In this document: in pieces, positions 1 to 64,000 of the stretch
Layout: each line of letters opens with the position of its first letter
How positions within the stretch are numbered: the stretch's first letter is position 1
Assembly: GCA_951812625.1 (NCBI GenBank)
Contig: CATOSP010000001.1
Location: 326,065-390,064, forward strand
Direction of reading: 5' to 3'
Source of the DNA: an uncultured Dehalococcoidia bacterium
Lineage (GTDB): Bacteria > Chloroflexota > Dehalococcoidia > Lucifugimonadales > UBA3495
Length of the DNA stretch: 64,000 nucleotides
Made by a program: the position numbers and the translations under genes
The notes under the pieces: model-generated
Told to the model about the DNA's origin: nothing
What the model saw: the letters and a program-made list of their open reading frames with translations, nothing else
The model's database searches: none

Positions 1-2
1 AC

Positions 3-809
3 CTGGCCCCTACCTACGGCAGCGGAGAGGCGGAGAGCGTCATAGGTGAGGCTTTCGACGGTGTGCTGCCTGCGGGCGTTCGGGTCACCACCAAATGCCG
101 TGTCGGCACTGCTCCGCCGACACAAGTGTACGACCTGCTCTCTACCAGCCTGGGGGTCAGCCTGGGACGCATGAAGCTGGAGCGGGCGGACGTAATGTTC
201 CTTCACAACTCCGTTATCCTCGGGGTTGGAGGAGGTGAGCGGCTGACCACGGTAGCAAATGTGGTCGAGGCCGTCGCGCCGGCCTTTGAGCGGCTTATCG
301 CGGAGGGGCGAATCGGGCACTGGGGTCTCACAGGCATTGGCCACGCCGACGCCATCATCCACCTGCTGTCCAACGGCCCACGCCCTGGCTATATCCAGTG
401 CATCTCCAACCTGCTGGACTCGGCAGGCGGTCTGTTTCAGGCCAGCGGACCCCCACGTCCCCGGGACATCATTGCGGCGGCCAATGCCAACGGCGTCGCG
501 GTCATGGGCATCCGGGCGGTGCAGGCTGGCGCCCTTACGGACGCCATCGACCGGCCCCTGCCGGAGGGGCACACGGAACTGGCAGATTTCGCTCGGGCCA
601 CGCCCTTCCGTGCCATGGCTGAAGAGGATGGCCATACTGCGGCATACCTGGCCCATCGCTATGCTCTCTCGATGGAGGGCGTCTCGACGGTGGTGCTGGG
701 CGTCAAAAACCGCGCGGAGTTGCGGGAATGCATCGCAGCCGAGGCAGCCGGACCGTTGGATCCCGCCTTCATGGCCCGCATCAATGCGGCCGTGGGCGAC
801 ACGGGGTAG
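3..809 (+). CDS. Aldo/keto reductase, 5' end outside window
   Basis: NAD(P)H-dependent oxidoreductase of the aldo/keto reductase superfamily, a cytosolic TIM barrel that reduces carbonyl groups; the substrate cannot be told. The reading frame is already open at base 3, and the first visible residues, LAPTYGSGEAE, are the family motif around the active-site Tyr, so only the N-terminal barrel strands are missing. Further on one sees the catalytic-Lys region (VTTKCRVG), the ERADVMFLHNS strand and the C-terminal LGVKNRAELRECIAA segment that contacts the cofactor. About 268 residues are present. The TAG stop is followed directly by a hydrolase relic in the same frame. Confidence 0.85.
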   Translation: MAPTYGSGEAESVIGEAFDGVLPAGVRVTTKCRVGTAPPTQVYDLLSTSLGVSLGRMKLERADVMFLHNSVILGVGGGERLTTVANVVEAVAPAFERLIAEGRIGHWGLTGIGHADAIIHLLSNGPRPGYIQCISNLLDSAGGLFQASGPPRPRDIIAAANANGVAVMGIRAVQAGALTDAIDRPLPEGHTELADFARATPFRAMAEEDGHTAAYLAHRYALSMEGVSTVVLGVKNRAELRECIAAEAAGPLDPAFMARINAAVGDTG

Positions 810-815
810 GCCATA

Positions 816-977
816 ATGCCGGAAAGACAAAGAAATCAACCGGAACTGGCCGAACTTCGTCCCGACCTGGTCACCTACAGCGTGTACGCGGATACGCCAC
901 ATGCCAACGCATGGAACGTCAACCCGGGGCGCTACGAGCGGGAACTCAGGGAGTTTCTCCTTCGCGTCGTCCATTGA
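816..977 (+). pseudogene. C-terminal relic of an alpha/beta hydrolase
   Basis: A 53-residue frame starts 6 bases after the aldo/keto reductase stop. It reads like the end of an alpha/beta hydrolase: ARPDLVT-like strand (LRPDLVTYSVYAD), a His in TPHANAWNVN at the place of the catalytic His, and a closing helix PGRYERELREFLLRVV. The nucleophile elbow and the rest of the fold are absent, and no matching frame lies upstream because the reductase gene fills that space. I read it as a deletion relic; a short independent gene is the alternative. Its ATG has no good ribosome binding site. Confidence 0.5.
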
Positions 978-1237
978 AGTGTAATCAGCGGAGGTAAGGG
1001 CTCGTTGAAAAAGCCGCTACGCTACCGTGTGCTCAATCGACACCAAAAGCTGCGGTATTCATGGGTAGTGGATTTGCCTGGCCCGCCAGCCAGGAGGGCT
1101 ATGGTCCATGAGAGGACACGGAGCAGTTAAGGGTTAGAGTCCACCACGGCGGGCCGCAACCCATGCCATGCCCTGAACCCTATCCTCTCCCAACCCCAAC
1201 TCGCTCCAGTCTGAACAGCTACTTGCCAGGCCTTTTG
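978..1237. other. Non-coding spacer before the DUF1800 promoter
   Basis: No frame here has coding character. The only structure noted is a short hairpin CCTGGC/GCCAGG near 1078-1095. It ends at the promoter of the DUF1800 operon. Confidence 0.4.
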
Positions 1238-1266
1238 TTGACACTCGCTTTGGCCAATCCTAAGAT
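1238..1266 (+). promoter_or_regulatory. Sigma-70-type promoter of the DUF1800-DUF1501-NHL operon
   Basis: Perfect -35 TTGACA at 1238-1243, a 17-base spacer, and TAAGAT (4 of 6 matches) at 1261-1266. Transcription would start near 1273, leaving a leader of about 50 bases. This also argues for the ATG at 1322, since the alternative start at 1274 would sit on the predicted start site. Confidence 0.6.
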
Positions 1267-1321
1267 GGCATAAATGGGCGCTTGGCTAAGCGCTTCGGGC
1301 TCGATAAATGGAGAAGTGGTA

Positions 1322-2731
1322 ATGCCCCACCAAGAAGACATTGCATTGATGGCCCACTTGATGAGACGCGCGGGCTTCGGTGACCCCCGCGAGGAACTGG
1401 AGGAGCGTACCTCCAAAGGCTACGAAGCCGTGGTCGAGGACCTTCTGCATCCAGAACGGCATCCGGCCATAGACGACGAACTGCTTTACCGGTTCTTCCC
1501 GGGTTATGAGGGGGCCGGGGCGCCGCCAATTAATCAGGCCGAATGGGTGTTCCGGATGATTAACACCAAGCGGCCTCTGGAAGAGAAGATGGCCCTCTTC
1601 TGGCACCAGTTGTTCGCCACCAGCAACTCCAAGGTGGACAATCCACCGGAGATGACGCGCCAGATTGCCATGTTCCGTGAATACGGGCTGGGCACTTACC
1701 GTGACCTGCTGGTAGAGGTTGCAAAGTCGCCAGCCATGATCTTCTGGTTGGACAACCACGGCAATCATGACGGCGCCATAAATGAGAACTGGGGGCGGGA
1801 GCTGTTGGAGCTTTTCTCCCTCGGAGCCGGAAACTACTCAGAGGATGATATCAGGGAAGCAGCCAGGGCCTTTACCGGATGGACGATCGGGCCCAAGATT
1901 CCCCGTAATCCCTTGGGCCGTTTCTACTGGGAATTCGAGTACAAACCTGAGGACCACGACGATCGGGAGAAGACCTTCCTGGGGTATACCGGGAACTTCA
2001 ACGGCGAAGACATCGTGGACATCATTGCGGACCATCCGGCTACGGCCCGGTTCCTGGCCCGCCACCTCTACAGATTCTTCGTTGCCGACGAGCCCCATGT
2101 GGCCAGTTGGAGCATTACACCGCCCATTGATCCTGAAGCCATCGAGTTGCTGGTGGATGCCTACAATGAGTCCCATGGCGACATCCGGTCCATTCTGCGA
2201 GTGTTGTTCAACTCGGAGTTCTTCAAGAAATCCCGCTTCGCCCGGGTGAAAAGCCCGGCTGAATTGATCGTTGGCGCCGTGCGTGTGGCGGGCAACTATA
2301 ACGGCTTCAAGCCAGGATTGAACAATCTGGCGTTGGAGTGCAATTGGCAGGGACAGGAGCTTCTCAATCCTCCGAGCGTGGAGGGTTGGCACACGGGCTC
2401 CGAATGGATCGACCCTGGCGTTCTGATGCGCCGGGTGAATTTTGCCGCGGGGATATTTGGAGACATCTCGCTGCCCGGCGTGCAGGCTATCATCAAACGG
2501 GTGCTGGTGAATGTGCATCGGGATCCTTCCCCCCAGGCGATAGTGGCAGCTTGCCTTGATGCGATGGGACCGTTGGAAGTCAGTGAGACCACTCACGCTG
2601 AATTGATGGTCCATGCCGAAAAATGTGGCGATCTGGCCTTTAGCACCGGAGAGGAACTCAGGGTTATATTTAGGAATGTGAGCAAGATATTGACCCTGAT
2701 AGCCGCCTCACGGGACTATCAGTTTGCCTAG
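1322..2731 (+). CDS. DUF1800 family protein (cassette copy 1)
   Basis: A 469-residue member of the DUF1800 family, whose biochemical role is unknown; members are usually encoded next to DUF1501 genes, as here. Family features seen: N-terminal AHLMRRAGFG, the FWHQLFATSN and MIFWLDNHGNHDGAINENWGR regions (a conserved D-N-x-x-N-x-N cluster), ARAFTGWT, and NPPSVEGWHTG near the C-terminus. The start at 1322 gives MPHQEDIALMAHLMRR, matching the second copy at 34844-36283; the frame is open back to 1274 but that part is not shared. No signal peptide is visible. It leads an operon with the DUF1501 gene 29 bases downstream and the NHL gene after it. Confidence 0.88.
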   Translation: MPHQEDIALMAHLMRRAGFGDPREELEERTSKGYEAVVEDLLHPERHPAIDDELLYRFFPGYEGAGAPPINQAEWVFRMINTKRPLEEKMALFWHQLFATSNSKVDNPPEMTRQIAMFREYGLGTYRDLLVEVAKSPAMIFWLDNHGNHDGAINENWGRELLELFSLGAGNYSEDDIREAARAFTGWTIGPKIPRNPLGRFYWEFEYKPEDHDDREKTFLGYTGNFNGEDIVDIIADHPATARFLARHLYRFFVADEPHVASWSITPPIDPEAIELLVDAYNESHGDIRSILRVLFNSEFFKKSRFARVKSPAELIVGAVRVAGNYNGFKPGLNNLALECNWQGQELLNPPSVEGWHTGSEWIDPGVLMRRVNFAAGIFGDISLPGVQAIIKRVLVNVHRDPSPQAIVAACLDAMGPLEVSETTHAELMVHAEKCGDLAFSTGEELRVIFRNVSKILTLIAASRDYQFA

Positions 2732-2760
2732 GCAAGTGCTTACAACTGATGTAGAAGGAC

Positions 2761-3903
2761 ATGAAAATGGCATCAACTCATAAAGATCCCGTGCTGGTCG
2801 TATTGGAGCTTACCGGGGGCAACGATTACCTTAATACGATCGTTCCTTATGGCGATCCTCTGTATTGGGACAACCGGCCCAAGGTTCATATCGCTGAAGA
2901 CCAATTGCTGCCCATAGACGACGAACTCGCGTTCCGGTCTGATACGGAGGCGTTGAAAGAGATCTACGACAAAGGGAACATGGCAATCATTCACGGAATC
3001 GGGTTTGAAAATTCACCCCGTTCTCACTTTCGCGCCATGGACATCTGGCATACCTGCGAGCCGGACTCCATCGGGATTAGCGGCTGGCTCGCCAAGGTCA
3101 TCCGGGACTTGGATCCTGGCGGCGAGAACGTGCTAAAGGGAGTCAACCTGGGCCAGGGGTTGCCCCGGGCGTTAACCATGCGGGGGGTCCCTGTGACTTC
3201 TGTCAACCATCTCCCTACATACGGCGTACTCAGATCAAATCCGGGGATCGCGTCCGACCAGGAGCGGGTCCAGCTATTGGACAGCTTCGCCCGTATGTAC
3301 TCTCCCGCCATCGGAGCCGGACCGACCATGGAATATCTGGGACAGGCGGGACGGGATGCGTTGAGAGGAGCGGACATCATCCGTGTTGCTCCCGAAACCT
3401 ATTCTTCAAACGTGGAGTACGCCAATAATTCCATCGCTAGGCGCCTCAGAGACGTGGCCCAGGTGCATCTGGCCGGTCTGGGCACCCAGGTCTTTTACAC
3501 GTCTTACGGGCCCTTCGACACCCATTATGACCAGATGGGATCACATTCCAAGGTTTTGATGGACGTTTCCGCTGCCATAAACGACTTCTTCGCCGACCTG
3601 CGTGATCACGACGCGTCAGACGAGGTGGTCGTTGTGCTGTTCAGCGAGTTTGGACGCCGTGTGCGCGATAATGGCACCGGTACCGACCACGGAGCTGCTG
3701 GGGTAGCGTTCGCCATCGGCGACCGGGTAAATGGCGGAATGTACGGGACATATCCGTCGTTGAAACCGGGGGATCTCACTCAAGGAGACCTGACGCCCGA
3801 CTACGATTTCCGTGGCTTCTACTCCACCTTGGCGGACAAATGGTTGGGACTCGACCCGGTGCCCATCGTCGGCGGAAACTTCGAGCAGATGTCTTTCGTG
3901 TAG
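2761..3903 (+). CDS. DUF1501 family protein (cassette copy 1)
   Basis: A 380-residue DUF1501 protein; the family has an alkaline-phosphatase/sulfatase-like fold, but its substrate is not established. Visible marks: LELTGGNDYLNT at the first strand, SPRSHFRAMDIWHT, FDTHYDQMGSHSK, and FSEFGRRVRDNGTGTDHG, which holds the likely metal ligands. Members in other bacteria often carry a Tat signal; here the fold begins within 15 residues of the start, so no export signal is present. ATG codons at 2761 and 2767 are both possible. It lies between DUF1800 and NHL genes; a paralog ending in the same KWLGLDP...NFEQ pattern is at 32606-33733. Confidence 0.87.
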   Translation: MKMASTHKDPVLVVLELTGGNDYLNTIVPYGDPLYWDNRPKVHIAEDQLLPIDDELAFRSDTEALKEIYDKGNMAIIHGIGFENSPRSHFRAMDIWHTCEPDSIGISGWLAKVIRDLDPGGENVLKGVNLGQGLPRALTMRGVPVTSVNHLPTYGVLRSNPGIASDQERVQLLDSFARMYSPAIGAGPTMEYLGQAGRDALRGADIIRVAPETYSSNVEYANNSIARRLRDVAQVHLAGLGTQVFYTSYGPFDTHYDQMGSHSKVLMDVSAAINDFFADLRDHDASDEVVVVLFSEFGRRVRDNGTGTDHGAAGVAFAIGDRVNGGMYGTYPSLKPGDLTQGDLTPDYDFRGFYSTLADKWLGLDPVPIVGGNFEQMSFV

Positions 3904-3939
3904 CTTTATGGCCCCGAATTCGTTCACGGGAGAGTGGAT

Positions 3940-4938
3940 ATGCTGACCACCGTCGCCGCCGGCCGGGTGTATGACTACAGCTACTGCATAGGCATGTACA
4001 GTCAGTCGGGCCGGGGATTTTGGGCTCCCCAGGATTTCGTCCTGGGAGCGAACGGGCGAATTTATGTATTGAGCCGCGGTGTGGAACAATTGGGTCAGCG
4101 TGTCAGTAAGATCAGCTTTGACCACGAGTTTCAAGGACAGTTCGGCTCCGTCGGCGAGGAAGACGGGCGCTTTGTTTGGCCCCGGTCAATTGATTTAGAC
4201 CCTCACGGCCGAGTTTTCGTTTCGGACGAGCATGTCAACCGGATAACCATATACGATGGAGAGGGTGCTTATCGGTATCATTGGGGCAGGGCCGGCAGCG
4301 AAGACGGGCAGTTGAACGGACCGTCAGGAATTGCTTTCGATTCCCGCGGAGCCATTTGGGTGGTGGACAGCTTGAATCACCGGGTGCAAAGTTTCAGCCA
4401 GATCGGTGAGTTTCAGTCCAAGTTCGGGAAGCAAGGCGGCGGTGACGGGGACCTGGAGATGCCATGGGGCATCTGCATTGACCGTCAGGACAACATCTAC
4501 GTTGCGGATTGGGGAAATAACCGGGTGCAAAAATTCGCCCCCACTGGAGAGTTGCTCGTTAAGTTCGAAGGCTCCAGCGCCGGGGTGGGCTCTCTCAAAG
4601 GGCCATCCGGCGTTGCTGTAGACTCGGACGGAGATGTTTACGTAACCGACTGGGGGAACCACCGCGTCCAGATCTACGACGCCGACGGCCAATATATTAC
4701 CGCGCTGGTCGGTGACGCGCAGGAGCCTTCGCCCTGGACTCAGACCTACATCGACGCCAATCCGGATATCATCAGAGCGAGGCGGCGGACAGACCTGGAG
4801 CCTGAATGGCGGTTCCGGCGACCGGTGGCTGTCAACGTTGACTCCGACGACCGGATCATAGTTTTGGAGTCCTACCGGCACCGGCTTCAGATCTACAACA
4901 AGCTGAAAGATTACGAAGAACCCTCAATAAACTTGTAG
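3940..4938 (+). CDS. NHL-repeat beta-propeller protein (cassette copy 1)
   Basis: About 332 residues, nearly all NHL repeats (roughly six), each with the pattern G.IYVADWGNNRVQKF: examples are VFVSDEHVNRITIY, IWVVDSLNHRVQSF, IYVADWGNNRVQKF and VYVTDWGNHRVQIY. Such propellers usually bind proteins or small ligands; some are lyases or hydrolases, and I cannot choose. I prefer ATG 3940, 7 bases after GGGAG, over the GTG at 3934. No signal peptide is seen. It is the third gene of the set; the second copy of the set has its NHL gene in the middle position. Confidence 0.85.
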   Translation: MLTTVAAGRVYDYSYCIGMYSQSGRGFWAPQDFVLGANGRIYVLSRGVEQLGQRVSKISFDHEFQGQFGSVGEEDGRFVWPRSIDLDPHGRVFVSDEHVNRITIYDGEGAYRYHWGRAGSEDGQLNGPSGIAFDSRGAIWVVDSLNHRVQSFSQIGEFQSKFGKQGGGDGDLEMPWGICIDRQDNIYVADWGNNRVQKFAPTGELLVKFEGSSAGVGSLKGPSGVAVDSDGDVYVTDWGNHRVQIYDADGQYITALVGDAQEPSPWTQTYIDANPDIIRARRRTDLEPEWRFRRPVAVNVDSDDRIIVLESYRHRLQIYNKLKDYEEPSINL

Positions 4939-4962
4939 ACGCCTGCCCGCCTCCACATCCTT

Positions 4963-4985
4963 GCCCGTTCCCGGGCGCTTTCTCA
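4963..4985 (+). terminator. Weak terminator-like hairpin after the first cassette
   Basis: GCCCG/CGGGC stem with a TTCC loop (4963-4976), followed by a T-rich stretch, 25 bases after the NHL stop codon. Confidence 0.4.
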
Positions 4986-5202
4986 TTTCAGCCCGCCTGG
5001 ATTTCGTGGAATCGCGGAAAGAGCATTGTGCTGGATCTCAGCGCCGCCGTTCGATTACAGGTTTTGGGCAAACCAGGATTATGAACAAATACCCATTCGT
5101 CGCCGGGTGAATTGCACCCGGCCAATTATTGCATTGGGGGCGCACAGCCTTGCACCCCCCTGCAAATTCATAAGCATCCCCGCCAAGCCAATCACAGGCT
5201 CC

Positions 5203-5820
5203 CTACCAACCCAGGCTCTCCGGAACCAGCAGCATCGTCATTCGCCCCGCCACCGCCTCGTGCTCCATAATCAGGAACTTGCCTATGGGTGTCGGAGCCA
5301 CGCCCCGGTCTTCCAGCCAGCGGTCGTGACGCTCCAGTGTCCAGCCGCGGGTGCGGGCCTCGGCTTCGGCCAGCGTGGGACAGATTTTCTGCGTGCCGGC
5401 CACGAGGATGACGCGGCGCGCGCCGTAGGAGTAGGCTCCTATCTGGCTGCCGGAACTGCTGGCGACCACGATTTCGCCGGTCTCGGCGATGGCCTGCACG
5501 CTGCCAACGAAGTAGTCGGCGATGGTGGTCTTGCGGCGGAACTCCCGCTGCGCCGCCGGGTCCGGCTGGGCCATCATCTGGTCGTGAAGGTTTACGTAGC
5601 GGTCGTTGCCGTGCATGTATTCAGTGTAGCCGATGGCGGCCAGCGTCTCCGACGTGTTGACGAAGACCTCGGAACCCACTGGCACTAGTTGCTTGAGCTT
5701 GGTCAAGGCCGCCTCCCGGCTCTGCAACAGGACAGCTTCAACGTTCCGGGCTGCCAGGGCATCGATGGTCCTCTGTATTGATTCCGCAGACGCCCGAGTT
5801 ATGGGGTCGCCGACTGACAT
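5203..5820 (-). CDS. LUD-domain protein (LutC/YkgG-like)
   Basis: A 205-residue cytosolic protein of the LUD family, to which the lactate-utilisation proteins LutB and LutC belong. Typical segments are AALTKLKQLVPVGSEVFVNTSETL, DYFVGSVQAIAETGEIVVAS and a late VILVAGTQKICPTLAEA. No LutA or LutB gene lies nearby, so a role in lactate oxidation is not supported by context; stand-alone LUD proteins are common and uncharacterised. ATG 5820 follows AGGAG by 7 bases and is preferred to the GTG one codon earlier. It shares the strand with the luciferase-like gene upstream (69-base gap) and may be cotranscribed. Confidence 0.8.
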   Translation of the reverse strand: MSVGDPITRASAESIQRTIDALAARNVEAVLLQSREAALTKLKQLVPVGSEVFVNTSETLAAIGYTEYMHGNDRYVNLHDQMMAQPDPAAQREFRRKTTIADYFVGSVQAIAETGEIVVASSSGSQIGAYSYGARRVILVAGTQKICPTLAEAEARTRGWTLERHDRWLEDRGVAPTPIGKFLIMEHEAVAGRMTMLLVPESLGW

Positions 5821-5889
5821 CACTGGACTCCTATCTAGTTCGCCCTCTAATTCTGGGGGGCGATTGGAGTGGGGATGTTTTCATGTCGT

Positions 5890-6951
5890 TCAGGACGAAC
5901 CAGGCCGGAGGTTGGGCATCACCTTGTCGATGAACAGGCCCATGGAGCGCATCACCTGGTCGGGAGTCAGGTCGCCCCAGGCGAATATGGGGCAGAAGTA
6001 GTTGATGCCCGTCTCGTCGATTGCCCGCTGGACTCGCTCCTCGACGTTCGACGGTGTCCCCACGATGATCACATCCCTGGCTTCCAGTGCGTCGAAGTCC
6101 CTCATGGCGCCCAGCCGGTCAAGGCCGTTCTTGGCCCACAGGTAGTCGATGTTGTGGAACCATGTCTGGTACGCTGCTTTGGCCTCTAACCTGGCCTGCT
6201 CATCGTTGTCGGCAATGTACATGTGGCGGACCAGCCCCAGCTTGGGAACGGTTACGTGGCTGTTCAGTCCGTCGGACATTCGCTCGGATTTCCATACCCG
6301 CCGGTACAGATCATAGTGGGCCTTGACGCCAGAATTGTCGGCAAAAACGGTGCAGGTGTTGAAGCCGTGCCGGGCCATCCACGGCACCGTTTCGATGTTG
6401 TTGCTCGCGTACCACAGCGGGGGATAGGGTTTCTGGTGGGGCTTGATCCAGAGTTCTATGTCCTCATAGTTGTAGTGCTGGCCCCGGTGATTGAGCATTC
6501 CAGTGGTGAACCCCTTGGTGAACATGTCCATCTGCTCATTGAACATGTCCCAGCTGATGTCCAGGTCAACGCCGAACTCTTCGGCCTCGATGGGCGAGAC
6601 ACCCCGGCCCACGCCCAGGTCCAGGCGTCCGTTGCTGAGATTGTCCAGCATACATATCTCATGGAACAGGCGGATTGGGTTGTAGAAGGGCAGCAGGAAG
6701 ACCAAGGGCCCCAGGCGCAGCTTTGAGGTGCGTTGCGCCGCCGCTGCCAGGAACACCGCCGGTGAGGGCGATACACTCAGGGGAGTTGTGTGATGCTCCG
6801 CCAGGTGGTAACTGTAGAACCCGCTCTGGTCTGCGTATTCCAGCATCTTGAGCCGGTTTTCGAAGATCTCGTTGGGCGGCGATTTGTCCCATTCGATCCA
6901 GTCGAACAGCCCGAAATCAAGTGTGTGATTGAGCGTGGTGGCCTGGCTCAT
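5890..6951 (-). CDS. Luciferase-like (LLM) flavin-dependent oxidoreductase
   Basis: A 353-residue TIM-barrel monooxygenase of the bacterial luciferase-like class using FMNH2 or F420. Features: the N-terminal strand FGLFDWIEWD, FYSYHLAEHHTTPLSVSPSP (the AEHH motif), LGPLVFLLPFYNPIRLFHEICMLDNLSNGRLDLGVGRG in mid-protein, and the C-terminal VGTPSNVEERVQRAIDE substrate-loop helix. The start at 6951 follows GGAGG by 7 bases; an open frame extends to 7023 without a binding site. Such enzymes are multiplied in SAR202-type genomes and have been proposed to attack recalcitrant organic matter; the substrate of this one is unknown. Confidence 0.88.
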   Translation of the reverse strand: MSQATTLNHTLDFGLFDWIEWDKSPPNEIFENRLKMLEYADQSGFYSYHLAEHHTTPLSVSPSPAVFLAAAAQRTSKLRLGPLVFLLPFYNPIRLFHEICMLDNLSNGRLDLGVGRGVSPIEAEEFGVDLDISWDMFNEQMDMFTKGFTTGMLNHRGQHYNYEDIELWIKPHQKPYPPLWYASNNIETVPWMARHGFNTCTVFADNSGVKAHYDLYRRVWKSERMSDGLNSHVTVPKLGLVRHMYIADNDEQARLEAKAAYQTWFHNIDYLWAKNGLDRLGAMRDFDALEARDVIIVGTPSNVEERVQRAIDETGINYFCPIFAWGDLTPDQVMRSMGLFIDKVMPNLRPGSS

Positions 6952-7539
6952 GGCTCGCCTCCAGCCGCCGAATCGTCCAGAGTCGTGAGCCCGAATGATA
7001 CGCGCACCGGGATACAACCGCAATTGGCGAGTACGGGTCCGGCAGGGGCTTATGGTCGTCGGCAGTTCCGTTGGCCCTCAGCTTGTCGATGGGCCGTCCA
7101 TTCCTGCTTGGACACTCCCACCACGGACGGACTCTATGACCCCATATCGACAACTACTGAGGCGTGAATGATTACATCGGATGTCGACGGCAGCGCCGCC
7201 AGACGTTGCCGGTGCGACTGGTCCAATGGCTCTCACCATCGCGGTGGCCCATCGCTCTGGGTTCATCACGTCCGTCCAGTCCTTTTCCGCAACGCCGGTG
7301 GCCTGCCGACACAGCCGGGCTCAAATTGCGTAAAGAACAGGCCACGCCACCTCCCCTATCCCGGGGTGGACCTCGCAGCACGCCTGACCCCGGCTGCGGT
7401 CATGGGGATGTGGTCTGCCGGGGTCGGGGTGGGTATCGTCACGGGAAATGAGACAACGGGCTAGCAGACCGTCGGCGGTGAAGTCCTGCAATAGGGAAAT
7501 ATGTCGGATTTGGCTTCGAGCCCAACATGGTAAGCTTGG
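6952..7539. other. Non-coding stretch, possibly eroded mobile DNA
   Basis: No frame looks like a conserved protein. A segment near 7070-7100 (CTCAGCTTGTCGATGG) resembles, from memory, the short dispersed repeats found in some Chloroflexota genomes. The right end runs into the IS3 transposase relic, so part of this stretch may be the eroded body of the element. Confidence 0.3.
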
Positions 7540-7842
7540 ATGAACGGCGTCGAGCCGGAGTTCAGCCGTCCTGGCAAACCCATGGACAACGCCTTCATTC
7601 GAGTCATTCAACAAGCCATTCAACCGACGTTTCAATCACTCCTGCCTGAAAGAGGACCGGTTTCTGTCCCTGGACTACGCCGGGAAGAAGGTGGATTCTT
7701 GGCGAAGACCTTACAATAGGGAAAGAACCACAGTGCCCTGAACAACCTGTGTCCGAGGAAGTTCGCCGCATTGGCAACGCTGGCGGATTGACCTGCAAAA
7801 CTCCGACTCAGGCCGGTAAAGAAAGTGGGGCAAGGTCAGGAT
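7540..7842 (+). mobile_element. IS3-family transposase (OrfB) 3' relic
   Basis: Reading across three frames gives the end of an IS3-type DDE transposase: NGVEPEFSRPGKPMDNAFI (7540-7599), then FESFNKPFNRRFN and CLKEDRFLSLDYAGKK with SWRRPYNRERT in a second frame, then HSALNNLCPRKFAALA to a TGA at 7789-7791 in a third. The family pattern is FSRPGKPTDNAFIESFN...ECLN...WFLSLEDA...RRDYNE.RPHSAL, with the catalytic Glu in IESF; here the frame breaks at that point. Bases to about 7842 resemble an IS right end. The element is dead and its 5' part is not recognisable. Confidence 0.75.
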
Positions 7843-8026
7843 GAAGGAGCGGGTCATCGAGGCAGGGCGTGAGGTGGTCCGGGCTTCACCCCCGGCATGA
7901 TCTTTCCTGGCAAGGCTCAGCCGCATCGGGAAGTCGGAATTACATGAGCCCGTGCCCCGAGCTTCTCGGATACATCTCCAGCCCCCGGACAAAAACGCAA
8001 ATTCGGATTTTGATAGGAGAAAAACA

Positions 8027-8941
8027 ATGAGCAACTTCGAGAAATTGCAAGGCCGCCTGGCAGCGGGGGAGACGATCTTGATGGACGGGGGTATGGGCTC
8101 GGAGCTCGAGAGGCGGGAGCTGGCAAGCCCCACCACCTGGTCGGGCGGTCCGATGCTCACCCATCCCGAGTTGGTTACGGATATTCATCGGGAATACATC
8201 GAAGCGGGCGCCGAGATCATCATCACAAACACCTTCAGCACAGGGCGTGACGCGCTGGAACGGGGCGGCCTCGAGGAAAAGGTAGCCGAGGCAAACAGGC
8301 TGGGAATCGAAGCAGCGGTACAGGCAAGGAGAAACACCGGGACAGAGGACTCGGTGGTCATTGCAGCCTCCGTATCTACGATGGCTCCCAAGACACACCC
8401 GGAGGTTCCAGTACCCTTTGAGAAGGCCCTGGAGACTTACCGGGAGCAACTGGGGGAGCTGGCCAAGGGCGGCCCGGACGTGGCGGTGGGAGAGATGTTG
8501 GTCCGGATACCAGACACGCTGGCGGTGATAGAAGCTGCGGCGGAGTTGGGTCTTCCAGTGTGGGTCGGGCTCTCCATCGTCCAGGAAGGAGACGGGGTTT
8601 ACCTGGGCATCCAGGACAGGCATGGAGGCGAGACCCTTCAGGACGCCATGGACGCCATCAAGGACAAGGACATCGCATCGGTATTCATAATGCACACGCC
8701 GGTGGACGACACGGGGCCCGGGTTGGAAATAGTCAAGAAGAATTGGTCGGGAACCTTCGGCGCGTACGCTCATTTCCCCGGTCTTCGAGGCCCAAACCCC
8801 GGGACCAATGTCCTGGACCCACAGCAGTACCTGGAATACGCCAAGGGGTGGAGTGAGCAGGGGGCGCAGATAATTGGAGGGTGCTGCGGCACGAGACCCT
8901 CCCACATCCGGGCACTCAGGGAGTGGCTGTCCGGCTCCTAG
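8027..8941 (+). CDS. Homocysteine S-methyltransferase family protein
   Basis: A 304-residue TIM-barrel protein of the pfam homocysteine S-methyltransferase family, which moves a methyl group (from betaine, S-methylmethionine or a corrinoid protein) to a thiol bound on zinc. Start: ATG 8027, six bases after AGGAGA. Seen: DGGMGSELERR near residue 20, NTFSTGRDALERGG, and IIGGCCGTRPSHIRAL with the paired zinc cysteines at 286-287. The third zinc ligand, normally a Cys in a VNC segment, appears as His223 in FIMHTPVDD. That could mean changed metal binding or a different methyl acceptor. It stands alone. Confidence 0.82.
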   Translation: MSNFEKLQGRLAAGETILMDGGMGSELERRELASPTTWSGGPMLTHPELVTDIHREYIEAGAEIIITNTFSTGRDALERGGLEEKVAEANRLGIEAAVQARRNTGTEDSVVIAASVSTMAPKTHPEVPVPFEKALETYREQLGELAKGGPDVAVGEMLVRIPDTLAVIEAAAELGLPVWVGLSIVQEGDGVYLGIQDRHGGETLQDAMDAIKDKDIASVFIMHTPVDDTGPGLEIVKKNWSGTFGAYAHFPGLRGPNPGTNVLDPQQYLEYAKGWSEQGAQIIGGCCGTRPSHIRALREWLSGS

Positions 8942-9077
8942 CCCGGAGTCCGCCAAGCTTCCGAATAACATCATGGCCATCCCCCACTCCCTGCGATGGA
9001 AGATCGGCCGGATCCCTCGTAACCGCAAGATTACTCATGGGCCGGAGCCCAATGGGTTTGCCGTCGACGGTATCTAA

Positions 9078-9233
9078 CCCGGGGCTGCGGTCTTCCCGAA
9101 CACTGTCGGGGAAGTGATTCACTCGCTCAGGGCGACAGACTGGGACAGCGAGGCAGTGGTACCGGAGGTGTGGAGGAACGCCGATGGAACTGGGGAACAG
9201 GTCTGGGGTGTGACCTGGCCTCTGTACCCTTAA
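9078..9233 (+). pseudogene. Possible 3' relic of an unidentified gene
   Basis: A 51-codon stretch between an in-frame TAA at 9075 and TAA at 9231 has coding-like composition and reads as a protein end (TVGEVIHSLRATDWDSEAVV ... WGVTWPLYP). It lacks a proper start and I do not recognise the family. The rest of 8942-9401 shows nothing else. Confidence 0.2.
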
Positions 9234-9401
9234 ACCCTCAGGATGCGTTATGGACACGTTTGTGGGTACCGACGCCCGCGAGACTATCGGAGGCAGGTCG
9301 CTTTCCTATTGCAATGCCACAACTCTGGCGTCAGGATGTGTGCTGGGAGGGATTGGACCCAATGGGTCCCTCTCATGACATCAAACAATGGAGGTTCCAA
9401 C

Positions 9402-10082
9402 ATGGGCGCCATATCCGTGAACCGGCTGGCGGGTCTGTCCCTCATACTCGGCCCGATAATCGCCTTCGTCTTCTTTCTCATAGAGCCGGGTGGACTACTG
9501 ATAGACAGCGCCGACGTGTCGGACGCTGTTGGCTCCATAACGGCCAAGGGTGCCAACGCCGCGCTGACCAATGTAACCAACATCGGGATAATCCTTGGCC
9601 TGGTCATAATCCTGTCGGGCCTCTATGCGCTAATGCGGAACGTAACCTTGCAGGGCAACGGCAAAGCTTTAGTTCAGATGGGCTTCTTCATGATCTTCAT
9701 CGGACTGACCGGTTGGATTCTAGCCGGCGGCATGGACTTCATTCTGGCCGATGCCCAGACCAGTGACCAGATCATGGGAAGCGTTCCCGTCTACTACATC
9801 GGCTCCGCTCTCCTCTACGCCGGTGGGATTACGCTTGGGTTTGGCGGCTTCATTTTCGCGCTGGGCCTCTCCACGAGAGACGACTTCAACCGGATAATCT
9901 CGCTGTTGGCCGCCCTTGTCAGCCTGGCCGTAATGGTCTTTTTCATAATAGCCGTACTCAGCAACGACGGTCTCGACACCTTTATCACCCTGGCCCGGGG
10001 CTTCTACGTGCTGCTGGTTATCTGGTATGGATATCTGGGCTTCGTACTGATGAACCGGCCCGATCCCGACCTGTGGCAATAG
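9402..10082 (+). CDS. Six-helix integral membrane protein, unknown function
   Basis: 226 residues, mostly hydrophobic, with about six membrane spans at roughly 9-30, 58-80, 89-114, 128-157, 164-185 and 192-216. The general look is that of DUF4386-like bacterial membrane proteins, but I cannot make a firm family call. The ATG at 9402 lies seven bases after GGAGG; an in-frame ATG at 9375 is also possible. The gene stands alone, upstream of the toxin-antitoxin pair. Confidence 0.7.
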   Translation: MGAISVNRLAGLSLILGPIIAFVFFLIEPGGLLIDSADVSDAVGSITAKGANAALTNVTNIGIILGLVIILSGLYALMRNVTLQGNGKALVQMGFFMIFIGLTGWILAGGMDFILADAQTSDQIMGSVPVYYIGSALLYAGGITLGFGGFIFALGLSTRDDFNRIISLLAALVSLAVMVFFIIAVLSNDGLDTFITLARGFYVLLVIWYGYLGFVLMNRPDPDLWQ

Positions 10083-10277
10083 ACAAAGTCTGGGACTTGC
10101 CGGCGGCCGTCCTGAAGTCAACGGGTGAACACGTGGTAGCTCACGAACCAGCCCTCGCCCTCGAATTGTGGCTGGGCAGCTTGTAGGGCCACCCTGCAGC
10201 ATCCCCCAGGATTATGGTAGGACGGCATAGGCGACGGCAACGTTTCCCATGCCATGCCTCAAATCCTCTTCACAAGC

Positions 10278-10295
10278 TGTACGGTAAATCGTACA
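10278..10295. promoter_or_regulatory. Palindromic operator of the toxin-antitoxin pair
   Basis: Perfect inverted repeat TGTACG/CGTACA with a six-base centre, ending eight bases before the toxin GTG start. It is placed where an HTH antitoxin of this family would bind to repress its own operon. A half-site-like GTGTAC follows at the start codon itself. Confidence 0.5.
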
Positions 10296-10303
10296 ATCCT
10301 ACC

Positions 10304-10600
10304 GTGTACACGATCCTGCGCAGCGCGACGTTCGACCGGTGGCTGCGCAGGCTGCGGGATCGCCAGGCGGTGAACCGCATCGTCGCCAGGCTACTGGCAG
10401 CCCAGGATGGACATTTCGGAGACGCGAGACCTGTTGGCGATGGCGTGTCCGAGATGCGGATTCAGCACGGGCCTGGATACCGAGTCTACTTCATCGCGCG
10501 AGGCGCTGAGGTGATCGTCCTCCTCTGCGGCGGCGACAAGGACAGCCAACGTCGAGACATTGAGCGGGCCAAGAGAATGGCGACGGAATGGAGGAGCTAA
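10304..10600 (+). CDS. RelE/ParE-superfamily toxin (HI1419-type)
   Basis: 98-residue toxin of the RelE/ParE superfamily in the branch found upstream of HI1420-like antidotes; relatives are ribosome-dependent mRNA endonucleases. Typical core: FDRWLRRLRDRQAVNRIVARL, then DARPVGDGVSEMRIQHGPGYRVYFIARG and a C-terminal VIVLLCGGDKDSQRRDIERAK, which carries the GGDK motif of the group. The GTG at 10304 fits family length; the open frame to 10214 is unrelated. Its TAA shares one base with the antitoxin ATG (TAATG), so translation is coupled. Toxin-first order is normal for this pair. Confidence 0.87.
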   Translation: MYTILRSATFDRWLRRLRDRQAVNRIVARLLAAQDGHFGDARPVGDGVSEMRIQHGPGYRVYFIARGAEVIVLLCGGDKDSQRRDIERAKRMATEWRS

Positions 10601-10956
10601 TGTCTGAGGAATATCGAAGGTTTGACCCGGCGGACTACGTCAAGTGCGAAGAGGATGTCCGAGGGCTTCTCAGGGCGGCTGCGGATGAGGACCACGGGGA
10701 CGGGGCCGTGATTCGAGCTGCGTTGAAGCACGTCGCCCGGACGCACAACATGAGCACCCTCGCCCGCGACACCGGACTAAACCGAGGCAACCTCTACGAA
10801 GCGTTGTCTGAAGACGGCAACCCCACCCTAACAACGCTGCTGAAGGTCGCCAACGCGTTGGGGCTGCGGCTGCGCCTTGAGCCAGTAGAGATTCCCGTAG
10901 AGGCCCGGCGACCGTCCAAGCGCGGGAATCTCCCGGAAAAGTCGACTTCGACCTAG
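10600..10956 (+). CDS. HTH antitoxin of the HI1420 type
   Basis: 118-residue antidote of the COG3636 kind that neutralises the toxin encoded just upstream and probably represses the operon through the palindrome at 10278. It begins with the family pattern FDPADYVKCEEDVRGLL and contains a lambda-repressor-like HTH: VARTHNMSTLARDTGLNRGNLYEALS, followed by GNPTLTTLLKVANALGLRLRLEP. ATG 10600 overlaps the toxin stop and follows GGAGGAG. The C-terminal 20 residues are basic and likely disordered. Confidence 0.88.
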   Translation: MSEEYRRFDPADYVKCEEDVRGLLRAAADEDHGDGAVIRAALKHVARTHNMSTLARDTGLNRGNLYEALSEDGNPTLTTLLKVANALGLRLRLEPVEIPVEARRPSKRGNLPEKSTST

Positions 10957-11168
10957 CCTCGGCCTCGTTATCGCACGGTTAGAGTGACGTGTGCCGCTCA
11001 CCAACATGCCAATGTGAGATTGGTTCGGTGTCCACGGGAAATCGAAGCGCGTCGTCGTGCTGAAGGGAGACTGCAAGCGTTGATTCACGAATACGGGAAG
11101 CCTCCAATCAGGATGTACCTGGGTGATCAACGGTTGCTTGCCGTTGCCGATTCCCGCCAGGAGGATTC

Positions 11169-11342
11169 TTAAAAGCCATCGGAGCCCGAAGCAACCGCCA
11201 CACCCTGGCACTCCCCCGCCGTGCCCGCCGGCACACGCGCAACCACCCTGCCCAACCTATCGGCAAGCCGCTCCTCTACCCTTTCCCAGGTAGTACTAGC
11301 TTTGCACTCCCATCCAGAACCCGGCGCAGGGTCAGTAGTCAC
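11169..11342 (-). CDS. Small protein coupled to the HEPN-like gene
   Basis: A 57-codon frame starts with GTG overlapping the TGA of the upstream gene (GTGA, four-base overlap), the usual arrangement for translational coupling. The product (VTTDPAPGSGWECKASTTWE... ending VAVASGSDGF) is unrecognised; it has a predicted helix near residues 19-37 and two cysteines. It could be a small partner of the HEPN-like protein or a chance frame. Beyond its end (10957-11168) I see nothing. Confidence 0.3.
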   Translation of the reverse strand: MTTDPAPGSGWECKASTTWERVEERLADRLGRVVARVPAGTAGECQGVAVASGSDGF

Positions 11343-12604
11343 AGCCTACCGTAAAGCATGACCTGCGCTGCCGTTTGAGACAGTGGGAGAAGCCACGGAG
11401 ACAATCGTGAGTGATTGGCGGTGGTTGGCGCTATCGTTGTCGACTGCCGCGACTCGCGTGCGTGAACTAGCGCGTTCCTAACCCGATGCAAAGCGTGCGA
11501 AAACTGCCTATTCCAAGATTGTACAAAATCTTCATAGCCGGCAGATGTACTCACAATCGCCGGTAGAATGAAACCTCCATCTAGCTCAACTTCTTCGGAA
11601 AAAGCGTCCAGAGATCCGTCCAACACATCCCACATCTCCTTGAGGTCTACACACTCTTCAATCATTTCGTTTATTTTTACTTCGTCAGACCTCCTTTCTG
11701 CGGAGATGGCGTCCAGTATCTGTTGAGCCACTCTGTCAGGGCGGGAGACGGCATCGGGAGCGACAATTGCTCGTTCGATGTCACGTCGGACGTTGGCCTT
11801 GACATGATAGAACCCGGCGTATTCCAGTATCTGGTAGTAGTGGATAAACCTGAGGAAAGGGTCACCTCTCCGAGCACTTTCCCAGAGAATTAGGAGGTGT
11901 TGGTCTATATCTTGCCCAGACAGGGTGTCTGGAAAGTACCCCAAATGTGGCGGATGGGGATCATCGACCTTATGGGACACAATTTGCTCTTCGTGGATGA
12001 GGATCGTGGGGGTATGCCGATCGAAATAAGACATGTGGAAATTGAGGTTGCGGGCAAGATCCCCTATGCGGTCATCGTCGTAGTCATCAATCCCACGTAT
12101 CCAGAACGACGTAGGCTTCCCATTAGTAACGTAGTCAGAGTCTGGATGGGCTTCTCGCGTGTGTTCGAACCGATAGAATGGTAGGAGGTTGCGAAAGCCT
12201 GAACCTGCTGGGCTACCTGAAGGTCTTGCCCTTTGTGCGATGGCCATAAGCCTCGAGCTAGATGGCCCAAACCTACAGTGGTAGCAGTTCCCTTTATGCC
12301 GAAACTCAAAGCTCCTCTCCAGAAGGCGGTTCTCCTTCTCTATCACTGTAAAGATGACTTCAAACTCCCTTGTGTCTTCATGCCAGATAGCGGTGAACCG
12401 AGGAGGCAACCGCACAGCATTCAGGGCTTCAAACAGTTCTTCATCGTCACTGCGCAGGGGAATTTCGATGGCTTCCTCTCCCCATGCCCGAATAACCGAG
12501 GGGTCTCGTTCCCCCGTTCTGACCTCGGCTTCGGGGTTACGACAAAGAAACGCCTGCAACTTTGCACGAAGGTAGTTCGCCTCAGCTTCGTTTAATGAAT
12601 CCAT
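11339..12604 (-). CDS. Large hypothetical protein with C-terminal HEPN-like Rx4H motif
   Basis: 421 residues, cytosolic, no recognised N-terminal family. The last third is helical and contains HALHRVRNALVHARESR; the Arg376-x4-His381 spacing is the catalytic signature of HEPN RNase domains, preceded by helices such as FIHYYQILEYAGFYHVKANVRRDIERA. The N-terminal part has a beta-rich look (FTAIWHEDTREFEVIFTVIE). HEPN proteins often act in toxin-antitoxin or antiviral systems, and this one follows a toxin-antitoxin pair and a GTGA-coupled small frame, so a defence role is possible but unproven. ATG 12604 was chosen; an earlier start at 12622 exists. Its codon use is less GC-rich than its neighbours. 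Confidence 0.6.
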   Translation of the reverse strand: MDSLNEAEANYLRAKLQAFLCRNPEAEVRTGERDPSVIRAWGEEAIEIPLRSDDEELFEALNAVRLPPRFTAIWHEDTREFEVIFTVIEKENRLLERSFEFRHKGNCYHCRFGPSSSRLMAIAQRARPSGSPAGSGFRNLLPFYRFEHTREAHPDSDYVTNGKPTSFWIRGIDDYDDDRIGDLARNLNFHMSYFDRHTPTILIHEEQIVSHKVDDPHPPHLGYFPDTLSGQDIDQHLLILWESARRGDPFLRFIHYYQILEYAGFYHVKANVRRDIERAIVAPDAVSRPDRVAQQILDAISAERRSDEVKINEMIEECVDLKEMWDVLDGSLDAFSEEVELDGGFILPAIVSTSAGYEDFVQSWNRQFSHALHRVRNALVHARESRQSTTIAPTTANHSRLSPWLLPLSQTAAQVMLYGRL

Positions 12605-12729
12605 CCTTGAGTCTCGCCTCACTTACGTATTATTGAAGCCCACAGCACACTTGAAAAACTCGAGAATCTAGAACCTCATTCGCATTCTAACAAAGGGGCG
12701 GAATCGAGACAGGCGGCGGCGATAAAAAG

Positions 12730-12803
12730 TGGGCCGTGTGGGGGTCGAACCCACGACACCCGGATTAAAAGTCCGGTGCTCTGCCGAACTGAGCTAACGG
12801 CCC
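12730..12803 (-). tRNA. tRNA-Lys (anticodon TTT)
   Basis: Complete cloverleaf on the minus strand: acceptor GGGCCGT/ACGGCCC, D arm GCTC/GAGC, anticodon stem CCGGA/TCCGG with loop CTTTTAA, T arm GTGGG/CCCAC with TTCGACC. 74 bases with discriminator A; the CCA end is not encoded. Confidence 0.95.
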
Positions 12804-13107
12804 ATGAATCTGAGGGGGCTGGAGGGGCGAAGAGCCGTCCTGCCAATGGCCAAACGGCTAACTTCTTATAACGATTCTAGCAAGCTGCCCATGCACCCCG
12901 CAACATACCCTCGGTCCACGTGGCCGCGTCCCTGGTTTTCTGGTCTGATTTGCTGACACGCAGCCCCTTTCCAACCCCGGCCCCGCTGCCCTATCATATC
13001 TTCACGGAGAGGACCCGGGTGACGGCAACTTCGGGGGTTGCCCGTCACCCGGAACTTGGCAACTGCGGCGGAACAGGCGAAAGCCCAACCCCGGTCATGG
13101 CCGGGGA

Positions 13108-13372
13108 AAATGTCCGGTCAGTCGGCCACGGACTACCATACTTGACCGGATCTGTCCGGAAAAACAGGATTTCCTTCTCCAGCGGGGGAGATTGGACGGG
13201 GCGTCCACCCGGGGTGGGCCTGCCCCCCTGGTCGTGGACAGGCTTTTCGCGGTGGCAACGGTTGGACCAGCCGGACAACCCGGCCACCGCACCAGCACAG
13301 GTGAAAATGTCCGGATATGACCGGATCTGTCCGGAAAAACGGGATTTTCCTGCTCCAGCGGGAAGACTGGTC
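13108..13372 (+). repeat. Two copies of the phased TGnCCGGA repeat
   Basis: In the 770-base gene-free stretch before the rel gene, two related blocks (about 13108-13197 and 13304-13372) share 10-base units of the form TGnCCGGAnn in tandem (TGACCGGATC then TGTCCGGAAA) followed by AACnGGATTT and TCCAGCGGG. The second block has three units in a row from 13309. The same unit recurs at 49561-49730. Nothing else is evident between 12804 and 13572 except a CATAAT box near 13427. Confidence 0.65.
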
Positions 13373-13572
13373 TGGGTGCCCGGCCCCGGCGCGGGTGGGG
13401 CGTACCGGTCAGGTCGGCGGCGTTTCCCATAATATTCGGTAAACTCGAACATCGCCCAAGCGTGGCATTTGCAGGACATTGGGAGTACAATGCTCTGAAC
13501 CCATAATCCGACAGCTATATTTCGACATTAACGGCACGGTGATCCGATCATACCGGCTGGAGTAGATGATCA

Positions 13573-15840
13573 GTGGTAGCCACGACCGACGCCGATGTCC
13601 TCATCGACCGGGTCTCCGGTTATCTCCCCGAACACGCTATCGAAACGGTCAGGCGGGCCTACGACTTCGCCGATAAGTGCCATGATGGACAGATGCGGCG
13701 GTCCGGCGAGCCCTATATCGCCCATCCCCTCCAGACCGCACTCTTCCTGGCCGACCTCAACCTCGACGTTCACACCATCAGCGCTGCCCTCCTCCATGAT
13801 GTAGTTGAAGACTGCGGCGTCACCCTCGAAGACCTCATCGACCGGTTCGGCGATGAAGTCGCCCTGCTCGTGGACGGTGTTACCAAGCTCACCCGGATGG
13901 ACGTGCGCCTCCAGCAGCCCGGCACGGGCCAGGACGTCTCTAACGGGGACGGACCCCATACGCGTGAATCGGCCCAGAACCGGGTATCGAGCGACGTTAT
14001 CAGTGAGCAGGACCAGCTTTACTCCGAGAGCCTGCGCAAGATGCTCGTGGCCATGGCCGAGGACATCCGCGTCGTCCTCATCAAGCTGGCCGACCGCCTC
14101 CACAACATGCAGACCCTGGACGCCCTGCCCGAGGAGAAGCGCAAGCGCATCGCCCAGGAAACCCTGGACATCTACTCCCCCCTGGCGCACCGCCTCGGCA
14201 TCTGGGAAATCAAGTGGCGTCTCGACGACCTCGCCTTCCGCCACCTGAACGAGACCCGCTACCGTGAGATCTCCAGAATGCTGGCCTCCAAGCGGGTGCA
14301 GCGGGAAGAGTACGTCGAGAAGGTGGCCGACCACCTGCGCGAGGAGATGGAGCGGTTCAACCTCGCCGGCGAGGTGGTGGGACGGCCCAAGGGCATCTAC
14401 AGCACCTACCAGAAGATGGAGCGGTACGCGGCCCAGGGCAAGGAGCTGCGCGAGATCTACGACCTCTACGCCCTCCGCGTCATCGTCAATACCAAGGAGG
14501 ACTGCTACAAGACCCTCGGCGTCATCCACCAGCTATGGCATCCCATTCCGGGCCAGTTCGACGACTACATCGCCAACCCCAAGGAGAACATGTACCAGGC
14601 CCTCCACACCACGGTCATATGCGAGGGCGGGACTCCCTTGGAAGTGCAGATAAAGACCTACGACCTGCACTATCTGGCCGAGTACGGCGTCGCCGCCCAC
14701 TGGCGGTACAAGGAAGGCAAGGCCGGGGACAACAACTTCGAGGAGAAGATGGCCTGGCTGCGTCAACTGCTGGAGTGGCAGCGGGAGATGGCCGGGACCG
14801 CCGAGTTCCTGGAGTCGGTCAAGCATGACATCTTCCGCGACCAGGTGTTCGTCTACACCCCCAAGGGCGACATCGTCGAGCTTACCTCCGGCTCCACTCC
14901 AATAGACTTCGGCTACAAGATTCACACCGACCTTGGCCACCGGTGCATCGGCGCGAAGGTGAACGGGCGGCTCGTATCCCTGGACACGTCGCTGCAGAAC
15001 GGCGACACGGTGGAAATCCTGGCATCCAAGGAGCAGCGGGGACCCAGCCTGGACTGGCTCAACCCCAACCGTGGTTACGTCCGGTCGGCCACGGCCCGTC
15101 AGAAAGTGCGCCAGTGGTTCCGCCGCCAGGCGCGGGGCGCGAATATCCAGCGGGGCCGCGAGCTCATGAAGCGGGAGTTGCGTAGGCTCAACCAGCAGTT
15201 GGACAACGACGAGATACTGTCCCTGTGCAAGTACGACAACATGGACGAGCTCCTGGCCAACCTCGGATCGGGCGGCATATCCGAGAGCCAGTTGGCCCAT
15301 CGGCTAGCCCAGTCCAAGCAGGTTACCGATGCCCAGGTGCAGGCCCCCAAGCCCAATCTCCCGCTCTCCAGCCCAAGCTCAGGCATCTCGGTCCTCGGCG
15401 TCGGAGACCTCCTGATCCGCATGGCGCGCTGCTGCAACCCGATACCGGGAGACGACATCGTCGGGTTCATAACCCGCTCCCGGGGCGTCACGGTGCACAA
15501 GCAGGGATGCGTCAGCCTGAACAACGAAGATGAGCCGGACCGGATCGTCAACGTCGACTGGGGCGAGACCCACCACCTCTACCCTGTCAGGATCGAGATG
15601 CGGGCCTACGACCGGGTCGGGCTGCTGCGGGACGTCACCCTCCGGGTCTCGGAGGAGCACGTCAACATCGCCTCGGTGATCACCAAGGAACACCAGGACG
15701 GGACCGTGACCATGGAACTGACCCTCCACACCACGGGCCTGGACCAGTTGGGGAAGATATTCTCCAAGCTCGAGGGCATCCGCAGCGTCTTCTCAGTCAC
15801 CCGCCACCGCTCCGCCCTCTCCCCCGCGATGGTCGACTGA
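13573..15840 (+). CDS. rel: Bifunctional (p)ppGpp synthetase/hydrolase (Rel)
   Basis: 755 residues, the long RelA/SpoT-type enzyme that makes and breaks the alarmone (p)ppGpp in the stringent response. Order: HD hydrolase with His51, His75-Asp76 and KLADRLHNM; synthetase with GRPKGIYSTYQKM, YDLYALRVIV and ENMYQALHTTV; TGS (VYTPKGDIVELTSGSTPIDF); a zinc-finger region CCNPIPGDDIVGF; and a C-terminal ACT domain. Both active sites look intact. A stretch of about 35 residues (roughly 110-145) rich in Gly/Ser/Asp is inserted in the hydrolase domain just before LRKMLVAMAEDIRV. GTG start at 13573, with GGAG 11 bases before it. Confidence 0.95.
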   Translation: MVATTDADVLIDRVSGYLPEHAIETVRRAYDFADKCHDGQMRRSGEPYIAHPLQTALFLADLNLDVHTISAALLHDVVEDCGVTLEDLIDRFGDEVALLVDGVTKLTRMDVRLQQPGTGQDVSNGDGPHTRESAQNRVSSDVISEQDQLYSESLRKMLVAMAEDIRVVLIKLADRLHNMQTLDALPEEKRKRIAQETLDIYSPLAHRLGIWEIKWRLDDLAFRHLNETRYREISRMLASKRVQREEYVEKVADHLREEMERFNLAGEVVGRPKGIYSTYQKMERYAAQGKELREIYDLYALRVIVNTKEDCYKTLGVIHQLWHPIPGQFDDYIANPKENMYQALHTTVICEGGTPLEVQIKTYDLHYLAEYGVAAHWRYKEGKAGDNNFEEKMAWLRQLLEWQREMAGTAEFLESVKHDIFRDQVFVYTPKGDIVELTSGSTPIDFGYKIHTDLGHRCIGAKVNGRLVSLDTSLQNGDTVEILASKEQRGPSLDWLNPNRGYVRSATARQKVRQWFRRQARGANIQRGRELMKRELRRLNQQLDNDEILSLCKYDNMDELLANLGSGGISESQLAHRLAQSKQVTDAQVQAPKPNLPLSSPSSGISVLGVGDLLIRMARCCNPIPGDDIVGFITRSRGVTVHKQGCVSLNNEDEPDRIVNVDWGETHHLYPVRIEMRAYDRVGLLRDVTLRVSEEHVNIASVITKEHQDGTVTMELTLHTTGLDQLGKIFSKLEGIRSVFSVTRHRSALSPAMVD

Positions 15841-15876
15841 AGCGTCAGCTCCCAACCCGCCCATCGCCACTAGGCA

Positions 15877-15900
15877 TCAGACGCGAGAGTCCGCGTCTGA
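15877..15900 (+). terminator. Hairpin after rel
   Basis: Nine-base perfect stem TCAGACGCG/CGCGTCTGA with a six-base loop, 36 bases after the rel stop codon. No T-run follows. Confidence 0.45.
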
Positions 15901-15971
15901 CTCAGCCCTGCCGGCCCCAGCCTTGCAACACTCCTACCCGGACCCCGTCTACCCCGCGTCCTTCTTTCCCG

Positions 15972-15977
15972 TATAAT
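15972..15977 (+). promoter_or_regulatory. Probable -10 box before ridA-like gene
   Basis: Perfect TATAAT 62 bases before the RidA start codon. No clear -35 box at 16-18 bases. Confidence 0.4.
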
Positions 15978-16039
15978 CCCCACGCGGGCAGTACGTCCGC
16001 TTGAGACTGACCCCTAGAAACTGCACCGAGGAGGCTATC

Positions 16040-16438
16040 ATGGCTGACAGAACGCCCATCATACCCGCTGGCATCTCTCCCAACCCAGCCCTGTCGCCGG
16101 GAATCCAGGTCGGGGAGTGGCTGTTCATCTCCGGCAGCGTGGCCAATGACGCCAGCGGCACCCTGGTCGGACCCGGAGACTGCGAGGCCCAGTCCCGGCA
16201 GGTCATGACCAACATCCAGACCATCGCGGCGGCCGCCGGAGCGTCAATGGCCGACGTGGTCAAGATCACCTGCTTCCTGACCGACGTCGCCAACTACGGG
16301 GCCTACGGAAGGGTCCGCTCCGAGTTCTTCCCCCAGGACCCGCCGGCCAGCTCGACGGTCATCGTGGCGGGGCTGGTGCGCCCGGAGTACCTGGTAGAGG
16401 TCGAGGCCATCGTCCGGATTCCCGGCGGCGGAAGCTGA
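16040..16438 (+). CDS. RidA/YjgF/UK114 family protein
   Basis: 132-residue small trimeric protein of the RidA family; the archetype hydrolyses reactive enamine/imine intermediates released by PLP enzymes. Family pattern: PGIQVGEWLFISGSVA, QVMTNIQTIAAAAGASMADVVKITCFLTD, and the end PASSTVIVAGLVRPEYLVEVEAIV. The position of the substrate-binding Arg of true RidA (usually in PARS-type motifs) is occupied by PPASSTV, so this belongs to another Rid subgroup. ATG 16040 follows GGAGG by about six bases. A second, distinct RidA lies at 17682-18071. Confidence 0.85.
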   Translation: MADRTPIIPAGISPNPALSPGIQVGEWLFISGSVANDASGTLVGPGDCEAQSRQVMTNIQTIAAAAGASMADVVKITCFLTDVANYGAYGRVRSEFFPQDPPASSTVIVAGLVRPEYLVEVEAIVRIPGGGS

Positions 16439-16465
16439 CCGGCACGTGCGCCCAGGGGCCGCACC

Positions 16466-17626
16466 CTAATTCGGTGGATTCCCGTACAGTTCCGTGCCGG
16501 GGTGGAAATCGCTCCACGCAAACCAGAATGAGTAGTGGGAGGGCAGACGCTCCAGCCCGGTGCCCGCTAACTGGCCGCTGACCGCCCGGCCCGTGAGCAG
16601 GTCCCACGTTGTGCCGGTCTCCCTGTCCTTCATCTGGAGAACGCCGTCGTCACCCGGGACTGGGGGCAACGTCTGGAAGGACAGGGTACGGTTGTCCACC
16701 ATCCGGTCGAACACGCCGCCGGTCTCGGACAGCGGGTCGAAGGTCACGACTAGGTTGCGCCCGGCGAAATAGTCGTTGGCCACCTTTTCGACGGAGAGCG
16801 CGCGGAAGGGATACGCCTTGACCGACTCCCCTTGGACCAGGCCTATGACCACGTCTTTCCTGGACAGGCGGTCGTCGGGATTGGACTCCCCGATCGCCCC
16901 GGCTGCTCCGGACCGGTAATAGTTCTCGTAATCGTCGGAGAAGTATCGCCCGTTCTTGTCCAGCACCAGGGTGTCAGGATATAGCTCAGACCACGTCTCC
17001 CAGTTGGTCTGCATCGACGGAAGGATTTCCAGCGGGGTCCCGGCCAGTGGTCCCTTGACGCCGCGGCTCAGGAACTGGCTCCAGAGGGTGTCGGTCTCCC
17101 GGTCGTACATGACCAGGGCGTTCATGATCAGCTTTCCCGACACTCCGAAGCTGTAGGTGGTGTCCCCGATGCGTCGGGCATATACAATGCCCGTGAAGCA
17201 GAGGGGTCACCAGGTCACGGCGATGGGAACGCCCGCAACCTCGTCATTGACTATCTCATGACGGCTGAGCATCTTGAGAGGATAGGCCCGCGCTTCGCCG
17301 TCGACCACGACCCCAAGCAGCCGCTCGCCGGGCAGCATCTGGGTCTCCGCCGCCGCCCCGGTCAGGAACCTGGGCTCGTCGATGGCGGGGATAGCGTCCT
17401 TCGACAGGACGGTGATGATGTCAAGGTCCAGCCCGCTGCCCGCTGCCGCCACACCGGGCGCCACGTTGCGGGAGACGGTCACCTCCTCGGAGTTGGCCTT
17501 CATCCACCAGTTGCGGGCGAATGGAAGGCCGATCGCCACCAGCGCGATGACGACCAGAACCACGCCCACAACATAGCCCCGCGTCTTGCGAGGGCGGCCT
17601 CTGCCCGGACTGATTTCGGGAAACAT
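16466..17626 (-). CDS. DUF3179 membrane protein, candidate selenoprotein (in-frame TGA)
   Basis: One reading frame of 386 codons broken only by TGA at 17209-17207 (codon 140). It has an N-terminal membrane helix (about 18-36) and two DUF3179 repeats: ERLLGVVVDGEARAYPLKML...HEIVNDEVAGVPIAVTW before the TGA, PLCFTGIVYARR...FGVSGKLIMNALVMYDRETD after it, and a second repeat from VVIGLVQGESVKAYPFRAL. From memory the family motif is TYCPLC; the TGA falls exactly on its first Cys, giving UPLC. A stable hairpin with the layout of a bacterial SECIS follows. Sec insertion is the leading reading; a simple Cys-to-stop mutation is the alternative. Without recoding it would be read as two genes, 17207-17626 and 16466-17143. 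Confidence 0.7.
17158..17212 (-). promoter_or_regulatory. SECIS-like hairpin downstream of the in-frame TGA
   Basis: On the minus strand, 13 bases after TGA, a perfect seven-base stem CGGGCAT/ATGCCCG (17193-17187 with 17181-17175) closes on a five-base loop TGTAT with G in second place. The loop begins 20 bases after TGA, inside the range described for bacterial SECIS elements. Below it TGC pairs with GCA and CCCC (17206-17203) with GGGG (17167-17164); TGGTG across the TGA can pair with CACCA, giving one long helix. Confidence 0.6.
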
Positions 17627-17681
17627 CAGGCAATTACCCCACTCATGGTTTCAGCAACCGTAACCATCCCTTCACATCCCA

Positions 17682-18071
17682 CTAACCCAGCTCCACGATG
17701 GCCTCGATCTCCACGTCCAGCCCATCCTCGGCCAGGGCCGTGATCTCGACCAGGGTGTTGGCCGGGTAATCCCCCCGGAAAAACTCGTTGAACAGCGCCT
17801 GCTGCTCATCTACGTGGGCCCGCCAGCCGGGGATGCTGGTCACGAAGGTAGTTATCTTCACGATGTCTCCCGGCGTGCCGCCCTCCTCCCCGACGATGCG
17901 GGTAATACGGTCAAGGGTGACGCGCAACTGCTCCATAAGGCCCTTGCCCTGGGCATCGGTGCCGCGGGCGGTGCAGCCGGCGATGAACAGCAGGTTGCCC
18001 ACCCGCACGCCGCGGCTGAATGTGGGGCCGGAGGGAGCGATGTCCGGGTAGTTCTTCCGAATCTTCTCCAT
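17682..18071 (-). CDS. RidA family protein (second)
   Basis: 129 residues, RidA/YjgF fold. Seen: SRGVRVGNLLFIAGCTARG, EQLRVTLDRITRIVGEEGGTPGDIVKITTFVTSI and the closing YPANTLVEITALAEDGLDVEIEAIVELG. As in the other copy, the classic substrate-binding Arg is replaced (PANTLVE), so substrate and activity are open. AAGGAG lies six bases before the ATG and a TATAAT box about 60 bases before it. It precedes the DUF3179 gene on the same strand with a 55-base gap and may be cotranscribed with it. Confidence 0.84.
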   Translation of the reverse strand: MEKIRKNYPDIAPSGPTFSRGVRVGNLLFIAGCTARGTDAQGKGLMEQLRVTLDRITRIVGEEGGTPGDIVKITTFVTSIPGWRAHVDEQQALFNEFFRGDYPANTLVEITALAEDGLDVEIEAIVELG

Positions 18072-18131
18072 GTCGATCTCCTTGTTCCTGCTGCCGTGCG
18101 CTACTCATGCTGTTGGCGATTGTAGGTATAG

Positions 18132-18137
18132 ATTATA
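18132..18137 (-). promoter_or_regulatory. Probable -10 box for ridA-like gene
   Basis: Minus-strand TATAAT 60 bases upstream of the RidA start at 18071. The -35 region is poor. Confidence 0.35.
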
Positions 18138-18209
18138 TCGGAGAGTGGCAACGGGGATAAAGCGGTTGCTCACGACCTGGGAGACAGCAGAACGAGATGG
18201 AGCGCTGTA

Positions 18210-18239
18210 GTGGCAGCGCGGGGCTTGCCGGGCTATAAT
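18210..18239 (+). promoter_or_regulatory. Promoter of tRNA-Gly
   Basis: GTGGCA (4 of 6) at 18210-18215, an 18-base spacer and a perfect TATAAT at 18234-18239, 12 bases before the mature tRNA 5' end. Confidence 0.6.
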
Positions 18240-18251
18240 TGAATGTACGGC

Positions 18252-18325
18252 GCGGGCGTAGCTCAATGGCAGAGCTCCAGCCTTCCAAGCTGGTCACGTG
18301 GGTTCGATTCCCATCGCCCGCTCCA
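18252..18325 (+). tRNA. tRNA-Gly (anticodon TCC), CCA encoded
   Basis: Cloverleaf with acceptor GCGGGCG/CGCCCGC, D arm GCTC/GAGC, anticodon stem CCAGC/GCTGG and loop CTTCCAA, T arm GTGGG/CCCAT with one G-T pair. Discriminator T at 18322 is followed by an encoded CCA. Confidence 0.95.
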
Positions 18326-18499
18326 TGCCCCTCCCGACCACGCGCTCCACACCGCTCGATTCCCCATGGACTCGTGCGGCTCCCGCCGCGTCGATTTTAT
18401 GGCTGACAGTCACAACGCTCGATGCTATACTCGCGCCCACAGCAGGCTTACGGAAAGACTTGGTATAGACATTATTCCCAGTCTATAGGAGGCGCGGAT

Positions 18500-18952
18500 A
18501 TGTCCAGGGTAACGATGATACAGCACATAAATATCCAGATAAGTGACAGGGAACGTACCCGCGAGTGGTATGAGCAAGTGCTGGGAGCGGAGTTTCTGGA
18601 CCGTGGCCCGGAGCTCAACAAGCGGCAGTTGCAGTTGCGCATCGGAAGCGGTGAGATTCACAGCACCGACTCCCCAAACCCGAACCCGTCGGGGCACTTC
18701 GCATTGGAGATCCACGACTGGGACGAGATGATCACCAACCTGGACGCCCTGGGCGTTCCATACGCCGCGCCAACCATCCGCGAATACAGCGGCGGACACT
18801 CCACTTACATCAAAGACCCCGACGGGAACATGATCGAACTGGTCCAGCACCCACTGGGGTTGAAGGACTCGAAGGGGCAACCCGTAGAACTGGTGCATGA
18901 CTCCCGCAGCCTGGAGTGGGTCAGGCGTCCCGGCTACGGCCCCACGTCCTGA
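18500..18952 (+). CDS. Glyoxalase/VOC superfamily protein
   Basis: 150 residues, vicinal-oxygen-chelate fold, cytosolic; members are metal-dependent lyases, isomerases or dioxygenases. Seen: IQHINIQISDRERTREWYEQVLGAEF with the first metal His, GHFALEIHDWDEMITNLDALGVPY, and the closing IKDPDGNMIELVQH with a Glu ligand. The substrate is unknown. AGGAGG precedes ATG 18500 by seven bases. It starts a plus-strand series (VOC, alpha/beta hydrolase, propeller lactonase, membrane protein) with short gaps that looks like a small catabolic operon. Confidence 0.82.
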   Translation: MSRVTMIQHINIQISDRERTREWYEQVLGAEFLDRGPELNKRQLQLRIGSGEIHSTDSPNPNPSGHFALEIHDWDEMITNLDALGVPYAAPTIREYSGGHSTYIKDPDGNMIELVQHPLGLKDSKGQPVELVHDSRSLEWVRRPGYGPTS

Positions 18953-19039
18953 CGCGGCGTTGCAGGAGCAGTGACCCTGGGTGCGGATCAGCCAGCGGCC
19001 GCATCCGGGCAGACGAACCCAGGACTTGGAGGTGAGACC

Positions 19040-19852
19040 ATGCCATCCCTGAGCATGGGGCCGGACGTGGATCTGTACTATTACGACGACGATTTCACCC
19101 CACCCTGGCAGTCCGCCTCCGCCATCCTGCTGCAGCACGGCTTCTCCCGCAACGGCAGGTTCTGGTACAACTGGGTGCCGTTGCTGGCCCATGAGTTCCG
19201 CGTCCTGCGCCCCGACATGCGGGGGATGGGCGAGTCCACGGTGTCCGAGTACAGGTACGAACCGTCCCTGGACACCTTCGTCGATGACCTGAGAAGCATC
19301 CTGGACCACCTGGGAATAGACAGGGTGGTGTACGTGGGGGAATCTTTCGGGGGCATCATGGGCCTGAAGTTTGCCCACAAGTACCCCGAGCGGACCCGCG
19401 CCCTGGTATTGTGCAACACTCCGTGCCGCCTTCCCCGGCGGGAGCGTTCCAGCCCGGGTGGGGACTGGGACGCCACCATGAGCCGGAGCATCGGGGCCTG
19501 GTCCACTGCAACCATCAACAACCGGCTGGACACGCGGTTTGCGCCTCAGGGCATGAAGGAGTGGTACATTTCGGAGATGGACCGCACCTCTTCATCCATA
19601 GGACGCAAGCTCCAGGCATACCTGGACACGCTGGACTTCAGCCCCCAACTGAAGGAGGTCGAGACTCCTACTCTTCTGCTGGTTGGAGAGGAGTCGCCGA
19701 CTTCAACCCTGGAACAGCAGCAGTTCATGGCCCGGGAGTTGCCAAACTCCCGGCTGGTCGTCTATCCCGGCCTGGGTCATGGAATCAACTCCATATACCC
19801 GGAGTGGTGCGTCGCACAGGTGCGGGAGTTCATCGCGTTACGCGCCCCATAA
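19040..19852 (+). CDS. Alpha/beta hydrolase
   Basis: 270 residues. Motifs: oxyanion region LLQHGFSRNGRFWYNW, nucleophile elbow VGESFGG with Ser102, and catalytic His247 in PGLGHGIN. The acid, usually Asp in a G-x-D-x-x-TP segment, seems replaced by Glu in LLVGEESPTS (217-218). The arrangement is that of esterases or C-C bond hydrolases; substrate unknown. ATG 19040 follows TTGGAGG by seven bases. The next gene starts ten bases after its stop with its own AAGGAGG, so the two are likely cotranscribed. Confidence 0.86.
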   Translation: MPSLSMGPDVDLYYYDDDFTPPWQSASAILLQHGFSRNGRFWYNWVPLLAHEFRVLRPDMRGMGESTVSEYRYEPSLDTFVDDLRSILDHLGIDRVVYVGESFGGIMGLKFAHKYPERTRALVLCNTPCRLPRRERSSPGGDWDATMSRSIGAWSTATINNRLDTRFAPQGMKEWYISEMDRTSSSIGRKLQAYLDTLDFSPQLKEVETPTLLLVGEESPTSTLEQQQFMARELPNSRLVVYPGLGHGINSIYPEWCVAQVREFIALRAP

Positions 19853-19862
19853 GGAGGGAATA

Positions 19863-20888
19863 ATGCCTCACTACATGTACGTGGCTCTGCAAGAGGACAA
19901 CAGGATTTCTGTGTTCACCGTTGACCCCGATAATGGGAAGCTGGCGCTCCAGGCCGACGTGGACGTTCCCGGCGGACCGTTCACTCTGGCAATAAGCCCG
20001 GACCGGCAGTTCCTCTACGCGGGGTGCCGGGACGTACCGCAGATCAACAGCTACCGGATCGACCAGTCCAGTGGCGGGCTGGCCCAGAACGGAACAGTGG
20101 CCCTGGAGGCCAACCCCACCTACATCGCCACGGACCGCAGCGGCAGGTATGTCCTGTCAGCCTATTACCAGGGAGCGCACGTCGGGGTTCATCCCATTGG
20201 GGACGACGGCTCGGTTGGCGGCACGCCCATCGAGTGGCTGGAAACTGCGACCGGGGCGCACGCGATGCAGACCGACCCCACCAACAGCTATGCATTCGTG
20301 CCGCACATAGCGGGTAATGGCCCCAACGCCGTCTACCAGTTCCGGTTCGACGAGAATACGGGGCAGATTACTCCCAACTCGCCGGCAATGGTAGAGCCCG
20401 AAGAGTTCCTCGGCCCGCGCCACTTCTGCTTCCACCCCTCGCTGGACGTGCTGTACTTCTCCAACGAGCAGGGGTGCAGCGTGAGCGGCTACACGCTGGA
20501 CACTGGCAACGGAACATTGTCCCTGTTCCAGACCGTGACCACCCTGCCGCCTGAGGGTTTCAGCGAGAGGAACACCTGCTCCCAGATCCAGGTCACCGGG
20601 TCGGGAAGGTTCCTGTACGCGCCCAACCGGGGGCACAACAGCATCGCCTGCTTCACGGTGGACACCGCCACGGGAGAGTTAACCGGCAACGGCATCGTTG
20701 CGTCGGAACCCGTACCTAACGCTCTGTGCCTCGGTCCCGGAGACAGGTTCATCTACTCCGCGGGTCAGGAATCGGGGCGCATGGCCGTCTTCAGTGTGGA
20801 CCAGGCATCGGGTAAGTTGACCCCGGCGGAGACCTATCCGCTGGGCAACAGGCCGGCCTGGATTTCCATCGCGGAGTTGGCGGGCTAA
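19863..20888 (+). CDS. Lactonase-family seven-bladed propeller (6-phosphogluconolactonase-like)
   Basis: 341 residues of repeated propeller blades, the YbhE/Pgl-like lactonase family. Blade signatures: YVALQEDNRISVFTVDPDNGKL, LAISPDRQFLYAGCRD, FLYAPNRGHNSIACFTVDTATGEL and FIYSAGQESGRMAVFSVD. In other bacteria such proteins open 6-phosphogluconolactone or related lactones, but many have unknown substrates, and no pentose-phosphate genes are nearby. With a hydrolase and a VOC protein upstream, opening of a catabolic lactone is a fair guess. AAGGAGG lies just before ATG 19863. No signal peptide. Confidence 0.83.
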   Translation: MPHYMYVALQEDNRISVFTVDPDNGKLALQADVDVPGGPFTLAISPDRQFLYAGCRDVPQINSYRIDQSSGGLAQNGTVALEANPTYIATDRSGRYVLSAYYQGAHVGVHPIGDDGSVGGTPIEWLETATGAHAMQTDPTNSYAFVPHIAGNGPNAVYQFRFDENTGQITPNSPAMVEPEEFLGPRHFCFHPSLDVLYFSNEQGCSVSGYTLDTGNGTLSLFQTVTTLPPEGFSERNTCSQIQVTGSGRFLYAPNRGHNSIACFTVDTATGELTGNGIVASEPVPNALCLGPGDRFIYSAGQESGRMAVFSVDQASGKLTPAETYPLGNRPAWISIAELAG

Positions 20889-20923
20889 AGGGTAACCCAA
20901 CTTGCCAGACCTGTATCCAAGCC

Positions 20924-21418
20924 ATGGCTGACGATAACCGTCGTCGGAGTGTTGTTCGAGAGGCGAAGGGGCCCAGGGCCATTCTGTCCGGCCAGGTACC
21001 TGGGCCATCACCCTTCTGGCGATGGCTGCTCGTGGTTCTGGCATTCTTGGCGGGCTTACTCGGGCCCTCCCTGTTGGCGGACATCTTCCAGAATGTCCGC
21101 TCAGGGGCAGAACCTTTCCTGGTGCTGCGCACTATCGAGGTGGTTGAATCGGCGTGTGTCGGGTTCTGCGCAGTCTATTTTCCGGGAAAAGTTGCGCCGT
21201 CTGCGCACCTGGTCGTCGCCATAATATGTGCACTGGCCGTTGCGGTTACGGCATTTTTCTCAATCGTTACCCTGCTGGGCAGCCCCTACATAGAGGCTGG
21301 AGGCGTCCCCGTCGTTATCTGGATCATTGCAAACGCCACAATCTCGATCGTCGCTGCCGGAACTGTGGCGTGGCTCACGACGCGAACCAGACGCGCACCG
21401 GGACCCGTCAGCCTGTAG
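20924..21418 (+). CDS. Four-helix membrane protein, unknown
   Basis: 164 residues with a basic N-terminus (DDNRRRSVVREAKG) and four membrane spans at about 31-54, 65-88, 92-118 and 127-152. I recognise no family. No strong ribosome binding site is visible before the ATG; the gene is 35 bases after the propeller lactonase and may end that operon. The basic ends suggest both termini are cytoplasmic. Confidence 0.6.
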   Translation: MADDNRRRSVVREAKGPRAILSGQVPGPSPFWRWLLVVLAFLAGLLGPSLLADIFQNVRSGAEPFLVLRTIEVVESACVGFCAVYFPGKVAPSAHLVVAIICALAVAVTAFFSIVTLLGSPYIEAGGVPVVIWIIANATISIVAAGTVAWLTTRTRRAPGPVSL

Positions 21419-21433
21419 ATGTAATGCCTAGCT

Positions 21434-22585
21434 CTAGCATCCGGAACCAAAGAACCCCTCGAGGAGGCCGCATCCCATCTGACCGGCTCCCATGCCGAGT
21501 TCACCCGCAGCTCGACCAGCGCCGACGCCTAAACCACCCACGTCGGATGGAGTGACAATCCCGCCGCCGGAATTACGCCGCACCCGCCTTTCAGGAATGA
21601 TATCAGAACACCCATATCTGTTGCAGGCCGCCACCCAGTAGTGGTTTTCACGATCACTTGGATTGTCATGGGTGTAGGTGATCCCATTCTCGACTACCGC
21701 CAGCTCATCACAAAAGAACGGCTCCCTATTGCGAGTAACACGGCAGCTAGTGTCGAAAAAATCGTCGTAGTATATCTTGTAATAGTCGGCGCCAGTTACA
21801 GGGTTCCAACTGACTTGCATCGTCGTGTCATGCTGAGCGGACCGCACATTAGTTGGGCGGGGCAGCCTGACGTCCGTAAGGAGAGCAGGACGTCCCGCAT
21901 CCACTCCAGAGCAGCCGCTGCTATTGCAGGCTGCCACCCAGTATTGGTTTTCATCATCCCTTGGATTTTTATGGACCCAAGTGGTTCCGGCCACTGATTC
22001 TGCCACTTCGTCACAGAAACTGGCGCCCTCGAAGCGGTGGCCAACGCAGTTGTCCTCAAAGATGTCGTCGTGATAGACCTTGTAGTAGTCGGCACCCGAT
22101 ACGGCTTCCCATTCGATGTAAGTGCTGTAACCGTCGTAAAACGCTTTCTGGACTTGTGGAATGCCCGGCCTGTCTTCCGTGAATTGTGCAGGGTTTTCAG
22201 CCTGGACTTCTGAGCAAGAATCTCTCTCATCGCAACCGACTACCCAGTAGTAGTTTGTCTCGGAGTCAGGACTGTAGTGGGTGTAGGTCGTGCCAAGTAC
22301 GTATGTGTCTACTACAGCGCATTCGTCCGCTTCGCCGTCGGGATTAACGCGACAAGCTTTTCTGCCAGAATGATCGTGATAGATGTTGTAGTATTCCGCG
22401 CCCGAAACCACATCCCAACTGACTTCCATAGCAGGGCTGTTATAGGCAAGCCGCTGGTTGGCCGGAGATGGTGGTGAACCTATGCAGGCAACTCCAAGAA
22501 ATATCCCGCAACCCATTACGATTGATATAACCAGTCTTGGAGCATCAGATAGGATTCGCTCTTTCAAAACACCAATGGCAGACAT
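21434..22585 (-). CDS. Lipoprotein with three cysteine-rich fibronectin-III-like repeats
   Basis: 383 residues. Signal peptide with lipobox LGVAC (Cys34), so probably lipid-anchored outside the membrane. Three repeats of about 100 residues follow, each with SWDVVSGAEYYNIYHD-like strands, an acidic loop with paired cysteines (for example SFCDEVAESVAGTTWVH) and a YWVAACNSSGCS end, the pattern of Fn3-like beta sandwiches braced by disulfides. The tail (from about 345) is Gly-rich and ends in GCGLLEGFFGSGC. Function unknown; surface adhesion or binding is likely. ATG 22585 follows GGGAG; a TTG lies three codons earlier. The gap to the plus-strand gene holds an inverted repeat CTATCG/CGATAG at 22716-22731. 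Confidence 0.65.
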   Translation of the reverse strand: MSAIGVLKERILSDAPRLVISIVMGCGIFLGVACIGSPPSPANQRLAYNSPAMEVSWDVVSGAEYYNIYHDHSGRKACRVNPDGEADECAVVDTYVLGTTYTHYSPDSETNYYWVVGCDERDSCSEVQAENPAQFTEDRPGIPQVQKAFYDGYSTYIEWEAVSGADYYKVYHDDIFEDNCVGHRFEGASFCDEVAESVAGTTWVHKNPRDDENQYWVAACNSSGCSGVDAGRPALLTDVRLPRPTNVRSAQHDTTMQVSWNPVTGADYYKIYYDDFFDTSCRVTRNREPFFCDELAVVENGITYTHDNPSDRENHYWVAACNRYGCSDIIPERRVRRNSGGGIVTPSDVGGLGVGAGRAAGELGMGAGQMGCGLLEGFFGSGC

Positions 22586-22801
22586 GGCTTCCAACTCCCT
22601 TCGTACAGATTCCAGTCGGCCTCGCAGCGCGTCTTGACGAACACGATCGCAGTAAGAATGCTCTCCCGACTCGCTAGGAGCTTGAAATAGCCCTGCCTAT
22701 CTGGACAGGCTGATGCTATCGTATTCGATAGGAATGCCCACGTCGATCAGTCTCTGCTCTTCCCGCTGCCGGGATACAGCTGCACTGACCTCAACGATTC
22801 T

Positions 22802-23545
22802 ATGAAGAATCCTATGGAGCGCATCCGCCTTTATAACGAACTGGCCTACCTGTGGCCGGTAATCAGCCCCGTCGAGGACTACGCCGAGGAAGCAGTCCAC
22901 TGGCTGCGGGCCATTGAGGACAAACTGGGGCCGGGCAGCCACCGGCTGCTGGAGATGGGAGTTGGCGGCGGGCACAACCTTTCCCACATGACGGGCTTTC
23001 ACAAGGCCGAGGCGGTGGACATTTCCCCGCAGATGCTGGAGCTTTCCGGCCGCCTGAACCCGGACGTCATCCACCACCTAGGCGATATGAGGACTGTCCG
23101 CGTGGGACGGCAGTTCGATGCGGTACTGATACACGACGCCATTTCCTACATGCTGACCCACGATGACCTGCAGGCGGCATTCGAGACGGCGCGTTTTCAT
23201 CTGCGCCATGGCGGGCTGCTGCTGGTGGCCCCGGACCTTGTAGCCGAGTCGTTCAGCGAGGGGATGGTAACCCGCTGGGAAACCTCCCGGGGCCAGGTGT
23301 CAGTGGTAACCGAGGAACGCCTGCACGACCCGGACCCCTCGGACACGCAGATAGAGTCGTGGTTCACCTATGAGATTACGGAGAACGGTAAGCGCCGTGT
23401 AGAGAGGGACGTGCATGTGACCGGGTTGTTTCCTCTAGGCGCGTGGACAGGTTTGATGGATGAGGCGGGGTTCGAGGTGGATGCGTTTCCGCTGCCGGGG
23501 CAGGACGGGTTCGGGGAGTGGCTGCTTTCGGGGGTGCTGCGGTAA
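22802..23545 (+). CDS. Class I SAM-dependent methyltransferase
   Basis: 247 residues. The Rossmann core shows motif I as LLEMGVGGGHNLSHM, an acidic strand end in AEAVDISPQMLELS, motif III-like FDAVLIHDAISYML and LRHGGLLLVAPD. The C-terminal part (ERRVERDVHVTGLFPLGAW...) forms the usual extra strands. The methyl acceptor is unknown. ATG at 22802; ATG 22814 is an alternative and neither has a strong binding site. The gene stands alone; after it (23546-23688) I see nothing. Confidence 0.82.
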   Translation: MKNPMERIRLYNELAYLWPVISPVEDYAEEAVHWLRAIEDKLGPGSHRLLEMGVGGGHNLSHMTGFHKAEAVDISPQMLELSGRLNPDVIHHLGDMRTVRVGRQFDAVLIHDAISYMLTHDDLQAAFETARFHLRHGGLLLVAPDLVAESFSEGMVTRWETSRGQVSVVTEERLHDPDPSDTQIESWFTYEITENGKRRVERDVHVTGLFPLGAWTGLMDEAGFEVDAFPLPGQDGFGEWLLSGVLR

Positions 23546-23688
23546 CGATTGCCGGGGCCGCATCTGGTCCACGACAGGAACGGAACATAATTGCTCAATT
23601 AAGGTGACGGGGGGGTAAGCCATGCCCATTCCCGCGCGTGAGGAGTTGATGCACGAGGGTGGGCATAGCATATGGAGGAGCATTGAGG

Positions 23689-25089
23689 TCAGGGAAGAAC
23701 GCCCGTCTCCCTGAGCAGGTCCTGGGTGCCAGCTAGGTCGGTCAGGTCCGTCAGAGGGATTTCCGGAGCGTTGATCTCCGTGTAGGGGACCAGCACCCTG
23801 GGAGTCTTGATTCCTTCGATCAGCGGGTACTCGAAGGTCTGTGATGCAAAGTACTGCTGGCCCACGGTGGAGAGCAGGAAGCTCAGGAACCTTTCGGCGT
23901 TGTCCGAATTCTCCGCTGTCTTCAGGATTCCAGCGCCTGCCACCATTATGATCGATCCGGGTCCTCCGCCCCTGGGGTGATAGTTCCTCGCGGGGAAATC
24001 CTCGCCCTCCTCAGCCAGGAACCGGAACAGGTAGTAGTGATTCACGAAGCCAACGTCTATCTCGCCGGCCGCGGCAGCCGCTACCTGGGGCGTGTTCTTG
24101 GGATAGACCCTCGGCTTGTTGGCCTGGATTCCTTCCAGCCAGGCGCGGGTCCGGTCCTCTCCCCAGAGGGCGCGCATGGCTGTTACCATCGTCTGGAAGG
24201 ATGCGTTGGTCGGCGCCCAGCCGATGCGACCCTTCCAACTGGGGTCGGTGAACCCCCACATATCATCGGGAAGGTCGGCCTCGGCGAGCCGTTCTGTGTT
24301 GTAGACCACGGCCCGGGCGCGGCCTGAAATTCCCACCCACCGGCCTTGAGAGGAACGCGCCCACTCTGGAGCCAGTTGCAGGACTGAATCGGGCAAGGGG
24401 ACCATTAGGTCTTCCACAGAACCCAAACCGCCGGGGTCCTGGGCAAAGAACACGTCCGCAGGGCTGTTGTCTCCCTCTTCCATCAGGGTAGCTGCCAGTT
24501 GGGACGTATTGGCGTACTTCACGTTGACGTCGATGCCCGTTGCCTCGGCGAACTGCTGAATGATGGGGTTTACCAGGGATTTGCTGCGCCCGGAGTAGAC
24601 CACCAGCTTGCCGGGGGCAAGGGCGCGCTGGATGGACTGGGCAACTATGGACTCGACCTCCTGCGGGGTCATGCCCGATTGTCTGGACTCGGCCAGAGCC
24701 CTCTCAACCAGCGGGCCGATTTCGTCGGGTTTGAGCCCGTCGGCCATGGCATCAGAGACGGCCTGCTCGACCATCATGGCGATGTCTTCCCGGCTGGGGG
24801 TATCGGCCATAGCGTCCGAGACGGCAGTTTGCACTATGGGGGCCACTTCCTCGGCGGTCATACCGGAGGCCGGGGGCGCGGAGTCGGTCATAGCCTTGGC
24901 CGCGGCGTCCTTGTTGGCGTCGGCCACGGCTTCCTTGACCACCGACCGGATGGCTTCCATATCCATAGGCTCGGTAGCAGGTTGGGCAGGAGCCGACGTG
25001 CCGCAGGCAACCAATACAAGCGCCGACATGAAAACGGCCAGAAGTCCCAATATGGGGAGTTGCCCGGTCCAGCCAAGTCGTGACATCAC
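23689..25089 (-). CDS. Iron(III)-type ABC transporter substrate-binding lipoprotein with helical N-terminal repeats
   Basis: 466 residues. Lipobox LVLVAC (Cys29), then about 120 residues of helical repeats (EEVAPIVQTAVSDAMAD, EDIAMMVEQAVSDAMAD, DEIGPLVERALAES, QEVESIVAQSIQRAL), then a periplasmic-binding fold of the FutA/FbpA iron group: KLVVYSGRSKSLVNPIIQQFAEATGIDVNVKYA, ADVFFAQDPGGLGSVE, RARAVVYNT, DVGFVNHYYLFRF. The Tyr-Tyr pair in NHYY fits the iron-binding tyrosines. The repeat stalk, absent from typical members, may lift the domain through an outer layer. The permease and ATPase genes are not adjacent. A promoter and AT-rich repeats lie upstream. Confidence 0.82.
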   Translation of the reverse strand: MMSRLGWTGQLPILGLLAVFMSALVLVACGTSAPAQPATEPMDMEAIRSVVKEAVADANKDAAAKAMTDSAPPASGMTAEEVAPIVQTAVSDAMADTPSREDIAMMVEQAVSDAMADGLKPDEIGPLVERALAESRQSGMTPQEVESIVAQSIQRALAPGKLVVYSGRSKSLVNPIIQQFAEATGIDVNVKYANTSQLAATLMEEGDNSPADVFFAQDPGGLGSVEDLMVPLPDSVLQLAPEWARSSQGRWVGISGRARAVVYNTERLAEADLPDDMWGFTDPSWKGRIGWAPTNASFQTMVTAMRALWGEDRTRAWLEGIQANKPRVYPKNTPQVAAAAAGEIDVGFVNHYYLFRFLAEEGEDFPARNYHPRGGGPGSIIMVAGAGILKTAENSDNAERFLSFLLSTVGQQYFASQTFEYPLIEGIKTPRVLVPYTEINAPEIPLTDLTDLAGTQDLLRETGVLP

Positions 25090-25134
25090 TTTCCTCCAGT
25101 CTCACTGTGTACGCTTGAGTGTGCAATGCATACA

Positions 25135-25161
25135 ATTAGTTAAATATGATGTATTAGTTAA
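25135..25161. promoter_or_regulatory. AT-rich direct repeats, possible regulator site
   Basis: ATTAGTTAA occurs twice, at 25135-25143 and 25153-25161, 18 bases apart, and the second overlaps GTTA-ATGA-TAAC. They lie just downstream of the putative promoter of the substrate-binding gene, where a repressor would act. An iron regulator is a guess from the gene product. Confidence 0.35.
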
Positions 25162-25174
25162 TGATAACGCGCAT

Positions 25175-25203
25175 AGAGTACCTATAGTTCTCGGATATGT
25201 CAA
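25175..25203 (-). promoter_or_regulatory. Promoter of the substrate-binding protein gene
   Basis: Minus-strand TTGACA (25203-25198) with a 17-base spacer and TACTCT (25180-25175, 3 of 6). It lies in a markedly AT-rich island (25120-25260) about 90 bases before the start codon. Confidence 0.45.
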
Positions 25204-25374
25204 CACATTGACAGATGCAATTTACAATTGCCAGACGATTTACCGGACATCAATGGCAAAATGAATCCCAGCAACGCCAGAACGTTTGTCTGCATTGAGC
25301 CGCTGGAGACCGGAGCGTGCCGACATCGCCACGAGGGCCACCTGCTACCTTAGCAGCAAGCAGGAATTACATGG

Positions 25375-25402
25375 CCCCGCCATCTCCAGAGAGGTGGCGG
25401 GG
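25375..25402 (-). terminator. Strong hairpin after the amidohydrolase gene
   Basis: Twelve-base stem (one G-T pair), CCCCGCCA outer arm against TGGCGGGG, loop CAGA, 50 bases beyond the stop of the amidohydrolase gene. No T-run. The remainder of 25204-25451 shows nothing. Confidence 0.45.
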
Positions 25403-25451
25403 TCATGTCGCATCACAGGATTGGGGGGGTCGAGTGGTCAGGCCCTGGACA

Positions 25452-26468
25452 TCAGGTCTGGATGCGATAGACCCGCGCCGCGGTGTCGTGAAACATGGCG
25501 GCGCGCTCGGACGGAGTGTAGCTTTGGGAAAAGCGCTTGAAGGCGTTGTACATCACATTGTAGGAGAAGGAAACCTTGTCCGGCGGGAAGTTGCTCTCGA
25601 ACATGCAGCGATCGGGCCCGAACTGCTCAATGCAGTAATTCATCCAGGGGGTCATCGCCTCGGCCAGTTCTTCCGAGCCTATGGGTATCTCTCTGGTGTG
25701 CCAGTCGAAGCCCCAGCGCGGCATTCCCATCCCGCCCAGCTTGCAGGTGACGTTGGGGCAGCTCGCCACCGCTGCAATGCCCTCCCGCCATTCGGGGATG
25801 ACCTCGTCGTCCTTCCCGGCGTAGATGCCGGTGCGGCTGACTCCTCCCATGTGGTTGAGGATGATGGTAAGTTCGGGCACGGCGCGGGCGAACTCGGCCA
25901 GCTCCTTGAGCTGGGTAAATGCCTGCATGGTGTCCAGGGACAGCCCCATCCGGGCCAGCGCCTTGGCCCCGGCGCGGAAGGAATCGGTGGAGGCAACGCC
26001 CTCGGCATCCCGGTTGTCCCACGCGGGGTCGGGACTCCAGGTGACGTTGTGGCGGATGCCCTTGAAGCGGTTGGGGCTGGCGGCCTGCAACGCTTCCAGG
26101 ACGGAAGTCACGGAGTCGCCGAGCTTCAGGTCAGCATGGCCGACTATTCCGGCGGCAGCCCGGCTCTCCCCGTATATCCCGCTGGCGCTGGCCGCCGCAA
26201 GTCCCTGGACAAACTCCACCTCTCCCACCGGCCGCAGCTCCTCCGGCCCGGACGGACGGTACATGGACCGGGCTTCCACGAACACGGTGGAACGGACGTT
26301 GTGTCCGCTGTCCAGGTCGCCCATCAGCTCGTGGAGCAGGTAACGCTGGTAGGGGATGCTCCCAATCCGAGCGTCCCAGAAGTGGTGGTGCGGGTCGCAG
26401 AGAGGAAGGCCAGGTTCCAAGGCAGGCTCATCGGTCAGGGCCAGCCAGTCATTGTCGCCAAAAGGCAT
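25452..26468 (-). CDS. Amidohydrolase-family (Amidohydro_2) metal-dependent hydrolase
   Basis: 338 residues, TIM-barrel amidohydrolase of the ACMSD/lactonase branch, which acts on lactones, decarboxylates or hydrates aromatic ring-cleavage products. Metal motif PLCDPHHHFWD (His27-29), then FVEARSMY, HADLKLGD, FKGIRHNVTW, LTIILNHMGG and the closing MFESNFPPDKVSFSYNVMYNAF with its substrate-binding Asp/Pro region. Substrate not predictable. The start at 26468 follows GGAGGATC; the open frame to 26588 is not conserved-looking. It is divergent from the protease gene at 26583. Confidence 0.85.
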   Translation of the reverse strand: MPFGDNDWLALTDEPALEPGLPLCDPHHHFWDARIGSIPYQRYLLHELMGDLDSGHNVRSTVFVEARSMYRPSGPEELRPVGEVEFVQGLAAASASGIYGESRAAAGIVGHADLKLGDSVTSVLEALQAASPNRFKGIRHNVTWSPDPAWDNRDAEGVASTDSFRAGAKALARMGLSLDTMQAFTQLKELAEFARAVPELTIILNHMGGVSRTGIYAGKDDEVIPEWREGIAAVASCPNVTCKLGGMGMPRWGFDWHTREIPIGSEELAEAMTPWMNYCIEQFGPDRCMFESNFPPDKVSFSYNVMYNAFKRFSQSYTPSERAAMFHDTAARVYRIQT

Positions 26469-26582
26469 GTCGGATCCTCCGTATCTGCATAGATTGCGGG
26501 AATCATACCACAGGGCGGTCCGTACTCGAGGAGCGATCTTTATCGTGGTCTCTGTAGTCATGTACTGTAAAATACAGTCCCC

Positions 26583-28712
26583 ATGCACAATTGGAACCCA
26601 AATCCGGTGAGTCCTGCGGGCATTCTGGCGCTCATTGTTGTGCTGCTACTGATGATTGGCTGTGCTGGTGAGAGAGAAGTCCTCGTTGCAACCGCCACGC
26701 CGGACATCGAGGCGACAGTGCAGGCTGCCGTGGCCGCCGCGATTCCCACGCCGACGCCTACTCCGCTGCCGGATTTGGACGCTACGGTAGCGGCGGGAAT
26801 CGCCGCCACCATAGCCGCCATCCCGACGCCTACATTCACTCCTACACCAACTTCGACGCCGGTCCCAACGGCTACACCCACTCCTACGCCGGTACCTACC
26901 CCGACACTACTCCCAACATTCACTCCAACGCCACGCCCAACACCGACACCCACGCCAGCCCCTACCCCGACACCGCGCCCGACGTTCACTCCGACGCCGC
27001 GCCCAACACCTACACCCACAGCAACGCCCACCCCGACACCACGTCCAACGTTCACTCCAACACCGCGCCCAACTCCCACGCCCCCTCCAGCGGCGCTGTT
27101 AAGTGAAATGGTCAGGCAGGCACGGCCCGCTGTGGTGAGGATCGATACCTCCTCAGGGGGCGGTACTGGGGTCATATTTGAGACGCGGGGACAGACCGGC
27201 TACGTCATCACCAACCACCACGTGGTTGACGGCGCTGCCTGGGTCAATGTTTACGTTAACGATGCGTCAGCCTTCTCCGGGTCAGTGCGCGGAGTGGACC
27301 CGGTGCGCGACCTGGCGGTGGTCACCATCTGTTGCGGCAGGTTCCATACGCTGCAATTTGGCGACTCATCCCGTCTGGAACCGGGCGACGAAGTAGTCGC
27401 CATCGGATACGCCCTGGGGCTGTCCGGTCAGGCCACCATAACCCGGGGCATAGTCTCCGCCATCCGCTACGACCCTCGCCATATGAGCGACGTGATTCAA
27501 ACCGACGCCGCTATAAATCCCGGTGACAGCGGCGGCCCGCTACTATCTACATCCGGCAAAATTCTGGGCATCAACACCTACGGCTACGATGAGACGGAGG
27601 GTGGAAGGCCGGTTGAGGGGTTGAACTTCGCAATATCCGAGACCACAGTACGGCAGCAAATACCGGCACTCCGGGCCGACTCTTCCCAGCCCACACCCAC
27701 CCCGACCCTAGTCTGGCCAACGACGATATCGCCAGTACTGAACAGCTATGAGTTCGGTCCAATCAGCGGAGAGTTGCGGCATGGTCCAACAGACCATTTC
27801 ATCAAGACAAAATATGCCAACGTCTCCATTGTCGACATGGTCGCAGAAGCCACATTCATCAACCCATACTCAGGTGCCTCGAACTCCTGGGACTACGGAT
27901 TTATTCTTCGTAACACCCAAGATTTCCCATTCGTCCAAGTCGTAGTCGATAACTATGGACGGTGGGCTCTAATAACGGGAGACGATGCACCCTACAACGA
28001 AGTGGCCACCGGTCCGCTCAAGAGATTCAACACTAACGCGGGAGGCCGCAATCACCTGCGAGTCGTCGCCATTAGGGACCGAGGCTGGCTGTTCGTCAAC
28101 GGCGATTTCGTCTCCACACTGGACTTATCGTCCGTAACCCACGCGGGTGATGTGGCAGTGATAACCGGAGCATACACTGGCGACGAGCAACCCGGGGCGG
28201 TGACACGGTACGAGAATTTCCAGGGCAACCGACTGACCAAACAATATGGCCCTGCCAGCGGTGAATTACGACCGGAGCCCGGAGGCATCGGGGACCACCG
28301 AAGCGGAGTGTGGACGAGGGACTCAATTGCTGAGGCAGAGTTCATGAATCCACGAGGCTCCGACTGGTACTATGGCTTTTTGATTCGCGCACCGGTATTC
28401 AACCGCCTGGAAGTAATCGGCCTAACCGACGAGGGATGGTGGTTTCATCAGTCCCGCAACGTTGGCGATGATGAATATACCGAGGTGGCGGAGGGTTTGC
28501 TGTATGTCTCGGGAGCACCTTCCCTGAGCCGGAACCGTATGCTGCTGCTAGCTCTAGGAGAATCAGGCTGGTTTTTCCTTAATGACCAACTGGTCGCCGA
28601 ACTCAATCTATCACATAACTTGGATTCTGGTCCTGTCAGCACGATGGGAGGCTCCTTCTCGAAACATGACCGTGTCCAGACATTCCAGAACTTCAACGTT
28701 TGGGCACCCTGA
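26583..28712 (+). CDS. Trypsin-like (HtrA-type) serine protease lipoprotein with Thr/Pro stalk and tandem C-terminal domains
   Basis: 709 residues. Lipobox MIGC (Cys27), two short helical repeats [10 protein letters not shown] and [10 protein letters not shown], then about 95 residues of TPTP-type repeats (roughly 78-172) that form an extended wall-spanning stalk. The protease domain (about 172-365) has the triad His213 (TNHHVV), Asp243 (RDLAVV) and Ser316 (NPGDSGGP). Instead of the PDZ domains of HtrA, two related domains of about 150 residues follow, both beginning YGPxSGELR-like and holding [16 protein letters not shown] and a W-Y-Y/D-Y-GF segment. They look like lectin- or laminin-type sandwiches. 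Extracellular quality control or degradation of external protein is likely. Confidence 0.83.
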
Positions 28713-28758
28713 CCAATACCCCGGCTTGCGTCCAGACAGGCTCACCATTACAATCAAC

Positions 28759-28771
28759 TATAATCATTATA
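28759..28771 (+). promoter_or_regulatory. -10 box within a small palindrome before the Rieske gene
   Basis: TATAAT at 28759-28764 forms half of the palindrome TATAAT-C-ATTATA, 45 bases before the Rieske-protein start codon. A regulator covering the palindrome would block the promoter. Confidence 0.4.
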
Positions 28772-28815
28772 TGGAATATCATGGTGGATGTTGATCCAGA
28801 CCGGGAGGGGAGAGT

Positions 28816-30561
28816 ATGGCGACTATAGTTGAGGGACAGATACGGGCCGGAACAATTGATGAACTCAAGGACGGCGCTTGCCGGGTTGTGACCGGCGGGG
28901 GGCATACCATCGCTGTCGTGTACCACGATGGCGAGGTGTATGCGGTCGACAACCGGTGTCCGCACATGGGGTTTCCATTGGATCGCGGCAGCGTCAGCGA
29001 CGGAATCCTCACCTGCCACTGGCACCACGCACGGTTTGACCTTTCCAGCGGCGGCACCTTCAACCCCTTTGCCGACGACGTCCGCAGTTTCCCGGTGAGC
29101 GTAGTCGACGGAGAGGTGTGGGTGGACCCGCGCCCGGTGGAGCGCGACGAGGCGGAGCATTGGGCTGGCCGTCTCAGGGATGGGTTGGAGCACAGCATCC
29201 GCCTGGTGATAGCCAAGTCGGTGCTGGGCCTGAACACCGCGGGCGCAGACTACCGGGAGCCGCTGCGCATCGGGGCCGAGTTCGGAACAACCTACACGTC
29301 CGCAGGGTGGGGAGCGGCAATGACCATCCTTACATCTGCGGCCAATATATCTCCGCTTCTGGCCGAGGAAGACCGCCCACTGGCCATGTACCAGGGGCTG
29401 CTGCACGTGGCCAGGGAGTGCGCGGGCAGGCCGCCTCGCTTCGTGGTGGACCCGCTGCCCACGGGGGAGACACGTCCGGAGGTGTTCAAGCAGTGGTTCC
29501 GGGGATTCATCGACGTGCGGGACGAGGACGCCGCCGAGCGTTGCCTGCGGACGGCCATCGAGCTGGGCCTGTCGCAGCGGGACATTGCCGACATGGTGTT
29601 CGCCGCCGCCACCGACCACATCTACCTGGACGCGGGTCACGTGGTCGATTTCGCCAACAAGGCTTTCGAGCTTCTGGACCACATCGGCTGGGACCACGCC
29701 AGCCAGGTATTGACCAGTCTCGTCCACGGCATGGCCAGGGCAAGGCGGAGCCAGGAACTGAGCTCCTGGCGGCACCCCATAGACCTGGCGTCAATGGCCT
29801 GGCAGGCACGGGACGAACTACCCGGCCTGGTGGAGGCGGGAGCGGGGCGGCAGGGCGAGTGGAACGGCGAAGACGCGCTGGCCCGGGAGATGCTGTCCGA
29901 TTCTCCTGCCGCCATCATCGACGCGATTAAAGAGGCCATCAGGTCGGGGGCCAGCGCCGACGGCCTGGGGTCTGCGGTAGCCTACGCCGCATTCCTCAGG
30001 ATGGCCCACTTCCACATATCCAACGAGTTCAACGACTGGGACACGGTCCACAACACCCTGACTGCGGCCAACGCCCTGCACCAAGCGCTCCGGCGTGCTC
30101 CGTCGGTGGAGCTTATGCGGGGCGTGTTCGACGTGGCGATGAGCATCTACCTGGACCGCTTCCTGAACATGCCGCCACAACGCATCCCGGAGACCAGCCC
30201 CGGTCCCGTGGATGAGCCGATGCTGCTGTCCCAGCTTGCCGGGCATATGAACATCCGGCAGCAGGTGGAGGAAGTGTCGCACCTGGTGTCCGGCTACCTC
30301 ACCGGGTCGGGCGAACCCGACACATTGCTGGCAGCCTTGGGACGGGGGATGCTGGTGGAAGACGCCGGGTTCCACTCGTTCCAGATCGTGGACGCAGGAT
30401 TCAACCAGTACAGGAACCGGCAGGGCACCGAGTCGGGACGGCACGTGCTGATAGGAATGTCCCGGTTCCTTGCCGCCCACTCGCCGACGCCTCGCTCGGT
30501 GGGCCAGACGTTCCAGATCGCCCTGCGTCTCCAGCGGGGCGAGGAGATATTCCGCGAGTAG
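28816..30561 (+). CDS. Rieske [2Fe-2S] domain fused to a large helical domain
   Basis: 581 residues, no signal peptide. The first 105 form a Rieske ferredoxin: CPHMGFPLDRG (Cys48, His50) and LTCHWHHARFD (Cys67, His70), the cluster-ligand pattern of NirD/BphF-type Rieske proteins. From about 125 on the chain is predicted helical and rich in His: LLHVARECAGRPPRF, DHIYLDAGHVVDFANKAFELLDHIGW, LVHGMARARRSQELSSWRHPIDL, FHISNEFNDWDTVHNTL. I do not recognise this part; the conserved His residues suggest a metal or heme site fed by the Rieske cluster, that is an oxygenase or oxidase. The start follows GGAGGGGAG. Confidence 0.75.
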   Translation: MATIVEGQIRAGTIDELKDGACRVVTGGGHTIAVVYHDGEVYAVDNRCPHMGFPLDRGSVSDGILTCHWHHARFDLSSGGTFNPFADDVRSFPVSVVDGEVWVDPRPVERDEAEHWAGRLRDGLEHSIRLVIAKSVLGLNTAGADYREPLRIGAEFGTTYTSAGWGAAMTILTSAANISPLLAEEDRPLAMYQGLLHVARECAGRPPRFVVDPLPTGETRPEVFKQWFRGFIDVRDEDAAERCLRTAIELGLSQRDIADMVFAAATDHIYLDAGHVVDFANKAFELLDHIGWDHASQVLTSLVHGMARARRSQELSSWRHPIDLASMAWQARDELPGLVEAGAGRQGEWNGEDALAREMLSDSPAAIIDAIKEAIRSGASADGLGSAVAYAAFLRMAHFHISNEFNDWDTVHNTLTAANALHQALRRAPSVELMRGVFDVAMSIYLDRFLNMPPQRIPETSPGPVDEPMLLSQLAGHMNIRQQVEEVSHLVSGYLTGSGEPDTLLAALGRGMLVEDAGFHSFQIVDAGFNQYRNRQGTESGRHVLIGMSRFLAAHSPTPRSVGQTFQIALRLQRGEEIFRE

Positions 30562-30578
30562 CCTCGGCATCGTTGGGT

Positions 30579-30584
30579 TATAAT
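30579..30584 (+). promoter_or_regulatory. -10 box before the PaREP1-like gene
   Basis: Perfect TATAAT 46 bases before the start codon at 30630; no good -35 match. Confidence 0.35.
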
Positions 30585-30629
30585 GCGCACAGTAACCCTT
30601 GCATACCCCAGAGAGGCAACCTACCGCCA

Positions 30630-31010
30630 ATGAGCCTTGACGACCATGACGGGTCCATGCCGGAAAAGCACGCCCGCCTGGCTCTCCAACTGCTGCAAGA
30701 CGCCGAGCGGGAGATAGCCCTTGGAGACCTGGTGCAAGGGGGGGAGAAGCTCTGGGGCGCGACCAGCCAGGCACTTAAAGCCTACTGCGCCAGCCACGGT
30801 CTCCCCCACAACAAATACGCACACCGTCGTCGCGCCGTCCTGGACCTGTCAACCAGTCTGAACAACCCGTCCATTCGCCAGTCATTCGGAATCACCCAGT
30901 CCTGCCATGCCAACTTCTACAACGACTGGATGGAGCAGGAGGATCTGGTCATCTACCTTCTTGATATAAAGGAACTGGTGCAGACAGTCCTTGACGCCAA
31001 GGCGGACTAG
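30630..31010 (+). CDS. PaREP1/HEPN-like small helical protein
   Basis: 126 residues, all helical. ALQLLQDAEREIALGDLVQGGEKLWGATSQALKAYCASHG matches the pattern of PaREP1-type proteins (AEr.l.kGDlvqAsEKLWGAa..alKa.a), which belong to the HEPN-like four-helix group. The Rx4H catalytic motif is not evident (HRRRAVLDLS is close), so RNase activity is not supported. Role unknown. The start at 30630 follows AGAGAGG; the gene has its own -10 box. Confidence 0.65.
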   Translation: MSLDDHDGSMPEKHARLALQLLQDAEREIALGDLVQGGEKLWGATSQALKAYCASHGLPHNKYAHRRRAVLDLSTSLNNPSIRQSFGITQSCHANFYNDWMEQEDLVIYLLDIKELVQTVLDAKAD

Positions 31011-31088
31011 CCGCGGTGAGGGAAACTTCGCCTACAGGCCATCCCCGATAAGGTTTCCAGATAAGGCTTAACGAAAGGAAAATCAACT

Positions 31089-31940
31089 ATGCCCGTTGGA
31101 ATAGTAGTGCCGCTCCCGGCATACACCATTGACCCCGCGTTCATTGCCAAAAAAGCCGAGGAATTGGGGTTCGAGTCCATCTGGTATCACGAGCACCCGA
31201 TTCTGCCGGTGCGCAGCGCCAGCCCCTTCCCCTCCACCGGCGGAGAGATTCCCTGGACTTACCGTCACTTCACCGACCCGTACATCGCCCTGTCTCGCGC
31301 GTCGGCAGTCACCAGCGCCATCAAGCTGGGCACCGGCATAACCCTGGTACCGGAGCGCAACCCGCTGATACTGGCCAAGGAAGTCGCGGCCCTGGACTAC
31401 TACAGCGGCGGCAGGTTCCTGTTCGGCATCGGCGCGGGCTGGAACCGGGAGGAGACCGAGATGATGGGAGGCGACTTCGATCATCGCTGGACCCAGACAC
31501 GGGAGGCGGTTCTGGCCCTCAAGGAACTTTGGACCAAGGACGAGGCCGAGTTCCACGGGCGTTACTACGACTTCCCGCCGGTCTTCTGCTACCCGAAGCC
31601 GGTCCAGCAGCCCCACCCGCCGGTGCTCTTGGGGGGCAACGCCCGCAACGTGCTGCAGCGCATCGCCCGCTGGGGCGACGGCTGGCTGCCCATCCGGGTC
31701 ACGCCGGCACAGATTGACGAGAGCCGCAAGATACTGGACACCCTGGCCGACGAGCGAGGCCGTGATCCGGCGTCGGTCACCATCTCCATTTTCGGCCAAC
31801 AGCCGGACACCACCCGGCAGCAGGTGGACGATTTCCTCAACGCCGGTGCCGTTCGGGTGTCGGTGTGGCCTGAGCACTGCGACACTGAGGCGGAGATGGG
31901 CGAGCAGTTAGAAAGAATGGCGGAGGCGCTGGTCCGCTGA
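31089..31940 (+). CDS. F420-type luciferase-like oxidoreductase (TIGR03619-like)
   Basis: 283 residues, TIM barrel. Pattern of the F420-dependent LLM subgroup: FIAKKAEELGFESIWYHEHPILP, IKLGTGITLVPERNPLILAKEVAALDYYSGGRFLFGIGAGWNREE, KELWTKDEAEFHGRYYDFPPVFCYPKPVQQPHPPVLLGGN and ARWGDGWLPI. F420 use is inferred from the group; the substrate is unknown. Together with the gene at 62733 it suggests the cell makes coenzyme F420. The start at 31089 follows GAAAGGAAA; 17 bases separate it from the next small gene. Confidence 0.87.
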   Translation: MPVGIVVPLPAYTIDPAFIAKKAEELGFESIWYHEHPILPVRSASPFPSTGGEIPWTYRHFTDPYIALSRASAVTSAIKLGTGITLVPERNPLILAKEVAALDYYSGGRFLFGIGAGWNREETEMMGGDFDHRWTQTREAVLALKELWTKDEAEFHGRYYDFPPVFCYPKPVQQPHPPVLLGGNARNVLQRIARWGDGWLPIRVTPAQIDESRKILDTLADERGRDPASVTISIFGQQPDTTRQQVDDFLNAGAVRVSVWPEHCDTEAEMGEQLERMAEALVR

Positions 31941-31957
31941 GGCGGCGCGGCGGGTAA

Positions 31958-32230
31958 ATGATGCAGTACGAGAAGCATAATCTCTATACCGGCGAGTACG
32001 ACTTGACCGACCAGGGGGTCTGCGCGCCGCCCGAGGAAAGCGAGTGGACGGTCTTGGCCGTGGTGGGCGAACACGAAGAGGGCGGGCAGTTCCTTCCCAT
32101 TGAAGGGTCGGCGGAGTCCATCTGCCTGGTGTTACAAGACCAAGGTTTCTGGCCAGTCATGAGCTTCATCACCAAAACCGAGGCGAGGCTCCTGGCCCAC
32201 ACCCTGTTGGAGGCGGCGGGGGAGGGGTAG
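31958..32230 (+). CDS. Small acidic hypothetical protein
   Basis: 90 residues, acidic, no membrane segment. Begins MMQYEKHNLYTGEYDLTDQG and has a strand-rich middle (WTVLAVVGEHEEGGQFLPI) and a C-terminal helix (KTEARLLAHTLLEAA). No family recognised. It starts 17 bases after the luciferase-like gene and probably belongs to the same transcript. Either of two adjacent ATG codons may be used. Confidence 0.5.
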   Translation: MMQYEKHNLYTGEYDLTDQGVCAPPEESEWTVLAVVGEHEEGGQFLPIEGSAESICLVLQDQGFWPVMSFITKTEARLLAHTLLEAAGEG

Positions 32231-32251
32231 CCACGGCGCCTCCGAATCCCA

Positions 32252-32488
32252 TCAACCCCCGAATATGCGGCTGGCGATAATGGCAACGAGTAATGCACCA
32301 CCGATGCCTAGCATAGCGTAGAAAAGCCTATCAACCCGGCGGTTCACTTCCCGAAATCCGTCGCGCAAGTCGGCCTTGATTTCATTCTGGCCATCCTTGA
32401 GCGCGGCAACGTCGCCTTCAAGCCGTCCGATTGCCCGCCACACGGCGGCTGCGTCTATCTGGTTGCCGGTTTCTGTTTCGGCGGCCAT
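32252..32488 (-). CDS. Small coiled-coil protein with C-terminal membrane anchor
   Basis: 78 residues: an amphipathic coiled coil (VWRAIGRLEGDVAALKDGQNEIKADLRDGFREVNRRVDRLF) followed by one membrane helix (AMLGIGGALLVAIIASRIF). The layout recalls XhlA-like or DUF1640-like anchors, which in phages assist holins, but no phage genes are near. ATG 32488 follows AGGAG with seven bases; the open frame to 32536 is unlikely to be used. Confidence 0.55.
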   Translation of the reverse strand: MAAETETGNQIDAAAVWRAIGRLEGDVAALKDGQNEIKADLRDGFREVNRRVDRLFYAMLGIGGALLVAIIASRIFGG

Positions 32489-32561
32489 GCGGACTCCTGT
32501 TATGGAATCTTCCGAACTGCCCAGGCAGGCTTTCAAGCCTTGAAATTAGGACAATGTTGTT

Positions 32562-32595
32562 GGTCAGCCGCTGGAGCAACTCCCGGCGGCTGACC
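32562..32595 (-). terminator. Hairpin ending the second cassette
   Basis: Ten-base perfect stem GGTCAGCCGC/GCGGCTGACC with a 14-base loop, 10 bases beyond the DUF1501 stop codon on the minus strand. No T-run follows. Confidence 0.5.
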
Positions 32596-32605
32596 ATTCT
32601 TGGCC

Positions 32606-33733
32606 CTACACGAAGGCGAACTGCTCGAAGTTGCCGTGGACTATGGGCTGCGGGTCCAGGCCAAGCCACTTGTCCAGTATGGTGGCGTAGGTGGAGCGGA
32701 AGTCGGTGGTGAAGTGAAGGTCGCCTTCTGAGTGGTCTTCCGGTCGCAGCGACGGGAACTCCCCGTAGAAGCCGCCGTGGATTGCGCCGCCGATGGTGAA
32801 GGCAACGCCGCCGGAGCCGTGGTCGGTGCCCGCGCCGTTGTCCCGGATGCGGCGTCCGAACTCGGACCAGACCAGAATCAGCGTCTCGTCGGCCAGCCCA
32901 TGCTCCTCCAGGTCCTGGTAGAAGTCGGCGACGGCGGTGGAGACGTCCGTCCACAGCTTGGCATGAGCGTTGCGCTCGTTGCTGTGGGTGTCGAAGCTGC
33001 CGTGCTGGGCATAGTAGATGCGGGTGCCCAGGTCGGCGGACATCACCTGCGCGATGTTCCGCAGGGCATCGGCAATCGGAGTGTCGGCATATTCCACGTC
33101 TGAGGAGTACTTCATCGGGGCGGTCCGCAACATGTCCGCGCCGCGGAGAGCGTTAGTTCCGGTCTCCCCCAGCACTTGGGCCACAGCGTCCTTGGCTTGC
33201 GAGGGACCGTAGATGCGGCTGAATGACTCCAGGGCCTGCCGCCGCGCCGTCTCGTCCTTCATGTTGGGCATCAGCCCATAGGTCTCCAGGTTGCCCACCG
33301 AGGCCACCGGAACACCCTTGGACACCATCGCCCTGGGGAGGGCCCGGCCAAAGTTCACCCCTGTGAGAACGTTCTCTCCGGTGGGGTCAAGGTCGCGGAT
33401 AGTCGCGCCCAGCCAGCCCTCCGCGCCGATCTTGTCGGGTTCGGCGGTGTACCACACGTCCCTGGAGCGGAAGTGAGAACGGTTTGGGCTGGGGTAACCG
33501 ATGCCGTTGATAACGGCGATTTTGCCCTGGTCCCACAGATGCTTCATGGGCGACATGCTGGGGTTGAGACCGAATTCGCCGTGGACCTGGATCACCTCTT
33601 CCTGGGGAATGCCGACGGTGGGCCGGAAGTCGTAGTACAGGCCGTTGTTGTAGGGCACCACGGTATTCAGGGCGTCGTTCCCGCCCTGGAGTTCAATGAT
33701 AACTAGCGACCGGTCCTTCTTTATGGAAGTCAT
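32606..33733 (-). CDS. DUF1501 family protein (cassette copy 2)
   Basis: 375 residues, paralog of the protein at 2761-3903, colinear throughout. Shared marks: IELQGGNDALNTVVPY, SPNRSHFRSRDVWYT, FDTHSNERNAHAK, WSEFGRRIRDNGAGTDHG with the likely metal ligands, and the end KWLGLDPQPIVHGNFEQ. It too lacks a Tat or Sec signal. Here the gene is last in its set, 12 bases after the NHL gene, whereas in the first set it is in the middle. Confidence 0.87.
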   Translation of the reverse strand: MTSIKKDRSLVIIELQGGNDALNTVVPYNNGLYYDFRPTVGIPQEEVIQVHGEFGLNPSMSPMKHLWDQGKIAVINGIGYPSPNRSHFRSRDVWYTAEPDKIGAEGWLGATIRDLDPTGENVLTGVNFGRALPRAMVSKGVPVASVGNLETYGLMPNMKDETARRQALESFSRIYGPSQAKDAVAQVLGETGTNALRGADMLRTAPMKYSSDVEYADTPIADALRNIAQVMSADLGTRIYYAQHGSFDTHSNERNAHAKLWTDVSTAVADFYQDLEEHGLADETLILVWSEFGRRIRDNGAGTDHGSGGVAFTIGGAIHGGFYGEFPSLRPEDHSEGDLHFTTDFRSTYATILDKWLGLDPQPIVHGNFEQFAFV

Positions 33734-33745
33734 TTATCGTTCCTC

Positions 33746-34774
33746 CTACGCGCCGGGTCTGAATATCTGGATGCGATGCCGGTTGCTCTCGGTAACATAC
33801 AGGTTGCCGGAAGGGTCCAGTTTGATCGACACCGGCGACCAGAACAGCTTTTCGATGTGGGACGATTCCTCGTGAGGCTCGTCGACGAAGTAATCGATTT
33901 CGGGTTCGAGGTTGGCCTTGGAGCGGGCCTGGCCCTCTTCCACGTTGATCTGCAGGAAGTTGGCAGCCCACGTGGACAGAGTTGATTCACCCCGGAGACC
34001 CTGCACGAACCCACCGTTAGAGTCGAGTATCTGCACCCGCTCATTGCCCCAGTCGGATACGTAGATGTAACCGTTGGAATCGACGGCTACGCCGGAGGGG
34101 CGGTGGAACTCGCCATCGCCGCGCCCGGGACTGCCGAAGCTGGCCAGGTGTGAGCCATCGGGAGAGAATTTCTGGATGCGGTCGTTGCGCCAATCGGCAA
34201 CGTAGACCTGTCCCTCTTTGTCCACGGTCAAGCCCCAGGGCATGTCCAACTCTCCGGGGCCGTCTCCGTGGGAGCCAAAGTCGGACAGAAACCGTCCATC
34301 GGCGGTGAACTTCTGAATGCGGTGATTGTAGGTGTCGGCGACGTAGACGTTGCCGTCATTGTCCGGGGCCAGCCCCGAGGGAGTGTCCAGCTCCCCTTGT
34401 CCGGAGCCGTGCTTTCCCCATCGGGTCAGGAACAGGCCATCGCCGTCGAATACCGAGACCTGGTGGGTGTACTCGTCGCTGACGTAGACACGTCCTTCGG
34501 TATCGGCGGTGCAGGCGGAAGGCCAGATGAACTGGCCTTCTTCCTCCCCGTAGGAGCCGAAGGTGCCGTAGTATTCCCCGTCGATGTCGCACATGGTCAC
34601 GCGGACGCCGCGTACCACCCCGTCCAGGGACCGGTTGGCGACATACAAGCGCCCGTTAGCGCCGACCGCGGTGTCGGTTGGGTAGTAGAACCCCCGGCCC
34701 TCCATCGTGGTCATCCCGACGGAGAGCGCATACTCGAGGAATCGAGTCCCTCTGGTCAATTCTATCGTACTCAT
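33746..34774 (-). CDS. NHL-repeat beta-propeller protein (cassette copy 2)
   Basis: 342 residues, paralog of 3940-4938. Repeats: VYVSDEYTHQVSVF, VYVADTYNHRIQKF, VYVADWRNDRIQKF, IYVSDWGNERVQIL and LYVTESNRHRIQIF. The N-terminus (LEYALSVGMTTMEGRGFYYPTDTAVGANGRLYV) matches the other copy's opening, which shows both proteins start with the fold and no leader. It lies between the DUF1800 and DUF1501 genes; the 69-base gap upstream contains a hairpin CGCTCC/GGAGCG at 34797-34814. Confidence 0.85.
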   Translation of the reverse strand: MSTIELTRGTRFLEYALSVGMTTMEGRGFYYPTDTAVGANGRLYVANRSLDGVVRGVRVTMCDIDGEYYGTFGSYGEEEGQFIWPSACTADTEGRVYVSDEYTHQVSVFDGDGLFLTRWGKHGSGQGELDTPSGLAPDNDGNVYVADTYNHRIQKFTADGRFLSDFGSHGDGPGELDMPWGLTVDKEGQVYVADWRNDRIQKFSPDGSHLASFGSPGRGDGEFHRPSGVAVDSNGYIYVSDWGNERVQILDSNGGFVQGLRGESTLSTWAANFLQINVEEGQARSKANLEPEIDYFVDEPHEESSHIEKLFWSPVSIKLDPSGNLYVTESNRHRIQIFRPGA

Positions 34775-34843
34775 CGCTTTTTCCAGTCGCCCCCAACGCT
34801 CCGAGATTGGAGCGGTATTGCTATTCTGCAGGGCTGTCTGCGA

Positions 34844-36283
34844 CTATGCCCGCTGGAACTCGTGAGTCGAGGCCACCATCTGGATTACCTCGGCCACCCG
34901 CTGGCGGCCGGCATCGTCCAGGCTCCCGGCCCGCATTTCCGGCTTGCCAACTGCAGAGGCGAAGTTGACCAGTTCCTGCCGGGTAGCCTCGGACACGGTG
35001 ATGGCGCCCACCTGGTCCAGGCAAGCATCCACCAGGCTCTCGGACGAATCGAGCGGCTGACCGGTGGCCTCGATTCGGTCGATCATGGCCTGGACGCCGG
35101 GCCTCTGCGCGTCGCCCAATTGCTGGGATGCGAAGTTGACCCGTTCGACCAGGGACCCGGTGTCAATCCAGTCTGCCCCTTGGTGCCAGCCTTCCACGCT
35201 GGGAGGGTTGTTCAGGTACTGGCCCATAAACACGGCCTGCTGGTAGCGGTCCAGGATTTCCTTGCGGGGACGGTCGAATTCGCCGCTTAGCCGGAGCACT
35301 CCGGCCACCAGTTCAACCGGGCTCTTTACCTTGCCGTACCAGGAGTCCCCGGCCTTGAAGCAATCGGAGTTGAACAGGGCGCGGAGCATCGCGGAGATGT
35401 CGTAGCCGCTGTCGAAGTAGACCTGGGACAGCATATCGATAGCCGCCGGGTCTGCCGGAAGAGTGTAGGGCCACTCGGGCACGGGTGGCTCATCGGCCAC
35501 GAAGAAGCTGTACATGTGGCGGGAGATGAACCGGGCAGTGGCATCCTGCTGGCAGATGATGTCCACGATGTCCTCGCCGTTGAACCGCCCTCTGTGACCG
35601 AGAAATTCCTTCTCGTCGTCGTCGTGGTCCTCAGGGTTGAACTCGAAATGCCAGGAGATGCGTCCATAGGGCCAGTCCGAGTCCCGCATGGAGCGGAGTT
35701 CCATGTACTCCCGGTTTCCCAGGGTCCAGCCGGTGAAGGCACGAGCGCATTCCTTGATGTCCTGCTCCGTGTAGTTGCCGACTCCCATCGAGAAAAGCTC
35801 CAGCAGCTCACGCCCGAAGTTCTCGTTGATGGCGTCCTTGTGGTTGTCCTGGTTGTCCAGCCAGATGATCATCGCCGGGTCCCTGGCAAGCTCAAGCAAC
35901 AGGTCTCGGAAGTTGCCCATGCCATAGCGGCGGAACATCCTGATCTGGTCCGACAGGGCCTTGCCGTGGATGACCTTCGGATAGCCCGTAGCGAAAATCC
36001 CGTGCCAGAAAAGGCAGACTTTCTCCCGTAGCGGAGTGGAGGTAGTAACCATGCGGTAGAGCCAGTTTTCGCCGGAAGCCTGGGGCCCCATCATTCCTGA
36101 AAGCTCCGGGTGGAAGCGGCGGATTACGTCGTCGCCCATCCGCTGCTCACCGGACTGATAAAGTAACTGTTCGACAGTTGACTCGTAGCCCTTGGCCGCA
36201 AAGGCGTCCAGTTGGTCACGGGTCGCGCCGAAACCGGCCCGGCGCATCAGGTGCGCGATCTGCTCAATTTCGTGATGTCCCAT
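34844..36283 (-). CDS. DUF1800 family protein (cassette copy 2)
   Basis: 479 residues, paralog of 1322-2731. Seen: IAHLMRRAGFGATRDQLDAFAAKGYESTVEQLL, FWHGIFATGYPKV, MIIWLDNQDNHKDAINENFGRELLELFSMGVGNYTEQDIKECARAFTGWTL, HRGRFNGEDIVDIICQQ and NPPSVEGWHQGADWIDTGSLVERVNFASQ. First gene of the minus-strand set, followed by NHL and DUF1501. No leader peptide. A GGGACAGGAT stretch serves as the binding site. The small membrane protein gene just upstream (32-base gap) may share the transcript. Confidence 0.88.
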   Translation of the reverse strand: MGHHEIEQIAHLMRRAGFGATRDQLDAFAAKGYESTVEQLLYQSGEQRMGDDVIRRFHPELSGMMGPQASGENWLYRMVTTSTPLREKVCLFWHGIFATGYPKVIHGKALSDQIRMFRRYGMGNFRDLLLELARDPAMIIWLDNQDNHKDAINENFGRELLELFSMGVGNYTEQDIKECARAFTGWTLGNREYMELRSMRDSDWPYGRISWHFEFNPEDHDDDEKEFLGHRGRFNGEDIVDIICQQDATARFISRHMYSFFVADEPPVPEWPYTLPADPAAIDMLSQVYFDSGYDISAMLRALFNSDCFKAGDSWYGKVKSPVELVAGVLRLSGEFDRPRKEILDRYQQAVFMGQYLNNPPSVEGWHQGADWIDTGSLVERVNFASQQLGDAQRPGVQAMIDRIEATGQPLDSSESLVDACLDQVGAITVSEATRQELVNFASAVGKPEMRAGSLDDAGRQRVAEVIQMVASTHEFQRA

Positions 36284-36315
36284 ATCCTGTCCCTTCAGCG
36301 TTGTCTATTGGGTGC

Positions 36316-36696
36316 CTATTCGCCCTTTCCTCTGAGAAACGCCTGGACTTCCGGTGTGTTTGGGAGAAGTCGCACACCATTGATGGCCATTCCAAAGCGT
36401 TCGTAGGCTTCTTCAAGGCGTTTGTCTCTTTCTTGCCTGCCCTGCTCAACACCCTCGTTAAACTGTTTTCGTTCGTACATCTTTGCCGGCAATCTCACCA
36501 CATCCACGTTGGCGAACACCACGATTGTCACGGCCACCGCCGCGCTTCCCCCGTACGCGATGTTTGCGACCGTGTGCTCCCAGGAATCGTCTTTGTTCAA
36601 GAATATCTTATAGGCGACGAACAGGGCAATCAGGCAGTCAACCAGAGCTACGTACAGGAGAACGCATAGCGTCAACTCCTTTAGCTGTATGGGCAA
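36316..36696 (-). CDS. Small membrane protein with two spans and a charged helix
   Basis: 126 residues. Two membrane helices (about 8-33 and 42-67) are followed by a charged helical stretch (KMYERKQFNEGVEQGRQERDKRLEEAYERF). No family recognised. It lies 32 bases upstream of the DUF1800 gene on the same strand; the first cassette has no counterpart, so a functional link is uncertain. Confidence 0.5.
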   Translation of the reverse strand: MPIQLKELTLCVLLYVALVDCLIALFVAYKIFLNKDDSWEHTVANIAYGGSAAVAVTIVVFANVDVVRLPAKMYERKQFNEGVEQGRQERDKRLEEAYERFGMAINGVRLLPNTPEVQAFLRGKGE

Positions 36697-36794
36697 GTCT
36701 GCAAATGCCGCCGATGTTCAGCCGCCGGTGGATATATGCCATAGCTGCGAGTGATGAGCCCAGGCCCGTACCTGCAACTATGGCAATCCTCAGC

Positions 36795-38342
36795 TTACTT
36801 CCCTTGTAGGATGAACTCGGAGACGCGCTCGCCGATCATCATGGTGGTCACATTGGTGTTGGCGCGGACGCAGTCGGGCATGATGGAGGCATCCACTACC
36901 CTGATGTTCTCCAGGCCATGTACCTTGCCGTGCTGGTCCACCACCGCCATAGGGTCGGAGGCGGGCCCCATCTTGCAGGTGCAGGAGATGTGCTGGGCGG
37001 TGGAGACCTCGCGCATCATCCAGTCGTCAAGGGTCTCGTCTGATGCCAGGTCAGCGGCGGAAGGCTCCACTAACTCCTCCACGATTTCACTGAAGTCCTC
37101 GTGCTCGCCGAGCTTGACCACCATGCGGACACCGTCCCGCAGCCGCTTGCGGTCAAATTCCTCCTGGAGATAGTTGTAGTCCAGGAAGGGTTGCTCCTTG
37201 GGGTCCGTGGACTGGAGGCGCAATTCGCCAGCGCCCTTGGCCAGGTAGATGGACACCGACATCCTGATGCCCAACGGCTCCATACGGTTGCCACCCCGGT
37301 TGACCCGCTCGGTCGCATAGGAGGACATGATGACTATCATGTCGTTGCGCAGGTCGGAACCCTCGGCGGTGTAGCGCAGACATAACTGGCTCCGCGGAGC
37401 CATGCCGTCGAGGCTAAAGCCGGGCCTGGTACGCCATGTGACCGGGACTATAGGGTGGTCGCGCAGGTTCTGGCCAACGCCGGGGGAGTCGTGGATCACC
37501 GGGATGCCGAGGCTCCGCAGGTGGTCCGCCGGGCCGACGCCGGAGAGCATGAGCAACTGCGGGGATGCGATGGCCCCTCCACTGAGGATAATCTGGTCAG
37601 CCTCAACGGTGAATTTATCACCACCGCTCTCGACCTCAACTCCCACCGCCCGGTTGCCCTCGAATATGACGCGGTGGACGGTGCAGTTGGGCCGGATGGT
37701 CAAGTTCAGCCGGTGCCTGGCCGGGTCCAGGTAGCCCAATGCCGTGCTCCATCGGATGCCGTTGGGGTTGTTGTACGGAGTGGGGCCGATGCCGGTGGCG
37801 TCGGGGCTGTTGTGGTCCGGGGAGTCCCGGAAGCCATAGTCCTTGCAAGCGCTGTAGAAGGCGTGTTGGGCAGGCAGCCACTCATCGGGCTTGAAGCGGC
37901 GTGCGATGATGGGCCCGTCGGTGCCGTGGAAGTCGTCCTGGAAGTCGGTGTCAGTCTCCAGCTTGCGGAAGCACCCGAGAAGGTCCTGGAACCGCCATTC
38001 ATCATTGCCGAAGGAGGCCCATGTGTCGTAGTCCTCGGGCACGCCCCGGAGGAACATCTGTCCGTTGATCGCGCTGGAGCCTCCGGTGACCCTGCCCCTG
38101 GGCACCATGATTTCCGGTGCCTTGTCTGTGCCCCTGCCGACGAACTGCCAGTTGTGGTCGCTGGTCATGACGTCGGTGGTGGTAGCGTAGCCGTACTTGA
38201 CCTCGTCGGGGAGGTGTTCAAAGTCGGGGTAGTCCGGCCCCGCCTCAAGCAAAAGGACGGAGCGGTTGGGGTCTTCGCTCATGCGGGTGGCGACGATTGA
38301 TCCTGCTGATCCCGCGCCGATGACTATAACATCGTACTTCAA
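36795..38342 (-). CDS. GMC-family FAD oxidoreductase (choline dehydrogenase-like)
   Basis: 515 residues, full-length glucose-methanol-choline oxidoreductase that oxidises an alcohol with FAD. Dinucleotide motif VIVIGAGSAGSIVATRMSE at the N-terminus, VPRGRVTGGSSAINGQMFLRG (GMC signature 1), AIASPQLLMLSGVGPADHL (signature 2) and the C-terminal region TAQHISCTCKMGP...VVDASIMPDCVRANTNVTTMMIGERVSEFI with the active-site His. Substrate unknown; an alcohol such as choline or a polyol derivative is typical. No signal peptide. It stands alone. Confidence 0.9.
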   Translation of the reverse strand: MKYDVIVIGAGSAGSIVATRMSEDPNRSVLLLEAGPDYPDFEHLPDEVKYGYATTTDVMTSDHNWQFVGRGTDKAPEIMVPRGRVTGGSSAINGQMFLRGVPEDYDTWASFGNDEWRFQDLLGCFRKLETDTDFQDDFHGTDGPIIARRFKPDEWLPAQHAFYSACKDYGFRDSPDHNSPDATGIGPTPYNNPNGIRWSTALGYLDPARHRLNLTIRPNCTVHRVIFEGNRAVGVEVESGGDKFTVEADQIILSGGAIASPQLLMLSGVGPADHLRSLGIPVIHDSPGVGQNLRDHPIVPVTWRTRPGFSLDGMAPRSQLCLRYTAEGSDLRNDMIVIMSSYATERVNRGGNRMEPLGIRMSVSIYLAKGAGELRLQSTDPKEQPFLDYNYLQEEFDRKRLRDGVRMVVKLGEHEDFSEIVEELVEPSAADLASDETLDDWMMREVSTAQHISCTCKMGPASDPMAVVDQHGKVHGLENIRVVDASIMPDCVRANTNVTTMMIGERVSEFILQGK

Positions 38343-38685
38343 CGCGTCCTCCCGAAATCAGGTCCCTTAGGCCAGGGGCCGAGGGCCTGGGATTTATGCC
38401 GGTACAGATACTCGCAATGATACTGGAACATGAGGGGCAATTCCAGTAACGGCAACTTTGCCACAGGGCAATCGCGTCTTAACTGGGCGAGCCCTTGAGC
38501 AGGTTGTGAGCTATCTGGAGAAAAACCCCCATGCTCCAGGAACCGTGGCCCCCACGCACCCGGCTTTGGGCCTCCAGGAATATAGAGCCCACGCCCCGGC
38601 CCAGCGAGTCCCCGATGCTCCAGTGTATCACGCAGCTTGTTCCTGCCCCCGCTGAACCGAATAGGGTTCCCGATACAACTCTTGT

Positions 38686-38709
38686 GCTGCACGGGATTCC
38701 CGTGTCAGC
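38686..38709. promoter_or_regulatory. Palindrome upstream of the dehydrogenase gene
   Basis: CACGGGA-T-TCCCGTG (38690-38704), extended by GCTG and CAGC with one unpaired base. It sits about 150 bases before the gene at 38862 in the 519-base gap 38343-38861, in which I find no other feature. Confidence 0.35.
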
Positions 38710-38861
38710 CTCCCATCGCCCTGATTTCCAGCCTTGCTCCCCTCCGTCAAATCTCCCCCAGGACACATTTCCCCCGAAACCTCACCGCTTGCGGCGGGGG
38801 TACGGCTACCTGATAATGACGGTCAATCTGGCCCCTGCAAGTGGGACCTGCGGAGGATGAA

Positions 38862-39800
38862 ATGAAGGTAGGATTCATCGGTCTGGGCACTATGGGCAGC
38901 AGCATGGCGTACAACGCCCTGCAGGGCGGCAACGAAATGGTAGTCCACGACATCCGGCGGGAGGCCGCCACGCGCCACCTCGAGGCGGGCGCGGAATGGG
39001 CCGACACGCCAAGGGATGTGGCTGCGGCCAGCGACATCGTTTTCACGTCCCTTCCCGGCCCCGTTGAGGTGGAGGCCGTGGCTCTGGGTGAAGAAGGAAC
39101 GTTCCAGGGTCTGAGCGAGGGCAAGGTGTACTTCGACCTGAGCACCAGCACGCCCAACCTGATCCGGCGCATTCACGAGGAAGGCGCGGCCAGGGGCATC
39201 CACGTTCTTGACGCTCCGGTCAGCGGAGGGCCGGAGGGCGCGCGCACCCGGAACCTGGCCATCTGGGTAGGCGGAGACAAGGAGGTCTTTGACCGCTGCA
39301 AGCCCGTCCTGGACTCCATCGGCGACAAGGCCTACTACGTTGGGCCCATCGGATGCGGCGCGGTGGCCAAGCTGGTCCATAACTGTGCCGGATACATGAT
39401 CCAGTGTGCGCTGGCTGAGGTATTCACCATGGGCGTCAAGGCCGGGGTCGAGCCAATGGCGTTGTGGCAGGCCGTCCGAAAGGGCGCGTCTGGACGCCGG
39501 GGTCCTTTCGAGGGTCTTGCCCAGCACCTGCTGCCGGGCAAGTTCGACCCGCCGGACTTCGCCCTGCGCCTCGCCCGCAAGGACGTTGACCTGGCCGTGG
39601 GCGTCGGCCGCGAGTACGACGTTCCCATGAAGATAGCCAACATAGCCCTGCAGGAGCTCACCGAGGCCCTGAACCGGGGCTGGGGCGAGCGTGACTCCAG
39701 GGTAGCGATGCTTCTTCAGGAGGAACGCTCCAGCGTCGAGGTCCGGGTAGACGAGGATGAGCTGAGGCGGGTATTGGAGGAGGAACGCGCCCAGGGCTAG
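38862..39800 (+). CDS. NAD(P)-dependent 3-hydroxyisobutyrate dehydrogenase-like enzyme
   Basis: 312 residues, beta-hydroxyacid dehydrogenase family. N-terminal Rossmann motif VGFIGLGTMGSSMAYN, substrate-binding segment LDAPVSGGPEGARTRNLAIWVGG, and the catalytic-Lys region YYVGPIGCGAVAKLVHNC. Members act on 3-hydroxyisobutyrate, tartronate semialdehyde or similar beta-hydroxyacids; this one cannot be assigned more closely. The C-terminus carries an extra charged helix (VDEDELRRVLEEER). ATG 38862 is five bases after GGAGG. Confidence 0.87.
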   Translation: MKVGFIGLGTMGSSMAYNALQGGNEMVVHDIRREAATRHLEAGAEWADTPRDVAAASDIVFTSLPGPVEVEAVALGEEGTFQGLSEGKVYFDLSTSTPNLIRRIHEEGAARGIHVLDAPVSGGPEGARTRNLAIWVGGDKEVFDRCKPVLDSIGDKAYYVGPIGCGAVAKLVHNCAGYMIQCALAEVFTMGVKAGVEPMALWQAVRKGASGRRGPFEGLAQHLLPGKFDPPDFALRLARKDVDLAVGVGREYDVPMKIANIALQELTEALNRGWGERDSRVAMLLQEERSSVEVRVDEDELRRVLEEERAQG

Positions 39801-39805
39801 TAATC

Positions 39806-40627
39806 TCAGAGACCCAGTCCCAACGCGGTCAGCAGTCCAGAGGCTACCAGGACAACGCCCAACGGACTGCTGAGCCGCCGCCCCCAGGGCAGGTTCTTTT
39901 CTACTGCCATAATTGCGCCCAGGGCCAGCATCCACCCGATGTTGCCCGACCCTACGGCAAACATGAGCAGCATCAGCGACCAGCAGCAGCCCAGGCAGTA
40001 TAGCCCGTGACTCACGCCGAGCCGGAACGCCTGCACTGAGAATGCCGCCCGAAGCCGCCGTGCTGCCCGGTTCGCTCGTCTGGGATCCGTCTCTAATGAC
40101 GCCGCCGTGCCATGCCAGTGCCCCGCGATGAAGCTCATGGGTGAGCGACACTTGTCGAGGCAGTGCCGCTTCAGCGGCGTGAACTGGTACACTCCGGCCA
40201 GCGCCAGTATCATGGCGCCGATGGCCCGTTCGCTGGAGCCAAGGACCGGGACTCGGTAAACGCCCTCGTGGAGTGCCAGGTCTGCCAGGTGGACCAACAC
40301 TCCAAACCCCACCCAGACTGCAATATATCCCCCGATAAGCAGGAACACGAGCCACAGCCGTTCCGCCCTGTCCCGGACCATCCGGTGGAACAGCGTGATC
40401 AGGGGCAGGCTGGTGGGCAGCATCATGGCGAACACCATCAACGTCCACCCGGCGAGGAAAAAGGCCAGAAGCGCCGCGTCCTCCCGCGAAACGCTGGCAA
40501 GGGCATCGTGCTCCAGGAAACGCGCGTAGGGAGACCTGCCCCATACCCACAGGCTGACCCACGCCAACCCCACAACTGCAACCAGCAACGCAAAGAAGAG
40601 CCGGTCGTTTCGTACCTGTGGCCGCAT
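39806..40627 (-). CDS. DUF2182 integral membrane protein
   Basis: 273 residues with about seven membrane spans. Family marks: MVFAMMLPTSLPLI, the YQFTPLKRHCLDKCRSPMSF segment with paired cysteines, and the GVSHGLYCLGCCWSLMLLMFAVGSGN segment. The conserved Cys/Met/His residues have led to the description predicted metal-binding membrane protein; the true role is unknown. Converges with the dehydrogenase gene (5-base gap). The spacer 40628-40777 shows no gene. Confidence 0.82.
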   Translation of the reverse strand: MRPQVRNDRLFFALLVAVVGLAWVSLWVWGRSPYARFLEHDALASVSREDAALLAFFLAGWTLMVFAMMLPTSLPLITLFHRMVRDRAERLWLVFLLIGGYIAVWVGFGVLVHLADLALHEGVYRVPVLGSSERAIGAMILALAGVYQFTPLKRHCLDKCRSPMSFIAGHWHGTAASLETDPRRANRAARRLRAAFSVQAFRLGVSHGLYCLGCCWSLMLLMFAVGSGNIGWMLALGAIMAVEKNLPWGRRLSSPLGVVLVASGLLTALGLGL

Positions 40628-40777
40628 TGACTTTCAGGGCGGGTGAGGCTGGAGAATCACTGGGCTTTGGGATACCCGGCAGGTTCGGATACTATGGGCG
40701 ACTATGCCGAGGTTGGATTGAAGGGTGCCAGAGCGGTATACGGGGTGTGGGTACAGTGTAATGGGTAGCCGTGTGAT

Positions 40778-40999
40778 TCAGGGTTCCGGGATTTCCAGGT
40801 CGCGGACGACCTCCTGGCCCTGTAGGGATTCCCTGGACAAGGTGCGGTTCGCCTCAAGTACCAGGGTTATGGCCTCCTCAAGGTTCTCCCGTGCCTCTTC
40901 CAGAGTTGCTCCCTGGGTGTTGGCGCCCGGCAACTCCTCGACGAATCCTGTGTATCCCTCCGGTACTTTCAGGAAAACCGCCGTAAGCTGTATCTTCAT
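40778..40999 (-). CDS. HicB-like (UPF0150) protein, orphan
   Basis: 73 residues with the partial RNase-H-like HicB fold: FLKVPEGYTGFVEELPGANTQGATLEEARENLEEAITLVLE. HicB proteins are antitoxins of the mRNA-cleaving HicA. No HicA can be read on either side, and the short length with no DNA-binding tail suggests an orphan. It starts six bases after the gcvPB stop codon and so is probably translated from the glycine cleavage transcript. ATG 40999 is preferred to the upstream frame, which overlaps gcvPB. Confidence 0.75.
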   Translation of the reverse strand: MKIQLTAVFLKVPEGYTGFVEELPGANTQGATLEEARENLEEAITLVLEANRTLSRESLQGQEVVRDLEIPEP

Positions 41000-41004
41000 G
41001 GTCG

Positions 41005-42471
41005 TTACGGGCGTTGCCACCGCAGATCAGGATGACGGGCGGCGCGGGCCTCGTCGAGGCGGGAGACGGGTGTGGTGTGCGGCGCGTTCCGTACTAGGTC
41101 CGGGTCCTCGTCGGCTTCACGGTCGATGTCCCGCATGGCCTGAATGAACGCGTCCAGCGTTTCCTTGGTCTCCGACTCAGTGGGCTCTACCATCAACGCC
41201 TCGTGGACAATGAGGGGGAAGTACATGGTCGGAGCGTGGAACCCGTAGTCCAGCAGGCGCTTGGCGATTTCCAGCCCGCTAACGCCCCGGGCACGCTGCC
41301 AGTCAGCGGAGAAGACCACCTCGTGCATACAGGTGCGGTCGTAGGGGATGAGGTACTTGTCGCGCAGCGACTCCATTAGGTAGTTGGCGTTCAGGACGGC
41401 GTTAGCGCTGATGGACTCTATGCCCTCTTTGCCCAGGGTGCGAATGTAGGTGTAGGCCCGGACCAGGACTCCAAAGTTTCCGTGGAAACTGCTCATCTTG
41501 CCGATGGAGTTCGCCGGCGTCGAGAGGCTGTACTCGGCCCCGCCGCCGTTTCGTGCCACTACCGGAGAAGGCAGGTAGGACGCAAGCTCCTCCGATACAC
41601 ACACCGGTCCGGCTCCCGGACCGCCGCCGCCGTGGGGAGTGCTGAAGGTCTTGTGCAGGTTCAGGTGAATGACGTCAAAGCCCAGCGCGCCGAGCTTGAC
41701 CCGCCCCAGCAGCGCGTTCATGTTGGCCCCGTCTCCGTAGACCAGGCCACCCGCCTCATGGACGATGCGGCACACGTCCAGGATGCCGGTGTCGAACAGG
41801 CCCAGGGTGCTGGGCAGGGTGATCATTATCCCGGCCAGGTCCGGCCCCGCTAGGTCGTGCAGGGCTTCCAGGTCCACGTTGCCCTGATCGTCCGAAGCCA
41901 CGGTCACCACCTCGAACCCGGCCATCGCCGCCGAGGCGGGGTTGGTGCCGTGCGCGCTGTCTGGAATGGCCACCTTGAGCCGGGCCGTGTCTCCCCGGGC
42001 GTGGTGGTATGCCCGCATCATCAACATTCCGGCAAACTCGCCGTGGGCCCCGGCTAGGGTTGACAGGGACACGCCGGGCAGTCCGGTTATCTCTCCAAGG
42101 TAGCCCTGGAGCCGGTGGAGCATCTCCAGCGCGCCCTGGGACTGCTCACCGGGTTGCAGGGGATGGATTGCGGCGAAGCCGGGCTGGAATGCAGCCTCGT
42201 CGTTGATCTTGGGATTGTACTTCATCGTACAACTGCCCAGGGGGTAGAAGTGAGTGTCGATGGAGAAGTTCAACTGGCTGAGGGCCGTGAAGTATTGGAC
42301 CACCTCCGGCTCCGATACCTCCGGCAGTTGCAGGTCCCTGCGGAGCAGGGGGTCGTCGGGCATGGCCTGTGGAGGGACATCTGACTCCGGCAGCACCGCG
42401 CCCACCCTGCCGGGAACGCTGCGCTCCATGAGCAGCTTGCTGGTGTCCCTGGTGCCTCCGCCACGCGCCAT
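41005..42471 (-). CDS. gcvPB: Glycine dehydrogenase (decarboxylating) subunit 2
   Basis: 488 residues, the PLP-binding half of the two-subunit P protein of the glycine cleavage system, which decarboxylates glycine and passes the aminomethyl group to lipoyl-GcvH. The PLP lysine is Lys274 in HLNLHKTFSTPHGGGGPG; also seen are SCTMKYNPKIN, AGAHGEFAGMLMMRAYH and AHGTNPASA. The ATG overlaps the gcvPA stop by one base (TAATG), giving coupled synthesis of the two subunits. Confidence 0.96.
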   Translation of the reverse strand: MARGGGTRDTSKLLMERSVPGRVGAVLPESDVPPQAMPDDPLLRRDLQLPEVSEPEVVQYFTALSQLNFSIDTHFYPLGSCTMKYNPKINDEAAFQPGFAAIHPLQPGEQSQGALEMLHRLQGYLGEITGLPGVSLSTLAGAHGEFAGMLMMRAYHHARGDTARLKVAIPDSAHGTNPASAAMAGFEVVTVASDDQGNVDLEALHDLAGPDLAGIMITLPSTLGLFDTGILDVCRIVHEAGGLVYGDGANMNALLGRVKLGALGFDVIHLNLHKTFSTPHGGGGPGAGPVCVSEELASYLPSPVVARNGGGAEYSLSTPANSIGKMSSFHGNFGVLVRAYTYIRTLGKEGIESISANAVLNANYLMESLRDKYLIPYDRTCMHEVVFSADWQRARGVSGLEIAKRLLDYGFHAPTMYFPLIVHEALMVEPTESETKETLDAFIQAMRDIDREADEDPDLVRNAPHTTPVSRLDEARAARHPDLRWQRP

Positions 42472-43805
42472 TAGTTGTACTCCCCAAGAGCGGTTACCAG
42501 CGCGTCAATATCGGCGCGGGTGTTCATCTCGGTCACGCAGAAGAGCATCCCGTTGGGAATCCCCTCTCCTCCATAGTCTCCATTAGGACTCACGTCCAGC
42601 CCGCCTAGGATATTTCTCTCCAGAAGGTGCCGGTTGATATCGGTGGGCGGTGCTGGGCACTGGACCACGAACTCCTGGAAGAACGTACCCTGTAGAGGCA
42701 GCGAGTAGCCGGGCAACTTGGCGATTTCCCCGGCGGCATAATGGGCCTTCTGATAGCAAAGCTCGGCAACCTGCCGCAGCCCCTGTTTCCCCAGCGCCGC
42801 CAGGTAAATGGTCGACGCCAAGGCGTAAAGGGCCTCGTTGGTGCAGATGTTGCTGGTTGCCCGCTCCCGGCGTATGTGCTGCTCCCTGGTCTGGAGGGTC
42901 AGCACGTACCCCGTCCGGCCCTGGCTGTCCACCGTGCGCCCGGAGAGGCGGCTGGGCATCTGACGGATGTACTGCTGCTTGGCGGAGAACAGTCCCACGT
43001 ATGGCCCGCCGAAACTGGCGGGAATACCCAGGGGCTGCCCCTCTCCGGTAACGATGTCCGCCCCATAGTGTCCCGGAGGGTTGAACATCCCCATGGCTAC
43101 CGGGTCCGCCGAGACGACGATAAGGGAGCCGTTGGCGTGAGCCAGACCCGTCAGGCCCTCAAGGTCTTCCACGTAGCCGAAGAAGTTCGGGTATTGGACC
43201 ACAAGGCACGAAGTCGCGTCGTCAATGCCGGGAGAAGCGGGGGACACGGTGTTAAGCTCAATGCCCTGGGACTGGCAATACGTCCGCACCACCTGGAAGT
43301 ACGCGGGAGAGATAGTATTGCTGACAGCCACCTTGCTGCGGCGGGTAACGCGGCAGGCCATGAGGACGGCTTCGGCCAGACTGGTTGCGCCGTCGTACAT
43401 ACCCGCATTGGCCACTTCCATGCCGTACAGGCTGCCGATGAGGGTCTGGAACTCGTAGATGACCTGGAGAGTCCCTTGGCTGGCCTCCGCCTGGTACGGC
43501 GTGTAGGCCGTCAGGAACTCGCCCCGGGTCATCAGCGCCTTGACGATGGAGGGGATGAAGTGGTTGTACGCCCCCGCGCCAAGGAATGACGGTCCGCTGC
43601 CCAGTGGACGGTTCCGGGACGCCAGTTCCGCCAGTTCTCGCTGGACATCAAGCTCCGACATGGGAGCCGGAAGGTCCAGGGTCGGGTTTCGGAAGGCATC
43701 CGGGATATCCCGGAAAAGGTCGTCGATGGAGTCCGCACCCACGACGGCAAGCATCTCCGCCTGCTCTTCCGGGGTGTTGGGGATGTAGTGCGACTGGAGG
43801 GTCAT
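42471..43805 (-). CDS. gcvPA: Glycine dehydrogenase (decarboxylating) subunit 1
   Basis: 444 residues, the N-terminal-half homolog of the P protein, partner of GcvPB in a heterotetramer. Seen: YIPNTPEEQAEMLAVVG, FLGAGAYNHFIPSIV, FLTAYTPYQAEASQGTLQVIYEFQT, ANAGMYDGATSLAEA and the RMPSRLSGRTVDSQG segment. GGAG lies eight bases before the start. It follows gcvH by 53 bases and overlaps gcvPB. Confidence 0.96.
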   Translation of the reverse strand: MTLQSHYIPNTPEEQAEMLAVVGADSIDDLFRDIPDAFRNPTLDLPAPMSELDVQRELAELASRNRPLGSGPSFLGAGAYNHFIPSIVKALMTRGEFLTAYTPYQAEASQGTLQVIYEFQTLIGSLYGMEVANAGMYDGATSLAEAVLMACRVTRRSKVAVSNTISPAYFQVVRTYCQSQGIELNTVSPASPGIDDATSCLVVQYPNFFGYVEDLEGLTGLAHANGSLIVVSADPVAMGMFNPPGHYGADIVTGEGQPLGIPASFGGPYVGLFSAKQQYIRQMPSRLSGRTVDSQGRTGYVLTLQTREQHIRRERATSNICTNEALYALASTIYLAALGKQGLRQVAELCYQKAHYAAGEIAKLPGYSLPLQGTFFQEFVVQCPAPPTDINRHLLERNILGGLDVSPNGDYGGEGIPNGMLFCVTEMNTRADIDALVTALGEYN

Positions 43806-43858
43806 AAGAAGTCTCCGGATTCACGCGAAAGCGGGAACGGTGGTAAAGGGCGGTCGGC

Positions 43859-44251
43859 CTAGTGAAGTCCGGCGGTGTAGGTCTCGTACTCCTCGGCGGA
43901 CATCAGCTTGTCAAGCTCCGCCGGGTCACTCAGGGAGACGCGCAGCAGCCAGCCCTCGCCGAAGGGGTCTTCGTTGGCAAGCTCCGGTTCGTTGGCCAGC
44001 CGCTCGTTGACCTCGACGACGCTGCCGCTGGCCGGGGCAAACAGGTCGGAAACGGCCTTCACCGACTCCACCTCGCCCATCTTCTCCAGTTGCTTCAGTG
44101 AGTCGCCCACCTGGGGAAGCTCGAAGTACACGATGTCTCCCAACTGGTCCTGGGCGTATACGGTAATACCGGCCAGGGCGCGCTCCGTGTCGCCGTCCTC
44201 GACCTTGATCCATTCGTGCTCGCTGGTGTATTTGCGGTCGTCGGGGTTCAA
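43859..44251 (-). CDS. gcvH: Glycine cleavage system H protein
   Basis: 130 residues, the lipoyl carrier that shuttles the aminomethyl group between P, T and L proteins. Lipoyl lysine is Lys65 in GEVESVKAVSDLFAP; the N-terminus KYTSEHEWIKVEDG is typical. It starts with TTG at 44251, 11 bases after AGGAGG. The 155 bases between it and gcvT are filled by two tandem copies of a 65-base repeat. Confidence 0.95.
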   Translation of the reverse strand: MNPDDRKYTSEHEWIKVEDGDTERALAGITVYAQDQLGDIVYFELPQVGDSLKQLEKMGEVESVKAVSDLFAPASGSVVEVNERLANEPELANEDPFGEGWLLRVSLSDPAELDKLMSAEEYETYTAGLH

Positions 44252-44284
44252 TTGGCTCGTGACCTCCTGCCGCCGAGAATCGGG

Positions 44285-44410
44285 GTCTTCTACGATTGTG
44301 TCGGCTCCCCGCCGCGTAGAGGATCAGCGTTTTCTATGGGTTTAGATTGGGTCCTTCTCGGATGTGCAGGCCCTCTGCCGTGCGGAGGGTCGCGTTTCCT
44401 GTGGGTTTAG
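44285..44410 (+). repeat. Tandem pair of the intergenic repeat also found in the cox operon
   Basis: Two copies of about 65 bases, 44285-44349 and 44350-44410, align along their length; both end in a GGGTTTAG segment, preceded by GCGTTTTCTAT and GCGTTTCCTGT. The second shows the inner hairpin CCCTC/GAGGG and its last bases enter the gcvT 3' end. The core GGCCCTCtg..G.G..GAGG..CGCGTTTCCT matches the copies at 55834, 56505, 58336 and 60301. Confidence 0.65.
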
Positions 44411-45510
44411 TCGGCTGTCCTGGGCCGGGTGTAGAAGGGCATTTCGACCACCTGGGCGGCGGCTGTTCGTCCCCTGATGTCCACGTCCAGCGTGACCCCT
44501 ACCTCTGCGTAGGCGGGCTCAACGTAGCCCATGGCAATGCTGGTGTCAAGGGTAGGGGAATAGCTGCCGCTGGTCACCTGGCCCACGACTCGGCCCTGGG
44601 ACAGGATGGAGTATTCAGCCCTGGGGGCGCTGCGTCCCGGCAGGGAAAGTCCAATAAGCCTCCGTTCCGTCCCCCTGGAGTTCTGTGCTTGCAATACTTC
44701 GCAGCCGACATACTCCTTGTCGAACCGGACGAACCGTTCCAGCCCGGCCTCGATTGGAGTGGTGGTCTCGTCGATTTCGTGGCCATGCAGCGGCAATGCC
44801 GCTTCCAGGCGCAGCACATCCCTCGCGCCGAGGCCGCAAGGGACGGCCCCCAGGCCCTGCAGGGTCTGCCACAGCTCAACGGACTGGTCCGCCCCGACCA
44901 CTATCTCGAAACCGGTCTCGCCGGTGTAGCCAGTGCGGCCAACGTATGCGGGACGACCCTTGAAAGTGGTCTCTATCGCAGCGAAGGGCCGCAGCGAGGA
45001 CGGCCCGCCCTCAAATACCCCGTCCACCAGGCCGGGCGTGTCCGGTCCCTGGAAAGCAACCAGGGCCGTGGCATTAGTGAGGTCATCGATCTGGCAGCCT
45101 CCGGGAAATCTTTCGTCGGCCCAGCGGTGGAGCCAGGCCAACGCCGCGGCACGGTTGCCGGCGTTGGGGATGAGCAAATAACGGTCCTCGGCCAGACGGT
45201 AGAAGATAGTATCGTCGATGATGCCGCCCGCCTCGTTGCATATCAGGCAGTAGCGGGCGCGTCCAACCCGCAGTCCGGCGACGTTGCCGGTTAGGACCCA
45301 TTCCAGCAGGTCAGTCGCCTGCTCGCCGGAGATGTAAACCCGTCCCATGTGGGACACGTCGAAGATTCCCGACGCGGTGCGGACGGCCCTCACCTCGGCC
45401 AGCGTCCCGGAATACTGCACTGGCATCTCCCAGCCGCCGAAGGGCACCATGCGCGCGCCCAGCGCAACGTGGGTCTCGTAAAGGGTGGTTCTTGCGTTGG
45501 GGGAGGTCAA
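44407..45510 (-). CDS. gcvT: Glycine cleavage system T protein (aminomethyltransferase)
   Basis: 367 residues, tetrahydrofolate-dependent T protein that releases ammonia and forms methylene-THF from the aminomethyl-lipoyl H protein. Seen: [38 protein letters not shown], the folate-binding [12 protein letters not shown], and [18 protein letters not shown]. The frame begins with TTG at 45510 and has no in-frame ATG or GTG upstream near a binding site. First gene of the operon gcvT-gcvH-gcvPA-gcvPB. The upstream spacer (45511-45777) shows no glycine riboswitch that I can recognise. Confidence 0.95.
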
Positions 45511-45777
45511 GTGCGTGATGCATCCTTCCGTTAGAGTCTGACGGTATACGTACTATCGTGACTGATGTTACACCAAAAATGATATAGGGATTGACGGAGT
45601 TGCGCAACGGCGTATTTGCCCGCACCCTTGCGTTCAGATCAGACCGCAGGGTCGGACGGTGTCCACGCCAGAATCCACGGCGGTGTCATCGAGTATTGGG
45701 ATTGAGCACTCAGAGCCTCTGACTTCTTCCACAAAGGCAACCCGGCGCTTGATGTGGTCCGCCGCCCAAGCGCTGAA

Positions 45778-47529
45778 TCAGGTGCTGCCTTGGACCTGGA
45801 CGGTGACAATATCCACGCCATGGAACTTCTGGTGGCGCACAGCAGAGGCGTGGTGTCGCAACAGCCTGAGAGAAAGATCGTCGACTGTTGGTATGGAAGC
45901 TTCGTCGGTCAGGTAAGCCAGTTGGTCCTCGACGTTCTCCTGTCGCGTCGTGGATACGAACTCCATCTCCACCATCGTCGCCTGGGGCCGTGCGTTGATG
46001 ATCAGGCGTGGAGGCTCCGAACTGTCAGCATCGTCCTCCTGCGTCTGCAGGCTGGCAAGCGTTTCTTCTCCGGCGGCCCGCAGCCGCAGCGTGGAGGGTT
46101 CGTCCCATGCCAGCCTGTTTGCCAGTTGGGTAAGAAACGCATCGATCGCGGGTAGCGAGGCCGTGTCCAGCGTGACCTCGAGTCGGGAGCGGCGCGAACG
46201 GCTCGCTTCAAGCAGGAGTGTCATGCCGATCGCAACTACGGCACCGATCGTCACTCCATTACCGAGCAGTCCGCCCAGCTCATCGCCAAAAAGGTCCTGC
46301 ATGATGGGGTGATTCTGGAGACCCAGGCCCAACGCGCTGGCGAGCGCGACCACCAGCACGCGCCTGGGATCCAGGCCATCCCGTAGGATCGTCTGCCATC
46401 CGTTGACGAAGTACATCCCCATGGCGAGCATCAGGTAAGCGCCCAACACGGGTCCGGGGATCATCAGCAGGAGGGCAGCAAGTTTGGAGAAGAACGCGAG
46501 CACTACCAGGACGATCGCCGCGCTGACGCCGACTCGACGGGCAGCGACGCCGGTGAGGTTGATCAACGACAGGCTGAATGAGGAAAAGGACATCGGGGGC
46601 AGGGTGTGGGTGATGCCGGCCAACAACATGCCGATCCCGTTGACGCTCACCATGCCCTGGATCTGGCGGAAATCGATCGCCCGCGGCCTTCGTCTGGATC
46701 CCTGCTGGATCGCAACGCCGTCGCTGATCGTCTTGATTCCGAGCACCAGGGTGAGAATCGCGAACGAGGGCAGGAGCGCCCAGAACTCCTTGCCAGGCTT
46801 GAGATCGAAACCCAACGCCGGTAGCTCGGGGATGCCGAACCAGGGAGAGCTGATAATTCGGTCCGCGTCGATCAGGCCGAATGCAGCCGCGACTACGCAT
46901 CCGGCTAGGATACTGATGAACGGCCCGATGAGACGCCAGATTCCGCTGGCGCGCAGTGTCACGATCACCAGGACCAGCAGCGTTGTTCCGGCGATCGCCG
47001 GGCCGGAGACCGCCGGCGCGCCAGCGGGCAGGTCCTGAACGCTGTCGAACGAGATTGGCAGCACGCTCACGGCGATCAGCATCATCACCGTCCCCGTGAC
47101 GACCGGCGTGAAGATTCGGCGTAGTATTGGCAGCCACCATGCGAGCGCTAGCTGGACCACGCAGCAGACGACCAGCAGGCTTGCGAACGTCGATGGTCCG
47201 GCCGCGGAGACCGTTGCCACCATGATCCCGATGAACAGCGCCGCAGGGGAGGTGAGCACAATATGGCCTGCGCCGAATCGGCCCGCCTGGACCGCTTGCA
47301 GCGCGGTGATCACTGCGCTGACGAGCAGTGCGGCGAAGACGCCCCAGGTCAGATAGCTATCATCGAGCCCGGAAGAGCGAATCGCGACCACTACGTTCAG
47401 CACCGTCGGCGCGAGCACGAGCACGGCGCCCTGGAGTCCGGTCACCAATGCGACCGACAGGGAACAGGTCTCCTCGGGCTCAAATCGTATGGGCTGGTCG
47501 GCGCTCCTGGCAGTCAATTGGCTGGCCAA
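45778..47529 (-). CDS. Xanthine/uracil-type permease with C-terminal ATPase-like domain
   Basis: About 583 residues. The first 440 are a nucleobase-cation symporter-2 type permease with about 12-14 spans: TGLQGAVLVLAPTVLNVVVAIRSSG, SPAALFIGIMVATVSAAGP, a QGSRRR.R..D.RQ.QGM segment and VNGIGMLLAGITHTLPPMSFS. The last 130 resemble a GHKL/RsbW-type ATPase fold: LRLRAAGEETLASLQ at the N-box and DDLSLRLLRHHASAVRHQKFHGVDIVTVQV at the end, without a clear ATP lid. The start is uncertain: the frame is open to 47757 but residues upstream of 47529 are not family-like; TTG 47529 is a guess. Codon use differs from neighbours, so transfer is possible. Confidence 0.75.
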   Translation of the reverse strand: MASQLTARSADQPIRFEPEETCSLSVALVTGLQGAVLVLAPTVLNVVVAIRSSGLDDSYLTWGVFAALLVSAVITALQAVQAGRFGAGHIVLTSPAALFIGIMVATVSAAGPSTFASLLVVCCVVQLALAWWLPILRRIFTPVVTGTVMMLIAVSVLPISFDSVQDLPAGAPAVSGPAIAGTTLLVLVIVTLRASGIWRLIGPFISILAGCVVAAAFGLIDADRIISSPWFGIPELPALGFDLKPGKEFWALLPSFAILTLVLGIKTISDGVAIQQGSRRRPRAIDFRQIQGMVSVNGIGMLLAGITHTLPPMSFSSFSLSLINLTGVAARRVGVSAAIVLVVLAFFSKLAALLLMIPGPVLGAYLMLAMGMYFVNGWQTILRDGLDPRRVLVVALASALGLGLQNHPIMQDLFGDELGGLLGNGVTIGAVVAIGMTLLLEASRSRRSRLEVTLDTASLPAIDAFLTQLANRLAWDEPSTLRLRAAGEETLASLQTQEDDADSSEPPRLIINARPQATMVEMEFVSTTRQENVEDQLAYLTDEASIPTVDDLSLRLLRHHASAVRHQKFHGVDIVTVQVQGST

Positions 47530-47994
47530 TCTCCCGTTCTCGTGGCTGAAACCCCGGGAAATTCTAGCACATGGGTATAACCTGGCCCGCTGCTTCTTGG
47601 CCAACCTTGCGTGACGTCTTGTAACCGTCGCCAGGACCGGCACAATCTCCCCGGACGGCAGCGGACACCATCCACTTAGGCCCAACCCACCCGGCTGCCC
47701 TAGCCGATACGGTGGCAGATGTCTCATCAATCCACCATGCGTCGCATAACGTAACAACTATAGGCAACAGAAGCATGGAGACATACTATGCAGTACGAAA
47801 TCTGCATTCAGCGACTGAGTCCACTTTGCCACCGGGGCGACATGTGCATCCATATTGGTCGCCGCAAACTGAACGGAGGTTGGATCGGCACGCCAATTGA
47901 AACCCATGGATCTATGAGTGTCAGCCGCAACCCGGGGCCAGACCGACCGAGCAACCAGCCAAACGATAGCTAACGATAATCAAGGAGGATTCTG
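47530..47994. other. Mostly non-coding spacer
   Basis: The minus-strand permease frame continues through 47530-47757 but lacks protein character. A 61-codon plus-strand frame at 47788-47973 (starting MQYEICIQRLSPLCHRGD) has no good ribosome binding site and no recognised family; I do not call it a gene. Confidence 0.3.
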
Positions 47995-49131
47995 ATGAGG
48001 AAATTGCCATCGATCCGGATTGAACACGCCTCAATTTCCGCGGTGTGGCTCGGCATCGCGGCCACCATTCTGATCACCCTGCTCGGAACGGCGACTACCC
48101 CACGAGTGGCCTTCGCGAACATCCGCGGCCGAGCCGATCTGGGAATCGTGCATTGCGAAACCGATGGGGTCCACATGTCCTGGCGCACCGGGAACGAGGG
48201 GCAGGCCGCTGCTCCCGATGGATGGAAGGTCGAGCGGAGCCATCAGGATTCAGGAGGAAACCGTGTGGTGCAAACCTTCACGTTCATCGGTGATGAAGCG
48301 GACGCTCTCCTGACGCCCAACCAGGCATATTGGGAATGGATCGACAGTAGCGCCGGTCTGAACGTTCTATACACCTACCGCGTCAGGGCGATTAACGCCG
48401 ACGGGTCCTACATGAACGGAAGGACATGGTCGCGGAACGCTCTTGTTGAATGTTCCGAGAACGCCAGTGATCAACCCGGCATATCGGAGCCCCGATGCCA
48501 GGATAACGGCGTGTCGATGTTCTGGCATACGGGGAACGGTGCAGACGCGCCCGACGGGTGGAAGGTCGAGCGAAGTCATCAGGATTCAGAGGGCAACTGG
48601 ATCGTACATACCTTCACGTTCATCGGTGCCGACGCTGACGCCCTCCAGACCGTCAGAGAAGATTTCTGGGACTGGGTGGACACGAGCGCTAATCTGCACG
48701 TCGACTACAGCTACCGCGTTAGAGCCATCAATGCGGACGGCTCCGACATGGCCGGAAGAACCTGGTCGAGGCACGCCTCGACTATCTGCACGGGAGGGAT
48801 CCTCGACCAACCTGGCATATCGGCGCCGAAGTGTGAAGACAACGGTATTTCCATGTTCTGGCATACCAGAAATCGGGGCAAGGCCGAAGCGCCGGAAGGG
48901 TGGAAGATCGAGCGAAGACATCGGGATTCGGGGAAATGGGTTGTACATACCTTCACGTTCATTGGTGCCGACGCCGACTCCCTCCAGACCCACAGCGAAG
49001 AATACTGGGACTGGGTGGACACGAGCGCCGAAACCGATGTGGCTTACACCTATCGCGTCAGGGCCATAAACGCCGACGGGTCGGACATGGAAGGCAGGGT
49101 CTGGTCGCGGCGAGCGTCCGTGGAATGCTGA
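47995..49131 (+). CDS. Secreted protein with three fibronectin-III-like repeats
   Basis: 378 residues. Long signal peptide (hydrophobic WLGIAATILITLLGTATT, cleavage probably after VAFA), then three close repeats of about 108 residues. Each runs C..NGVSMFWHTGN, APDGWKVERSHQDS, TFTFIGADADALQT, YWDWVDTSA, YTYRVRAINADGS and WSRxAxxEC. This is the Fn3 pattern with one disulfide linking the first and last strands of each unit. The repeats are so alike that recent internal duplication is likely. Function unknown; surface binding is plausible. AGGAGG precedes the start. Confidence 0.72.
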   Translation: MRKLPSIRIEHASISAVWLGIAATILITLLGTATTPRVAFANIRGRADLGIVHCETDGVHMSWRTGNEGQAAAPDGWKVERSHQDSGGNRVVQTFTFIGDEADALLTPNQAYWEWIDSSAGLNVLYTYRVRAINADGSYMNGRTWSRNALVECSENASDQPGISEPRCQDNGVSMFWHTGNGADAPDGWKVERSHQDSEGNWIVHTFTFIGADADALQTVREDFWDWVDTSANLHVDYSYRVRAINADGSDMAGRTWSRHASTICTGGILDQPGISAPKCEDNGISMFWHTRNRGKAEAPEGWKIERRHRDSGKWVVHTFTFIGADADSLQTHSEEYWDWVDTSAETDVAYTYRVRAINADGSDMEGRVWSRRASVEC

Positions 49132-49205
49132 TCCCCTGGCGCGTAGCCTGGCAAGGATGATCGGCTTCCTGTCTGTGCAACCCACTATAGCGCCGGACGG
49201 TTTTG

Positions 49206-49237
49206 CAGGACCCGGACTGGTGGCAGTCCGGGTCCTG
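49206..49237 (+). terminator. Strong hairpin after the Fn3-repeat gene
   Basis: Thirteen-base perfect stem CAGGACCCGGACT/AGTCCGGGTCCTG with a six-base loop, 75 bases beyond the stop codon. TTTT lies before, not after, the stem, so it could also serve the minus strand. Confidence 0.5.
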
Positions 49238-49560
49238 ACGTATGCTTGAACACACCGCGCCGGTGCGTGTGAAGTACCAGATCTGTCACGAGCGCCCTGC
49301 TCACCGGGCAATCGCCCACTGGATCAGCTTGCCGGCATGGCAGCGTTCTATTCCAGGTGGCGGGCCCAGTGACACTTGCCCCTTTTCAGGCCCGGACCCA
49401 CTGCACTATCATAGCTTTCCTGGAGAGGGCTTGAGGCATGGAGACTCCATCTGAGAACGGCTCATCATACCGACATGCCGACTGGCAAGCTCGCTAGGAT
49501 CCGTCCCTGGAGAAATGTCCCTCGTGTGACGTCCGGCCAATGCGACGAAATACGCAAAAG

Positions 49561-49730
49561 TGAGCGGAAATGAGCGGATTTGAGAGGAAAATCAAAATTT
49601 CTCCCTCCTCCCCAACCCCGCCGGTAGCAGGAATGTCCGGAATTGTCCGCAAAGACAAAATTCCCTATTCTCCACGCTCAACAGCGGGCAACAGTGTCCG
49701 GAAATGTCTGGGAAGACCAAAATCAGCGGT
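49561..49730 (+). repeat. Phased 10-bp repeats upstream of the SDR gene
   Basis: Three head-to-tail 10-mers TGAGCGGAAA, TGAGCGGATT, TGAGAGGAAA (49561-49590) are followed by two related blocks, TGTCCGGAAT-TGTCCGCAAA (from 49634) and TGTCCGGAAA-TGTCTGGGAA (from 49694), each then reading GACnAAAATnC. They match the blocks at 13108-13372. The rest of 49238-49560 shows nothing further. Confidence 0.6.
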
Positions 49731-49741
49731 TGGCCCTGTGC

Positions 49742-49747
49742 TATAAT
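49742..49747 (+). promoter_or_regulatory. -10 box of the SDR gene
   Basis: Perfect TATAAT directly after the phased repeats, 58 bases before the SDR start codon. The -35 position falls inside the last repeat block and is weak, which would suit activation by a factor bound to the repeats. Confidence 0.4.
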
Positions 49748-49805
49748 CCGCCCCGCAGACGCTCCGGTCTGGCGCGTCTGCAATTGAAGGTTTTGTCGAG
49801 GGGTC

Positions 49806-50570
49806 TTGGCAGGTAGGCTGGAAGGCAAGGTTGCAATCGTTACCGGCGGCGCGTCGGGCATCGGACGAGCCACCTGTCTGCGCTTTTTGCAGGAAGGCGC
49901 GAAGGTGGTCATTGCCGACCGGAACGTGTCCGGAGCCGGGGAGACGTTGGCCTTGATGGAAGGGTCGGACGAAGACTCGATGGTCGCGCCCCTCGACGTT
50001 TCCAACGCCTCCCAGGTCCAGGGCGTAGTCAACGAGACCGTCTCCCGGTTCGGCGGGTTGGACATTCTGGTGAACGGCGCGGCGATCCTTATCCGCACCC
50101 CGCCGCTGGTGGAAGTCGACGACGTGGTCTGGGACCTCACGATGGACACCAACCTCAAGGGGCTGTTCTACTGCTGCAAGTACGCCATTCCCGAGATGCT
50201 GCGCACCGGGGGTGGCTCCATCGTGAACATCGCCTCCATGTCTGGGGTGCGCGGCATCGCCTACTCCGTGCCCTACGCAGTCAGCAAGGCCGGGGTGATT
50301 CACCTCAGCAAGGTTGCCGCTGCCCAGTACACATCCCAGGGCGTTCGGGTCAACTGCATTGCGCCCGGCGGAGTGGACACGCCCCAGATGCGGGGAAGCA
50401 CCGCCAGCTCCGAGACCTTCAATCAGCGGAACGCCGCCCACCCACTTGGGCGGGTGGGCCAGCCTGAGGAGATCGCCAGCCTGATTACCTGGCTGTCCTC
50501 CGACGAGGCAATATACGTCAGCGGCAGCACCTACATCATCGACGGCGGGGCATGGGCCTCCGCCGAGTAA
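49806..50570 (+). CDS. Short-chain dehydrogenase/reductase (SDR)
   Basis: 254 residues, classical SDR, NAD(P)H-dependent oxidation or reduction of an alcohol or ketone. Cofactor motif VTGGASGIG (12-20), catalytic Ser144, Tyr157 and Lys161 (YAVSK), NNA-type motif as NGAA, and the end LSSDEAIYVSGSTYIIDGG. The residue after the second cofactor strand is Asp (IADRN), which favours NAD. The start is TTG at 49806, behind GAGGGG. A small hypothetical gene follows after 24 bases. Confidence 0.9.
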   Translation: MAGRLEGKVAIVTGGASGIGRATCLRFLQEGAKVVIADRNVSGAGETLALMEGSDEDSMVAPLDVSNASQVQGVVNETVSRFGGLDILVNGAAILIRTPPLVEVDDVVWDLTMDTNLKGLFYCCKYAIPEMLRTGGGSIVNIASMSGVRGIAYSVPYAVSKAGVIHLSKVAAAQYTSQGVRVNCIAPGGVDTPQMRGSTASSETFNQRNAAHPLGRVGQPEEIASLITWLSSDEAIYVSGSTYIIDGGAWASAE

Positions 50571-50594
50571 TCAGACCCACTGCCAACGGATAAG

Positions 50595-50831
50595 ATGGAC
50601 AAGCTGATTGACATTGCCGGGCGCGCGGTTGCCGACTACGGGTTCCGGCAGGCCGTCCTCTACGGTGCGGACGACGTGGCTCGTCGCTGGGAGCTTTCAG
50701 ACCAGGAACGCGCGGTGCTGGAGAGTACCGTGCTGGAGAGGCTGGCGGGCCTGCCCATCCCGGTTGAACCCGCAGAAGTTCCGGCAGAGCAGCAGCGGCT
50801 GGCCGAGGCGATTCGCGCCGCCGCCGGGTGA
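50595..50831 (+). CDS. Small hypothetical protein after the SDR
   Basis: 78 residues, acidic and helical (MDKLIDIAGRAVADYGFRQ, WELSDQERAVLESTVLERL, EQQRLAEAIRAAAG). No family recognised and no membrane segment. It is 24 bases after the SDR stop and likely cotranscribed. Codon composition is that of real genes. Confidence 0.5.
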   Translation: MDKLIDIAGRAVADYGFRQAVLYGADDVARRWELSDQERAVLESTVLERLAGLPIPVEPAEVPAEQQRLAEAIRAAAG

Positions 50832-50863
50832 CCCATATACCACGGGTCTCACCGGCGAGGGGG

Positions 50864-52213
50864 TTACGGCTGGCCCGTGGGTGTCGGCTGCGTTGCTGGT
50901 ACACTGGGAGCGTAACCCACCATCTCCACGAACCCCTTGCCCGCCACCGGCGCTCCTTCCCTCGTCCCTGCTGCCTTGACCGCGCCTTCCCAGTACACGA
51001 TTGAAATGAACGCCATTGAATCAAACTCGGCGTCCTCCATCACCGGTGTGAGTTCCAGGCCAAGGTCCAGCGACTCGATCCTCAGCTTCCAGCCCATCGG
51101 GTACACCGCGCCCGTCGTTTCGCTGGTCCAGCTTCCCGTGGCCTCCAGGGAAATGTCCTCGCCGGGCAGATGCACCGGGGCGGAGTCCATTCGAGGGACT
51201 GGCCCAACCGGTGCAAGCTGGCCTCGCAGCGAGTCTGGGGCAGCGTACTCGGATGGGACCCACGTGCCATAGGTGATGATGTGCTTGTGCCCGGCCTGCT
51301 CCCATGCCACCGACACCGTGAGGTCTGAACCGTCGTCCAGGTTCAGGCTCAGCCAGTCCCAGCCAATCGCCTGCGTGGTAAAGTCGCCCCACTGGTGGTC
51401 CATCCATGTCGTGCCTGAAACGCGGTGCGGCTCGCCGGATATGGAGACCACGCCGGAAGTCTCCAGCCGGGTGCGTGAGTAGTAGTAGGTCTTGCCTGCT
51501 GCGCCCAGGTCCACTAGCCCCGTGCCGGCGTGCAGCGTTGCCGGTTTCCGGGAAACGGCCCGTAGCTCCACGTCATACTCTCCTGCATGGAACGACAGGG
51601 TGTAACTCTCGCCATCCCCGCTCATAAGCCAGTCCACTGTGGGCAAGTCAAAACTCCCGGAGGTGGCTTCCAGAAATGGCAGGTCGGCCTGCTCCGCAGT
51701 CAGGTGGAGGCCATTGGAGTGGTCCGCCCAGCTCAACTGGGCCAGCCGTGGCGTCAGACCGGAGGGCAGCACCGACTGGAAGGTGACGAAGTGGTAGCTG
51801 AACTCCTCGCCGCCGTCCGTGGTGAGATGCCCGTTGAAGTACCACCACTCCACCGGTGACAGGTGCGCGCCCTCGTCGTCGGGCAGCATCACCGCCTTGT
51901 CAGTGTCTGGCATCGCCGTTGCAGCGACTGGTTGTTCCTTGGCTGGGACCAGTGTTGCGGTTGGAGAGGGTGTGTTGGTAGGCGCTGCTGTTGGGGAAGG
52001 TGTCGGCGCGATGGTTGGCGTTGGCGTCAATGTAGGCGCAGCAGTGGGCATCGGGGACGGCGTGACTGTAGGCTCGGGCGTGGCGGTTGCGGTTAGGTCA
52101 GCGGTCGCCACTGGGGAAGGTTCGGGGGTACTGATGTCCCCGCCAGTACAGGCAACCAGGAGCAGGAAAGCCAGCAGGGATAGTAAGGTGGTGGCGGAAA
52201 GCGGAGATGTCAA
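50864..52213 (-). CDS. AttH/CrtC-type lipocalin-like lipoprotein
   Basis: 449 residues. Lipobox LLLVAC (Cys22), a Thr/Pro-rich stalk (about 30-100), then the AttH/carotenoid 1,2-hydratase-like domain: HLSPVEWWYFNGHLTTDGGEEFSYHFVTFQS, GGxWxxH-like GTTWMDHQWGDFTTQAIGWDWLSLNLDDGSDL and WKLRIESLDLGLELTPVMEDAEF. The CrtC branch hydrates carotenoid ends; many AttH-like lipoproteins are of unknown use, and no carotenoid genes are near. Located on the outer face of the membrane. The stalk resembles that of the protease at 26583. Confidence 0.82.
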   Translation of the reverse strand: MTSPLSATTLLSLLAFLLLVACTGGDISTPEPSPVATADLTATATPEPTVTPSPMPTAAPTLTPTPTIAPTPSPTAAPTNTPSPTATLVPAKEQPVAATAMPDTDKAVMLPDDEGAHLSPVEWWYFNGHLTTDGGEEFSYHFVTFQSVLPSGLTPRLAQLSWADHSNGLHLTAEQADLPFLEATSGSFDLPTVDWLMSGDGESYTLSFHAGEYDVELRAVSRKPATLHAGTGLVDLGAAGKTYYYSRTRLETSGVVSISGEPHRVSGTTWMDHQWGDFTTQAIGWDWLSLNLDDGSDLTVSVAWEQAGHKHIITYGTWVPSEYAAPDSLRGQLAPVGPVPRMDSAPVHLPGEDISLEATGSWTSETTGAVYPMGWKLRIESLDLGLELTPVMEDAEFDSMAFISIVYWEGAVKAAGTREGAPVAGKGFVEMVGYAPSVPATQPTPTGQP

Positions 52214-52312
52214 AGGAATGTTGCCTTTTGAGCGAGTTTCACCTTAGATTATGCCACAGTTGTGCTCGTTCAATGTCGTGCGGAGCATGACTGGTGGCAG
52301 GCAGGAGGAAGT

Positions 52313-52729
52313 ATGGCAGAACTCGGACAGCAGCAGGTCGAGGCATATCTTGGAGAGCCGCACGTCGCTAACCTGACAACGGTTCGTCCCGACGGGAGAC
52401 CGCACGTTGCTCCGGTGTGGTTCCTGTGGGAAGCGGGCCGGGTGTACATGATCGCCGGAAATACCGCCGTGAAGGTGCGGAACATCCGGGCCAATCCTGC
52501 GGTGGCCCTTTCGGTGGCCGTGGATGAGCGGCCCTACCAGTACGTGATTCTGGAGGGTCAGGCGCAGGTGAGGGAAGATGGTCTGGAAGACATGGTCAAC
52601 CGCATCTGCATCCGTTACGACGGTCCGGAGCGCGGCGCGGAGTTCGCGCAGGAACTGCTGTCGTCCGGCGGAACGGTCTTGCTGGAGGTCGAAGTGACCA
52701 AGACCATGTCATGGCGGGAAGACGATTAG
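52313..52729 (+). CDS. Pyridoxamine 5'-phosphate oxidase-like flavin/F420 protein
   Basis: 138 residues, split-barrel fold of the PNPOx-like family binding FMN, F420 or heme. Seen: YLGEPHVANLTTVRPDGRPHVAPVWFLWEAGRVYMIAGNTAVKVRNIRANPAVALSVA. This opening is shared with F420-dependent Rv1155-like reductases. AGGAGGAA directly precedes ATG 52313. Substrate unknown; with two other F420-type genes in the window an F420 link is plausible. Confidence 0.8.
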   Translation: MAELGQQQVEAYLGEPHVANLTTVRPDGRPHVAPVWFLWEAGRVYMIAGNTAVKVRNIRANPAVALSVAVDERPYQYVILEGQAQVREDGLEDMVNRICIRYDGPERGAEFAQELLSSGGTVLLEVEVTKTMSWREDD

Positions 52730-52740
52730 GGACCGGGCGT

Positions 52741-52962
52741 CTATCCCAGGGCGTTCCACTCTCGCGCCATAATTTGGCGTCCCATGACTCCGGGGATTTG
52801 CCGCGGCAAAAGCCGCAATTGGTCAATGCAATACTCGCGGTTCGAGGGAATGGCGAAGCTGAATCCCTGATAGGTTATATGCTGGTGACGCCTGCCAGAG
52901 AAGGGTCCGTCAAAGCCTAATCTTCTGACGCGCCGGATGAAATCTCTGCGGCTACAGGGATT
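52741..52962 (-). pseudogene. HicA-like toxin without a start codon
   Basis: A 73-codon frame between an in-frame TGA (52965-52963) and TAG (52743-52741) reads SRRDFIRRVRRLGFDGPFSGRRHQHITYQG, then FAIPSNREYCIDQLRLLPRQ: the HicA double-stranded RNA-binding-like fold with its active-site His in GRRHQ. No ATG, GTG or TTG lies between the TGA and the body. Taking out one base of the CTGTAGC just upstream would join it to an ATG (MKSL-SRRDF). So it is a frameshifted toxin, or part of a recoded HicB-HicA fusion. Confidence 0.65.
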
Positions 52963-53233
52963 TCATCGGTTCACAAACAGGCTCCAAGGTCAGATTCAGG
53001 TCAATCCCGTCAATTACCGGAAGTTCATGGCCAAGCTTGAAGCCGACCAGCATCCATTCCTCCAGGACAGACCTCAGTTCGTGCTTACAGTCTTGCAAGG
53101 TCGGAGCAAACGCAAGCACTCCCAGGCACGGTGGGATGGTCCCGGCAAAGGTGCTGTCTCCCTCCAGTTCTTCATAGACCGCATAGGACATTGCGCGTTC
53201 TATGTAATCGGTAAGGATGTATTCACCATTCAC
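52952..53233 (-). CDS. HicB-family antitoxin
   Basis: 93 residues, HicB fold: YIERAMSYAVYEELEGDSTFAGTIPPCLGVLAFAPTLQDCKHELRSVLEEWMLVGFKLGHELPVIDGIDLN. It would bind and block HicA. The usual product ends soon after the DGIDLN motif; here the frame runs on through an ATG that looks like the former hicA start. The GTG at 53233 is six bases after GGAGG; the longer frame to 53290 lacks support. The toxin frame next to it is start-less, so the pair is probably inactive. Confidence 0.78.
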   Translation of the reverse strand: MNGEYILTDYIERAMSYAVYEELEGDSTFAGTIPPCLGVLAFAPTLQDCKHELRSVLEEWMLVGFKLGHELPVIDGIDLNLTLEPVCEPMKSL

Positions 53234-53282
53234 TTCTGTCCTCCCCGTTTCCTGAACGGGACTCTGCTGGCATTTCAATGAC

Positions 53283-53972
53283 TCACTCACCCGGATTCAG
53301 GGGTGGCAGTATCGACTCCAGCCACGGGATCAGGTCCTGGAGAACCTCGACGCTTATCTCGTGAGCCATATTGTATTCGTGGAACTCCGGGGCATATCCT
53401 GCGGCCTCCAGGAAGTCCTTGGCCGCGTATGCCCTGTCCGCCGTCACCATCGGGTCCGACGTTCCGTGGGCGACGAAAATCGGCTGGGTGCGCTCCTCGG
53501 GCAACCGGGGGCCGAGCTCATCGGTGTCAGGCAGGGTTGCGCTTAGGGCAGCCAGCCCCGCAAACCTCTCCGGCTGGGTCAGCCCGCACCGGTAGGTCAT
53601 GCCGCCACCCTGGGAGAAGCCCATGAGCACCGCCCTTCCCGGCGTCACCCTGAACTGCTCGAACACCTCATCGAAGAACCCGCCCAGCAGGTCCTCGGCC
53701 TGTTTCGCCTCGTCGGGTGTACCCATGCCCCGGGGCGTCATCCAGCCGTACCCCATGTGGCCGCCACCCAGGTCGAAGGGAATGGGAGCGTTGGGGCAGG
53801 CGTAGACATAGCCGGTCCGGTTGATGGCCGGGGTAAGCCCTGCCAGGTCTTGCATGTTCGCGCCGAACCCGTGCAGCAGCACCACGAGGGGGTAGTTGCG
53901 GGACGTGTCGTAATCATCGGGCAAAATCGTCAGGTACTGGAGTCCATTGCCTTGATGCTGTTCAGCCTGCAT
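53283..53972 (-). CDS. Phospholipase/carboxylesterase-type alpha/beta hydrolase
   Basis: 229 residues, cytosolic, compact esterase of the carboxylesterase/acyl-protein-thioesterase group. Oxyanion region LVVLLHGFGANMQDL, nucleophile Ser120 in LMGFSQGGGM, Asp173 in HGTSDPMV and His204 in YNMAHEIS complete the triad. Substrate unknown, probably short-chain esters. No signal peptide. It is followed after 49 bases by the hicB gene on the same strand. The spacer 53973-54189 contains nothing recognised. Confidence 0.87.
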   Translation of the reverse strand: MQAEQHQGNGLQYLTILPDDYDTSRNYPLVVLLHGFGANMQDLAGLTPAINRTGYVYACPNAPIPFDLGGGHMGYGWMTPRGMGTPDEAKQAEDLLGGFFDEVFEQFRVTPGRAVLMGFSQGGGMTYRCGLTQPERFAGLAALSATLPDTDELGPRLPEERTQPIFVAHGTSDPMVTADRAYAAKDFLEAAGYAPEFHEYNMAHEISVEVLQDLIPWLESILPPLNPGE

Positions 53973-54189
53973 ACGCGCCGCTCCAGAACTTTCCGGGCCG
54001 GCGCCCGTTGTTCGAAGGGTTGGCGCCGCCGGGCCTTCGGGTCACGCACATCCTATCATCACGGTGATGCCTGCGAAACCCTGGGCCAGGCGAGGGTGAA
54101 GCGCGTCTCGGCCTGGGGACGACGGTGCTAGAATAGCCGGGCGCGGCGACGTCCTTCACCGAAACTTGGTCTGCCCGCAGGGGTGTGTT

Positions 54190-54528
54190 ATGGCTCGAAT
54201 CTACCATCTGGTTCCTAGGGCGGATTGGGAAGCTGCCAGCGACGAGTCCGAGTATAGCGCTCCCAGCCTGGCGTCCGAGGGGTTCATCCACTGCTCGAAG
54301 GACCATGAGCAGCTATTCGCGGTGGCCCGCAGGCTGTACCGGGACCGCACGGATATGCTGGTGCTGGAACTTGATACCGATGCGTTGAGCTCCCCGATAA
54401 AAGAAGAGCCGAGCCGGTCAGGTGAGATTTACCCCCACATCTACGGGACCATCAACAGCGGGGCAGTGGTGGAGGTGCTCGAGCTCACGATGGACGGTGC
54501 GGGATACTATACCCTGGCGAAAATCTGA
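54190..54528 (+). CDS. DUF952 family protein
   Basis: 112 residues, DUF952: IYHLVPRADWEAASDESEYSAPSLASEGFIHCS is the diagnostic start (IYH...W..A...G.Y...SL..EGFIHCS), followed by LVLELDTDAL and PHIYGTINSGAVVEVLEL. The family is related in fold to glutathione-transferase-linked proteins and its function is unknown. ATG 54190 is favoured; a TTG at 54166 is possible. Confidence 0.85.
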   Translation: MARIYHLVPRADWEAASDESEYSAPSLASEGFIHCSKDHEQLFAVARRLYRDRTDMLVLELDTDALSSPIKEEPSRSGEIYPHIYGTINSGAVVEVLELTMDGAGYYTLAKI

Positions 54529-54583
54529 GCACTGTCTCCTGTTCCCGCCGCAGGGAGGGTCTATGACGGATGGCGGAAACGGC

Positions 54584-54802
54584 CTATTGGAAGGTGCCGG
54601 GGTCGGAGTGGACCTTGCCGTTGGGTGACTCTTCCGATCTCGCGGTCTTGATCAGAAACCACATCAACCCGCCGCCAACCACGAATATGGCGATGAACAG
54701 GACTCCTACGGCGGCCCACAGCCCTGTCTCATCCCCGACCATACGGCCATGAGCGGCAATTGCCCTCAACAGGCCTGCCAGGCTAAAAGTAGACCACTCC
54801 AT
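54584..54802 (-). CDS. Small one-span membrane protein of the cox operon
   Basis: 72 residues with one membrane helix (LWAAVGVLFIAIFVVGGGLMWFLIKTA). It overlaps the end of the second subunit III gene by 20 bases and is on the same strand, so it is likely the last gene of the oxidase operon. Small subunits of this size occur in other heme-copper oxidases, but there is no family match to support that. An internal start is possible. Confidence 0.5.
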   Translation of the reverse strand: MEWSTFSLAGLLRAIAAHGRMVGDETGLWAAVGVLFIAIFVVGGGLMWFLIKTARSEESPNGKVHSDPGTFQ

Positions 54803-55484
54803 AAAGTATCGGCCAGACCAGCACTACGAAATACCAGAAAATCGACGTGGCCTCCATGCCGGCGGACCGGCGCGGGAACCGCTTGGTCACCAGGCCCACG
54901 GTGACGAAGGCCAGGCACAGCACGGCGGTCACGACGTGGATGGCATGGAACCCGATCAGCACGTAGAAAATCGAACCGTAGGAGCTGGACGTTACCGTCA
55001 GGCCGTATCCGATGAGCCTGACCCACTCGATGCCCTGTAGCCCAACAAACAGCCCGCCCAGCGCCAGTGTAACCACCAGCAACAGGGTGAGGGTGTGAAC
55101 AGATACATCCGGCTTCCGGTACCGCCACATGAACAAAAGCATGGTCACGCCGCTGGCCAGCAGTACTCCCGTGTTGATGGCCGTGGCCACGACAGGATAC
55201 CGGGGCTGGTCCAGGGGTGGCCAGAAGTCCAGTGAAGCCCGGATGGAGAGGAATGCGCTTATGAGTCCGGCAAACGTCATGGCCTCCACCACTATCACTA
55301 GCACCATGCCGAACCTGGCCACGGCGATGCTGTTAATCTGAGGCCGGTCGTCAGGCTGCCAGCTATGACCGCCGTTGACCATGCCCGTAGGCGGGATGGT
55401 TGCGTCAGACGGAGTGTGCTGGGCGTCGCCGTTGCGGGCGCCGGGAGGATAGGCCGATCCGGGGGGCTGCCGCTCCTGGCTCAT
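54783..55484 (-). CDS. Heme-copper oxidase subunit III (second copy)
   Basis: 233 residues. A 50-residue hydrophilic N-terminus is followed by five to six spans: MVLVIVVEAMTFAGLISAFLSIR, VVATAINTGVLLASGVTMLLF, LTLLLVVTLALGGLFVGLQGIEW, SIFYVLIGFHAIHVVTAVLCLAFV and ATSIFWYFVVLVWPILYGVVYF. The GFHAIHV and WYFVVLVWP segments are the subunit III hallmark. It overlaps the subunit IV gene by four bases (ATGA). The operon also holds a different subunit III at 55893. Confidence 0.85.
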   Translation of the reverse strand: MSQERQPPGSAYPPGARNGDAQHTPSDATIPPTGMVNGGHSWQPDDRPQINSIAVARFGMVLVIVVEAMTFAGLISAFLSIRASLDFWPPLDQPRYPVVATAINTGVLLASGVTMLLFMWRYRKPDVSVHTLTLLLVVTLALGGLFVGLQGIEWVRLIGYGLTVTSSSYGSIFYVLIGFHAIHVVTAVLCLAFVTVGLVTKRFPRRSAGMEATSIFWYFVVLVWPILYGVVYF

Positions 55485-55813
55485 TGCTTCTGGGTAGCAG
55501 TAAGGTCGAAGAAGGTGCCGGCCAGGAAAAAGCCGACAAAGAACAGCGCAATAAGGCCAAGCACCCAGAGATATTTGGCCTCAAACTTGAGATGCATAAA
55601 GAAGGACACCACCAGGGCAGCCTTTATCACCCCCAGGATGAACAGAAACGCCAGCAGGGTCATATCCAGGACGTGGCGAAAATACCCTTCTGCGGGCGCG
55701 AGATTGTGCACCAGCAGCGTGGCAACGATACTGCTGCCGGTGAGCACCAGCAGTATGAACCAGATCAACAGGTAGTTAGGCCAATGATGTTGTTCCGCGT
55801 GTTCCGACGCCAT
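55481..55813 (-). CDS. Cytochrome c oxidase subunit IV (prokaryotic type)
   Basis: 110 residues, three membrane spans: LLIWFILLVLTGSSIVATLLV, LLAFLFILGVIKAALVVSFFMHLKFEA and WVLGLIALFFVGFFLAGTFF. The IKAALVVSFFMHLKFE segment is typical of the COX4_pro/CyoD-like subunit that helps assembly of the oxidase. Between subunit III genes on the same strand. Confidence 0.85.
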   Translation of the reverse strand: MASEHAEQHHWPNYLLIWFILLVLTGSSIVATLLVHNLAPAEGYFRHVLDMTLLAFLFILGVIKAALVVSFFMHLKFEAKYLWVLGLIALFFVGFFLAGTFFDLTATQKQ

Positions 55814-55833
55814 CGGATCGTTGCTCCTCTGAT

Positions 55834-55892
55834 ATGTGGGTCCTCAGCAATTGCTCCGGCCCTCTAACGCGCTGAGGAAGCGCGTTTCCTCG
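55834..55892 (+). repeat. Intergenic repeat copy between subunit III and IV genes
   Basis: Reads GTGGGTCCTC, then TTGCTCCGGCCCTC, then GAGGAAGCGCGTTTCCTC, which folds as a hairpin (GAGGAA/TTCCTC). It fills the whole spacer between the two oxidase genes. Confidence 0.6.
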
Positions 55893-56477
55893 TTACGACA
55901 GATAGAAGAGGGGCCACAGGAACAGCCACACTATATCCACGAAGTGCCAGTACAGTGCGGTAGCTTCCAGGGTGAAGTTGGGTCTCCACTTCCCCATGTA
56001 GAGTATCAGGATAACCGTGAAGGCGATCAGGCCGATGAGAACGTGGACCGCGTGCAGCCCGGTGGCGGCGTAGTAGAGTTGCCAGAAGGGACCCTCATGG
56101 ATGGTGTAGCCCTTCATGATCTCAACTGGCCACTCGATGGCCCATTTCAGCACCAGGAACAGTATCCCGAAGGCCAGGCACCCAAGGATGCATAGCTTGG
56201 ACAGTCCGTGGTTCCCGGTGGCGCTCATCTTGTGGGCCAGCGCCACCAGCATACTGCTGGTCAGCAGGTTGAACGTGTTCACCGACCCGATGATGGGGTT
56301 GGTGTGCTCCGACGCTTCCTTCCAGCCGGGGAAGGAGATGCGGAACAGGACGATGGTCATTATCACCCCGCCGAAGAGGACCACCTCCCCGGAGAGGAAA
56401 AGCCACATCCCCAGTTTAGGGGGGCCGATGTTCGTCGGTTCTACGTGTTCCAGGGAATGTGCCTGGGCATGGGCCAT
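55893..56477 (-). CDS. Cytochrome c oxidase subunit III
   Basis: 194 residues, five spans, short form of subunit III. Seen: GMWLFLSGEVVLFGGVIMTIVLF, INTFNLLTSS-like VNTFNLLTSSMLVALAHK, GPFWQLYYAATGLHAVHVLIGLIAF and the end TALYWHFVDIVWLFLWPLFYL, the family's most conserved stretch. It follows subunit I in the operon, separated by a copy of the intergenic repeat. Confidence 0.92.
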   Translation of the reverse strand: MAHAQAHSLEHVEPTNIGPPKLGMWLFLSGEVVLFGGVIMTIVLFRISFPGWKEASEHTNPIIGSVNTFNLLTSSMLVALAHKMSATGNHGLSKLCILGCLAFGILFLVLKWAIEWPVEIMKGYTIHEGPFWQLYYAATGLHAVHVLIGLIAFTVILILYMGKWRPNFTLEATALYWHFVDIVWLFLWPLFYLS

Positions 56478-56504
56478 GGTGCTTAATCCTCGTTAGTCTC
56501 TCAT

Positions 56505-56561
56505 CGGGAAGCGCGGTTCCTCGGCGCGGGGGAGGGCCGGAGCAAATCTGTGTGGTCCACG
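56505..56561 (-). repeat. Intergenic repeat copy between subunit I and III genes
   Basis: Minus-strand copy: ACGTGGACC, TTGCTCCGGCCCTCC, GAGGAACCGCGCTTCC. Same core and spacing as the other copies but in the opposite orientation. Confidence 0.6.
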
Positions 56562-56563
56562 TT

Positions 56564-58252
56564 TCAGCGCATGGTCATCAGCCGCCCTTGCGGCTCGTAG
56601 TCTGCTCCGTTCGAAGGCACTTCCGGTGCGTACTCATACGGGTCCCGCTCCACCACCGGGATGGTGTCGCCCCAGTTGAGGTGCGGGGGCGGCGATGGGG
56701 CCGACCATTCCATCGTAGTGGCTTCCCACGGGTTCGCCGTGGCCCGCTTGCCGGCAATCATGCTGTAGAAGAAGTTGAACACAAACAGGAACTGTACCAG
56801 TATCAGCAGCACTCCCGCTATTGACACGAAGTCGTTCAGCCAGGCATATCCCTGGAGCAGGGGAATGTGGTCGTAGCTGGCATACCTCCGGGTGTATCCC
56901 GCGAACCCAAGGATGAACATGGGCGTGAAGACGATGTTGAAGAGGAAGAACGTGCTGATGGCGTGTACCTTCGCGACCCCCTCGTTCATCAGCCTCCCAA
57001 ACATCTTGGGGAACCACCACTGCACCGCTGCGAAGGTGGACAGGATTACCGAGGCGAATATGACGTAATGGAAGTGTGCCACCACGAAATAGGTCTCGTG
57101 AAGTTGGATGTCGGCCACGGTCGCACCCAGTTGCAGCCCGGTCAGACCTCCGACGATGAATATCACGTAGGCGAAGAAAGCATAGAGGAAGGCCGCGTTG
57201 AACCGGAGAGAACCTCCCCAGAGGGTCAGGCCCATCGCCACCACGATGACCAGGAAGGGCACCGAGATGATGATGGTGGTGATGCTGAACCCCACTGCGG
57301 CCAGGGGGTTCAGCCCGGCAATGAACATGTGGTGCGCCCAGACCATGAAGCTGAGTATCCCGGCGAAGATGGTCCAGAAGATGATGTGCTTGTAGCCATG
57401 CAGGGGCTTCCGCGCTGCCGCCGGAAATATCTCGGAGATCACGCCAAGTCCGGGAATCAGGATGACGTACACCTCCGGGTGGCCGAAGAACCAGAATAGG
57501 TGCTGCCACAGCAGCGGGTCGCCCACCTTGTCCGCGCTTACGAGATAGAAGTGGGTGCCGACGTTCTTGTCGAAGAGGAGCATGAACGTCCCGGCAATCA
57601 GTGGGCCGACGGACATCATGAACAGCAGGGACGCAATCACGACCATCCAGACGACTATCGGCAGCCGCATCAGGCTCATGCCCCGCGCCCGCAGCACGAA
57701 GGGAGTGACGATGAAGTTGATCCCGCCCATCAGCACGGCGGTGAATTCCAGGGCTAGTCCGACGGCCCAGAGGTTGATGCCCCAGTTCACCCCAGTCAGC
57801 TCCGTGTTGGCGCTGAGGGGAGCATAGGCCGTCCAGCCGCCGGAGAAGGGGCCGCCCGGCACAAAGAAAGAGGCCATGATGACCACACTGGAGATGAAGA
57901 AGGTCCAGTAAGACATCATGTTCAGCAACGGGAACGCCATGTCCCTCGCGCCGATCATCAGGGGGATGGTCAGATTGCCGAAGAACCCCAGCAGGATGGG
58001 CATGGCCACCCAGAAGATCATCAGGGTGCCGTGCATGGTCACGTAGGCGTTGTACCGGGCCGGGTTCAGCAGTTCCTGTTCCGGCATCGCCAGGTGCGAG
58101 CGGAAAACTAGGGCAATAATCCCCCCGAACAGGGCGAAGAACAGCCCGTTCAGAAGGTACTGCTTGGCGATCATCTTGTGATCGGTGGAGAAGATATAGG
58201 TCCTTATCCACCCCATTTCGGCATGGTGGACCGCCGCCGCATGTGCCGCCAT
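56564..58252 (-). CDS. Cytochrome c oxidase subunit I
   Basis: 562 residues, catalytic subunit with 12 spans, low-spin heme a, heme a3 and CuB. Seen: WIRTYIFSTDHKMIAKQYL, MHGTLMIFWVAMPILLGF (heme ligand His), WQHLFWFFGHPEVYVILIPGLG (CuB His and the cross-linked Tyr), WAHHMFIAGLNP (His-His CuB ligands) and ETYFVVAHFHYVIFAS (heme ligands). The FGHPEVYVL-type motif and the K-channel residues mark an A-type oxidase. Eleven bases after subunit II. Confidence 0.97.
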   Translation of the reverse strand: MAAHAAAVHHAEMGWIRTYIFSTDHKMIAKQYLLNGLFFALFGGIIALVFRSHLAMPEQELLNPARYNAYVTMHGTLMIFWVAMPILLGFFGNLTIPLMIGARDMAFPLLNMMSYWTFFISSVVIMASFFVPGGPFSGGWTAYAPLSANTELTGVNWGINLWAVGLALEFTAVLMGGINFIVTPFVLRARGMSLMRLPIVVWMVVIASLLFMMSVGPLIAGTFMLLFDKNVGTHFYLVSADKVGDPLLWQHLFWFFGHPEVYVILIPGLGVISEIFPAAARKPLHGYKHIIFWTIFAGILSFMVWAHHMFIAGLNPLAAVGFSITTIIISVPFLVIVVAMGLTLWGGSLRFNAAFLYAFFAYVIFIVGGLTGLQLGATVADIQLHETYFVVAHFHYVIFASVILSTFAAVQWWFPKMFGRLMNEGVAKVHAISTFFLFNIVFTPMFILGFAGYTRRYASYDHIPLLQGYAWLNDFVSIAGVLLILVQFLFVFNFFYSMIAGKRATANPWEATTMEWSAPSPPPHLNWGDTIPVVERDPYEYAPEVPSNGADYEPQGRLMTMR

Positions 58253-58262
58253 TACGGAACTC

Positions 58263-59069
58263 CTACTGAGAACGTGGCGTCACGCCGACGTTCCGGTCGG
58301 CACGAGCGCCTAAAGATCCATCCTTCGAATCTGAAACGTGGACCGTCTGCGATTGCCCCGGCCCTCCACTACGTAGAGGACCCGGGTTTTCTGATAGGGT
58401 AACCGTTCTTGAATCGAGCCAGCTATCGAAGTCGTCAGGCTCGAGTACTCTCACGTTGGATAGCATCTTGTAATGGCCCAGGCCGCAGAGCTCCGTGCAG
58501 AGAACCGGGTATTCCCCGGCCTTCTTCGGCACGAACCATACCCGCGTCGTCCGTCCGGGAATCACGTCGTACTTGACCCGCAAGTGCGGTACGAAGAACG
58601 AGTGGATGGTGTCCCCGGAGGTCATGTTCAGAACCACCAGCCGGTCCTTTTCGACCACCAGGTCGTTGCCAAGGGTGAAGTCGTCGGCGGTGCCAAAGGC
58701 CTTGTCCCCGCCAGCGTAATCGAAGGCCCAGAAGAACTGACGCCCCGTCACATTTACTGTCAGTGCCTCGCCGTGCTTGGCCTCCAGGCTTTCCTCGCTC
58801 TTCAGTATGGTCTCGGCCCATCCCCAAGTCGAGAACACGGCGATGATGATGTCGAAGATGATCATCGAGATGTCCAGGATTATCAGGCGGGTAATCCATC
58901 CGCTGAGGTGGCGAGTGGGAGTTGGGTTCTTGCTCTGCCTGAAGTAGATCAGAGCGAGAATGATGAGGGCAAAGGAAAGAATGCCCACGAGCAGCGTGAC
59001 CATAGAAATGATCAGCAGACTCCAGTCGAGCCACCAGCCGTGGGTGGAGATGTCTGGCATTATTGGCAT
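58263..59069 (-). CDS. Cytochrome c oxidase subunit II with repeat-derived tail
   Basis: 268 residues. Two N-terminal membrane hairpin helices, then the CuA cupredoxin domain: ligands in DTIHSFFVPHLRVKYDVIPG and CTELCGLGHYKML (two Cys, His, Met). A normal subunit II would end near the RVLEPDDFDSWL segment. Here about 45 further residues (TVTLSENPGPLRSGGPGQSQ and on) run through an intergenic-repeat copy at 58336-58393, so the repeat has added a disordered tail. Follows the cytochrome c gene by 20 bases. Confidence 0.94.
   Translation of the reverse strand: MPIMPDISTHGWWLDWSLLIISMVTLLVGILSFALIILALIYFRQSKNPTPTRHLSGWITRLIILDISMIIFDIIIAVFSTWGWAETILKSEESLEAKHGEALTVNVTGRQFFWAFDYAGGDKAFGTADDFTLGNDLVVEKDRLVVLNMTSGDTIHSFFVPHLRVKYDVIPGRTTRVWFVPKKAGEYPVLCTELCGLGHYKMLSNVRVLEPDDFDSWLDSRTVTLSENPGPLRSGGPGQSQTVHVSDSKDGSLGARADRNVGVTPRSQ
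58336..58393 (+). repeat. Intergenic repeat copy inside the subunit II gene 3' end
   Basis: Reads ACGTGGACC, ATTGCCCCGGCCCTCC, ACGTAGAGGACCCGGGTTTTCT, the same order as the other copies but more diverged. It lies within the coding frame of the oxidase subunit II gene. Confidence 0.55.
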
Positions 59070-59089
59070 GGACTACTTCCTAATGCGCT

Positions 59090-60274
59090 CTAATGCGCTG
59101 GGGCCGGTGTTGCTTCAGCTTCGGCCGGTCTTTCTTGCAGTTTGACCTTGCCCTCTATCCCCAGTTGCTTCACGTGGAGGACGTAGGCAATGAGGTCCCA
59201 GGTATCGTCGTCCGAGATATTGTTGGCCAGCATGGGCGTTCCCTTCACACCCAGGCGGATGGTCTTGAACATGTCCTCTATGGCCGGCCTGCGGATGGGG
59301 TCGTGGGCATAGTCTCTGGGAACGATGGGCCTCAGCTCACCGTGATATACCCAGTCCGTGACCTGGTTTGCCAGGGGAGGTCCACCGTTTTCGACGTCGC
59401 CATGGCAGGCCTGGCAGCCCCTGCTGACGAACAGTTCCCGGCCCGTATCCACGCTCTCGGGAGAGTTGAAGTCGGCGGGAATCTCCGGCACGGAGATACC
59501 GGCCCCGGAGGGATGGTTGAACTTCCATGCAGCGTAGCCGAAGGTCTTGATGAACTCGATTACCGCGTCCAATTCTTCGTCGCTGAAGTCAGAGAACCCG
59601 GGCATGGGTGTGCCGGGAAGACCTTCCCTGATCGTCTTCCTCAGGTCCTCATCCAGCGCCAGCATGTCCGGGCGGTCTGATGTGTTGAACTTGAACACCA
59701 CTGAACGCGACCTGTGCGACTGGCCCGTGAAATCCCGGGGGAACACGCTCAGACCCTCAGGGGTGATCTGGTCCCCGTCACCGTTGGCGCCGTGGCATGT
59801 GGAGCAATTCTGTTGGTAAACCTCCCAGCCTGTGTTGACCTTCTCCATGTCCGGTTCCCAGCGGACGCGCAGCCTCAGGTCGTGGTGGTCGGCCAGGCGG
59901 TAGATGGCAGTTTGCATCGAGGGAGCGTTGATGGCGCGCAGGGCATTAACGCTCTCATCCACCATCCGGTTGTTCTCCTCCCGCTCGGTTATCTGGCCCA
60001 GCTTGGCTAGGTTGGCGCGGACCGTGCTCAGGACTGGTCGTACGGCAGCCTGCTCCTCTCGTGGCGCGTTGGCCATCAGCAGATCAATCCCGCCGCTGAT
60101 GAGTTCGTCGGCAGACCGTACAGTTTCGACACGGTAGGCCAATTCCTCCCGCTCCGCATCCTCCATATTGAAGACACGCGGGTTGTCTTCTGGGGTCTGA
60201 AAGGCGAAGGTCAACGCCACCCCGCCCACCAGCAGGAACAATGTGATGAGTGCAGCTATGAGTACCTGTTTCAC
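59090..60274 (-). CDS. Membrane-anchored diheme cytochrome c
   Basis: 394 residues. N-terminal membrane anchor (VLIAALITLFLLVGGVALTFAF), a helical segment, then two cytochrome c domains with heme sites CSTCHG and CQACHG and their Met ligands in the GTPMPGFSDFSDEELDAVIEFI and GVKGTPMLANNISDDDTWDLIAYVL regions. It opens the oxidase operon and probably passes electrons to the CuA centre of subunit II, or takes the place of the bc1-linked cytochrome. The C-terminus is Ala/Glu/Pro-rich. Confidence 0.9.
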   Translation of the reverse strand: MKQVLIAALITLFLLVGGVALTFAFQTPEDNPRVFNMEDAEREELAYRVETVRSADELISGGIDLLMANAPREEQAAVRPVLSTVRANLAKLGQITEREENNRMVDESVNALRAINAPSMQTAIYRLADHHDLRLRVRWEPDMEKVNTGWEVYQQNCSTCHGANGDGDQITPEGLSVFPRDFTGQSHRSRSVVFKFNTSDRPDMLALDEDLRKTIREGLPGTPMPGFSDFSDEELDAVIEFIKTFGYAAWKFNHPSGAGISVPEIPADFNSPESVDTGRELFVSRGCQACHGDVENGGPPLANQVTDWVYHGELRPIVPRDYAHDPIRRPAIEDMFKTIRLGVKGTPMLANNISDDDTWDLIAYVLHVKQLGIEGKVKLQERPAEAEATPAPAH

Positions 60275-60300
60275 GCTATCTGCCCGCCCCCCATCCTGAG

Positions 60301-60357
60301 ACGTGGGTCCTCCTCGACTGCTCCGGCTTCCCGGCGGCAGGGGAAACGCGTTTCCTG
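60301..60357 (+). repeat. Intergenic repeat copy in the cox operon leader
   Basis: Reads ACGTGGGTCCTCC, CTGCTCCGGCTTCCCGG, GGAAACGCGTTTCC. The last part is a perfect 14-base palindrome. It lies in the 5' leader of the cytochrome c gene, 27 bases from its start codon. Confidence 0.6.
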
Positions 60358-60405
60358 GAGGGGTATTTGCAACGCAAAATCCAACCTTTGTTCAAACGGA
60401 ACGAA

Positions 60406-60433
60406 AGTATCACAAGGCCCATAAATCTGTCAA
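60406..60433 (-). promoter_or_regulatory. Promoter of the cytochrome c/cox operon
   Basis: Minus-strand TTGACA (60433-60428), 16-base spacer, GATACT (60411-60406, 4 of 6). It gives a leader of about 125 bases that contains a copy of the intergenic repeat. The remainder of 60434-60563 holds nothing recognised. Confidence 0.6.
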
Positions 60434-60563
60434 CGAATATGGACCCCGCACGGACGCGGTCCTGATACGGGAGTAACGTTGCAATGGGCCCGTGCCCTCG
60501 CAGTACGCTGCCCCATACTCATTTTCCAACTGGGCTCGCACTGCGGGGACCCGTCCCTCAATG

Positions 60564-61517
60564 TCACAGGGCGACAACGCTATCCACCATCATCGCGCCG
60601 AACAGCAGTCCCAGGTAAAGCAGGGAATACAAGTATACATGCCGGGCGTGCCGGGCGCTGTGCTGCCGGGTAAGCCGCCATGCGAAGGCGATGAAAATTG
60701 CTCCCAGGGGGATAGCGAAGCCCAAGTATATCCAGTCTACCGCTCGGGTCAGGGCGAAACCCAGGCTGGCCCCCACCAGCACCAGGGAGTAGACAAATAT
60801 GTTGGTGGCAGTGTATTCCCGGGACGAGACCACCGGCAGCATGGGCACGCCGGCCTTCTCGTAGTCCTTCTGTATCAGCAGCGCCAGCGCCCAGAAATGA
60901 GGCGGAGTCCACAGGAAGATGATGGCGAAGAGGTAAAAGGCCGGAATGCTCAGTGAACCGGTGACTGCTACCCATCCGACCATCGGAGGTATGGACCCGG
61001 CCGCGCCTCCAATCACGATATTTTGGGGCGTGGACCGCTTCAGCCACATGGTATAGACGAACACGTAAAACAGCGTGGCCGCAAGGGTCAAGGACGCGGC
61101 CAGCAGATTCACCCATGCCCACAGCAGTGCGAAGGCGGCCACGTTCAGCAGTATGCCGAATATTAGCGCGTTGGCGGGTGCGATGCGATGGGCAGGCACT
61201 GGCCTCTGGCAGGTCCGGCTCATCTTCAGGTCGATGTCCCGGTCCCAGTAGTGGTTGAGAGCGTTCGCACCGCCAGCTCCCAGCGCTCCCCCGGCGCATA
61301 CTAGGAGTGCCAGTCCCAGAGGAGGAACGCCCTGGGACGCCAGGAACATGCCCCCCAGCGCGGTGAGCACGAGGAGCATGATTATCGGCGGCTTGGTCAG
61401 GGTGACGTAATCGTTGACCACCCCCGCCGCTTTCTTGAAACGGGCGGCCGAACGTACTACCTCAGACCCGGACCACTTCGAACGTGTGTTCGACCTTTCA
61501 GACACGGGCTCAAGCAT
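60564..61517 (-). CDS. ctaB: Heme o synthase (protoheme IX farnesyltransferase)
   Basis: 317 residues, polytopic (eight to nine spans) UbiA-family prenyltransferase that adds farnesyl to heme b, first step of heme A synthesis. Asp-rich motif NALNHYWDRDIDLKMSRTCQRPVP, with YVTLTKPPIIMLLVLTALGG at the N-terminus and the second motif region LWTPPHFWALALLIQKDYEKAGVPMLPVV. The start overlaps ctaA by eight bases, so both are coupled. Confidence 0.94.
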   Translation of the reverse strand: MLEPVSERSNTRSKWSGSEVVRSAARFKKAAGVVNDYVTLTKPPIIMLLVLTALGGMFLASQGVPPLGLALLVCAGGALGAGGANALNHYWDRDIDLKMSRTCQRPVPAHRIAPANALIFGILLNVAAFALLWAWVNLLAASLTLAATLFYVFVYTMWLKRSTPQNIVIGGAAGSIPPMVGWVAVTGSLSIPAFYLFAIIFLWTPPHFWALALLIQKDYEKAGVPMLPVVSSREYTATNIFVYSLVLVGASLGFALTRAVDWIYLGFAIPLGAIFIAFAWRLTRQHSARHARHVYLYSLLYLGLLFGAMMVDSVVAL

Positions 61518-62463
61518 GGACTGGCTCTTGTTTCGCTGGCCGTGTCTCAGTAAATGCCACTGCGGTCAACGCCACCACCGCGGCCCAAAGCAGGGTTGCC
61601 AAGGCAAGGTGAAGCGCGCGCAATTCCACCGGGAAACGGGCCCACACCGTAAAGGCTCCCGCCAGCACCTGCGCAGCGAAGACGGCAGCCGCAATTATGG
61701 ACAAGTAACGCAACTCTTTCGGCCCATGCTCCTGTCTGAATCCTAGGTGCAGCGCGTAGAGGAGCAGGGCTCCGATCAGCACGGCTGCAACCCGGTGGAG
61801 CATGTGGATGAATTGAGGAACGGTCTCGGGGACCAGGTTGCCGTTGCACGTGGGCCATTGAGTACACGCGGCAGTGGAGCCGGACACCGTTACGAAAGAA
61901 CCTGACATGATAAGAACATACACGCCCAACCCGGCGGCTGCAACTACGGGCAGGTAATGACCGGTCACGCCCACTGTCTGAGCGGTGCTGTTCCTCCGGC
62001 TGGCTATGAACAGGACGATCATACAGGCTAGAAGGGCTTCCGCCATCGCCAGGTGCGCTGCTACCAGGGAGCCGTGCAACTCGGTCAAGACCGTGATGCC
62101 GCCGAGTATCGCCTGGACTATGACCAGCACTACGGCGAGGGTTGTGCCCCAGGCGATCCCCTTGTCCCTACGGTGGACTGCCCAGGCAACGACGCAAGTA
62201 GCGAAAACCAGTGGACCCACCAATGCCGATGCCACAAGGCGGTGGCTGTATTCAATGATCGCGTCTGCCCGCAGGGGAGGGATTACTTTGCCATAACACA
62301 GAGGCCAGTCGGGGCAACCCAGCCCTGACTCGGTAACCCTCACCACACCCCCCAGCACCACAAGGGCGAATACGGATATCACGGATGCCAGACAAAGCCC
62401 TTGGAACCACCGCTCGGGCCTGCTGGGCTGAGAAAGGGAAATGCCGGACTCCACTGCTGCCAT
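61510..62463 (-). CDS. ctaA: Heme A synthase
   Basis: 317 residues, eight spans in two similar halves, COX15/CtaA family; oxidises heme O to heme A. Seen: VVLGGVVRVTESGLGCPDWPLCYG with the first conserved Cys pair, IEYSHRLVASALVGPL, ITVLTELHGSLVAAHLAMA, TAACTQWPTCNGNLVPETVPQFIHMLHRVAAVLIG with the second Cys pair, and QVLAGAFTVWARFPVELRALHLALATLLW. The four His ligands are in place. ATG 62463 fits family length; the frame is open to 62706 but that part is unlike the family. Confidence 0.93.
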   Translation of the reverse strand: MAAVESGISLSQPSRPERWFQGLCLASVISVFALVVLGGVVRVTESGLGCPDWPLCYGKVIPPLRADAIIEYSHRLVASALVGPLVFATCVVAWAVHRRDKGIAWGTTLAVVLVIVQAILGGITVLTELHGSLVAAHLAMAEALLACMIVLFIASRRNSTAQTVGVTGHYLPVVAAAGLGVYVLIMSGSFVTVSGSTAACTQWPTCNGNLVPETVPQFIHMLHRVAAVLIGALLLYALHLGFRQEHGPKELRYLSIIAAAVFAAQVLAGAFTVWARFPVELRALHLALATLLWAAVVALTAVAFTETRPAKQEPVHA

Positions 62464-62499
62464 CAGACCGGACAGCAAAGTATCATAGCGGCATTGGGT

Positions 62500-62511
62500 T
62501 GTCAATTGACA
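62500..62511. promoter_or_regulatory. Palindrome upstream of ctaA
   Basis: Perfect 12-base palindrome TGTCAATTGACA, 37 bases before the ctaA start. On the minus strand it includes TTGACA, followed 12 bases later by TATGAT, too close for a standard promoter; an operator is the simpler reading. Confidence 0.4.
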
Positions 62512-62732
62512 CAGGCACGCCGTTGGGTCAATGCACAGGCTGCCCGGCAACCGCCACTGAAAGGCACGGGGCCGGCCTGACAGAGAGCAGGATTGCGTGA
62601 CCGTTGTCAGTTGGCCAGACCCGCCTGAGACGTGATGCCGCCCGATCAGTGGAAGGTGGTAGAGGATAGGGGCAGTCCGGGTTATCATTAGTAACGCGGC
62701 AAACAAACAGCATCAGGAGGCAGAAGCAAGTT

Positions 62733-63167
62733 ATGGCCGAATACATACCGTCAACCAGCGATTGGGTGCGCGAGCAGGTGGAAGTTTACGAGGGCAGCGG
62801 GGGCGCCGAAGGAACGACCTTGCGCGATACCGGGCTGCCCGTCATCATCGTGACAAATAGGGGGAACAAGACCGGGGCAATCCGCAAGACACCCCTGATG
62901 CGGGTGAAGGACGGAAGCAACTACGTCCTGGTAGGGTCCCGCGGCGGCGCGCCAAAGAACCCGGTATGGGTGTACAACCTTCGGGCGGACGGCAACGTGG
63001 AGATCCGCGACGAGACCGAGGTCTATACGATGCGGGTCCGCGAGGTCCGGGATGAGTCGGAACGGGCGCGGCTGTGGGCCTTGTCGGTGGAGGCGTTCCC
63101 GCCCTACGAGGAATACCAGAACCGTACGTCGCGGAAGATTCCGGTGTTCGTTGCGGAGCCTGCATGA
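62733..63167 (+). CDS. Deazaflavin (F420)-dependent nitroreductase family protein
   Basis: 144 residues, DDN-type split barrel using F420. Diagnostic pattern: DTGLPVIIVTNRGNKTGAIRKTPLMRVKDGSNYVLVGSRGGAPKNPVWVYNLRADGNVEI, close to the actinobacterial DDN family (TTTGRKSG..R..PL.y....g.ylvvaS.gG....P.W..NL.A.P). The natural substrate is unknown. AGGAGG lies upstream of the ATG, 13 bases away. Confidence 0.87.
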   Translation: MAEYIPSTSDWVREQVEVYEGSGGAEGTTLRDTGLPVIIVTNRGNKTGAIRKTPLMRVKDGSNYVLVGSRGGAPKNPVWVYNLRADGNVEIRDETEVYTMRVREVRDESERARLWALSVEAFPPYEEYQNRTSRKIPVFVAEPA

Positions 63168-63189
63168 TCGGGGTCGCGCTCTCCTTCTG

Positions 63190-63330
63190 CATGGCCCAGG
63201 GTCTTTTCAAAGTCGTTCCCGCCACTCACACCGCTGGTCCTTGGCTTCTCGAAGGACGGGAGCACAGAATTCGTTGATGGCCTGACAGGCTCGCCAATAA
63301 TGGGTCCCAAAGGACTTTGAAAAGGCCATG
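63190..63330. repeat. Short element with inverted ends, MITE-like
   Basis: CTTTTCAAAGTC at 63203-63214 and its exact reverse complement GACTTTGAAAAG at 63313-63324, with CATGGC and GCCATG further out on both sides (the left arm has a seven-base insert). Between them is a hairpin GTCCTT/AAGGAC and no frame. The rest of 63168-63529 is AT-rich and without genes. Confidence 0.35.
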
Positions 63331-63529
63331 GAGCTCTGGCATGTTGATAACATGTCGATAATATGTGAATGTAAATTAGAATATGTGCAACTACCTCTGT
63401 GGGCTTCCTTCCGGTCCGGTTGGGCGCTGTGTTTCAAATGCGCCTGTACCCGTTGGCCATCCACATCGTGAAACGCGTCCCTTTATGCACGTGATAAAGG
63501 GACCGAAACTAAATCAGGAGGCAAGGACG

Positions 63530-63850
63530 ATGCCCAAGTATCTCTTTCAGGCGAATTACACCGCGCAGGGTCTCCAGGGTCTGCTAAAGGAGGGAGGCTC
63601 TGCGCGCCGGCAGGTTTTCGATGAAATGGCGAGGGAGCAAGGGGGAACCCTGGAATCTTTCTACTACGCCTTCGGAGGCTCCGACCTGTACATTACCTTC
63701 GACCTCCCGGATGCGGCAACCGCCGCGGCTGTCTCCTTGAACATTGGCGCAGGCGGCGCCCTCGATATCAGCACAGTTCAACTGATTACCGCCGAGGAGA
63801 TTGACCAAGCTTGCGGCAAAACGGTAACTTACCGCCCACCGGGAGCGTAG
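63530..63850 (+). CDS. GYD-domain protein
   Basis: 106 residues, GYD family (a dimeric alpha-beta barrel-like fold of unknown use). Seen: MPKYLFQANYTAQGLQGLLKEGGSARRQVFDEMAREQGGTLESFYYAFGGSDLYITFDLPD and a C-terminal helix-strand (AVSLNIGAGGALDISTVQLITAEEID). AGGAGG precedes ATG 63530 by nine bases; the longer open frame from 63383 is not used. Confidence 0.86.
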   Translation: MPKYLFQANYTAQGLQGLLKEGGSARRQVFDEMAREQGGTLESFYYAFGGSDLYITFDLPDAATAAAVSLNIGAGGALDISTVQLITAEEIDQACGKTVTYRPPGA

Positions 63851-64000
63851 CCGGCCTTTCGCCCGCTCCGACGTTGATGCCGCGGCAATTCTGCGTCTCT
63901 ACCGGGGAAGTAATTTGTTGTGAAGTGGTCCCTTGTGGAGTTGTCCGTGGAGCGGTCCAAGGTAGGGCCTTTGAAAGCACCCTGCCTTTGGGTGCATGGG
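63851..64000. other. Non-coding right edge of the window
   Basis: No frame of interest. A six-base hairpin GCACCC/GGGTGC lies at about 63978-63996; its role is unclear. Confidence 0.3.

Follow-up and report, generated by a model that had tools for sequence, protein, structure and literature searches.

What does a single in-frame TGA mean in an otherwise unbroken gene of the DUF3179 family? The gene in question lies in the window, the whole stretch of 64,000 nucleotides analysed here, and its features are collected in Table 1. Its frame opens with ATG at 17626-17624, closes with TAG at 16468-16466 and holds exactly one internal stop, the TGA at residue 140 in the context VTW-TGA-PLCFTG; 139 open codons from the ATG precede it, 246 follow it, and a frameshift is absent. 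The read-through product matches Pfam DUF3179 (PF11376) with 296.7 bits, against a cut-off of 27, over profile positions 1-292, the whole profile; this Pfam search returned no other family, and an NCBIfam search of the protein returned no match. A profile-profile comparison identifies the two halves as genuine internal repeats (probability 99.9%, 129 columns), and the UPLC motif (VTW-U-PLC) occurs only in repeat 1, the corresponding place in repeat 2 reading DPLS. One frame with a single TGA, and two DUF3179 repeats within it, had been noted in a preliminary description of this DNA; the sequence with its full-length match confirms the former and the profile-profile comparison the latter. Since the UGA stands at a conserved Cys of the relatives and the genome contains the selenocysteine (Sec) machinery, we propose that it is very likely decoded as Sec by the SelB pathway (probability about 0.93), giving a predicted membrane-tethered redox protein of the DUF3179 family.

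Table 1. Features of the DUF3179 locus, with positions in the window
Feature	Position	Strand	Remarks
RidA-like gene (PF01042)	17682..18071	-	upstream of the DUF3179 gene, same strand
Sec-DUF3179 gene	16466..17626	-	386 codons, one in-frame TGA
N-terminal hydrophobic helix, predicted membrane anchor	17495..17587	-	residues 14-44; structure model and hydrophobic stretch by eye
Repeat 1, with the UxxC pair, predicted Rieske-like fold	16946..17332	-	residues 99-227
TGA, predicted Sec140, first Cys of CPLC	17207..17209	-	codon shared with 21/21 and at least 117/117 TGA loci
Cys143, second residue of the UxxC pair	17198..17200	-	Cys in 99/99 Sec rows and 46/48 Cys rows
SECIS-like hairpin	17175..17193	-	7-bp stem, 5-nt loop UGUAU
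Repeat 2, without a Cys/Sec pair, predicted Rieske-like fold	16469..16861	-	residues 256-386

Can this organism insert Sec? The host genome (4.03 Mb in five contigs, 94.9% complete, 4.4% contamination) encodes all the components that the preliminary description had named for a check: SelA (558.5 bits), SelB (346.9 bits), SelD (390.2 bits) and a tRNA-Sec with anticodon TCA (UCA). The presence of SelA alone says little, since 321 of 400 genomes of the phylum have it, and we rejected it as a discriminator of the Sec form. Among the matches listed, SelA is found in all 12 genomes with TGA forms (E <= 7.6e-147), and a hand comparison lists no TGA form in the roughly 10 of 81 DUF3179 genomes that have no good SelA match, a number too small to weigh. 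The reading frame would be the same if another tRNA, by a changed code or by suppression, inserted Cys or Trp at the UGA. Against this stand the Sec pathway genes themselves, the anticodon CCA of the one tRNA-Trp seen among five tRNA-Sec-like loci examined, and a downstream hairpin that goes with the TGA forms. Furthermore, two other DUF3179 genes of the same genome (L001 and L003) terminate at TGA stops, and UGA therefore also acts as a stop in the host. A Cys or Trp reading is on these grounds highly improbable, and the preliminary description was right to set aside a changed genetic code. We note separately that the SelD of this genome (L021, G000:C2:793402-794325) carries an in-frame TGA of its own, in CAGUAAK, and is itself a predicted selenoprotein; Sec-SelD is listed with the motif UxxK (PMC13188914). 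A motif search of the 64-kb window listed 33 TGA read-through candidates, the DUF3179 gene among them; two read-through pieces around 1840 on the minus strand gave no Pfam match.

Is the TGA kept at this position in other members of the family? We found three DUF3179 genes in the host genome, each with one TGA at the same codon, in the motifs VTWUPLC, ITYUPLC and AYUTLC. DUF3179 occurs in 81 of 400 genomes of the phylum; among the matches listed, 21 contain one internal TGA, two contain one TAG and none contains TAA, and all 21 TGAs, from 12 genomes, fall at one codon. With the other two genes of the host genome also having one TGA each at this codon, such agreement far exceeds what chance would give. 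In the non-Sec contrast homologues (L025-L054 and 19 of L073-L092, with L075 left out as too short) this codon is TGC or TGT in 48 of 49, which bears out the earlier placement of the TGA at the first Cys of CPLC. The remaining homologue has GAT, and this Asp form (L082) also lacks Cys143, His123 and Glu124. Named genomes, scanned with a DNA pattern of the Sec motif, gave at least 117 loci, every one of them (at least 117 of 117) a DUF3179 gene with TGA at the codon and the lowest with a profile score of 91.4 bits; the pattern itself requires TGA and therefore reveals the spread of the Sec form, not its share.

The record titles of these loci name 14 bacterial phyla, and leave four loci unplaced (Chloroflexota 57, Zixiibacteriota 13, Acidobacteriota 9, Actinomycetota 7, and 1-5 loci in each of the ten others); among those listed, the records are nearly all metagenome-assembled, some phylum labels may be wrong, and a few loci repeat genomes, L150 and L154 coinciding in the tree with rows from G252 and G294. 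Other TGA-for-Cys members, which the preliminary description had suggested seeking, are found both in the phylum listing (21) and by the DNA pattern (at least 117), and the nearest relatives of the window gene on the tree carry TGA, not Cys. Could a sequencing or assembly error have turned a TGC or TGT into this TGA? The TGA is one base from a Cys codon, in an assembly of five contigs and 94.9% completeness. Its presence in all three paralogues and in the at least 117 loci of named genomes, together with a hairpin that accompanies the TGA forms and is not in register in the Cys forms, makes such an error exceedingly improbable. Two side observations concern individual loci. L103, labelled Actinomycetes, groups tightly with Chloroflexota and perhaps comes from a misbinned contig. 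L064 and L065 (G027:C31:102973-103857 and 103897-104793) are adjoining Sec-DUF3179 genes on opposite strands, their matched stretches 39 bases apart.

The proposed decoding as Sec is also reflected downstream of the codon. A hairpin whose stem begins 13 nt past the UGA, and whose loop starts 20 nt past it, has compensatory changes in the Sec forms, and it is not seen in register in the Cys homologues. The 101 Sec stretches comprise 90 distinct ones, which form on average 6.21 of the seven stem pairs, versus 4.99 when their 3' arms are swapped (sd 0.09; maximum of 2000 swaps 5.28), whereas 47 distinct Cys stretches form 2.77, no better than swapped (2.85); the rows are related, so these and the following figures are not probabilities. 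The 37 remaining loci of the DNA pattern, which enter neither the 101 stretches nor the trees, give 6.22 pairs, and the 31 distinct new stretches among them 6.13. For covariation, 68 of the 90 distinct stretches were used: 88.2% of their cells pair, versus 70.5% after shuffling, and the covariation value is 0.394 versus 0.113, neither being reached in any of 500 shuffles; shifting the partner by 1-3 columns lowers the covariation to 0.051-0.095. Two of the five measures do not rise above the shuffles, namely pairs changed on both sides (5 versus 4.2 shuffled, with 139 of 500 shuffles as high) and pair types (13 versus 11.8, with 137 of 500 as high). Some changes are silent in both arms: 43 stretches combine Thr ACG with Arg CGN, and five combine Thr ACT with Arg AGR, other combinations accounting for nine. 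Likewise, shuffling of synonymous codons gives a mean z of -1.46 in 21 Sec loci (7/21 at p < 0.05), and of -0.04 in 48 Cys loci (2/48 at p < 0.05).

How does this hairpin compare with bacterial SECIS elements? The Fig. 2 legend of PMC13188914 gives as limits a loop of 3-9 nt with G in the first two positions, a stem of 4-16 bp, a distance of 16-37 nt from the UGA and an energy of at most -7.5. The window gene is within them (loop UGUAU, distance 20, -12.6 kcal/mol), and its paralogues L001 and L003 are outside them as coded here. In the same coding, the limits admit 54 of 90 Sec stretches, always with the loop start at 20-22 nt, and also 11 of 47 Cys stretches, at scattered positions. L056 and L067, with the motifs UPAC and UVVC, form a divergent Sec clade in which the hairpin has moved by about two bases and has a 4-nt loop.

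If the UGA were a true stop, the gene would be a pseudogene or two short genes, and gene callers indeed predict just the downstream half: in the public set, the window protein is P0002, of 219 residues. Selection speaks against this. In 12 of 12 close pairs, which were hand-chosen (L003 is in two and the window gene in none) and cut at 110 codons on the side before the UGA, dN/dS lies at 0.05-0.28 both before and after the UGA. The window gene against L102, L166 and L155 gives about 0.2-0.3 before and after the UGA, at a dS of 1.0-1.8 and therefore near saturation; for L001 against L119, dS is unusable. Related pairs thus show purifying selection before and after the UGA, and the downstream half is not decaying; stops gathering there, with Cys in all close relatives, were an outcome that the preliminary description had held against Sec. 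In 10 of 117 loci the frame continues for under 180 codons beyond the TGA; seven of these reach the end of the stretch and three meet another TGA, a point in favour of a true stop. In these three (L100, L130 and L191) the second TGA follows the first by 31, 134 and 115 codons, and the loci may be broken, misassembled or something else. Loci that carry the labels of 14 phyla keep the UGA at a single codon, the hairpin beyond it shows compensatory changes, and the short public proteins have inconsistent starts, all of which argue against termination. Among the best 120 matches of a public protein search (P0002-P0121), 62 are shorter than 270 residues; the CPLC site is present in none of the 62, and the 46 starts seen all lie at or past the Cys of UxxC. 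These short proteins probably derive from Sec forms that gene callers cut; about half of the nearest public relatives (62 of the best 120 matches) are deposited as half proteins. We consider a true stop very improbable and decoding as Sec the reading to be carried forward.

How have the Sec and Cys forms arisen within the family? On a FastTree tree of 148 rows, from which L132 (whose locus starts near the motif) and one too-short row (L100 by length) were left out, the Sec/Cys label needs seven changes, and four are forced by starred branches; a quick IQ-TREE tree of 75 chosen rows needs five, again with four forced, and starred branches deserve less trust in fast trees of this kind than they would in a careful one. 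We rejected one single Sec clade (p-AU 1.6e-5, IQ-TREE, 75 rows). The trees point to at least four Cys/Sec exchanges in DUF3179, each of which may be a gain or a loss of Sec, depending on the root. The host's own three paralogues fall in three separate places. The window gene groups with SAR202/Dehalococcoidia Sec forms, L003 lies in a clade with UTLC, and L001 groups with L119 inside a Cys clade, for which the plainest reading is a Sec gain or exchange within that clade. One further genome, G010, holds both forms (Cys in L076 and L077, UGA in L068) and offers a natural test of the benefit of Sec.

What kind of protein carries the Sec? The structure model, compared with Rieske-type ferredoxins, aligns over 90-98 residues with an rmsd of 2.5-4.1 in most of the small ferredoxin-like rows. 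Foldseek gave no match at E <= 0.001, and the PDB sequence search returned chance-level matches only. Similarly, hhalign of either repeat against ten Rieske sequences from the same genome gave a probability of 0.1, with no sequence-profile relation, and no CxH...CxxH cluster ligands are conserved in the DUF3179 alignment. The body is predicted to consist of two tandem domains that resemble Rieske ferredoxins and have no cluster ligands. Might Sec140 and Cys143 bind a metal or an iron-sulfur cluster instead of acting as a selenol-thiol pair? Residues 109-209 of the protein align to residues 2-96 of the 2qpz chain, which brings residue 140 near chain residue 24-36, a segment that we take to precede the first cluster motif. 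From these aligned ranges, which are coarser than a residue-by-residue alignment, we rejected a placement of U140 at a Rieske cluster cysteine. The conserved Cys and His residues seen are H123, C/U140 and C143, and neither repeat matches a Rieske sequence profile, which further argues against a cluster. We regard metal or cluster binding as unlikely, and favour selenol-thiol chemistry.

We propose the following mechanism. SelB and Sec-tRNA(Sec) would decode the UGA, helped by the hairpin that begins 13 nt downstream, and the N-terminal helix would anchor the body of two repeats on the outer side of the cytoplasmic membrane. There, Sec140 would be the attacking selenol and Cys143 the resolving thiol, the two forming a selenenylsulfide. 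In the model, a beta-hairpin of repeat 1 would bear the Sec pair, rather than the cluster site, and Sec140 and Cys143 would lie near Glu124 and Asn127, as well as His123 in most members. A membrane-tethered, extracytoplasmic selenol-thiol redox centre, U140-x-x-C143, is the likely result; its redox role, location and fold are all predicted.

Gene neighbourhood was rejected as a functional clue, the largest shared cluster comprising 4 of 80 loci. At 80 of the 117 Sec loci we found no conserved neighbours, and the example of the four-locus cluster looks by eye like another DUF3179. In the window, RidA-like genes (PF01042) lie on both flanks of the DUF3179 gene, one of them at 16001-16438 on the plus strand and the other upstream (Table 1). 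A 427-residue open frame at 11339-12622 on the minus strand, without a Pfam match, is probably the gene that the preliminary description called HEPN-like.

Is a Sec form of DUF3179 new? As such it is not, because two reviews, from 2022 (PMC9312934) and 2026 (PMC13188914), list a predicted DUF3179 selenoprotein with UxxC/T. PMC13188914 places it under 'predicted with high confidence', and PMC9312934 credits Zhang and Gladyshev 2007. The preliminary description, which had put forward a candidate selenoprotein and knew of no described Sec form, was thus mistaken as to novelty, while Sec at the first CPLC Cys is strongly supported by the machinery, the one-codon TGA, the hairpin and selection. The review table rows hold one representative accession and are without fold, hairpin or distribution. 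Our literature search, which covered few subscription papers, found no paper joining DUF3179 with Rieske and none joining selenoprotein with Chloroflexi and SAR202; the term DUF3179 also occurs in a paper titled on Idiomarina physiology.

The window protein can be set beside several known systems. It shares with the listed DUF3179 selenoprotein the family and the Sec in UxxC (PMC9312934, PMC13188914). The Cys form (PF11376) has the same whole-length match and CPLC at the same place, but it has TGC or TGT at the codon and, in 47 distinct stretches taken together, no in-register hairpin. Rieske-type ferredoxins (2qpz, 1vm9) resemble the predicted fold of each DUF3179 repeat, but DUF3179 is without the conserved CxH...CxxH and without a sequence-profile relation to them. 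The UxxC redox selenoproteins, thioredoxin-like and others, have the same Sec-x-x-Cys pair, whereas the DUF3179 body is predicted to be beta-rich; no thioredoxin-like title appears in the best 50 rows of either structure comparison, a list that excludes nothing.

Finally, what does the finding add? To the single table rows of the two reviews it adds the breadth of Sec-DUF3179, in loci of 14 labelled phyla, and beyond this at least four apparent Cys/Sec exchanges, three separately placed paralogues, frequent truncation and a predicted fold. Tentatively, and with more doubt than confidence, the parts could be joined into one picture: a widespread extracytoplasmic selenoprotein of uncultivated bacteria, in which a cluster-free tandem Rieske fold might bear a Sec-Cys pair at a new site that replaces the iron-sulfur centre, with Sec gained or lost repeatedly and three separately evolved copies in one cell. 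Characterised selenoproteins are mostly thioredoxin-like (PMC13188914). If the predicted fold is right, a cluster-free Rieske-like scaffold would join that catalogue, and the role of DUF3179 would become testable.
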